NCBI GenBank assembly: GCA_947452415.1 | Contig: CANGCT010000016.1 | Coordinates: 1-38,418, forward strand | DNA: 38,418 nucleotides | Direction: 5' to 3' | From: Flavobacteriaceae bacterium | GTDB lineage: Bacteria > Bacteroidota > Bacteroidia > Flavobacteriales > Flavobacteriaceae | Part shown: positions 1 through 38,418 of the stretch, piece after piece | Numbering within the stretch: position 1 is the first letter of the stretch | Layout: each line of letters opens with the position of its first letter | Position numbers and translations under genes: made by a program | Notes under the pieces: generated by a model | The model's database searches: none | What the model was told of the DNA's origin: nothing | The model's input: only the letters and a program-made list of their open reading frames with translations

Positions 1-95
1 AAATTATAGTTATTTCTTGTATATCCTAAATAGAGATTAACAAATAACAAAATAATATTTAAGGCCGTCAAAATGTAAAATATTCTTTTATCCAT
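1..95 (-). CDS. small membrane protein, partial (runs off the window start)
   Basis: Open minus frame from ATG at 95: MDKRIFYILTALNIILLFVNLYLGYTRNNYN..., hydrophobic N-terminus, no stop before position 1. Confidence 0.45.
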   Translation of the reverse strand, partial: MDKRIFYILTALNIILLFVNLYLGYTRNNYN

Positions 96-101
96 ATAAA
101 T

Positions 102-305
102 TTATTCGGTTTTATCGTTCTCAATTTTACCCAATCGAACGACTTGAAAAGCAACATAAATTAAGATTACGCTATTTATAGCAATCTTTAAATAATCGAA
201 TTCTTGTGTTTTTATTCCTTTAAATATTCGACTTGCAAGCAAATAAGCCAAGACGAATAAAAAGACTACGTAGATGTAAAGCAATGCTTTATTATTTATT
301 TTCAT
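102..305 (-). CDS. small membrane protein, hypothetical (67 aa, two predicted TM segments)
   Basis: Provided ORF; hydrophobic segments LLYIYVVFLFVLAYLLA and IAINSVILIYVAFQVV. Confidence 0.6.
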   Translation of the reverse strand: MKINNKALLYIYVVFLFVLAYLLASRIFKGIKTQEFDYLKIAINSVILIYVAFQVVRLGKIENDKTE

Positions 306-314
306 GGGGTGGTT

Positions 315-647
315 TTAAAATCCTAAATCGCGTTCTATTTCTTCCATTTCGATAATGTCGTGGGCTTCTTGAATGGAAGGCACGACTGTTAATTGGGTAG
401 GAATGGCATTAAAATCAATATCGGAAGCCATTAAAACGAAGGATTTTTTTCCTTTGCAATGTGCTTTAGATAAATCGGAGAATAATTTAATATCTTTTAA
501 TTCCACATTTTTATCGTGGGTAACATCTAGAATTAAATTTTGAGTTTTAAAAGTAGCATGTTCGTGAGTTAGTTTCTCCAAGAAATTTTGAATGTTTCCT
601 TGGGTATCTTTAATGATGGTGGTGTGGCCTTTTTGTTCTACTTTCAT
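315..647 (-). CDS. conserved flavobacterial STAS-like small protein (often found beside ribonuclease Z and pyrB)
   Basis: ORF 315..704; the internal start at 647 (MKVEQKGHTTIIKDTQGN) fits the family better. The extra 19 N-terminal codons overlap a PIN-like relic read in another frame. C-terminus EMEEIERDLGF. Confidence 0.7.
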   Translation of the reverse strand: MKVEQKGHTTIIKDTQGNIQNFLEKLTHEHATFKTQNLILDVTHDKNVELKDIKLFSDLSKAHCKGKKSFVLMASDIDFNAIPTQLTVVPSIQEAHDIIEMEEIERDLGF

Positions 648-693
648 TGGGGTTATATTGGTATTAAAGAATCGATTGAAAAACGAATTCCTT

Positions 694-768
694 TTATAAT
701 TCAATTACTATTAAATCTAATTCTTCGATTTTGGAAAATTGATTGTCGGCGGTAACGAAAGTATTGGT
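694..768 (-). pseudogene. C-terminal remnant of a PIN-domain (VapC-like) toxin
   Basis: Minus frame TNTFVTADNQFSKIEELDLIVIEL*, resembling the last strand of PIN domains (hxTxDxxFxxIxxLxhxhh). An in-frame stop lies immediately upstream and there is no start. Confidence 0.55.
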
Positions 769-780
769 TTATTTAATAAA

Positions 781-823
781 ATTAAATGTAATTAAATGTA
801 ATTAAATGTAATTAAATCTAATT
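781..823. repeat. 10-bp tandem repeat ATTAAATGTA x3 plus a degenerate fourth unit
   Basis: attaaatgta attaaatgta attaaatgta attaaatcta att read directly. Confidence 0.95.
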
Positions 824-979
824 TTTTCTTAGTTCTAACTGATACTTCAATCCATCTAAGTTACGCTTTAACTTTCCAAAATGACTTGTTAAATTTCCTG
901 TTTTGGAATTTTTTTTTATTCTGGAAGTTAATATTTTCTCTATATTTTTAGAGTTAGATTTATTTATTACAACAGTCAT
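818..979 (-). CDS. short antitoxin-like protein (53 aa), partner of the decayed PIN toxin
   Basis: Minus ORF below the track cutoff: MTVVINKSNSKNIEKILTSRIKKNSKTGNLTSHFGKLKRNLDGLKYQLELRKN*. The C-terminal HFGKLKR..DGL.YQ.ELR pattern resembles short antitoxins paired with PIN toxins in Bacteroidota. Confidence 0.55.
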   Translation of the reverse strand: MTVVINKSNSKNIEKILTSRIKKNSKTGNLTSHFGKLKRNLDGLKYQLELRKN

Positions 980-1019
980 AATGGATTGCTTTTATTAACA
1001 AATATATAAAATAATTTCT

Positions 1020-1949
1020 TTACTGTTTAATTTTAGAAGCCAATAGATAAATAACTGCCATTCTAATTGCTACTCCGTTTTCTACTTGGTCTAAAATTAC
1101 CGATTGTTGGGAATCGGCAACATCGGAAGTGATTTCTACGCCACGATTGATAGGCCCTGGGTGCATAATGATGATTTCTTTATTTAAGGAATCTAATAAG
1201 GCTTTATCTACGCCATATTGTTGGACGTATTCTCTGGTGGAAGGAAAATAATTCACATCCATTCGTTCGTTTTGCACGCGAAGCATATTGGCAACATCAC
1301 ACCATTCTAGCGCTTTTCTTAAATTGGGTTCTACAGTAACCCCAAGGCTTTCAATATACTTCGGAATTAAAGTTTTAGGTCCGCATACTTTTACTTCGGC
1401 ACCTTGCATTTGCAAAGCATAAATATTAGAAAGTGCTACTCTTGAATGCAAAACATCGCCAACAATCACCACTTTTTTACCCGCCACTTCGCCTAATTTT
1501 CCTCGAATAGAAAAACTATCCAATAAAGCCTGGGTTGGATGTTCGTGAGCACCATCTCCAGCATTTACAATACTTGCTTTTACATTTTGCGAAAGAAAGT
1601 AAGCCGCACCCGGATTGGCATGACGCATAACTACCATATCGACTTTCATCGAAAGAATATTGTTCACGGTATCAATAAGGGTCTCCCCTTTTTTAACCGA
1701 GGATTGTGCTGCCGAAAAACTAATAACATCTGCCGAAAGTCTTTTTTGAGCCAACTCAAAAGATAATTTAGTTCGGGTACTGTTTTCGAAAAAGATATTA
1801 GCTATGGTGATGTCTCTTAAAGAAGGGACTTTTTTAATTGGGCGGTTGATGACTTCTTTAAAATGATCAGCCGTTTCAAAAATTAAATCAATGTCTTCTT
1901 TAACTAGGTATTTAATTCCTAATAAATGGTTTACACTCAGTTCTTTCAT
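1020..1949 (-). CDS. pyrB: aspartate carbamoyltransferase catalytic subunit
   Basis: FFENSTRTKLSFELAQKRL (STRT carbamoyl-phosphate motif), HPTQALLD, HPGPINRGVE. Confidence 0.96.
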   Translation of the reverse strand: MKELSVNHLLGIKYLVKEDIDLIFETADHFKEVINRPIKKVPSLRDITIANIFFENSTRTKLSFELAQKRLSADVISFSAAQSSVKKGETLIDTVNNILSMKVDMVVMRHANPGAAYFLSQNVKASIVNAGDGAHEHPTQALLDSFSIRGKLGEVAGKKVVIVGDVLHSRVALSNIYALQMQGAEVKVCGPKTLIPKYIESLGVTVEPNLRKALEWCDVANMLRVQNERMDVNYFPSTREYVQQYGVDKALLDSLNKEIIIMHPGPINRGVEITSDVADSQQSVILDQVENGVAIRMAVIYLLASKIKQ

Positions 1950-1981
1950 TTATATAGTAGGTGTTGTGTTATTGTAAATTC

Positions 1982-2521
1982 CTAATTCGTAATTAAATAT
2001 ACTCCCTCTTCTCCTTCATTTTCTAGCCAGCATACTTTTACTTTTTCGCCATTGATGGCATCTACTTGACGACCTCTATAATCAGGTTGAATAGGTAAAT
2101 GACGACTGAAACGTCTATCAATTAAGGTTAAAAGTTCTACTTCAGAGGGTCTTCCAAAAGATTGAATAGCGGTTAACGCGGCATTGATACTTCTTCCAGT
2201 ATACAATACATCGTCAATAAAAACTACTTTTTTATTTTCAACTAAGAAATCTATTTGGGTTTTATTGGCTTCTAAAGGTTTGTCGCCTCTGCGGAAATCA
2301 TCTCTAAAAAAAGTGATATCTAAAAAACCAAGAGGGATATTTTGGAGTTGGTATTCTGTTTTCAGAATGTGTTGGATACGTTGCGCTAAGAATTTACCAC
2401 GTGGTTGCAACCCAATCAATACTGTATTCGAAAAATCAAGATGCTTCTCGATTAACTGACAGGCCAAACGATTTAAAATGATAGTAACTTCTTTGGCAGT
2501 GAGCAATATTTTTTGACTCAT
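1982..2521 (-). CDS. pyrR: bifunctional pyr operon regulator / uracil phosphoribosyltransferase
   Basis: PRPP-binding motif VVFIDDVLYTGRSINAAL; adjacent to pyrB. Confidence 0.93.
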   Translation of the reverse strand: MSQKILLTAKEVTIILNRLACQLIEKHLDFSNTVLIGLQPRGKFLAQRIQHILKTEYQLQNIPLGFLDITFFRDDFRRGDKPLEANKTQIDFLVENKKVVFIDDVLYTGRSINAALTAIQSFGRPSEVELLTLIDRRFSRHLPIQPDYRGRQVDAINGEKVKVCWLENEGEEGVYLITN

Positions 2522-2622
2522 AATGAAGTGCTGTTTGGAGTGTAAAAGTAAATAAAAATATTGGAATTTAATTCAAAAAAGAAAAACTCCACATAATACA
2601 AATACAATAATTATTTTTTTAA

Positions 2623-2641
2623 ACACGAATTGCACGAATTT
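2623..2641. repeat. left copy of a 19-bp inverted repeat (ACACGAATTGCACGAATTT)
   Basis: Exact reverse complement at 3618..3636. Confidence 0.95.
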
Positions 2642-2810
2642 TCACCAATTGTATTGTTTCTAAAAATTACACATATTATATATGCCTTTTGCAGATTCGA
2701 AAATAGTATGAAATTCCAAAACGTTGAGTATTGCACTGATCTCAAAAAACACAAAAAACTTTAAATTAATCTCTAAACCAGCAGTAGCATAACTAGTATT
2801 GGTATTTATT

Positions 2811-3566
2811 TTATTTTAAATTTATAAATATAATAATTGTTATAGTAGTTAGAATTAATAATGGAATTGAGATTTTATTTATAGTTACTTCTGCATCTAT
2901 TATTTCGGTTTTTTTATATGTTCCTAAAGTACTTAAATAAGTCATAGGAACAAATATAGTTGGCAATAAACTAAACCAAACAACGATTGGTAAATTAAGT
3001 AATGAAATACCAACAATTAAAAAAATTATTGGAAAAATGAAAAGTTGTTTTTGATTCTCTTTTTTATCAAATATATCTGAACTTTTGTAATAAATAAATT
3101 CTTTAGATAAATATTGAAATAATTTTTTCATTACAATAAATGTAATAATTGCTATAATTATTGAAATAAAAAATGAAATATTAAAGTAATTAAAAACTCG
3201 ACCTGTATCGCCATCTTTTATGAATGGAGCAATTAGCATATAACCTAAAAAATTAAGAATATTACTCATACCAAACCATAATAAAAAAAGTTTAAATAAG
3301 GATGGTTTAATAAGTTTTATCGATATAAAAAGAAAGGTTATTCCGATTATAAATGAGAAAAATGGCCCTGCAAAAGCAATTAACATCAATTGTTTTTCGG
3401 ATGGTTCTATTAAAGGTCTAACATAATTATGATGCAATTTAGGATTTAAATTAAAATATTTTGCAACTAAATAATGTGCAAATTCGTGTAAAATACATGA
3501 AATTAAAGAAGTAGATGTAGCAATTAAAACACTGTTAATTCCTAAAAATTTATTTTTTAAAGTCAT
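2811..3566 (-). CDS. M50-like integral membrane metalloprotease family protein
   Basis: HExxH motif within a TM helix (SCILHEFAHYLVAKYF), downstream FIKDGDTGRV Asp-Gly motif, multiple TM segments. Confidence 0.7.
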   Translation of the reverse strand: MTLKNKFLGINSVLIATSTSLISCILHEFAHYLVAKYFNLNPKLHHNYVRPLIEPSEKQLMLIAFAGPFFSFIIGITFLFISIKLIKPSLFKLFLLWFGMSNILNFLGYMLIAPFIKDGDTGRVFNYFNISFFISIIIAIITFIVMKKLFQYLSKEFIYYKSSDIFDKKENQKQLFIFPIIFLIVGISLLNLPIVVWFSLLPTIFVPMTYLSTLGTYKKTEIIDAEVTINKISIPLLILTTITIIIFINLK

Positions 3567-3617
3567 TTTCTTATTTTTTTAAATTAGTAAGTACCAACTT
3601 TTAAATATAAAACAATC

Positions 3618-3636
3618 AAATTCGTGCAATTCGTGT
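3618..3636. repeat. right copy of the 19-bp inverted repeat (AAATTCGTGCAATTCGTGT)
   Basis: Reverse complement of 2623..2641. Confidence 0.95.
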
Positions 3637-3650
3637 CTGCTTTTACAGTC

Positions 3651-4238
3651 TTATTTGATAATCCAATCTACAATAGAAGCATCCGTTGGAAGCACTTGTG
3701 GCGCAATAACTTTTTCTAATTCTCCTTTTTCGTTGATTAAATATTTCTGGAAATTCCATTCTACTTCACTGTCTTGCAAACCATTTTTAGATTTTTGAGT
3801 TAAGAATTTATATACTTCACACATATCGCCTCCTTTAACCGAAACCTTCTCCATCATAGGGAAAGTTACGCCGTAATTAAGTTGACAAAATTCGCTAATT
3901 TCTTTACTCGATCCTGGTTCTTGCGAAGCAAAATTATTAGCAGGAAATCCTACAATAACAAAATTCTTCCCTTTGTATTTTTCATAAATAGCTTCCAAGT
4001 CTTTGTATTGTGGTGTTAATCCACATTTGGAAGCAGTGTTTACAATCAGTACTTTTTTCCCTTTTAAGGAAGCAAAATCAAATTCTTTTCCACTTAAATC
4101 TTTTACTTTGAACGAATAAATAGTTTCTTTGGTCATGGTTTCTGTATTTGATTTTAATGTAACTGGAGTTTCTTGTGCTTGATTCTTACAACTCGTAAAA
4201 AAACTAAGACTTAATACTAATAAAGTGATTTTTTTCAT
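3651..4238 (-). CDS. glutathione peroxidase family lipoprotein (Cys-type)
   Basis: Lipobox-like LSFFTSCKNQ; active site NTASKCGLTPQY; WNFQKYLI motif. Confidence 0.9.
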   Translation of the reverse strand: MKKITLLVLSLSFFTSCKNQAQETPVTLKSNTETMTKETIYSFKVKDLSGKEFDFASLKGKKVLIVNTASKCGLTPQYKDLEAIYEKYKGKNFVIVGFPANNFASQEPGSSKEISEFCQLNYGVTFPMMEKVSVKGGDMCEVYKFLTQKSKNGLQDSEVEWNFQKYLINEKGELEKVIAPQVLPTDASIVDWIIK

Positions 4239-4240
4239 GA

Positions 4241-7200
4241 TTATTTTTTAAATGTTTTTCTATATCTCCAATATACAACAGCTGAAAAAACCATATAAAT
4301 TATAAAGATATAAAGATAAATAGTTACGTTTTGTTTTTCTCCAGAAGCATAGGAATGCATTCCAGTTAAGTGAAAATTCACTCCAAAATAGGTCATCAAT
4401 ATAGAAGCAAAGGCCAAAACGCTCATAAAATTAAAAGAAAACAAGCCTCTTAAAGAAGGAACAAATCGTGCATGAATTACAAAAGCATACACCATAATAC
4501 TAATTAAAGCCCAAGTTTCTTTAGGATCCCATCCCCAGTAACGACCCCAACTTTCGTTGGCCCATTGTCCTCCAAGAAAGTTTCCAATGGTTAGCATTAC
4601 AAGACCTATAGTCAAAGCCAATTCATTGATATAAGTAATTTCTTTAATGTGCAACGTCATAGCCGCTTTGTTCTTTTCATTGGTGAATAACATTAAAAGT
4701 AATGCAACCAATCCAAGCACCATTCCTAATGTAAATGGCCCGTAACTTGCTACAATAACGGCAACGTGAATCATTAACCAATAGGAATTCAATACCGGTT
4801 GCAAATTGGCAATAGATGGATCCAACCAATTTAGATGCGCCACCATTAAAATCATGGAAGCCACAAAAGTTCCAGATGCTACAGTAAGTTTGGATTTTCT
4901 ATCAAATGCTAAAGTAAAGAACATTGTAGCCCAAGCCACATAAATCATACTTTCGTATGCGTTGCTCCAAGGCGCATGCCCAGAAACATACCAACGCGCA
5001 ATTAATCCAGCAGTATGCATGGCAAATAAAACTCCTACGGCAATATGAAATAGGTTAATGCCAATTCGTATTGCTTTCGTATTTGAAAAAATACTGATGA
5101 TAACCATAATTAACATTAAACTTCCGGCAAGCATGTACAACCAAAATAAGTTTTTAAATACATCGTATTTGTTTAACAAAATCTCCGAAGATATTTGGTC
5201 GTCTGTTGGTCGAACTGCTTTTCCGTATTTCTTTTGAAAATTCTCCAAACCAAGAAACATCGTGTTTGCCATGGTGTAATCTTTGGTTTTAGACGCTTTT
5301 GCTAAAGCATCAAAATAATAAGGTAAGGCATTTTTAATAGCATCCAAATCATTTCCCATAGGATGATTAATCTCTAAAAACGACAACCATTTATTGTTTT
5401 TATCCCCTGGAATTGGAAAGATTCTTAAAATGTTTCCGCTCAATGCAGCGTTCATCAAATTAACTTTTTTATCCACTTCAATAAAGTCTTTTTGAAACTG
5501 ATCGGGTGTATTGGTTTTATAGGCACCTTCTAAATAAGAACCTAATTTGTAATTTCCTTTTGCATCAAATAAAGATCTAAAAGTAACATACTTATCTTCG
5601 GGATTTACTCCGATAATTTTACGGATGCTGTCGTTTCCACTTTTGATATAAATCAAAGGCAACTCGAACCAAGCAGATGGAAATTGCGACATCGAAATAA
5701 AAACTTGATCGGAATTCATTCCTTCATAAGTTTCTCTTTTACTCACTTTACGGAGCAATTCCGACGAAAAAGTATTAATCGGTTTCATCCTTCCGCCATC
5801 GTCTTGAATTACCAAACGACCAAACTTTTCGGCTTGCGCTTCGGGAACTTTAAATTTTAAAATAGAATCTAAATAATTAAATTTTGTTGGAATATGTTGG
5901 TGTTGCGCAAAACCATTTAAAGACAATAACAAAATAAACACCGACAGCAATTTAGATTTTTTCACTTTCACTTCTTCTAATTTTCGTTTCACATCAGCAA
6001 AACGGGTGTTTTTTACAAATAAAATGCACATCATGGCAAAAAACAACAAGAAATAACCAATGTAAGTTACCATAGTTCCCCAGTAATCGTGGTTTACCGA
6101 AAGGATGGTTCCCTTTTCATCGGGGTCAAAAGAGGACTGAAAAAATCGATACCCGCCATGGTCTAAAATATGGTTCATGTAAATATCGGCATTGAATTTA
6201 TTTCCGTTTTCGGTAACTGTAACTTTACTTTCAAAAGAAGAAAAACTTTTCTCGGTACCAGGATATTTTTTGGCATTAAAATCGTTTAACGTTATGCTAA
6301 ACGGCAAGGTGTACACTTTGCTTCCAAAATAAAGTGTGTATTCTAATTTACCTATTTTCACAACTTGTGGTTCCCCAACAGAGCCTTTAGAACCAATAAG
6401 GGTAACCTCTTTTGATTTTCCTTCCGATTCAATCGTTAAAACCAAAGCATCATTGGATGTTTTAGATTTGAATTTTTTACCCGAAACCACATCTTTAATT
6501 CCTTTAATTGGCTGGTCTGGGAAAACAAATTGTGCACCACCCACATTGTATAACGAACGAAACATTAAAGGCTGGGTTGCGTCTTTAGTTACTGTCCCTT
6601 GAAATTTATCAGCCATTCGCATAAATTGTCCTTCAAAAGGGGCGTCAATGGTAGTTCCTGTTGCAGTAGAAGTAATATTGATAGCACCTTTGGTAGGTTT
6701 GTTTAAAGCAAAAAGTACGTTGTGAATGTCTTTGATGGTTCCTTCTTGTAGATAATATTCGTGACGAGAACCTCCACCCGATTCGACCATTTTCAGATAC
6801 AAAGTTCCGTTTTGGGATTGCTTGATGGTGTCTTTGGCATCCATAATAAAATTTTTGTAACTAATTTTAAAAGGAATAGCATCAAAATTATCGGAAACAG
6901 AAAAAGAATTACTTGCAAATGGAGCACATACTGCAGGCGTTAACAAAAGAGGTTTTTCAAAAACTCTTCTTTTCAATTCACCATTGTGTTGTCCATCTAC
7001 AAAAAAAGTAAGGTAATTTTTATCGGAAAACATTTGGTTAGAAGTAGCGCCTTCACGAATTGGCATCATTCCTTCGTAACTAATGTATCTAGTAATAAAA
7101 GCACCAAAAATGATAAACACAAAAGAAACGTGCAGCAATAAGGTTGCCCATTTTTCTTTTTTATACAATTGGTAGCGTTTAATATTTCCTGCAAAATTAA

Positions 7201-7378
7201 TCATAAAGAACACCATAATTACTTCAAACCACCACGCATTATATATCCAAACCCTTGCGGTATCGGTATTGTAATAACTCTCAATAAAGGTCCCTATTCC
7301 CATGGCTAATGCAAAAGTTAAAAATAAAACCGCCATTAATCTAGTGGAAAAAAGAAAAGAAAATATTTTTGTATTCAT
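4241..7378 (-). CDS. ccsA: cytochrome c biogenesis protein, fused ResB(CcsB)/CcsA
   Basis: N-terminal ResB-like region; C-terminal CcsA/CcmF WWD-type motif GGQWANESWGRYWGWDPKETWALI. Confidence 0.92.
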   Translation of the reverse strand: MNTKIFSFLFSTRLMAVLFLTFALAMGIGTFIESYYNTDTARVWIYNAWWFEVIMVFFMINFAGNIKRYQLYKKEKWATLLLHVSFVFIIFGAFITRYISYEGMMPIREGATSNQMFSDKNYLTFFVDGQHNGELKRRVFEKPLLLTPAVCAPFASNSFSVSDNFDAIPFKISYKNFIMDAKDTIKQSQNGTLYLKMVESGGGSRHEYYLQEGTIKDIHNVLFALNKPTKGAINITSTATGTTIDAPFEGQFMRMADKFQGTVTKDATQPLMFRSLYNVGGAQFVFPDQPIKGIKDVVSGKKFKSKTSNDALVLTIESEGKSKEVTLIGSKGSVGEPQVVKIGKLEYTLYFGSKVYTLPFSITLNDFNAKKYPGTEKSFSSFESKVTVTENGNKFNADIYMNHILDHGGYRFFQSSFDPDEKGTILSVNHDYWGTMVTYIGYFLLFFAMMCILFVKNTRFADVKRKLEEVKVKKSKLLSVFILLLSLNGFAQHQHIPTKFNYLDSILKFKVPEAQAEKFGRLVIQDDGGRMKPINTFSSELLRKVSKRETYEGMNSDQVFISMSQFPSAWFELPLIYIKSGNDSIRKIIGVNPEDKYVTFRSLFDAKGNYKLGSYLEGAYKTNTPDQFQKDFIEVDKKVNLMNAALSGNILRIFPIPGDKNNKWLSFLEINHPMGNDLDAIKNALPYYFDALAKASKTKDYTMANTMFLGLENFQKKYGKAVRPTDDQISSEILLNKYDVFKNLFWLYMLAGSLMLIMVIISIFSNTKAIRIGINLFHIAVGVLFAMHTAGLIARWYVSGHAPWSNAYESMIYVAWATMFFTLAFDRKSKLTVASGTFVASMILMVAHLNWLDPSIANLQPVLNSYWLMIHVAVIVASYGPFTLGMVLGLVALLLMLFTNEKNKAAMTLHIKEITYINELALTIGLVMLTIGNFLGGQWANESWGRYWGWDPKETWALISIMVYAFVIHARFVPSLRGLFSFNFMSVLAFASILMTYFGVNFHLTGMHSYASGEKQNVTIYLYIFIIYMVFSAVVYWRYRKTFKK

Positions 7379-7538
7379 TAGAAAATTTTATTAGTACACC
7401 TAAATTTAGGGTTTACAAAAGTAAATTAAAATTGTGGATTATTAATTGAATAAAAAAGGTTTTAAGTCATTTTTAAGAGCTGTTTATTTGAGTAAATGAA
7501 TCTAATGCAAATTCAAAAAAAAAGAATATTTTTACCGA

Positions 7539-8297
7539 ATGATATCCATCAGCATAATTGGTTCCGGAAATGTAGCACAACATTTAATTTCGGCTTTCTC
7601 AAAAGCAGAAAATTTAGAGTTGGTACAAGTGTATTCCCGAAATCCAAATACCCTTTCGCACCTATTGGATGCTACTAAAATTGTAAGCGATTACAAGCAA
7701 TTACAAGTAGTAGATTTATACCTAATTGCAGTTTCCGATGATGCTATTGCAACGGTTTCTAGCCAACTTCCTTTTACAAATAAATTAGTAGTGCATACTT
7801 CTGGGAGCGTTGCTCTAGAACAACTAAGTTCAACAAATCGAAATGGTGTTTTTTATCCACTTCAAACATTTACTAAAAATAAAGAGGTGAATTTTAAGGA
7901 AATTCCGCTTTGCTTGGAGGCGGAAAATGAAGCCGATTTACAATTGCTAAAAAAAGTAGCGATTGCAATTTCAGATAAGGTATTTGAAATCACTTCCGAA
8001 CAAAGAAAATCCTTGCATGTGGCAGCAGTTTTTGTAAATAATTTTGTTAATCATTTGTATCAAATAGGAAACGATATTTGCAAAGAACACGAAATTCCGT
8101 TTGAGATTTTGAAACCTTTAATTTTAGAAACATCCAATAAAATAACGACTCTTTCTCCAGAGCAAGCCCAAACCGGACCTGCAAAACGAAAAGACACTAC
8201 TACAATTACCAAGCATCTTGCAACTTTAACCGATACAAATCAGAAAGAAATATACAAAATTTTAACAAAATCTATTATTGATAATGGCAAATTATAA
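7539..8297 (+). CDS. Rossmann-like / DUF2520 domain protein
   Basis: N-terminal ISIIGSGNVAQHL nucleotide-binding motif; C-terminal VFVNNFVNHLYQIG and TGPAKRKD motifs. Confidence 0.85.
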   Translation: MISISIIGSGNVAQHLISAFSKAENLELVQVYSRNPNTLSHLLDATKIVSDYKQLQVVDLYLIAVSDDAIATVSSQLPFTNKLVVHTSGSVALEQLSSTNRNGVFYPLQTFTKNKEVNFKEIPLCLEAENEADLQLLKKVAIAISDKVFEITSEQRKSLHVAAVFVNNFVNHLYQIGNDICKEHEIPFEILKPLILETSNKITTLSPEQAQTGPAKRKDTTTITKHLATLTDTNQKEIYKILTKSIIDNGKL

Positions 8298-8808
8298 AGA
8301 ATTAATGAACAACATTACCACCTTCATTTTGGATGTAGATGGTGTATTAACCGATAGTTCGGTGCACGTGACTCCTACAGGAGAAATGCTCCGAATAATG
8401 AACATTCGCGATGGTTTTGCCATGAAAGCAGCCTTAGAAAGCGGTTATAACATATGCATCATTTCGGGGGGAAGTAATGAAGGTGTTCGCATTCGCTTGC
8501 GAAATCTTGGTATTCACGACATTCATTTGGCTTCACCAAACAAAGTCGAAACCTTTAAAGAATACATCGAATTATACAATATTAAACCTGAAAATGTATT
8601 GTATATGGGGGACGATATTCCGGATTACCATGTAATGCAATTGGTTGGTTTGCCAACATGTCCGCAAGATTCTAGTCCGGAAATTAAGGAAATATCTAAA
8701 TATATTTCCCACAAAAATGGCGGTAAAGGTGCTGTTAGAGATGTTATTGAACAAGTCATGAAAGTACAAGGAAAGTGGCATTTGTATTATAATGGAAAGC
8801 ACGATTAG
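8284..8808 (+). CDS. HAD-family hydrolase, KdsC-like
   Basis: FILDVDGVLTDSSV (DxDGVLTD), ISGGSNEGV, YMGDDIPDYHVM. Likely start at 8284 (MANYKEL), overlapping the upstream ORF by 14 nt. Confidence 0.9.
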   Translation: MANYKELMNNITTFILDVDGVLTDSSVHVTPTGEMLRIMNIRDGFAMKAALESGYNICIISGGSNEGVRIRLRNLGIHDIHLASPNKVETFKEYIELYNIKPENVLYMGDDIPDYHVMQLVGLPTCPQDSSPEIKEISKYISHKNGGKGAVRDVIEQVMKVQGKWHLYYNGKHD

Positions 8809-8814
8809 TTTGCA

Positions 8815-8885
8815 GTGATCAGTGGTCAGTTTTTTTTTAGTGTACAGTTATTTTTCTTAATACTTTGTACTTAATTCTTAATACA
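8815..8885. repeat. short degenerate flavobacterial-type intergenic repeats (CAGTGATCAGTGGTCAGT; ACTTTGTACTTAATTCTTAATAC)
   Basis: Internally iterated heptad-like units read in the spacer. Confidence 0.5.
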
Positions 8886-8891
8886 AATAAA

Positions 8892-9818
8892 ATGAAATTC
8901 CTACAATTAATACGTTACAAAAACCTACTTCTACTAGCACTTATGCAGTTAATTATTAGATTTGGATATTTAGAACAAATAAACATTCCGTTGTCACTTT
9001 TTTATTGGCAATATGCTTTATTAATATTGGCAACAGTACTTATTGCTGCTGGAGGTTATGTAATAAACGATATTTTTGACCTAGAAACCGACCAACATAA
9101 CAAACCCAAGAAAGTAATTATTGGTACCTATATTTCAGAATCTACTGCTTATACTATTTATGCAGGGCTAACCATTGCAGGAGTTGCCTGCGGATTTGCA
9201 TTGGCTAATTCTATTTTACATCCTAATTTTGCCATATTATTTATTTTGGTTGCAACACTACTCTATTTGTATGCAAGCACCTTAAAACAAATTGCGGTGG
9301 TTGGTAATATTCTAATTGCATCCTTGCTTGCTTTTAGTGTAATCATCATCGGAATATTTGATATTTTCCCAAATACTTTTGAAAGCAACCAACAACAAAT
9401 GGCATTGGCTTTTTCGATATTATTCGACTACGCTAAATTTGCTTTCAGCATCAATCTTGTTCGTGAAATCATCAAAGATATTCAAGATATAGAAGGAGAC
9501 AAAATTCAAGAAATGAAAACATTACCTATCGTTATCGGAACTAATAATACAACCAAAATTGCATTTGTACTTTTACTCCTTCCTACGTTATATTTATTCT
9601 ATTATATCAATAATTACTTGTTTCCGAATAACTTGTATTTCAGTATTTTCTACCTAATGGTTTTGGTAATTGCACCTATGATTTTCGGCTTGATTCGCAT
9701 TTGGAATTCCAAAGAAAAAAAGGATTTTAAACAAATAAGTACGCTTTTAAAATGGATTATTTTCTTCGGAATTTTATCTATTTGGATAATTACCTATAAC
9801 ATTAAACACCATGCCTAA
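8892..9818 (+). CDS. UbiA-family prenyltransferase (geranylgeranylglycerol-phosphate geranylgeranyltransferase-like)
   Basis: NDIFDLETDQHNKPKK (NDxxDxxxD motif) and DIQDIEGDKIQEMKTLP; multiple TM segments. The internal start MKFLQLIRYKN is preferred. Confidence 0.88.
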   Translation: MKFLQLIRYKNLLLLALMQLIIRFGYLEQINIPLSLFYWQYALLILATVLIAAGGYVINDIFDLETDQHNKPKKVIIGTYISESTAYTIYAGLTIAGVACGFALANSILHPNFAILFILVATLLYLYASTLKQIAVVGNILIASLLAFSVIIIGIFDIFPNTFESNQQQMALAFSILFDYAKFAFSINLVREIIKDIQDIEGDKIQEMKTLPIVIGTNNTTKIAFVLLLLPTLYLFYYINNYLFPNNLYFSIFYLMVLVIAPMIFGLIRIWNSKEKKDFKQISTLLKWIIFFGILSIWIITYNIKHHA

Positions 9819-10398
9819 AGCACATAAAATAATCTTAGCATCAGGATCGCCAAGACGCCAACAATTTTTTAAAGATTTCGATTTATGGGATAGTTTTGAT
9901 TTTGAAATTCGAATAAAAGAAGTAGAAGAAATTTATCCCGATACTCTTAAAGCTGAAGAAATAACCAACTATCTAGCCGAGCTAAAAGCCAAAGCCTTTG
10001 ACGGGGAACTTTTAGATCATGAAATATTAGTAACCAGCGATACTTTGGTATGGCTGAATAACAAAGCATTAGGTAAACCAAAAGATTATGAGGATGCAGT
10101 TGCTATTTTAAAATCATTGTCGAATGCTACGCACGAAGTGATTACCTCCGTTTGTTTTAAAACTACTAAGTTAACCGAAACTATTTTTGATATCACTAAA
10201 GTTACTTTTAACACCTTGAGTGAGGAATCCATTCGTTATTATCTGGACAATTACAAGCCATTTGACAAAGCAGGAGCCTACGGAATTCAAGAATGGATAG
10301 GACTAATTGGTATTTCCAAAATTGAAGGATCGTATACTAATGTGGTGGGATTGCCTACCGAAAAAGTATATAATTATTTAACACGAACATTCTTTTAG
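9811..10398 (+). CDS. maf: Maf family nucleotide pyrophosphatase
   Basis: IILASGSPRRQQFF N-terminal motif; DKAGAYGIQEW motif. Confidence 0.95.
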   Translation: MPKAHKIILASGSPRRQQFFKDFDLWDSFDFEIRIKEVEEIYPDTLKAEEITNYLAELKAKAFDGELLDHEILVTSDTLVWLNNKALGKPKDYEDAVAILKSLSNATHEVITSVCFKTTKLTETIFDITKVTFNTLSEESIRYYLDNYKPFDKAGAYGIQEWIGLIGISKIEGSYTNVVGLPTEKVYNYLTRTFF

Positions 10399-10434
10399 AA
10401 TTTGTAATTTTACCAAACTTTTAATGACGGAAAA

Positions 10435-10680
10435 ATGGAAACTGAAAAAGAAATTAACGAGAAAATTTTGAAAGTTACTATGGTCATTCAGGAGAATTAT
10501 CCTGAATTATCTAAGTATCTCAACGAAATGCCGATAACGATTCCTATAGACAGTCGTCCAGAAGTGAATGTGCAAAATCTTCAAAAATACTACGAAACCC
10601 TTGTCGGATTATTTAGAAACTATGTTGCCGAACACCAATTAAATTATATCAACCAACGATCTGGAACAGGTCACCTATAA
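10435..10680 (+). CDS. conserved hypothetical protein (81 aa)
   Basis: ORF METEKEINEKILKVTMVIQENYPELSKYLNEMPITIP...; composition typical of coding sequence. Confidence 0.65.
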   Translation: METEKEINEKILKVTMVIQENYPELSKYLNEMPITIPIDSRPEVNVQNLQKYYETLVGLFRNYVAEHQLNYINQRSGTGHL

Positions 10681-10702
10681 ACAGTTAGGTGGGATTTGTG
10701 TA

Positions 10703-10720
10703 ACTTATAAATTTATAAGT
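10703..10720. promoter_or_regulatory. perfect 18-bp palindrome, candidate operator
   Basis: ACTTATAAATTTATAAGT, 69 bp upstream of the 10790 ORF. Confidence 0.4.
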
Positions 10721-10789
10721 ATAACTTACTTTCCTTCATTTATTCGCAAATTTGACTTAACAATAATGATTAATCAAATTTAAAGAAAA

Positions 10790-11095
10790 ATGAAAAAATT
10801 CACCCTTTACACAATGCTAATGATTGCATCATTAACATTTATTCCGAACCAAATTACAGCTGCAGTAAAAAAACCAATTACAACTACAGAGGTTCCTAAA
10901 GAAGTTAAAGTATTGCTTTTAAGACTAGACGAAATCAAAGCAATGGACAAATCCGAATTATCTTCTATTGAAAAAAAAACACTTCGTAAAGAAGTACGCA
11001 CTATTAAATCTACATTAAAATCAACAGGAAACGGAGTATATTTATCCGTTGGAGCTATAATTATAATAATACTTCTATTGATACTTTTATTATAA
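10790..11095 (+). CDS. small exported protein with C-terminal TM tail, hypothetical (101 aa)
   Basis: Signal-peptide-like N-terminus (MKKFTLYTMLMIASLTFIPNQITAA) and C-terminal YLSVGAIIIIILLLILLL. Confidence 0.65.
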   Translation: MKKFTLYTMLMIASLTFIPNQITAAVKKPITTTEVPKEVKVLLLRLDEIKAMDKSELSSIEKKTLRKEVRTIKSTLKSTGNGVYLSVGAIIIIILLLILLL

Positions 11096-11129
11096 TTCAA
11101 AACAAAGGTTAATTATTATTTATTCAAAT

Positions 11130-11168
11130 TAAAAGAGCAAAGTGAAATTTCAGTTTGCTCTTTTTTTA
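11130..11168 (+). terminator. rho-independent terminator
   Basis: AAAGAGCAAAGTGAAATTTCAGTTTGCTCTTTTTTT hairpin plus T tract. Confidence 0.75.
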
Positions 11169-11247
11169 TTGAAAATGAATACGTATTTCAATTATTAATA
11201 CTAATTTTGAAAATATAGAATTAAAGTCAATAAAAAGCAAACACAAT

Positions 11248-11349
11248 ATGCCAAAACCACACACTTGGAAAACTAATTACACCTGGTTATTAATAACCAA
11301 TGCTGTTTTTATTGTTTTGTTTTATGTTTTAATGCAAATATTTTCTTAA
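11248..11349 (+). CDS. 33-aa single-TM microprotein upstream of the SSS symporter
   Basis: ATG...TAA: MPKPHTWKTNYTWLLITNAVFIVLFYVLMQIFS*; stop is 6 nt before the symporter ATG; missing from the ORF track (below cutoff). Confidence 0.65.
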   Translation: MPKPHTWKTNYTWLLITNAVFIVLFYVLMQIFS

Positions 11350-11355
11350 AAAAAC

Positions 11356-13074
11356 ATGCAACAACTCGATTGGATAGTACTTTCTGTAACTTTATTGTTC
11401 ATAATTTTATATGGCGTTTACAAAACACGCGGGAGTAAAAATGTTGAAGAATATATCTTAGCCAACAAAGAAACCCCGTGGTGGGTTGTTGGATTATCCG
11501 TTATGGCAACACAAGCCAGTGCAATCACCTTTCTTTCTACTCCAGGACAAGCCTACCACGACGGAATGGGTTTTATCCAATTTTATTTTGGATTACCTAT
11601 AGCAATGATAGTAATTTGCATCGTTTTTATTCCTATATACCATAAATACAAAGTCTTTACTGCCTACCAATATCTCGAGCAACGATTTGATTTAAAAACC
11701 CGATCCTTAGCCGCAATATTATTCTTAATCCAACGTGGTTTAGCAGCCGGAATCACAATCTACGCGCCATCCATAATTCTCTCCACCCTACTTGGTTGGA
11801 ACTTAACCCTACTCAACATCATCATCGGAATATCTGTAATATTCTATACTTTCACTGGCGGAACCAAAGCCGTAAATGTCACCCAAAAACAACAAATGTT
11901 TGTCATCCTCTCGGGGATGTTTGTCACGTTCTACCTTATCCTGCACCTATTGCCTAACGAAATGACCTTTTCCAACGCGCTACACATTGCAGGAGCCAAC
12001 GACAAAATGAACATTCTAGATTTCTCTCTAGATACCGAAACCCGATACACGTTTTGGAGTGGTATAACCGGTGGATTTTTCCTAATGCTATCTTATTTCG
12101 GAACCGACCAAACCCAAGTAGGTCGTTATCTTTCAGGAAAAACCGATCGCGAAAGCCAACTCGGTTTAATCCTGAACGGATTTCTAAAAGTTCCCATGCA
12201 GTTCTTTATCCTGCTAACAGGAGTAATGGTTTTCGTGTTTTTCCAATTCAATCCGGTGCCGTTAAATTTCAATCCGAATAACAAAATAATAATTGAACAT
12301 TCCAAATACAAAGACGATTACACCAAACTCGAAACTAAATTAACCACCTTAGCCGAAGAAAAAAAAGAATACAACTTACTATATATCGACCATTTAAACC
12401 AAAATTTCGATAATCCAATTCTCAGAAACAAACTTAAAGAACTAGCAGGAAGAGAAAAAGATTTGCGTGATCAAGCCAAAGTACTAATCGAAAAAGTGGA
12501 TGTAAAAGCCGAAACCAACGACAAAGATTACGTTTTCTTACACTTTATTTTACACTACCTTCCCAAAGGCCTAATCGGACTTCTACTTGCCGTAATCATC
12601 TCGGCAGCCATGTCCTCCTCGGCATCCGAACTAACTGCATTAGCCTCTACCACAGCCATTGATATCTACAAGCGCAACATAAAATCCGAAAAATCCGAAA
12701 AACATTTCGTCTACGCAACCCAATTTTTCACCCTAGGATGGGGAATCGTTGCAATACTTTTTGCTTGTGTTTGTACCCTTTTCGAAAACCTAATCCAGTT
12801 AGTAAACATCCTAGGATCCATATTTTATGGTACCGTACTTGGTATTTTCTTAGTAGGATTTTTAGTGAAATTCGTCAAAGGAAAATCCATCTTCTACAGC
12901 GCAGCCATAAGTCAAATCTCCATTTTCTTCATCTACTACTATTTCATCCACATCTACCCAAGCGGACAAGAAAAACTAGGTTATTTATGGCTTAATTTCA
13001 TCGGAGCACTATTAACATTGGTGTTATCCATCATCTTCCAATTCATATTAAATTTAAAAAACAAGAGCGTTTAA
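11356..13074 (+). CDS. sodium:solute symporter (SSS family)
   Basis: ANKETPWWVVGLSVMATQASAITFLSTPGQAYHDG, GGTKAVNVTQKQQ, SAAMSSSASELTALAS; about 13 hydrophobic segments. Confidence 0.93.
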   Translation: MQQLDWIVLSVTLLFIILYGVYKTRGSKNVEEYILANKETPWWVVGLSVMATQASAITFLSTPGQAYHDGMGFIQFYFGLPIAMIVICIVFIPIYHKYKVFTAYQYLEQRFDLKTRSLAAILFLIQRGLAAGITIYAPSIILSTLLGWNLTLLNIIIGISVIFYTFTGGTKAVNVTQKQQMFVILSGMFVTFYLILHLLPNEMTFSNALHIAGANDKMNILDFSLDTETRYTFWSGITGGFFLMLSYFGTDQTQVGRYLSGKTDRESQLGLILNGFLKVPMQFFILLTGVMVFVFFQFNPVPLNFNPNNKIIIEHSKYKDDYTKLETKLTTLAEEKKEYNLLYIDHLNQNFDNPILRNKLKELAGREKDLRDQAKVLIEKVDVKAETNDKDYVFLHFILHYLPKGLIGLLLAVIISAAMSSSASELTALASTTAIDIYKRNIKSEKSEKHFVYATQFFTLGWGIVAILFACVCTLFENLIQLVNILGSIFYGTVLGIFLVGFLVKFVKGKSIFYSAAISQISIFFIYYYFIHIYPSGQEKLGYLWLNFIGALLTLVLSIIFQFILNLKNKSV

Positions 13075-13080
13075 TTTTTT

Positions 13081-13300
13081 TTAGGAGCGAAATAGCTGGC
13101 ATTTTAGTAAAGGTAATTCCTGCCATCCGCGCTACACGGTAGCTTGCTTCTGTCAGGGCTAGCTAGGTTATGTCTTTTGTAAAAATAGTTTTTCAAAATA
13201 ATCCATCATCTTGACATTCCGTTAGGAATCTCAAAATAAATGAAGAAATAGTAGTCCATCTAACAATCTGTATAATCTTTGAAAATCTGTGGTAAAATAA
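13081..13300. repeat. composite of dispersed-repeat fragments in the spacer
   Basis: GC-richer segment CCTGCCATCCGCGCTACACGGTAGCTTGCTTCTGTCAGGGCTAGC, then CTTGACATTCCGTTAGGAATCTCAAAA, then AATCTGTATAATCTTTGAAAATCTGTGG; these resemble intergenic repeats common in Flavobacterium. Confidence 0.5.
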
Positions 13301-13336
13301 TAAGTATAATGAAAATAGGAAACCTGAAAATTATTT

Positions 13337-13366
13337 TGTTTAACTTATTATATATATAGTTAAACA
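13337..13366. promoter_or_regulatory. 9+9 bp perfect dyad upstream of the SRPBCC-SDR-photolyase cluster; possible regulator-binding site
   Basis: TGTTTAACT-N12-AGTTAAACA; a TAGATTTG (-7-like, TAnnTTTG) follows at 13372..13379. Confidence 0.5.
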
Positions 13367-13392
13367 TTTTGTAGATTTGTAAAAAAATTATA

Positions 13393-13860
13393 ATGAAAAT
13401 CTACACCTTACATAGTAAACAAAATTTACCCATTTCTCTAGAGGAGGCCTGGGAATTTCTTTCCAACCCAAAGAATCTTAAAACAATCACCCCACCTTAC
13501 ATGGGCTTCAAAACTCTTTCTGGGGACGACAGAGAAATGTTTGCAGGTCAAATCATTCAATACATTGTAACTCCTGTATTAGGAATCCCAATGAAATGGG
13601 TTACCGAAATCACCCACGTACAAGACAAAAAATATTTTGTAGATGAACAACGCTTCGGGCCTTATGCCCTGTGGCACCACAAACATTTCTTAAAAGAAAT
13701 TCCCGGTGGTGTAGAAATGGAAGACATTGTAGATTACAAAGTTCCAATGGGAATTCTTGGGCAATTGGTACATCCCTTTTTAGTGGCACCAAAACTGAAA
13801 GAAATATTTGATTTCAGAACAAAAAAACTAATCGAACTTTTTGGAGAATTTAAAGGATAA
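13393..13860 (+). CDS. SRPBCC family protein (START/cyclase-like)
   Basis: SLEEAWEFLSNPKNLKTITPPYMGFK; FVDEQRFGPYALWHHKHFLKE. Confidence 0.85.
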   Translation: MKIYTLHSKQNLPISLEEAWEFLSNPKNLKTITPPYMGFKTLSGDDREMFAGQIIQYIVTPVLGIPMKWVTEITHVQDKKYFVDEQRFGPYALWHHKHFLKEIPGGVEMEDIVDYKVPMGILGQLVHPFLVAPKLKEIFDFRTKKLIELFGEFKG

Positions 13861-13866
13861 ATCATC

Positions 13867-14565
13867 ATGAAAAACATACTATTAATAGGTGGTTCTTACG
13901 GAATTGGATTGGCAATTGCCAAAGAATTACAATACGAAAACAAAGTATTCATTGCCTCAAGAACCAATGAAAACCTAACCGATTTACACATTACTCACAT
14001 CCCGTTTGAAGCTTTAACCGAAACACTAGACACTACAAAACTTCCCGAAGTTATTGATGGCTTGGTATATTGTCCAGGAAGCATCAACTTAAGACCATTT
14101 CGTGGTTTAAAACCCGAAAGTTTTGAAACCGATATGCAAATAAATTTCATAAGTTTGGTGAAAGTTATTCAAACCGTCTTGCCCAATTTGACCGTATCCA
14201 ATCAATCCAGTATTGTATTGTTTAGTTCTGTTGCCGCTAGTATGGGAATGCCTTTTCACACCAGTGTTGCTGCTGCAAAAGGCGCCATCGAGGGATTTGC
14301 TAAAGCATTAGCAGCCGAATACGCACCTAAAATAAGAGTGAATGTAATTGCGCCTTCTTTAACCGATACACCATTGGCAGACAAGTTCTTGAACAATGAC
14401 GTAAAAAAAGAAAAATCGGCAGAAAGACACCCTTTAAAACGAGTTGGAACTCCTGACGATATGGCACAAATGGCAAGTTTTTTATTAAGCGAAAAAAGCA
14501 GTTGGATTTCTGGACAAATCTTTCACGTAGATGGAGGAATGTCTACTTTATTAGTTAATGGGTAA
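13867..14565 (+). CDS. short-chain dehydrogenase/reductase (SDR)
   Basis: LIGGSYGIGLAIAKEL Rossmann motif; C-terminal SSWISGQIFHVDGGMS. Confidence 0.9.
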   Translation: MKNILLIGGSYGIGLAIAKELQYENKVFIASRTNENLTDLHITHIPFEALTETLDTTKLPEVIDGLVYCPGSINLRPFRGLKPESFETDMQINFISLVKVIQTVLPNLTVSNQSSIVLFSSVAASMGMPFHTSVAAAKGAIEGFAKALAAEYAPKIRVNVIAPSLTDTPLADKFLNNDVKKEKSAERHPLKRVGTPDDMAQMASFLLSEKSSWISGQIFHVDGGMSTLLVNG

Positions 14566-14575
14566 ATAATTATAA

Positions 14576-15862
14576 ATGAATATTTTTTGGTTCCGTCGCG
14601 ATTTACGTTTAGAAGATAATACCGGACTTTTTCATGCTTTAAATAGTGGTGAAGTAGTTCTTCCTATTTTCATTTTTGATGATACTATACTTTTGCAATT
14701 ACCCAAAGACGATGCCCGAGTAACGTTTATCCACCAGCAATTGGAGAAAATGCAAAATCAATTGGGAAGCATCGGAAAATCGTTAGCCATTTTTCACGGA
14801 ACACCTTCTGAAGTATTTCCAAAACTAATTGCCGAAAACAAAATTAAAGCAATTTACACCAACCACGATTACGAACCTTATGCTCGAAAACGCGATTTAG
14901 ATTTGTTCCATCTTTTCAAAGAGAACAACATCGAATTCAAAACCAGCAAAGATCAAGTAATTTTTGAAAAAAGTGAGGTTGTTAAAGACGATGGAACGCC
15001 TTATGTAGTCTATACACCTTTCTCTAATAAATGGAAAGATGCCTTCAAGAAAATTCAATTAGTACATTATAATTCAGAAGGTTTGTTGGATAAAATTACA
15101 CATCACTCCTACTCTTTTTTAAGTTTAAAAGAAATAGAATTTGAAACTTCTTCGATAAAAGTAACTCCGTATGACATTTCTAAAGGCTTAATAGATAATT
15201 ATGAAGCAACCCGAAATTTTCCTGCATTAAATAAAACTTCTTATCTTGGAATTTACCTACGATTTGGTGCCGTTTCCATTCGGAAAATGGTTGCAAAAGC
15301 AATTGAAAGCAACAACGAAACCTTCTTTAAAGAACTCATTTGGAGGGAATTTTTTATGCAAATTTTATGGCATTTCCCTCATACTGCAAAATCTTGTTTC
15401 CGACCAAAATACGATGCCATTCAATGGGACAACAACGAAGAATTATTCCAAAAATGGTGCTCTGGAAAAACAGGCTATCCGTTTGTGGATGCAGGAATGC
15501 GCGAACTAAATGCAACCGGACACATGCACAATCGAGTTCGAATGATAGTAGCCAGTTTTCTATGCAAACATTTATTGATCGATTGGCGATGGGGCGAAAC
15601 TTATTTTGCAACCAAACTTTTAGATTATGACCAATCTAGTAATGTTGGAAATTGGCAATGGGCAGCAGGAAGTGGCGTAGATGCAGCACCCTATTTTAGA
15701 ATTTTCAATCCCACAGAGCAAATAAAAAAGTTCGACAAAGACTTAAAATACATCAAAAAATGGATTCCAGAATTGGAAACCCAATACTATCCAAAACCAA
15801 TTGTAGATCATAAAGAATCTAGGGAACGGTGCTTACGAGTTTATAAAGAAGCCGTGGGGTAA
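14576..15862 (+). CDS. cryptochrome/deoxyribodipyrimidine photo-lyase family protein
   Basis: FWFRRDLRLEDNTGL; FVDAGMRELNATGHMHNRVRMIVASFLCKHLLIDWRWGE; NVGNWQWAAGSGVDAAPYFRIFNP. Confidence 0.96.
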   Translation: MNIFWFRRDLRLEDNTGLFHALNSGEVVLPIFIFDDTILLQLPKDDARVTFIHQQLEKMQNQLGSIGKSLAIFHGTPSEVFPKLIAENKIKAIYTNHDYEPYARKRDLDLFHLFKENNIEFKTSKDQVIFEKSEVVKDDGTPYVVYTPFSNKWKDAFKKIQLVHYNSEGLLDKITHHSYSFLSLKEIEFETSSIKVTPYDISKGLIDNYEATRNFPALNKTSYLGIYLRFGAVSIRKMVAKAIESNNETFFKELIWREFFMQILWHFPHTAKSCFRPKYDAIQWDNNEELFQKWCSGKTGYPFVDAGMRELNATGHMHNRVRMIVASFLCKHLLIDWRWGETYFATKLLDYDQSSNVGNWQWAAGSGVDAAPYFRIFNPTEQIKKFDKDLKYIKKWIPELETQYYPKPIVDHKESRERCLRVYKEAVG

Positions 15863-15926
15863 ACAAATGAGTTATGGATACACTCCTAGAGAGAAATGAT
15901 TGTATTTTGCTTATATAATTCTTTTA

Positions 15927-17180
15927 TTAATGACTAACATTCGCTACTTCTTCTGGATCGTGTTTGTGCTTAAAGAAAACTGCAAACAAAACTGAAATTA
16001 CTAAGGCATATCCCGAAAAGGCAAGCCATATATTATGCCAATCTCTTATTCCATCTTGGGTGAAGAATTTATCGATAACTATTCCACTTAACAATCCACC
16101 AAAGAATGCTCCAAAACCGTTGGACATCATCATAAATAAACCTTGTGCCGAAGAACGTATTTTAGAATCAGTTGTTGTTTCTACAAATAAAGAACCCGAA
16201 ATATTAAAGAAATCGAATGCCATTCCGTAAACGATACAAGAAAGTATAATCATCCACAAACCATCTACAGGATTTCCGAAAGCAAATAATCCAAAACGCA
16301 AAACCCAAGCCAACATCGAAATTAACATTACTTGTTTGATGCCAAATCGTTTCAAGAAAAACGGGATTGCCAAGATAAATAATGTTTCTGATATTTGAGA
16401 AATAGACATAATAATAGTCGAGTATTTCACTACAAACGAATCGGCATATTGAGGGACTTTAGAAAATTCAGATAAATATACATCGCCATACATATTGGTT
16501 AATTGTAGGGCCCCTCCAAGAAACATAGAGAAAATAAAAAACAATGCCATTTTGTAAGTTCCAAATAATTTAAAGGCGTTTAATCCTAATTTTTCTCCTA
16601 AAGAAGCATCGGTCGCAATTAATTTTTGTGGTGGACATTTAGGCAGTGTAAACGAATAAACACCTAATATAAATGCGGCAATAGCCGAGAGATAAAACAT
16701 ATTGTAAGATGCTTTATTTCCTGTTAAATTGGTTATCCACATGGCAGCGATAAATCCAACAGTTCCCCATACACGTATAGGAGGAAATACTTTTACTACA
16801 TCAAAATTATTGGTTTTTAAGATATTATAAGCGATAGAATTGGATAAAGAAATAGTTGGCATATAGCACAACATTGCTGCAAAAATAACATAATAAAAAG
16901 TTGTTGGATCCTCTACTTGAGGGAGATACAATAGAGCAATACCTCCTAAAACATGCAAAATCCCGTACAATTTTTCGGCATTAATCCATTTATCAGCTAT
17001 AATACCTGTTAAAGCAGGCATTATAATTGAAGACAATCCTAATGTAGAAAAGATAGCACCAAATTCGGCACCACTCCAATGTTTAGTTCCAAACCAATAA
17101 TTTGCAACGGTAATCAACCAAGCTCCCCAAACGAAAAATTGTAGGAAACTCATTAAAGTTAATTTGAACTTTATATTCAT
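15927..17180 (-). CDS. MFS nucleoside permease-like transporter
   Basis: MNIKFKLTLMSFLQFFVWGAWLITVANYWF and the overall NupG/XapB-like layout; the internal start at 17180 is preferred over 17246. Confidence 0.8.
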   Translation of the reverse strand: MNIKFKLTLMSFLQFFVWGAWLITVANYWFGTKHWSGAEFGAIFSTLGLSSIIMPALTGIIADKWINAEKLYGILHVLGGIALLYLPQVEDPTTFYYVIFAAMLCYMPTISLSNSIAYNILKTNNFDVVKVFPPIRVWGTVGFIAAMWITNLTGNKASYNMFYLSAIAAFILGVYSFTLPKCPPQKLIATDASLGEKLGLNAFKLFGTYKMALFFIFSMFLGGALQLTNMYGDVYLSEFSKVPQYADSFVVKYSTIIMSISQISETLFILAIPFFLKRFGIKQVMLISMLAWVLRFGLFAFGNPVDGLWMIILSCIVYGMAFDFFNISGSLFVETTTDSKIRSSAQGLFMMMSNGFGAFFGGLLSGIVIDKFFTQDGIRDWHNIWLAFSGYALVISVLFAVFFKHKHDPEEVANVSH

Positions 17181-17243
17181 AATAGTGTTAGGTTTTTGTA
17201 AATAGATTGTAAATCTACTATTATTATCTAAATTTCCAAATGT

Positions 17244-17299
17244 CAAATCCCAAATTCCAAAAAATTATATTTAAATGATTTTTTGAAATTTGGGATTTG
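17244..17299. repeat. imperfect 22-bp inverted repeat built from degenerate ATTTGGR units
   Basis: CAAATCCCAAATTCCAAAAAAT ... ATTTTTTGAAATTTGGGATTTG (one mismatch, 12-nt loop). Confidence 0.85.
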
Positions 17300-17318
17300 G
17301 AATTTGGAATATTTTAGT

Positions 17319-18008
17319 TTAGGTATTAATTTTTTCTTCAACTAATTCTAAAACAGCATCAAATTGCTCCTCACGAGTTAAATACGAATTGTCAATTTCA
17401 ATTGCATCTTCTGCCATTACTAGAGGAGAATCATCTCTGTGGGTGTCTATGTAATCGCGTTCTTGAACATTTGCTAATACTTCTTCATAAGTTACCGTAT
17501 CACCTTTGGCATCTAATTCGTCAAATCGTCTTTGGGCACGAGTTTCTGGACTAGCAGTCATGAATATTTTCAATTCAGCATCCGGGAAAACTACGGTTGC
17601 AATATCTCTTCCGTCCATTACAATGGCTTTATTCTTGCCCATTTCTTGTTGTTGTTCTACCAATTTTACACGAACTTCCGAAATTTCGGCAATTTTACTT
17701 ACAAAACTAGAAACCTCAATAGTTCGTATTTCTTTTTCTACATTCACCTCATTCAAATACATTTCAGCAAAACCTAAATCGGCATTGAACTGGAAATGTA
17801 ATTTAATACTTGAAAGACTATTTACTAAGGATTCTTTATCTAAAAAATCTTTAGAAATATAGCCGTTTTCCATTGCAAATAAGGTAATAGCACGATACAT
17901 TGCACCAGTGTCTACATAGATATATCCTAAATGTTTGGCTAATTGTTTGGCTAAAGTACTTTTTCCGGTAGAGGAAAAACCGTCAATTGCAATAGTAATT
18001 TTTTTCAT
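17319..18008 (-). CDS. cmk: (d)CMP kinase
   Basis: ITIAIDGFSSTGKSTLAKQLA P-loop; VDTGAMYRAIT; VMDGRDIATVVFPDAELKIF. Confidence 0.96.
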   Translation of the reverse strand: MKKITIAIDGFSSTGKSTLAKQLAKHLGYIYVDTGAMYRAITLFAMENGYISKDFLDKESLVNSLSSIKLHFQFNADLGFAEMYLNEVNVEKEIRTIEVSSFVSKIAEISEVRVKLVEQQQEMGKNKAIVMDGRDIATVVFPDAELKIFMTASPETRAQRRFDELDAKGDTVTYEEVLANVQERDYIDTHRDDSPLVMAEDAIEIDNSYLTREEQFDAVLELVEEKINT

Positions 18009-18086
18009 ATTTTTGGTGGCATAAAGGCGCTAAGTATACTAAATTTTGTTGTTACAAAGATAAGTAAGGAATTAAGAAACTAAAAT

Positions 18087-19109
18087 CTAATTTTGAAAAT
18101 TCATGGTCAAGCCAAAAAGACTTGAGTTTCCTGCTAAGGAATATCTGGAATAAGAATAATTGAATTTAATATTTCCCATTTTCAATCCAAAACCCAAAGA
18201 TATTCCTGAGAAATTACGTTGGTCTACCACTCGAAGTTCTTCTGCACGTCGGAAATTATATCCAAAACGTAAATTAAATCCTTTTTTGGGAAACAATTCG
18301 CCTCCAAAAACCACGTGGCGAAGCACATTGTTCATAAAACCAACTTTTTCGGGAGTTACTGATCCATCAATGCTGCTTATTGCTCTGTTAGGATTGGAAA
18401 ATGCAATATTCCATTGTTGCAGATTTTCTAACGTTAAATGCCATCGTAAAGGAACATTTTCTACTTCTTGCGAAACTCCTATCAAAACTTCCAAAGGTAA
18501 TTTCTCTCGAGTTCCAGAATAGGTCGTTATTTGGGTTCCAATATTTCGCACTACCAAAGCCCAATTTACATCGTTTTGTTTATCAATAAACAAAGCACCT
18601 AAATCGGCTGCAGCACCATAAGAAGTATAACTTTCTAAAGAAGACGAAATAAATTTGGCATTACCACCAAAATAAAAATCGGTAAACGGAACGTTATAAG
18701 AATACCCCATTGATAGTGCCATTTCACTTCCTGTAAAGGAAGAAGTTGCAGTTCCGTTTTCATCATAACCATCCAATTTTCCATAATTCACATAATTCAC
18801 ACCAACGTGCAAAGTTTGCAAATGTCGATCGTAGGTATAAGCGTAAGCTGCAGTACCATAAGTAACTGCACCAAAATAACTACCATAATTCACAGCAAGA
18901 TGGTTATCCATTTCTGGATTGATTGTTGCGGGATTAAAATGTGCTTGGTTCACATCTTCGTCAAAAATAGTTAGGACTTTTCCACCTAAAGCGGCCTGCC
19001 TTGGTGAAGTAACCAAATTCAGAAATTGGTATACCGACTTACCTCCTATTTGCCCATAAGTCATGGTGCAAAAAAGTAATACAATGGAGATAAATAGTCT
19101 TTTAATCAT
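18087..19109 (-). CDS. porQ: type IX secretion system protein PorQ
   Basis: GGKSVYQFLNLVTSPRQAALGGK; outer-membrane beta-barrel-like repeats; located next to cmk. Confidence 0.87.
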   Translation of the reverse strand: MIKRLFISIVLLFCTMTYGQIGGKSVYQFLNLVTSPRQAALGGKVLTIFDEDVNQAHFNPATINPEMDNHLAVNYGSYFGAVTYGTAAYAYTYDRHLQTLHVGVNYVNYGKLDGYDENGTATSSFTGSEMALSMGYSYNVPFTDFYFGGNAKFISSSLESYTSYGAAADLGALFIDKQNDVNWALVVRNIGTQITTYSGTREKLPLEVLIGVSQEVENVPLRWHLTLENLQQWNIAFSNPNRAISSIDGSVTPEKVGFMNNVLRHVVFGGELFPKKGFNLRFGYNFRRAEELRVVDQRNFSGISLGFGLKMGNIKFNYSYSRYSLAGNSSLFGLTMNFQN

Positions 19110-19188
19110 ACTAAAATTGGAACTAAACTTAACCTATAACGAAAATGCGAAGATATTATTTTTAAACTTAAAGCAAAAACAGAAATAA

Positions 19189-19221
19189 AAAAGGCATGAG
19201 GTAAAATTTCTCATGCCTTTT
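19189..19221 (-). terminator. rho-independent terminator of lon
   Basis: AAAAGGCATGAG-GTAAAATTT-CTCATGCCTTTT hairpin just after the lon stop; oligo-T on the minus-strand side. Confidence 0.75.
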
Positions 19222-19240
19222 GGATTTTATTAAGTACTAA

Positions 19241-21694
19241 TTAATCTATTATTTTTGCATTTTTAACTTTTTCGTTAGTTAATGCAAGTGCAATAACTTC
19301 ACTCATTTCTTTTACATAATGAAAGGTCAATCCTACCAGATAATCAGCTTTTATTTCTTCAATATCACTTTTATTTTCCTGGCAAAGAATGATTTCTTTG
19401 ATGTTGGCTCTTTTAGCTGCAAGAATTTTTTCTTTAATTCCACCTACCGGTAATACTTTACCACGAAGGGTAATTTCACCAGTCATTGCTAATCCTTTTT
19501 TTATTTTGCGTTGGGTATATAACGAAACTAAAGAGGTTAGCATAGCAATCCCAGCACTTGGTCCATCTTTTGGCGTTGCTCCTTCTGGAACGTGAAGATG
19601 GATGTTGTATTTAGAAATTACATCCGGATTTAATCCGAAAATTTCAGCATTTGCTTTAATATATTCCATTGCAATTGTTGCAGATTCTTTCATAACCGTA
19701 CCTAAATTCCCAGTTAAGGTAAGTATTCCTTTTCCTTTGGAAATCAAGGATTCAATAAAAAGAATATCACCTCCTACAGAAGTCCATGCCAAACCAGTAA
19801 CTACTCCAGCAACCTCATTTCCTTCGGATTTATCGCGCTCTAATTTTGGAGCACCTAGAATTTTTACAATATCTTCATCGGTAACTTTTTTATTGTAATC
19901 TTCCTCCATTGCAACAGATTTGGCAGCATTACGAATTACTTGTGCAACTTTTTGTTCCAAACTTCGAACTCCCGATTCACGAGTATAACCTTCTACAATT
20001 TTTTCAAATTGTTTTTTACCAATTGTTAAATCTTTAGTGTTTAATCCGTGTTCTTTTAATTGTTTTGGAAATAAATGTTGGCGGGCAATTTCTACTTTTT
20101 CTTCTGTGGTATATCCAGTCATTTGGATAACTTCCATTCTATCTCTCAAAGCAGGTTGAATGGTTGACATGGAATTAGAAGTAGCAATAAACATCACTTT
20201 TGACAAGTCATAACCCAATTCAAGGAAATTATCGTAGAAGGAATTGTTTTGTTCTGGATCCAATACTTCTAACAATGCCGAAGAAGGATCGCCTTGATTG
20301 CTAACTGAAAGTTTATCTATTTCATCCAATATAAATACCGGATTGGAAGTAGTTGCTTTTTTAATACTTTGAATAATTCTACCAGGCATGGCACCAATAT
20401 AGGTTTTTCTATGTCCACGAATTTCTGCTTCGTCTCGCAATCCACCTAAGGAAATACGAACGTATTCTCTACCTAAAGCCTGAGCAACCGATTTTCCAAT
20501 AGAAGTTTTTCCAACTCCTGGAGGTCCTGTCAAACAAATAATTGGCGATTTCATATCGTTACGCAGTTTTAAAACTGCAAGATGCTCAATCATTCTTTTT
20601 TTAACATCTTCTAGTCCAAAATGGTCGCGATCTAAAACTTTTTGAGCATGTTTTAAATCGAAATTATCTTTAGAATATTTGTTCCAAGGTAAATCTAAAA
20701 ATAAATCTAAATAGTTTCTTTGTATACCAAAATCAGGCGCTTGCGGATTCATGCGTTGCATTTTGGAAAATTCTTTTTCAAAATGTTTTTGAGTTTTATC
20801 ATCCCATTTCTGGGTTTTGGCACGTTGGCGCATTTCTTCAAATTCTTGCTCGTTAGAAACACCTCCCAATTCTTCTTGGATGGTTTTCATTTGTTGGTGC
20901 AAGAAATATTCGCGTTGTTGTTGGTCTAAATCAAAACGAACTTTAGATTGGATATCGTTTTTCAATTCCAATTTTTGCACCTCTACATTCATGTAACGCA
21001 AGGTTTCTAAGGCTCTTTCTTTAAGAACGTGCATCATCAATAAATTTTGCTTCTCTTCTACAGAAAGATTCATATTAGAAGAAACAAAATTGATTAGAAA
21101 CGATTGACTCTCAATATTTTTTATTGCAAAAGTTGCTTCGGTAGGAATATTCGGACTTTCACGTATTATTTCAATTGCTAATTCTTTAACAGATTCTACA
21201 ATTGCATTAAATTCTTTGTCGTTCTTTTTAGGACGTTTTTCAGGAACTTCTTTAATAGTAGCTGAAATATAGGGTGTTTCTGAAATGACCGAATCAATTT
21301 CAAAACGTTTCTTTCCTTGAAGAATAACGGTAATGTTTCCATCGGGCATTTTTAAAACACGAAGAATTCTAGCAACGGTACCCACATGATGGATATCGTT
21401 TATCGTTGGATCTTCTTCTTCTTCATTTTTTTGAGCAACAACACCAATAATTTTATTCCCTGCATAGGCCTCGTTAATTAACTTAATGGATTTATCTCTA
21501 CCAGCAGTAATTGGAATTACAACTCCTGGAAATAAAACGGTATTTCGTAAAGGTAATATTGGTAAGGAACCTGGAAGTTCTTCGTTGGTCATTTCCTCTT
21601 CATCTTCTGGTGTTAAAAGCGGGATTAACTCTGCTTCTGAATCAAATTCTTGGAGTGACAAACTGTCAAAAGTTATAATTTTTTGATTTGACAT
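19241..21694 (-). CDS. lon: endopeptidase La (ATP-dependent Lon protease)
   Basis: GPPGVGKTSIGKSVAQAL Walker A; HVPEGATPKDGPSAGIAM catalytic Ser region; LAMTGEITLRGKVLPVGGIKEKILAAKR. Confidence 0.97.
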   Translation of the reverse strand: MSNQKIITFDSLSLQEFDSEAELIPLLTPEDEEEMTNEELPGSLPILPLRNTVLFPGVVIPITAGRDKSIKLINEAYAGNKIIGVVAQKNEEEEDPTINDIHHVGTVARILRVLKMPDGNITVILQGKKRFEIDSVISETPYISATIKEVPEKRPKKNDKEFNAIVESVKELAIEIIRESPNIPTEATFAIKNIESQSFLINFVSSNMNLSVEEKQNLLMMHVLKERALETLRYMNVEVQKLELKNDIQSKVRFDLDQQQREYFLHQQMKTIQEELGGVSNEQEFEEMRQRAKTQKWDDKTQKHFEKEFSKMQRMNPQAPDFGIQRNYLDLFLDLPWNKYSKDNFDLKHAQKVLDRDHFGLEDVKKRMIEHLAVLKLRNDMKSPIICLTGPPGVGKTSIGKSVAQALGREYVRISLGGLRDEAEIRGHRKTYIGAMPGRIIQSIKKATTSNPVFILDEIDKLSVSNQGDPSSALLEVLDPEQNNSFYDNFLELGYDLSKVMFIATSNSMSTIQPALRDRMEVIQMTGYTTEEKVEIARQHLFPKQLKEHGLNTKDLTIGKKQFEKIVEGYTRESGVRSLEQKVAQVIRNAAKSVAMEEDYNKKVTDEDIVKILGAPKLERDKSEGNEVAGVVTGLAWTSVGGDILFIESLISKGKGILTLTGNLGTVMKESATIAMEYIKANAEIFGLNPDVISKYNIHLHVPEGATPKDGPSAGIAMLTSLVSLYTQRKIKKGLAMTGEITLRGKVLPVGGIKEKILAAKRANIKEIILCQENKSDIEEIKADYLVGLTFHYVKEMSEVIALALTNEKVKNAKIID

Positions 21695-21860
21695 AGCATA
21701 AATTAGGTCAATATGACATTATTAAATTAGTAATTATTTAGCAAATATAAGATTTGCGCTAGTTTTATTAAAGAAAATTCAATGGGTAACCTTAAAAAAG
21801 TGGCGTACGAATTAATTTTTAATACCTACTTTTAGAGTCAAGGATTATGCCACTAAAAAA

Positions 21861-21881
21861 AATCCGCCATATAGACGGATT
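21861..21881 (-). terminator. rho-independent terminator of the lipoprotein gene
   Basis: On the minus strand AATCCGTCTATATGGCGGATTTTTTTT. Confidence 0.7.
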
Positions 21882-21900
21882 GAAATAGGCCTTTTACTTA

Positions 21901-22518
21901 TTATTGTTTAGTATATACAACCGTAATATTACAAGTTAAATAAGCTGGTGCATGGTTTATGGTATCATAACCAACAACTTGACCATTATTAGCCGTTGCA
22001 GAAATAGTATTTCCTGAAACAGTATAGGTTTCAACAACTGGAGGTGTTGCTGCTGTAGTTAATGTTAATGTATTTCCAACTAAACTCCAAGTTCCGGTAT
22101 CATCTGGGTCTGTAAAACAGGACATTGTTTCTGTGGTACCATTAGAAACAATATCAATCCCTTTAGAATTTGCAACAAAAGTATTATTAGAATTTAATGT
22201 TAAAAGCATATTGTTATAACAATTAGTTTCTGATAATTGATTAGTTGAAGCTGTTCCATCTGAATTCAAATCGGTTGGAATTGAAGTATTAAAAGCAGTC
22301 AAAAGATAAGTACCAACAACAGATGAAGTTGTAATTGTTCCTGTGCTTCCACCTCCAGTAGTCCCACTGATAACAGTAGAATTATTATATTCTGCAAGTT
22401 GTGCAGCCAAAACTGAATCAACTGGTTCATTGTTACAAGAAGAAAAAATAAAAATAGAAGCAAGCAGTATTGTTGCTAAAGAAAGTCGTTGATTATTCAT
22501 AATACTAAATTTGTTCAA
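21901..22518 (-). CDS. lipoprotein, lipocalin-like hypothetical
   Basis: Lipobox-like ASIFIFSSCNN; Ser/Thr/Gly linker; VVGTYLLTAFN, GTWSLVGNTLTLTT pattern. Confidence 0.7.
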   Translation of the reverse strand: MNKFSIMNNQRLSLATILLASIFIFSSCNNEPVDSVLAAQLAEYNNSTVISGTTGGGSTGTITTSSVVGTYLLTAFNTSIPTDLNSDGTASTNQLSETNCYNNMLLTLNSNNTFVANSKGIDIVSNGTTETMSCFTDPDDTGTWSLVGNTLTLTTAATPPVVETYTVSGNTISATANNGQVVGYDTINHAPAYLTCNITVVYTKQ

Positions 22519-22527
22519 ATATAATTA

Positions 22528-23844
22528 TTATTTTTTTAAATCTAAATTATTTTGTTGTGGAACTCGTGTTAAAAGCACCAATCCAATTACAAAAAACACT
22601 CCAAGAAATACAATTGCATTTCGCATGGAACCTGTTATTAAATCTACAGTTCCGTATATGGTCATACCAATAACGATTCCAACTTTTTCCGTAACGTCAT
22701 AAAAACTAAAGAACGAAGCAGTGTCTTTTGTTTCGGGTAATAGTTTTGAATAGGTAGATCGTGCAATAGATTGGATTCCACCCATTACCAAACCTACAAA
22801 CCCTGCAGTTGCATAAAATTCAACTGGAGTGTGAACAAAATAAGCAAAAGCACAAAGTATTGCCCAAACACCATTCAAGAAAATTAAAGTGTTGATATTT
22901 CCAAATTTTTCAGAAGCCCTTGAAGTAATCACAGCACCAACCACAGCAACTAATTGAATTAATAAGATACTTATAATTAAGCCCATGGTTTTATCATCAC
23001 TTTCCCAATTTATTTCAGTTGCACCAAAATAAGTCGCAATAAGCATAACTGTTTGCACTGCCATTATAAATACAAAATAACTATATAAGTATCTTTTTAA
23101 AGCAAGATTTTCTTGCAATTGTTTCCATACTACTTGCAATTCATGAAATCCTTTGAAGATAAAATCTCTTGTTAAAGGAATATTGTTTCTATTTCCTTTT
23201 GGTAAATAATAATAGGTAACATGACTAAAGCCAATCCACCAAATTCCAACCATTACGAAGGAAATTCGCATTGCCATTTTGGGAGATTCAATTCCAAAAG
23301 TATGCGGAAACATCACCATCAATAAATTAATAACTAACAGAATGGTGCTACCTATATACCCCATAGAGAAACCTCTTGCACTCACTCTATCCTGTTGTTC
23401 TGGAAAAGCAATATCTGGTAAATACGAATTATAAAAAACCAAACTTGACCAAAAACCAATTAAACCAAAAAAATAAGCAGTATAACTCCAAAACAAATTA
23501 TCTACTTCAAACCAATATAAACCAATACAAGAAAGTCCTCCTAGATAACAGAAAAATCGCATGAACACTTTTTTATTTCCTAAATAATCGGAAATTCCAG
23601 AAAGTATCGGTGAGCAAATAGCTACTATTAAAAAAGCAAAAGCCGTTACAAAACTTATCATTGCAGTGTCTTTGCATTTCATTCCAAAAAACAAGACATA
23701 GTTTTTGCCGGTTTCTTTAAATATCAATTCGTAAAAAATCGGGAAAACAGCTGATGCGATTACTAAACTATAAACAGAATTGGCCCAATCATAAAATGCC
23801 CAAGCATTAAGAAGTTTTGGATGACCTTTTGGTAAATTTGGCAT
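22528..23844 (-). CDS. MFS transporter, UMF1-like
   Basis: AWAFYDWANSVYSLVIASAVFPIFY; GGIQSIARSTYSKLLPETKDTASFFSFYDVTEK. Confidence 0.88.
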   Translation of the reverse strand: MPNLPKGHPKLLNAWAFYDWANSVYSLVIASAVFPIFYELIFKETGKNYVLFFGMKCKDTAMISFVTAFAFLIVAICSPILSGISDYLGNKKVFMRFFCYLGGLSCIGLYWFEVDNLFWSYTAYFFGLIGFWSSLVFYNSYLPDIAFPEQQDRVSARGFSMGYIGSTILLVINLLMVMFPHTFGIESPKMAMRISFVMVGIWWIGFSHVTYYYLPKGNRNNIPLTRDFIFKGFHELQVVWKQLQENLALKRYLYSYFVFIMAVQTVMLIATYFGATEINWESDDKTMGLIISILLIQLVAVVGAVITSRASEKFGNINTLIFLNGVWAILCAFAYFVHTPVEFYATAGFVGLVMGGIQSIARSTYSKLLPETKDTASFFSFYDVTEKVGIVIGMTIYGTVDLITGSMRNAIVFLGVFFVIGLVLLTRVPQQNNLDLKK

Positions 23845-23919
23845 AATAAAATATAAATTAAAAAAACATTCTAAACAATTAGAATGGTTTCAAATATACT
23901 CTTTTTTTATAATTGGCAA

Positions 23920-24747
23920 CTAGTATTTAAAAGTTACGCCAAATTTTGTGGCTTCTGCTTTTGCTAGCGGAATTAATGCTTTTAAATCGGCAATTCTTGT
24001 AGCATCGGATGGGTGCGTACTAGCAAATTCTGGTGGGGATTGACCAGATGCAGCAGCATTAGCCGACATTCGTTCCCAAAACAAAACTGCCTGCTCAGGA
24101 TTATAACCTGCTATTGCCATTAATATTAATCCTATTTTATCGGCTTCACTTTCATGGCTTCTACTAAACGGAAGCATACCACCATATTGAGTAACAGCTC
24201 CATAAGCAGTCAAAGCTATTTGTTGGGTTTGTGCAGTTTTAGTTCCAACAGCTACTTGAACTCCTGCAGCTCCTAACTGTTGTAATAAACCAGCACTCAT
24301 TCTTTGCTGCCCGTGATTGGCAAGTGCATGAGAAACTTCGTGACCTAAAACAGTTGCTAAACCTGCTTCATCTTTAGTTATTGGTAATATTCCAGAATAA
24401 ACTACAATCTTTCCGCCAGGCATACACCAAGCATTAACTTCCTTGCTATTTACCAATTTATTTTCCCATTGGTACTCTTTTAAATATCCTTGATAACCAT
24501 TGGCATTTAGCCATTTTTCGGCAGCATCTTTTATTTTGGTTCCAACCAATTCTACTCTTTTGGCATCGGAAGTTCCTGCTATAACTTTATTTTCTTTTAA
24601 AAACTGACCGTATTGCTGAAATGCTGATGGCAAAATTTCACTATTTGGAACTAATGCCAAAGTATTTTTACCTGTAAACGGATTTTTGGCACACGAAAAA
24701 ACTATTCCGAAAAAAAGAACACTAACTACTAAACTTTTGTATTTCAT
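23920..24747 (-). CDS. M48 family metalloprotease, lipoprotein
   Basis: HEVSHALANHGQQR (HExxH); SHESEADKIGL; start at MKYKSLVVSVLFFGIVFSCAKNP rather than the longer ORF. Confidence 0.9.
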   Translation of the reverse strand: MKYKSLVVSVLFFGIVFSCAKNPFTGKNTLALVPNSEILPSAFQQYGQFLKENKVIAGTSDAKRVELVGTKIKDAAEKWLNANGYQGYLKEYQWENKLVNSKEVNAWCMPGGKIVVYSGILPITKDEAGLATVLGHEVSHALANHGQQRMSAGLLQQLGAAGVQVAVGTKTAQTQQIALTAYGAVTQYGGMLPFSRSHESEADKIGLILMAIAGYNPEQAVLFWERMSANAAASGQSPPEFASTHPSDATRIADLKALIPLAKAEATKFGVTFKY

Positions 24748-25175
24748 TTTTATACTATTTGTTATCAAATTTACAAAAAAATTAAATTCCAATAAAATGT
24801 AATTAGGGAGAAACTTTATCCACAACAAAACAATTTACTAAATCTAAAGAATCTTTATCAAATATTATTTTTTTGTTATCAATTTCAATTCCTTTTTATT
24901 TCAAAAGGCAATCCAAAAATATTAATTTTAATGGTTTGCTATTGTGTTCAGAAAGTTCCTAGATTATAATACATAGGGAAAAAAGCATTTTTCTTTACCT
25001 TTAACAGAAATGTCTTAAAACTGAAACGTACTTTTTATTATCGCTTCTGTCTTATTCGTATCCAAATGACTTTTCTATCCCTAATTTTAATAAACTTCTA
25101 AAAATAATTAAGGTGATTCTATTGGACCAAAATATTGATGTATTGGATATTTCAGAACTACACATTATATACAAA

Positions 25176-25204
25176 AAAAGCCTTGAATTTCTTCAAGGCT
25201 TTTT
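25176..25204 (-). terminator. intrinsic terminator downstream of tRNA-His (bidirectional shape)
   Basis: AAAAGCCTTGAA-TTTC-TTCAAGGCTTTTT. Confidence 0.7.
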
Positions 25205-25211
25205 AATTAAG

Positions 25212-25286
25212 GGTGGATGACCGGGTTCGAACCGGCGACTTCCGGCACCACAAACCAGCGCTCTAACCAGCTGAGCTACAACCACC
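25212..25286 (-). tRNA. tRNA-His(GTG)
   Basis: Reverse strand GGTGGTTGTAGCTCAGCTGGTTAGAGCGCTGGTTTGTGGTGCCGGAAGTCGCCGGTTCGAACCCGGTCATCCACC; anticodon GTG at 25249..25251; extra 5' G pairing with C73, typical of tRNA-His. Confidence 0.92.
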
Positions 25287-25346
25287 ATTTTAACGAGTGC
25301 AAATATATTGCAAAAGTTTTCCTTTTGCAAGGAAAAATTAAAAAAA

Positions 25347-26063
25347 TTAAATCAAATCACTTAAACTATTGACAGCCATATACCTTTCAACGGTAAATCC
25401 TTCACCATGCTCTACTCCTATAATCCTTCCTAAATCTTGGGCACGATATTTTACACTATCTAAGAAGTTTTTAGAAGTAATTGGTGATTCTGGCTCATTA
25501 GTATTTGGATTATAAAATTGAGAACCATAAGCTAAAATAGATTTCATTTTAATCTCTAGAAAGCCTGAAATATTTACTACAAAATCGGGAGTAATGTTTT
25601 CCCATTGTATATAATGATAAACAACTTTTGGTCGCCATACTTCTTGAAGTATTCCATCAATAGATGTTTCTATCCTACGCAATCCTGAAAGAAAACAAGC
25701 ATCTGAAACTAATTTACTTCCTTTTCCGTGATCAATATGCCGGTCCTGAATTGCATTACATATAACAATTTCTGGTTGGTACTTTCTAATCTTTTCAACA
25801 ACTTTCATTTGATGTACTTCATCATTAATGAAGAAACCGTCCCGCATATCTAGATTTTCTCTTATAGAAATACCTAAAATCTCAGAAGCTTTTGCAGATT
25901 CCGAATTACGAATAGTAACAGAACCTCGAGTTCCTAATTCTCCACGTGTTAAATCGACTATACCTACTTTTTTTCCTAGGCTAATTTCTTTTGCAATGGT
26001 ACCACTACATCCTAATTCTACATCATCTGGATGGGCTCCAAAGGCTAGTATGTCTAATTTCAT
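25347..26063 (-). CDS. bshB1: bacillithiol biosynthesis deacetylase BshB1
   Basis: LAFGAHPDDVELGCSGTIAKEISLGKKVGIVDLTRGELGTRGS; IQDRHIDHGKGS. Confidence 0.93.
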   Translation of the reverse strand: MKLDILAFGAHPDDVELGCSGTIAKEISLGKKVGIVDLTRGELGTRGSVTIRNSESAKASEILGISIRENLDMRDGFFINDEVHQMKVVEKIRKYQPEIVICNAIQDRHIDHGKGSKLVSDACFLSGLRRIETSIDGILQEVWRPKVVYHYIQWENITPDFVVNISGFLEIKMKSILAYGSQFYNPNTNEPESPITSKNFLDSVKYRAQDLGRIIGVEHGEGFTVERYMAVNSLSDLI

Positions 26064-26101
26064 AATCTAAATATTAATGTGCAAAGTTAGTTATAAACTA
26101 C

Positions 26102-27178
26102 TTACAAGATTTTTTTTATTGTTTGCGATTTATTCACGGTTTCCAAAAACTCTTTTTCGGGGTCGCTCCCGATATTAATTCCGCAACCAATAAATAATTG
26201 TGCTTGCGCAACTTTTGATTTAGAATCCATTCTAAGTTTCATGCAACGTAAATTTACGAATAAATCGCAGACTCCTTCCTTATAAATTAAGAAATCTTTA
26301 TTCCATTCGCCTAAATATCCTGCGTAAAATTCTCTTTCGTAACCTTCATTTTTCAAAATAAACTCTTTGGCTATTTCTTTAGGAAATCCACAAACTGCAG
26401 GGGTTGGATGCAACAAATTTATTATTTTTGGTAAATCCATTTGGGAACTTAAAGTGGCTTCAATATCGGTTTTAATATGAACTACAGAACCTGCCTGAAA
26501 AGAATAAGGCTCCGATTTAGTAACGGCGCTAGAAACCGTATGAAGTGTGTTTACAATAAAATCTGTAACAGTTTGTTGTTCATTTAATTCTTTCTCTTCC
26601 CATATAACTTTTTGTGATTCAGTATTTAACTGTGTTCCAGCTAAAGCAACAGTTTTAATTTTATTGTTTTCAATTTTAACAAATTGTTCAGGAGTGGCTC
26701 CCATCCAAAAACCAACTTTAGGATGATAAAAACAATACTTAAACGCAGTTGGATAATTCGAAACTAAAGAATTAAAAACCAATTCCAATTGAAAATTATC
26801 CAAATCAATTAATTCCTTTCTAGATAAAACTACTTTTTCAAAAGAACCTTTTTCAATTTCTTGAAGCGCTTTTTTAACTAGGTTTTCAAAATTATCTTTG
26901 GCAGTACCATCTATAATATATTCTTTAGTATTTGAAAAAATACAATCTAAATCATTAACCTTTTCCACATAAACATCGGAATATTTTTCTGGAATTAAAT
27001 ATTTTTTTTCGTTATCAAATGATACAAAGGCAAAGCCAGCACTTCCTTCCTCCAACAAAAACAATTCGTCATTTTTTTGAAAAAGTGCAATTGTTTTATC
27101 CGAATTGGGTTTGCAATAGCTTACAAATGGCAATTTAGCATACAATTGTTCGGCTATCTTTTGGAATAAAGTACTCAT
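26102..27178 (-). CDS. menF: isochorismate synthase / chorismate-binding protein
   Basis: FEKVVLSRKE, PEQFVKI..KTVALAGT, LLHPTPAVCGFPKEIAKEFI, FIGCGINIGSDPEKEFLET. Confidence 0.87.
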   Translation of the reverse strand: MSTLFQKIAEQLYAKLPFVSYCKPNSDKTIALFQKNDELFLLEEGSAGFAFVSFDNEKKYLIPEKYSDVYVEKVNDLDCIFSNTKEYIIDGTAKDNFENLVKKALQEIEKGSFEKVVLSRKELIDLDNFQLELVFNSLVSNYPTAFKYCFYHPKVGFWMGATPEQFVKIENNKIKTVALAGTQLNTESQKVIWEEKELNEQQTVTDFIVNTLHTVSSAVTKSEPYSFQAGSVVHIKTDIEATLSSQMDLPKIINLLHPTPAVCGFPKEIAKEFILKNEGYEREFYAGYLGEWNKDFLIYKEGVCDLFVNLRCMKLRMDSKSKVAQAQLFIGCGINIGSDPEKEFLETVNKSQTIKKIL

Positions 27179-27618
27179 TATCTTCTAGGTAAAACCATAT
27201 TAGTCAATTTGCAAAGCGAAATTAAATTCTCCTTTTCATCTACAATTCTAATTTCCCACAAGTGAATACTTGCTCCTTTATGAAGAATCCTTGCCGTAGC
27301 AGTAACAATTCCTTCTTTTTTACTTCTAACATGATTTGCCGAAATTTCTATGCCGCGAACTTCTTGCTTTTCAGGATTAACAAACATTAAAGATGCAGCA
27401 CTACCCACACTTTCTGCTAACGCTACAGAAGCACCGCCATGCAACAACCCCATTGGTTGGTGTACTCTTGAAGTTACAGGCATGGTTGCCACCAGAAAAT
27501 CTTCGCCAGCGTCGGTATATTCAATCTCTAAAGTTTGCATTAAAGTGTTTTTAGACCAATCATTGCAAAGTTGTAGCATTTTTTCTCTATCAAAAACCAT
27601 GGGTATATTTTTTGGCAA
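27178..27618 (-). CDS. PaaI-type hotdog-fold thioesterase
   Basis: QPMGLLHGGASVALAESVGS; start overlaps the stop of the chorismate-binding gene. Confidence 0.88.
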   Translation of the reverse strand: MPKNIPMVFDREKMLQLCNDWSKNTLMQTLEIEYTDAGEDFLVATMPVTSRVHQPMGLLHGGASVALAESVGSAASLMFVNPEKQEVRGIEISANHVRSKKEGIVTATARILHKGASIHLWEIRIVDEKENLISLCKLTNMVLPRR

Positions 27619-27757
27619 AATTAGTGTTTTTTAATAGATATGTAGAATTTGTTTACCATTAACAAACTAAAATACATCTTTTCACGTTATCTATTTTAGA
27701 AATTGCAGTTTTAAGTTTTCAAATAATTACCTACATTTACAAATTAGAATTTTAGAC

Positions 27758-29335
27758 ATGCGTAAATTACTTTTTTTATTCCTTGCAGGAATTGCTATTA
27801 GCCTAACCTCTTGCCGAAATGACTTTGCTTTTGAGCCTAGTACTGGCGGTTTAGAATTCTCGAAAGACACCGTTTATTTAGATACCGTTTTTACCAATAT
27901 TGGTTCAAGTACCTATACTTTAAAAGTGTACAATCGAAGTAATAAGGACATATCTATTCCGAAAATCCAACTCGGAAAAGGACTTAATTCAAAATACCGA
28001 ATTATGGTAGACGGAATGACTGGCGATACGGGAGCTCAAGGCAAAATATTTAGCAATGTAGAACTTTTGGCTAAGGATAGTCTTTTTATTTTTGTGGAAG
28101 TTACTAGCGATGTTGCCAGTGCTAATCCTACCGATTTTTTATATACCGATAAAATTGAATTTTCCAATATTACAGGTGCACCACAAACAGTTGAATTAGT
28201 AACATTAATTCAAGATGCCTATTTTATTTATCCACATAGAACTCAAAATGCTGACAATACTTTTACTTATGAAGGTATCAGTTTGGGTAATGACGACACA
28301 AACCAACCCGTAACCATTGTGGGTAGCACTCTCGACCACAACGACCCTATAAATCATGATGAATACAATTGGGGAAATGACAAACCCTACGTAATTTATG
28401 GCTATGCTTTGGTGCCTGATAATGAAACTTTAAATGTTATTAGTGGTGCACGAGTTCATTTTCATGCCAATTCTGGTTTAATTATTGCCAAAAATGGAAC
28501 TATTAAAATTAACGGATTGCCCTCTGCAACCCATAATCCTGAAGATTTATCTAAAGAAGTTATATTTGAAGGAGATCGACTAGAACCTGATTATTCGGAG
28601 GTGCCAGGGCAATGGACAGCAATTATAAATTTTTCTAATTCTCCTAATAATTTTATAGAACATCTTACTTTAAAGAACGCAACGGTTGGTATTTTATCGA
28701 ATAATCTAGCCTTAACTACGGATAATTCGTTTACAAAATTTACTATTAAAAATTCCCAATTTTACAATTGTTCTAACTATGGAATATTGGGTAGAACAGC
28801 TCAAATAACTGCAGATAATTTAGTTATTAATAATTCTGGTCAAGCCAATGTTGCTGCAACTTATGGTGGAACATATAATTTTACTAATTGCACTTTCAAC
28901 AATAACTGGAATAGTTCTAAACAAGCTGCGGTTATTTTAAACGACTATTTAGAAACTGACACTGCTTACCTAGTTAAACCCACTGCGGTTAGTTTAAGTA
29001 ACTGTATTGTTTATGGTTCTAATAGCAACGAAATTTCATTAGAGAAAAAGGGAACTTCATTCACAACAACTTTCAACAATTGCTTATTTAAAGTAAATGA
29101 TTTAAGTTCGTTTTTAATAGCAAATTCTTTGTATGACAGCATTCGTTTGGAGCAAAATGGCAATAAAAAGAATATTAATCCAAAGTTTAAAAGTATAGCC
29201 AACAACCAAATGTGGCCTATTGAAGATTTATTTGCAAAAGTAGCCCCTGCTGCCGCTAGCCCATTCGATATTTTAAATAAACCAAGAAATTCAACCAATA
29301 CCAATATTGGCGCCTACCAATTTATAGCAAACTAA
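27758..29335 (+). CDS. lipoprotein with parallel beta-helix-like repeats
   Basis: Lipobox-like GIAISLTSCRND; Asn-rich recurrent strands (FTIKNSQFYNCSNYGILGR..., YNFTNCTFNNNW). Confidence 0.75.
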   Translation: MRKLLFLFLAGIAISLTSCRNDFAFEPSTGGLEFSKDTVYLDTVFTNIGSSTYTLKVYNRSNKDISIPKIQLGKGLNSKYRIMVDGMTGDTGAQGKIFSNVELLAKDSLFIFVEVTSDVASANPTDFLYTDKIEFSNITGAPQTVELVTLIQDAYFIYPHRTQNADNTFTYEGISLGNDDTNQPVTIVGSTLDHNDPINHDEYNWGNDKPYVIYGYALVPDNETLNVISGARVHFHANSGLIIAKNGTIKINGLPSATHNPEDLSKEVIFEGDRLEPDYSEVPGQWTAIINFSNSPNNFIEHLTLKNATVGILSNNLALTTDNSFTKFTIKNSQFYNCSNYGILGRTAQITADNLVINNSGQANVAATYGGTYNFTNCTFNNNWNSSKQAAVILNDYLETDTAYLVKPTAVSLSNCIVYGSNSNEISLEKKGTSFTTTFNNCLFKVNDLSSFLIANSLYDSIRLEQNGNKKNINPKFKSIANNQMWPIEDLFAKVAPAAASPFDILNKPRNSTNTNIGAYQFIAN

Positions 29336-29341
29336 TTTTAG

Positions 29342-29368
29342 AAGCCTTCTTTTAGAAGGCTTTTTTTA
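29342..29368 (+). terminator. rho-independent terminator
   Basis: AAGCCTTCTTTTAGAAGGCTTTTTTT. Confidence 0.8.
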
Positions 29369-29412
29369 TCATAAAATTGTCAAAAACCGGTTAAAAACTA
29401 TTGATAACTCAT

Positions 29413-29443
29413 TTTGCTACTTCTGTTTTTTAAACTAAATTTG
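29413..29443 (+). promoter_or_regulatory. Bacteroidota-type promoter for purL
   Basis: TTTG (29413-29416), 19-bp spacer, TAAATTTG (29436-29443); fits the TTTG-N19-TAnnTTTG pattern. Confidence 0.75.
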
Positions 29444-29458
29444 CAATTACAACAAAAA

Positions 29459-29476
29459 GACAAGTTGCAACTTGTC
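29459..29476. repeat. perfect 18-bp palindrome in the predicted purL 5'UTR
   Basis: GACAAGTTGCAACTTGTC, 20 bp before the ATG. Confidence 0.9.
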
Positions 29477-29496
29477 CCTACCAACAACACAACACA

Positions 29497-32400
29497 ATGA
29501 TTCACTTTTTCGGTAACGAAACCACTACTGTATTTGCTGTTCACACGAGCAACAGCGAACTAGCAAAGCAAACACAAAATGAACTTTCTACAGAAACAAT
29601 TTCTAAATTAAATTGGCTTTTTGGTAACGCAACTAAAATAGAGGAATCCGTACTTGCGGATTTTTTTGTTGGTCCTCGAGCTGCAATGGTAACGCCATGG
29701 AGCACTAATGCTGTTGAAATTACTCAAAATATGGGCATTGAGGGCATCACTCGAATAGAAGAATTTGAAAAAGTTGCTGCTGATTTTGTTGCTTTCGATC
29801 CCATGCTTTCGCAAAAATATACTGAATTGCACCAAGATATTTTTACAATAAAAATCCAACCGGAAGCTATTTTAGAAATTGAGGATATTGCCGTTTATAA
29901 CCAACAAGAAGGTTTGTCCTTAAGTACTGACGAAGTAGAATATTTGGAAAATCTATCTAAAAAATTAAATAGAAAACTTACCGATTCGGAAGTGTTTGGA
30001 TTCTCTCAAGTAAATTCGGAACATTGCCGTCATAAGATTTTCAACGGAAAGTTTGTAATTGATGGAGTAGAAAAACCTTATTCATTATTCAAATTAATTA
30101 AAAAAACAGCAGCCGAAAATCCTAACGATATTGTTTCGGCTTACAAAGATAATGTAGCGTTCATTAAAGGGCCAACTGTGGAGCAATTTGCGCCCAACAC
30201 TGCCGATAAGCCTGATTTTTATACCAAAAAACAGTTCGATTCAGTTATTTCATTAAAAGCAGAAACGCATAATTTCCCAACCACCGTAGAGCCTTTTAAT
30301 GGTGCTGCAACAGGTTCAGGGGGGGAAATTCGTGATAGATTGGCTGGTGGTCAAGGTTCATTGCCATTGGCTGGAACTGCAGTTTATATGACTGCCTATT
30401 CTAGATTAGAAGAAAATAGAAATTGGGAGAATGGCATGTCCAAACGAAAATGGTTGTACCAAACACCAATGGATATTTTGATTAAAGCCTCAAATGGTGC
30501 TTCCGATTTTGGAAATAAATTTGGACAACCCTTAATTACGGGTTCTATTTTGACCTTTGAACACGATGAAGACAACCGTAAATTAGGTTACGATAAAGTA
30601 ATCATGCAAGCGGGTGGAATTGGTTACGGAAAAGCATCGCAAGCACAAAAACAAACACCAAAAACCGGAGATAAAATTGTAATTCTTGGTGGTGAAAACT
30701 ATAGAATTGGAATGGGTGGCGCAGCAGTTTCTTCTGCAGATACTGGTGCTTTAGGTTCTGGAATAGAATTAAACGCTATTCAAAGATCTAATCCTGAAAT
30801 GCAAAAACGTGCTGCTAATGCCATTCGTGGCTTGGTAGAAAGTGATAAAAATCCTATTGTTTCTATTCACGATCATGGTGCAGGTGGACATTTGAATTGC
30901 CTATCGGAATTGGTGGAAGAAACCGGTGGTTTAATCGATTTAGATAAATTGCCTGTTGGCGACCCTACCCTATCTGCTAAGGAAATCATCGGAAACGAAA
31001 GTCAAGAACGCATGGGATTGGTTATCGGACAGAAAGATATCGATACCTTGCAATGTATAGCAGATAGAGAGCGTTCACCAATGTACCAAGTTGGTGAAGT
31101 TACAGGCAATCATAGATTTACTTTTGAAAGCAAAACTACTGGAGAGAAACCAATGGATTTTGCCTTAGAAGACCTATTTGGAAGTTCGCCAAAAGTGGTC
31201 ATGAACGACAAAACTGTGGTTAGAAAATATACCGATTTAGAATATACTACCGAAAATATTCCAACTTATTTAGAACAAGTATTACAACTAGAAGCGGTTG
31301 CTTGTAAAGATTGGTTGACTAATAAAGTAGACCGATGTGTGGGTGGAAAAGTTGCCAAACAACAATGTGTTGGACCTTTACAATTGCCATTGAACAATGT
31401 TGGTGTAATGGCTTTGGACTATAACGGAAAAGAAGGAATTGCGACTTCTATAGGACATGCGCCTATTTCGGCATTGATTGATCCAAAAGCTGGTAGTAGA
31501 AATGCTATTGGTGAAGCGTTAACTAATATTGTTTTTGCTCCGTTAAAAGATAATTTGCAAAGTGTTTCACTTTCTGCCAACTGGATGTGGGCCTGTAAAA
31601 ATGAAGGCGAAGATGCTCGATTGTATGAAGCAGTTCAGGCGAGTTCGGACTTTGCTATCGAATTGGGAATCAATATTCCAACAGGGAAAGATTCACTTTC
31701 AATGAAACAAAAATATCCAAATGACGAAGTGATTGCTCCAGGAACGGTTATTATTTCTGCAGTAGGAAATTGTTCGAATATTACTAAGGTTGTTGAACCT
31801 GTTTTGCAACGCAATGGTGGTTCGATTTATTATATTAATTTATCGCAAGATGAATTTAAATTAGGTGGAAGTTCGTTTGCACAAACTTTAAATAAAATTG
31901 GAACGGAAACTCCTACTATTAAGGATTCTAACTATTTTAAAAATGCGTTTAATACCATTCAAAATTTAATAAAAGATAGACAAATCCTTGCAGGACATGA
32001 CATAGGAAGTGGTGGATTAATTTCTACTTTATTGGAAATGTGTTTTAGCCCCCTAACCCCCGAAGGGGGAACTACAGCCGTAATAGAGGCTGGAATGAAA
32101 TTGAATTTTGATTGTTTTGAAGAAAAAGATTTAGTTAAGATTTTATTTTCAGAAAATATTGGAGTTGTGTTGCAAGCAAAAGACGATACTACTTTTGAAA
32201 CTGCTTTTCAAGGTTTGGAGATTTTCAAAATTGGAAAAGTGGAAGAAAGTAATTTGTTAGAAGTTGGAAGTTGGAAGTTGGAAGTGAGTAAACACAGAGA
32301 TATTTGGTTTAAAACTTCGTATTTATTAGACCAAAAACAAACCAAAAATAATAAGGCAAAAGAGCGTTTTGATAATTATAAAAATCAAGCTCTACAATAT

Positions 32401-33210
32401 ACATTTCCAAAACACTTTACGGGAATCCTTACTCCCAGCACCTCTCCAAATGGGAAGGAAGCAAGACCTAAAGCAGCAATTATTCGTGAAAAAGGAAGTA
32501 ATAGTGAGCGTGAAATGGCGAATGCTATGTACTTAGCAGGGTTTGATGTGAAAGACGTTCACATGACTGATTTAATTACAGGACGTGAAAATCTAGAAGA
32601 TATTCAGTTTATTGGTGCTGTTGGTGGTTTTTCCAATTCGGATGTTTTGGGTTCAGCTAAAGGTTGGGCTGGAGCATTTTTATATAACGAAAAAGCGAAA
32701 ACTGCTTTACAAAATTTCTTTAAAAGAGAAGATACACTTTCGGTTGGGATTTGTAATGGTTGCCAATTGTTCATGGAATTAGAATTGGTTAATCCAGAGC
32801 ATGTAGTTCACGGGAAAATGCTGCATAACGACTCGCACAAACACGAAAGTATTTTTACATCGGTGAAAGTACAAGAGAACAATTCGGTGATGTTATCGTC
32901 ATTGGCAGGAACTACACTTGGTGTTTGGGTTTCGCATGGGGAAGGAAAATTTAAGTTACCTTATGAAGAAAGTAACTATAACATTGTAGCCAAATATAGT
33001 TATGATAGCTATCCTGCAAACCCTAATGGATCGGATTATAATACAGCTATGTTATGTGACGCAACAGGCCGCCATCTAGTAATGATGCCACATATTGAAC
33101 GTTCCACTTTTCCTTGGAACTGGGCTTATTATCCTAGTGATAAGAAAGACGAGGTTTCCCCATGGATAGAAGCGTTTGTAAATGCAAGACTTTGGGTGGA
33201 AAAACAGTAA
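29497..33210 (+). CDS. purL: phosphoribosylformylglycinamidine synthase
   Basis: FSQVNSEHCRHKIFNG, KAETHNFPTTVEPFNGAATGSGGEIRD, C-terminal glutaminase SVGICNGCQLFMEL and MPHIERS. Confidence 0.97.
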   Translation: MIHFFGNETTTVFAVHTSNSELAKQTQNELSTETISKLNWLFGNATKIEESVLADFFVGPRAAMVTPWSTNAVEITQNMGIEGITRIEEFEKVAADFVAFDPMLSQKYTELHQDIFTIKIQPEAILEIEDIAVYNQQEGLSLSTDEVEYLENLSKKLNRKLTDSEVFGFSQVNSEHCRHKIFNGKFVIDGVEKPYSLFKLIKKTAAENPNDIVSAYKDNVAFIKGPTVEQFAPNTADKPDFYTKKQFDSVISLKAETHNFPTTVEPFNGAATGSGGEIRDRLAGGQGSLPLAGTAVYMTAYSRLEENRNWENGMSKRKWLYQTPMDILIKASNGASDFGNKFGQPLITGSILTFEHDEDNRKLGYDKVIMQAGGIGYGKASQAQKQTPKTGDKIVILGGENYRIGMGGAAVSSADTGALGSGIELNAIQRSNPEMQKRAANAIRGLVESDKNPIVSIHDHGAGGHLNCLSELVEETGGLIDLDKLPVGDPTLSAKEIIGNESQERMGLVIGQKDIDTLQCIADRERSPMYQVGEVTGNHRFTFESKTTGEKPMDFALEDLFGSSPKVVMNDKTVVRKYTDLEYTTENIPTYLEQVLQLEAVACKDWLTNKVDRCVGGKVAKQQCVGPLQLPLNNVGVMALDYNGKEGIATSIGHAPISALIDPKAGSRNAIGEALTNIVFAPLKDNLQSVSLSANWMWACKNEGEDARLYEAVQASSDFAIELGINIPTGKDSLSMKQKYPNDEVIAPGTVIISAVGNCSNITKVVEPVLQRNGGSIYYINLSQDEFKLGGSSFAQTLNKIGTETPTIKDSNYFKNAFNTIQNLIKDRQILAGHDIGSGGLISTLLEMCFSPLTPEGGTTAVIEAGMKLNFDCFEEKDLVKILFSENIGVVLQAKDDTTFETAFQGLEIFKIGKVEESNLLEVGSWKLEVSKHRDIWFKTSYLLDQKQTKNNKAKERFDNYKNQALQYTFPKHFTGILTPSTSPNGKEARPKAAIIREKGSNSEREMANAMYLAGFDVKDVHMTDLITGRENLEDIQFIGAVGGFSNSDVLGSAKGWAGAFLYNEKAKTALQNFFKREDTLSVGICNGCQLFMELELVNPEHVVHGKMLHNDSHKHESIFTSVKVQENNSVMLSSLAGTTLGVWVSHGEGKFKLPYEESNYNIVAKYSYDSYPANPNGSDYNTAMLCDATGRHLVMMPHIERSTFPWNWAYYPSDKKDEVSPWIEAFVNARLWVEKQ

Positions 33211-33263
33211 TTTCAATTATAATTTAGAAAAAAAGGAGCGTTGGTTATGTAATCATCGCTCTA

Positions 33264-33440
33264 TTATTTCATAATAATCCTAATGTAAATAAATTGAAAT
33301 AATTTACTTTTTTTCTTAGAAGGAATTATTAACAGTGGTATTTGTGTTTGAATTAATACTTTTTTAGTAGTACTATTATTAGTATTTGCCCCACCCATTT
33401 CTGAATGTGATACCCCATAATTATCAAATCTAATTTTAAT
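33264..33440 (-). pseudogene. possible gene remnant: start-less open frame, coding-like
   Basis: Minus frame IKIRFDNYGVSHSEMGGANTNNSTTKKVLIQTQIPLLIIPSKKKSKLFQFIYIRIIMK*; no ATG before the internal Met at 33398. Confidence 0.3.
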
Positions 33441-33442
33441 TT

Positions 33443-33474
33443 AAAAAAAGCACAGGAAGATGAACTTCCTGTGC
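33443..33474 (-). terminator. intrinsic terminator (10-bp stem, 5-nt loop, T7)
   Basis: Stem arms 33450-33459 and 33465-33474; A tract 33443-33449 gives the U tract on the minus strand. Confidence 0.85.
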
Positions 33475-33600
33475 ATGTAATTGACTCTTACTTGTATTCG
33501 TAGTCTTCCGTAAACTCTACGTTGCCCATATAACCAAGTCAATTTATTGTAATTACTTTACCTATTTTATAAATTATGAATTAGTAAACAAATAACTTGA
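33450..33600 (-). ncRNA. candidate small RNA or tiny-ORF transcript ending in a strong terminator
   Basis: Terminator GCACAGGAAG-TTCAT-CTTCCTGTGC-TTTTTTT on the minus strand; outer stem AATTGACT/AGTCAATT (33479-33486 / 33537-33544) encloses ATG..TAA MGNVEFTEDYEYK (33488..33529). The 5' end is uncertain. Confidence 0.4.
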
Positions 33601-33701
33601 TTTCTTTAGTACAAATTTGCGCGATTTTCTATTGAAAAATATTATAACATTTTTAGAAAAATTTATATAAATCACATGTTTTCAATTTCGGTTTGTAACA
33701 A

Positions 33702-33732
33702 AAAAAAAACACTATAAATAGTGTTTTTAATA
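33702..33732 (-). terminator. intrinsic terminator of the PTP/sulfatase operon
   Basis: AAAAACACTATAAATAGTGTTTTT with a long A tract on the plus strand (oligo-U on minus). Confidence 0.75.
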
Positions 33733-33820
33733 GTAATATTAGAACAATGCAGAATTACACTCTTAAATACGTACAAAATAATAATAATTTTATAGAAATT
33801 ATTCAGAAAACTTTGTGAAA

Positions 33821-34408
33821 TTATTTTTTGGTAATGGCTAATTCTTTTCGGCTTTTGTAGGCTTTTAAATATTCTCCTTTAGGTTTTCCATCGTCAAAAG
33901 AACTAAATGCAAATGGAAATGCAGCTTTATGCCGTGCATCTTCATTAGAGAATCCTTCATATTCAATTCGGTAAATTGCAGAATACATTTGCGCTCTACC
34001 TATACCATGATAACAATGAATTAGAACTGGATAATTGTCTTTGTTATCCATAATATTAAAGAAAATATCTAGATTCTTTTGATTGGGCACTTGATCTGAA
34101 CCATCGTTAAAATAATTAACCCCAGGAATTTTTGCAATTGCTTCTTTCTCGGCAGTTAACTCGGCAGGAACTTCTGGATTGTTTACATCATCACCAGTAC
34201 CTGGAAAACGTAAATCTATAATAGATTTAATGTGGTATTTGTTTACATAACTTTCAATTTCATCGGGAGGAATAGTGCCACTTTTGTATACTTTACCTTC
34301 AGTAATGGTCATGAAATTATGATTAATATGACGATCGTAAATATATTTTCCAGCAATAACTAATACAAATAATATAAGTGCTGCAACAATTTTCTTTTTA
34401 ATACTCAT
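33821..34408 (-). CDS. membrane-anchored tyrosine/dual-specificity phosphatase family protein
   Basis: HCYHGIGRAQMYSAIYR (HCxxGxxR P-loop); N-terminal TM anchor. Confidence 0.83.
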   Translation of the reverse strand: MSIKKKIVAALILFVLVIAGKYIYDRHINHNFMTITEGKVYKSGTIPPDEIESYVNKYHIKSIIDLRFPGTGDDVNNPEVPAELTAEKEAIAKIPGVNYFNDGSDQVPNQKNLDIFFNIMDNKDNYPVLIHCYHGIGRAQMYSAIYRIEYEGFSNEDARHKAAFPFAFSSFDDGKPKGEYLKAYKSRKELAITKK

Positions 34409-34410
34409 TT

Positions 34411-36339
34411 TTATTTGTCTTTTGAAGTCAATTTTTTATCAATAATCCGTTCCATATAATCTTGCAAAAATGCTTTGCATCGTAATTCTAACAAGTTCAT
34501 TTCGGGTATTCGATGACTTATTAAATTGTTTTTCAAATCTTTATCTTCTTTATTATAAAAACCAACAGCTTTTTCACCATCAAAGGTACAAATAAAATTT
34601 CCACTCATCATTTGATACTTATCGGAAGAATAGCGCATCACAAATGGTTTTACCTTATCGTCACTTATCAAGCTTCTTCCCCAACTTCTAAATGGTTTAT
34701 CATATCCCATCATGTCTAATAAGGTAGGATAAATATCAATTTGTTGTGCCCAATCTTTATTAACTCCTTTATATTTTTCATTAGGTGTAAAAAATAAAAT
34801 TGGAACCGTATGAAAGTTTTGATCTTTACCGTATTCGGGATAATAAATTAAATTATCATGGTCGGCAACTAATACAAAAATAGTATTTTGGTACCAAGAT
34901 TCTTTTTTAGCAGCTTTAAAAAATTGCTTTAACGAATAATCGGTATAACCTATGCATTGGTGTATTGGATTGTCCCCTTTTGGAAATTTTCCTTCATATT
35001 TATCTGGAATTACATAGGGTTCATGAGAAGTAACCGAGAATAACGTAGCCATAAAAGGCATTTTCTTTTGTGATAGTGTTTTATTAAAATACTGCATAAA
35101 AGGTTCATCCCAAATTCCCCAAGAACCATCAAAGTCATCATCATTATCGTATTCGTTTTTTCCATAATAATGGTCGTAACCCAAAATGTTTCCAAAACCA
35201 AGAAATCCCATAGAACCATTTGGTGCACCATGAAAAAAGGAAGTATCATATCCTTCGTTCTTTAATATAGAAACCAAAGATTCAATTTTTTGTTTAGGAT
35301 ATGGAGACGAAGTAAATGCTTCTTTAAACGATGGGATTCCAGCAATTACTGAAGACATTCCATGAATAGATTTATATCCATTGGCATACCCATTGGTAAA
35401 AATTAAGCTGTGTTGTGCTAACGAATCAACAAAAGGAGAATAGCCTTTATAATTAGGGATTTTATTGTCTTTATTGAACGCACTAATATATTCTTTGGCA
35501 TAACTTTCTAAAATAAGAATCACCACATTGGGCTTGGTTTTAGGATTGTTATGGTATTGTTTTATCGGGACAATCAAGGAGTCAATAGTAGCTTTAGAAA
35601 CCAAGTTTCTTTTTTGGAACGTATTGGTACCCCAAGTTCTAATAATAGCAAACGGGGTATTTAATACATAATCTGCCTGGGATGCATCTGTAACGTATCG
35701 ACTAGCATCTAATAGGTTAATTGGTCGTGTGCTTTTTCTAAAATCACCTCTAATTCCACCAATACACATAGTAGTAAGAAATAGAAAACTTAATGTAGAT
35801 ACAGCAAAATACTTAAAAGAAGTATTAGGAATGTAATCTTGCATTTTAACTTTTTTATACAAATAAATCCAAATATAGGCACATAAGAAGAACAACAAGA
35901 AAACGTGCCAATATTCGATTAAAAAGTTAAAAAACAAACGGGTTTTATTACTTTCATTTTCTAAAGTGTCTAAAGAGGCACTAGTACTTCTATTGAAGGT
36001 GTATTTGTAATATATGAAATCAACAAAATTGGTAGTAAATGATAGTAAATTTGTTGAGAAATAAAGATAAAACAAGAACTTTTGAAAGCCTTTTTTTGCA
36101 TTAACGACTAACGGAAAAATGGATAGAATAATAAATAACGAATTAATATACAGAATTGTTGTGGTATCAAAAGCGATCCCATGAAACGATAATAGTAAGA
36201 AATCTTTTACCGAATCAATTTTAACTAAATTAATATTGTATACAAAAAATAAAACTCGAGCAACCATGTAAAATATATAGGCCAAAATTATCCTATAAAA
36301 CAAGACTTTATATTCGTTATACCTTGGGAATCGTTTCAT
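34411..36339 (-). CDS. LTA synthase family protein / membrane-anchored sulfatase
   Basis: N-terminal TM bundle; NVVILILESYAKEYISAFN, SVIAGIPSF, VSDHD-like VLVADHDN. Confidence 0.88.
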   Translation of the reverse strand: MKRFPRYNEYKVLFYRIILAYIFYMVARVLFFVYNINLVKIDSVKDFLLLSFHGIAFDTTTILYINSLFIILSIFPLVVNAKKGFQKFLFYLYFSTNLLSFTTNFVDFIYYKYTFNRSTSASLDTLENESNKTRLFFNFLIEYWHVFLLFFLCAYIWIYLYKKVKMQDYIPNTSFKYFAVSTLSFLFLTTMCIGGIRGDFRKSTRPINLLDASRYVTDASQADYVLNTPFAIIRTWGTNTFQKRNLVSKATIDSLIVPIKQYHNNPKTKPNVVILILESYAKEYISAFNKDNKIPNYKGYSPFVDSLAQHSLIFTNGYANGYKSIHGMSSVIAGIPSFKEAFTSSPYPKQKIESLVSILKNEGYDTSFFHGAPNGSMGFLGFGNILGYDHYYGKNEYDNDDDFDGSWGIWDEPFMQYFNKTLSQKKMPFMATLFSVTSHEPYVIPDKYEGKFPKGDNPIHQCIGYTDYSLKQFFKAAKKESWYQNTIFVLVADHDNLIYYPEYGKDQNFHTVPILFFTPNEKYKGVNKDWAQQIDIYPTLLDMMGYDKPFRSWGRSLISDDKVKPFVMRYSSDKYQMMSGNFICTFDGEKAVGFYNKEDKDLKNNLISHRIPEMNLLELRCKAFLQDYMERIIDKKLTSKDK

Positions 36340-36452
36340 AAATTCAGGGTTATTTTTTTACAAAACTACTAAATAGTATAACTATAATTGAAAATATATT
36401 GTTAATAAATAATTTATTGATTAATTTGCATAAAATTAGAACCATTTCATAA

Positions 36453-38228
36453 ATGATTACTATCACTCGTCTTTTCGATTTTCCATATTATCAATTAGAA
36501 AAAAATAACTTATCTGCCTGTCTTGTAACAAAATATAATGGTAAATGGATAAAAACTTCTACAAAAGAATACATTGATAATGCCAACGCAATTTCAAGAG
36601 CTTTACTGCGTCTAGGTATTGAAAAAAATGATAAAATTGCAATAATATCTTCCAGTAATAGAACCGAATGGAACATTATGGATATTGGAGCTTTGCAAAC
36701 AGGCGCTCAAACTGTGCCTATTTATCCAACTATTTCAGAGGAAGATTACGAATACATATTAAACCATAGTGAAGCCACTTACTGTTTTGTATCGGACGAA
36801 GAAGTACTTCGAAAAGTAAATCTCATTAAAAAAAATGTACCTCAACTAAAGGAAATCTATTCTTTTAATGAATTAATTGGTTGCAAAAACTGGGCAGAAC
36901 TTTTAGCTTTAGGAGAAGACACCTCCAATCAATATTTGGTAGAAGAACGAAAAAAAAATGTAAAACCTGAAGAACTGGCTACTATAATTTATACCTCTGG
37001 AACTACTGGAAAACCTAAGGGTGTAATGCTTTCGCACAACAATATTGTTTCTAATGTATTGGATAGTTCCCCAAGAATTCCATTTGAAGAAGGAACTAGT
37101 AGAGCTTTAAGTTTCTTACCTATTTGTCATATTTTTGAAAGAGTAATTCTTTACATCTACCAATATTATTCGGTTTCTATTTATTTTGCTGAAAGTATTG
37201 ACAAACTTTCTGAAAATATTAATGAGATAAAACCAACGGTTTTTTCAGTAGTACCAAGACTATTAGAAAAAGTGTACGATAAAATAATTGAAAAGGGATC
37301 TGCTTTAACGGGTATTAAAAGAAAATTATTCTTTTGGTCCGTTGACTTGGGTTTGCGTTATGAACCCTATGGAGCCAATGGATTTTGGTACGAAATACAA
37401 TTAAAAATTGCTAGAAAATTAGTTTTTAGTAAATGGAGAGAAGGCTTAGGTGGCAACCTAACCGTTCTAGTATCTGGAAGTGCTGCTTTACAACAACGCC
37501 TAACTAGAGTTTTTGCAGCAGCAGAAATGCCCGTGATGGAAGGTTATGGATTAACTGAAACCTCACCCGTTATTACCGTTAATGATATGAGAAATCATGG
37601 TTTTAAAGTTGGAACCGTTGGTAAAGTGATTCAAAATGTAGAAGTGAAAATTGCAACAGACGGTGAAATACTTTGTAAAGGACCAAACGTAATGATGGGA
37701 TATTATAAAGATGAGAAACTAACGCAAGAAGCTATTTATGATGGGTATTTCCATACAGGTGATATTGGTGAATTGGATAGTGAAGGTTTCTTGAAAATTA
37801 CCGACCGTAAAAAAGAGATGTTTAAAACTTCTGGCGGAAAATACATTGCACCTCAAGTTATAGAAAATACTATGAAACAATCCTTGTTCATCGAACAAAT
37901 TATGGTGATTGGTGATGGTGAAAAAATGCCCGCAGCTTTAATTCAACCTAATTTTACGTATATCAAAAATTGGGCTGCTAAAGAGGGATTTGATATTGGA
38001 GATTTAAATGAAGAAATTATTTGTAATTCAAGAGTTATTGAAAAAATTCAAGAGGATATAAATCTTTACAATAAAAAATTTGGAAATTGGGAAAAAATCA
38101 AACGATTTGAATTAACTCCTAACATTTGGAGTATTGAAGGTGGTGAACTAACGCCTACCCTCAAACTTAAACGCAAAATAATAAAGGAAAAGTATATTCA
38201 ACTTTACAATACTATTTACAAACCTTAA
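36453..38228 (+). CDS. long-chain fatty acid--CoA ligase (AMP-dependent synthetase)
   Basis: IIYTSGTTGKPKGVMLSHNN; MEGYGLTETSPVI; YFHTGDIGELDSEGFLKITDRKKEMFKTSGGKYIAPQ. Confidence 0.95.
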   Translation: MITITRLFDFPYYQLEKNNLSACLVTKYNGKWIKTSTKEYIDNANAISRALLRLGIEKNDKIAIISSSNRTEWNIMDIGALQTGAQTVPIYPTISEEDYEYILNHSEATYCFVSDEEVLRKVNLIKKNVPQLKEIYSFNELIGCKNWAELLALGEDTSNQYLVEERKKNVKPEELATIIYTSGTTGKPKGVMLSHNNIVSNVLDSSPRIPFEEGTSRALSFLPICHIFERVILYIYQYYSVSIYFAESIDKLSENINEIKPTVFSVVPRLLEKVYDKIIEKGSALTGIKRKLFFWSVDLGLRYEPYGANGFWYEIQLKIARKLVFSKWREGLGGNLTVLVSGSAALQQRLTRVFAAAEMPVMEGYGLTETSPVITVNDMRNHGFKVGTVGKVIQNVEVKIATDGEILCKGPNVMMGYYKDEKLTQEAIYDGYFHTGDIGELDSEGFLKITDRKKEMFKTSGGKYIAPQVIENTMKQSLFIEQIMVIGDGEKMPAALIQPNFTYIKNWAAKEGFDIGDLNEEIICNSRVIEKIQEDINLYNKKFGNWEKIKRFELTPNIWSIEGGELTPTLKLKRKIIKEKYIQLYNTIYKP

Positions 38229-38245
38229 TTAATATTGAAAAAGAA

Positions 38246-38273
38246 AACACCCTTAAGAAAAAAGTTCTTAAGG
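38246..38273 (+). terminator. truncated intrinsic terminator of the acyl-CoA ligase gene
   Basis: AACACCCTTAAGAA...TTCTTAAGG; the right arm stops where IS-like sequence begins and has no T tract. Confidence 0.5.
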
Positions 38274-38292
38274 TAGTATCCCATAAAGTGTG

Positions 38293-38344
38293 TAAGTAAA
38301 AAAAATATGAGGGTTTGTGCAAACCCTCATATTTTTTTTACTTA
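38293..38344. terminator. perfect 25-bp inverted repeat hairpin between the IS end and the transposase start
   Basis: TAAGTAAAAAAAATATGAGGGTTTG-TG-CAAACCCTCATATTTTTTTTACTTA. Confidence 0.9.
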
Positions 38345-38365
38345 ATTTTAATATTTACACATTTT

Positions 38366-38418
38366 ATGAAAAAAGAAGATTTATTATCCGATGAATTTTT
38401 GAAGCAATTCAAAACAGG
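38366..38418 (+). CDS. IS256 family transposase, N-terminal fragment
   Basis: ATG AAA AAA GAA GAT TTA TTA TCC GAT GAA TTT TTG AAG CAA TTC AAA ACA GG: MKKEDLLSDEFLKQFKT. Confidence 0.65.
   Translation, partial: MKKEDLLSDEFLKQFKT

Follow-up and report, generated by a model that had tools for sequence, protein, structure and literature searches.

A conserved hairpin RNA family in Flavobacterium and a candidate stress-regulated small RNA that may derive from the 3' end of a CsbD-like mRNA

Here, we show by homology searches, covariation analysis and comparison of genomic contexts that the window (the whole 38,418-nt stretch of flavobacterial DNA that was analysed) carries on its minus strand a 68-nt hairpin (33546-33479) followed by an intrinsic terminator (33474-33443), which together, to judge from sequence, are a copy of a real, previously undescribed RNA family. 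Most likely, with a probability that we put at about 0.58, the window copy belongs to an autonomous stress-regulated RNA of approximately 160 nt that acts in trans and comes from the mRNA 3'UTR of a CsbD-like gene since lost; we infer its transcription, its regulation by an AraC protein, its action in trans and its partner from the comparisons presented below. The features are listed in Table 1.

Results

A rare RNA family of one genus

We compared 26 copies of the hairpin RNA in 25 genomes, one of which (G176) holds two. When 100 relatives were searched with the region by BLASTN, G039 gave the only convincing homologue, the other matches being AT-rich chance. The first search model, a sequence-only model built from the window and G039 copies, detected 16 strong copies, spread over 15 of 400 genomes of the genus, and a structure model of the RNA recovered an identical set of copies; its additional match in G366 lies inside a coding sequence. 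The weak R1 matches that were inspected (E above 8e-4) were judged to be coding or chance, and two weak R2 matches outside the genus (L105 and L106) are chance judging from their context. Scanning about 85,000 species genomes with a pattern brought up 24 true copies, which lie without exception in Flavobacterium (F. tibetense, F. cheniae, F. lacus and F. odoriferum among the named carriers) or in uncultured Flavobacteriaceae or Bacteroidetes assemblies, and added 10 copies from further species genomes to the 16 found by the models. A pattern match in a member of the Bdellovibrionales (L089) is not homologous to the RNA, and the viral contigs searched gave 0 matches. Only a minority of the genus Flavobacterium carries the RNA. 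Flavo-1 is a structured RNA of flavobacteria. In a scan of the region, no family of Rfam 15 scores at its gathering threshold, and the comparison with relaxed thresholds gave chance matches only, Flavo-1 not among them.

Table 1. Features of the RNA locus and related sites (positions are those of the window).
Feature	Position	Strand	Remarks
Putative promoter and operator	33610..33673	-	Same layout in 20 aligned copies, with and without the CsbD-like ORF
Operator direct repeats, 21 bp apart	GATTTATATAA 33673-33663; TATAATA 33646-33640	-	
-7 box CAAATTTG	33619-33612	-	Conserved across relatives
RNA leader	33547..33606	-	Poorly conserved; predicted transcription start near 33606, from the -7 box position
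Conserved hairpin core, 68 nt	33479..33546	-	84.6 bits in R2; covariation
P1 helix	33543-33537/33486-33480	-	Part of hairpin core
P2 helix, UUAUGUG/CAYGUAA	33533-33527/33494-33488	-	Covariation; between closing and inner stems
Internal loop	33526-33522/33498-33495	-	9 of 9 columns invariant in 24 distinct sequences
P3 helix	33521-33517/33503-33499	-	Part of hairpin core
Apical loop	33516-33504	-	Variable; part of hairpin core
13-codon ORF MGNVEFTEDYEYK	33488..33529	-	Judged not to be a gene
Intrinsic terminator of the RNA	33443..33474	-	10-bp stem, 5-nt loop, T7
Terminator of upstream sulfatase/phosphatase operon	33700..33727	-	AACACTAT..ATAGTGTT, then T-run
DSP-type phosphatase (PTP-NADK-like) gene, upstream, end of preceding operon	33821..34408	-	Pfam PF22741
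purL, other flank of the intergenic stretch	29497-33210	+	
Second operator/promoter site	10693..10756	+	3 mismatches to pattern; precedes 101-aa ORF
101-aa small-protein ORF	10790-11095	+	Downstream of second operator site
tRNA-His (GTG)	25211-25285	-	Ordinary

Three helices around an invariant internal loop

The folding energy of the segment 33585-33443, -33.5 kcal/mol, is lower than that of all 200 dinucleotide shuffles (-20.8 +/- 3.1; z -4.05). The original prediction had proposed two stems, an 8-bp closing stem AATTGACT/AGTCAATT, whose pairing is exact, and an inner GTAG/CTAC pairing, which belongs to a 5-bp stem CGTAG/CTACG; both are present, but a third covarying helix between them, P2, had been missed. 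Across 24 distinct cores the three helices are paired in 89.9% of cells, six pairs show changes on both sides, and the covariation score is reached by 0 of 500 shuffles and exceeds that of all slid versions too. Covariation therefore backs a structure of three helices with an internal loop of 9 invariant nucleotides. The best of this evidence comes from P2 and P3, P1 being weaker, with one pair that is non-standard in half of the sequences; RNAalifold alone retains P3 and the inner part of P2. The internal-loop columns GGCAA and AAUA are invariant, and since 10 of the 26 copies came from a pattern demanding parts of this loop, their invariance is unbiased only for the 16 model-found copies, in which it holds as well. 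The apical loop and the P1/P2 junction are variable. Single-sequence folds of six copies agree except for a shifted inner stem in one, and the G039 copy folded alone takes a different fold.

An intrinsic terminator follows the RNA in all 26 copies. In the window it was expected to be a second, strong terminator, and it is indeed the strongest minus-strand site in the region (33474-33450 followed by 7 T; 6 of its 10 pairs are GC), where terminator-like sites number 8 against 3.6 +/- 1.9 in shuffles. The preceding operon ends, as had also been proposed, at a terminator of its own, and G176, G107, G291 and others have a counterpart hairpin in this position.

A 13-codon ORF within the hairpin

The hairpin encloses a 13-codon ORF, which lies exactly where it had been placed, and the RNA had accordingly been presented as either a small RNA or a micropeptide mRNA. 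In the window and a handful of its close relatives the frame is open, and most changes fall in the final codon, as a coding function would have it. Over the family, by contrast, it is not conserved: it is open for at least 12 codons in 10 of 26 copies and meets a stop inside the first 9 codons in the remaining 16, the codon homologous to the ATG of the window is ATG in 11 copies and GTG in 15, and nucleotide changes track RNA pairing. We take these observations to refute the micropeptide, and a message encoding MGNVEFTEDYEYK is very improbable. What stands of the two proposals is the autonomous RNA, for which promoter, operator, terminator, covariation and conservation without a codirectional downstream gene all speak.

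Promoter and operator

A layout of TGTGATTTATGTAA, 16 nt, TGTAAYA, 20 nt and CANNTTTGTA is common to ORF-bearing and ORF-less copies, with 21 bp between the two TGTAA repeats of the operator; a 21-bp repeat spacing is typical of AraC-type operators. This layout, conserved in both architectures, supports a promoter belonging to the RNA itself. The promoter originally assigned to 33589-33596 is not conserved, the conserved elements being the -7 box and operator repeats listed in Table 1, which reach up to 33673. Because the conserved -7 box places the start further upstream, the predicted transcript runs from about 33606 to 33443 and measures approximately 160 nt rather than the 110-140 nt first proposed. 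Its leader is hardly alignable among the closest relatives, and the matching interval is occupied in relatives by a CsbD-like ORF: the distance from promoter to core is 47-81 nt in the six ORF-less copies measured versus approximately 270 nt in ORF-bearing ones.

Sites matching the operator pattern number 3 in the window genome and 2, 1, 8 and 3 in four relatives, against 0 for reversed-pattern controls in the five genomes. The three in the window genome lie at the RNA promoter, before a DUF5670 gene (contig C54) and at 10693-10756, and an additional similar site precedes a Dps-like gene. The site at 10693-10756 recurs in G144 ahead of the orthologue of the gene that it precedes here, and G176 has a near-identical one; the 101-aa protein encoded behind the window site is uncharacterised and has a signal-like stretch at the N-terminus and a hydrophobic one at the C-terminus. 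Overall, the operator type precedes a cupin-AraC operon and Dps-like, DUF5670 and OMP-YtxH stress genes. An AraC-family gene neighbours many copies of the RNA, relatives of that gene are found elsewhere in the window genome, and we infer that such an AraC relative regulates the operator.

The Dps-like, Usp, DUF5670, OMP and YtxH genes that usually stand beside the RNA are here on contig C54 (L163, 200-2828), in a stretch with two operator-type promoters. Over 9 nt, the 5' arm and loop of the terminator (AGGAAGTTC, 33470-33462) are complementary to the 5' leader of the gene for the Dps-like protein (L163 461-469), a match that is within chance.

Copies with and without the CsbD-like ORF

In most genomes the promoter is predicted to drive a CsbD-like stress gene and the RNA follows directly behind, its core mostly starting at or just past the stop codon of an ORF of 58-74 aa. 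A Pfam scan of the encoded protein itself gave no match, and its assignment to CsbD rests on a relative to which it is 38% identical over 56 aa and which does match the family (PF05532, E 6.6e-13). The ORF is missing in the window and in G039, one copy of G176 (G176a), G144, G107, G102, G221, L095, L098 and L103, where the same promoter region is retained upstream of the RNA. Of the named species, F. lacus alone belongs to this ORF-less type. The RNA thus lies in the 3'UTR of a protein gene in ORF-bearing relatives but not in the window, and no relative of the CsbD-like protein was detectable elsewhere in the window genome.

The ORF-less state requires three changes on a GH130 tree (G107, L095 and G221) and two on an acyl-CoA-synthetase tree (G039 and the window clade), forced by well-supported branches, so that the ORF appears to have been lost repeatedly, in about five lineages. 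In G107 and L095 a remnant of the ORF's 3' end, a few tens of nucleotides long, stands just before the core, which at least there argues for loss rather than gain. In the window clade a duplication may also be involved, given that G176 has both forms. The two copies in G176 (L065; 7697-7766 and 12317-12380) lie 4.6 kb apart in one stress cluster, one of them ORF-less and the other behind a CsbD-like ORF. The 3' end codons of the CsbD-like ORF in L074 and others (KGQPTT, GGGCAACCTA) resemble the GGGCAACTTAG of the core, a likeness that could reflect an internal duplication or chance.

Downstream context and selection

In 17 genomes a GH130-glycosyltransferase operon follows codirectionally, the GH130 start codon lying approximately 50-60 nt past the core and roughly 15-25 nt past the terminator, which leaves no room for a promoter. 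GH130 is still downstream in three of the five ORF losses. In the window genome (G000), G144, G102, L098 and L103 the next downstream gene is convergent, and no codirectional gene follows. The core is nevertheless identical to that of the window at 63-67 of 68 positions in five relatives, whereas in the adjacent phosphatase gene, the yardstick of divergence (33821-34408; G176, G144 and G102), identity at third codon positions is 54-72%. This comparison indicates that the orphan core of the window clade is under purifying selection.

Discussion

What does the hairpin do once the gene in front of it has gone? Promoter and RNA persist after loss of the gene, which suggests that the RNA itself does a job, and the core is conserved where it has no codirectional neighbour, whereas an inert remnant should decay, which favours an RNA acting in trans. 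We propose that a promoter with an AraC-type operator of two direct repeats 21 bp apart would transcribe the RNA, that its own intrinsic terminator would end it, and that the functional part would be the long hairpin with the invariant internal loop just ahead of this terminator. The RNA would go back to the 3'UTR of the mRNA of a CsbD-like stress gene, whose coding part would then have been lost in the lineage of the window, leaving the stress promoter to make the RNA alone. Under stress the RNA would act in trans, most likely through a protein or another RNA that recognises the internal-loop hairpin. Against this proposal speak the position of the most conserved nucleotides, in the internal loop and not in an exposed seed, which is unusual for a base-pairing sRNA, the weaker P1 and the small share of the genus that carries the RNA. 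On sequence, the locus has what is looked for in an sRNA gene: a conserved promoter layout, its own terminator, no conserved coding potential and a conserved secondary structure.

The main rival, because elsewhere the RNA precedes GH130 with no space for another promoter, is a cis-acting attenuator, in which the hairpin, by sensing a protein or ligand, would set how often transcription passes the terminator into the GH130 phosphorylase/glycosyltransferase operon, the window copy being a leftover leader. The arrangement in the 17 genomes and the persistence of GH130 after three of the five losses are in keeping with it, as is the invariant internal loop between covarying helices, which resembles a binding pocket. 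A leftover leader should decay, though, and in the five genomes with a convergent neighbour the core has not; the folds inspected showed no pairing that overlaps the terminator, core and terminator forming separate hairpins in the minimum-free-energy fold. As an account of the window copy we consider the attenuator unlikely. Attenuation and action in trans are not mutually exclusive, and we tentatively entertain, as a reading that is less likely than not, that the 68-nt hairpin is a dedicated module (internal loop GGCAA/AAUA) for binding a protein or ligand, which works as a cis attenuator before GH130 in some species and in trans, within a free stress-induced RNA, in others. Evolution would then have switched repeatedly between cis and trans through deletion of the CsbD-like ORF.

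The start of the core at or just past the stop codon in most ORF-bearing copies, always with a terminator behind it, would also suit a passive element with a part in stabilising or processing the CsbD-like mRNA at its 3' end and with no action in trans. The ORF-less copies would then be dying remnants, which is difficult to reconcile with the persistence of promoter, operator and core in several lineages and with the strong constraint on the orphan core; nor does a stability role give an obvious need for an invariant 9-nt internal loop. This explanation seems improbable to us. Chance or decaying intergenic DNA might be thought of for an RNA confined to a minority of one genus, yet the family copies, covariation, terminators, shared promoter, operator controls and core constraint contradict it, and conservation effectively excludes this reading.

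The trans-acting stress RNA that we favour shares with 3'UTR-derived bacterial sRNAs, of which a cyanobacterial 3'-end-derived sRNA is an example (PMC8136909), that a structured RNA stands at an mRNA 3' end and stops at the intrinsic terminator of the gene. It differs from such sRNAs in that some lineages have apparently lost the ORF and kept promoter and RNA, and in that conservation centres on a hairpin whose internal loop is invariant and which has no known partner protein. Searches of the literature for an sRNA described as arising through ORF loss found nothing usable. Rfp18 of Flavobacterium psychrophilum is described as widely conserved in the genus, with at least three stem-loops and an action on protease mRNAs (PMC9723704). 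Like the Rfp sRNAs, the RNA described here would be an independent Flavobacterium RNA with its own promoter and terminator, the transcript in our case being predicted; unlike Rfp18, in a comparison based on the published description, it is rare in the genus. None of the matches of the species-wide pattern scan was titled F. psychrophilum. CsbD-like stress genes (PF05532) are matched by the ORF-bearing form, which is the message for a CsbD relative, whereas the window form is without such an ORF.

In conclusion, the comparisons point to a possible stress regulon of the Bacteroidota whose operator can be identified and whose effectors may include an RNA; few stress RNAs have been characterised in this phylum. 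How new bacterial small RNAs arise is not yet settled, and the steps would here be visible side by side in one genus: an mRNA with a structured 3'UTR, a promoter and RNA with an ORF remnant between them, and a promoter and RNA only, under measurable selection.
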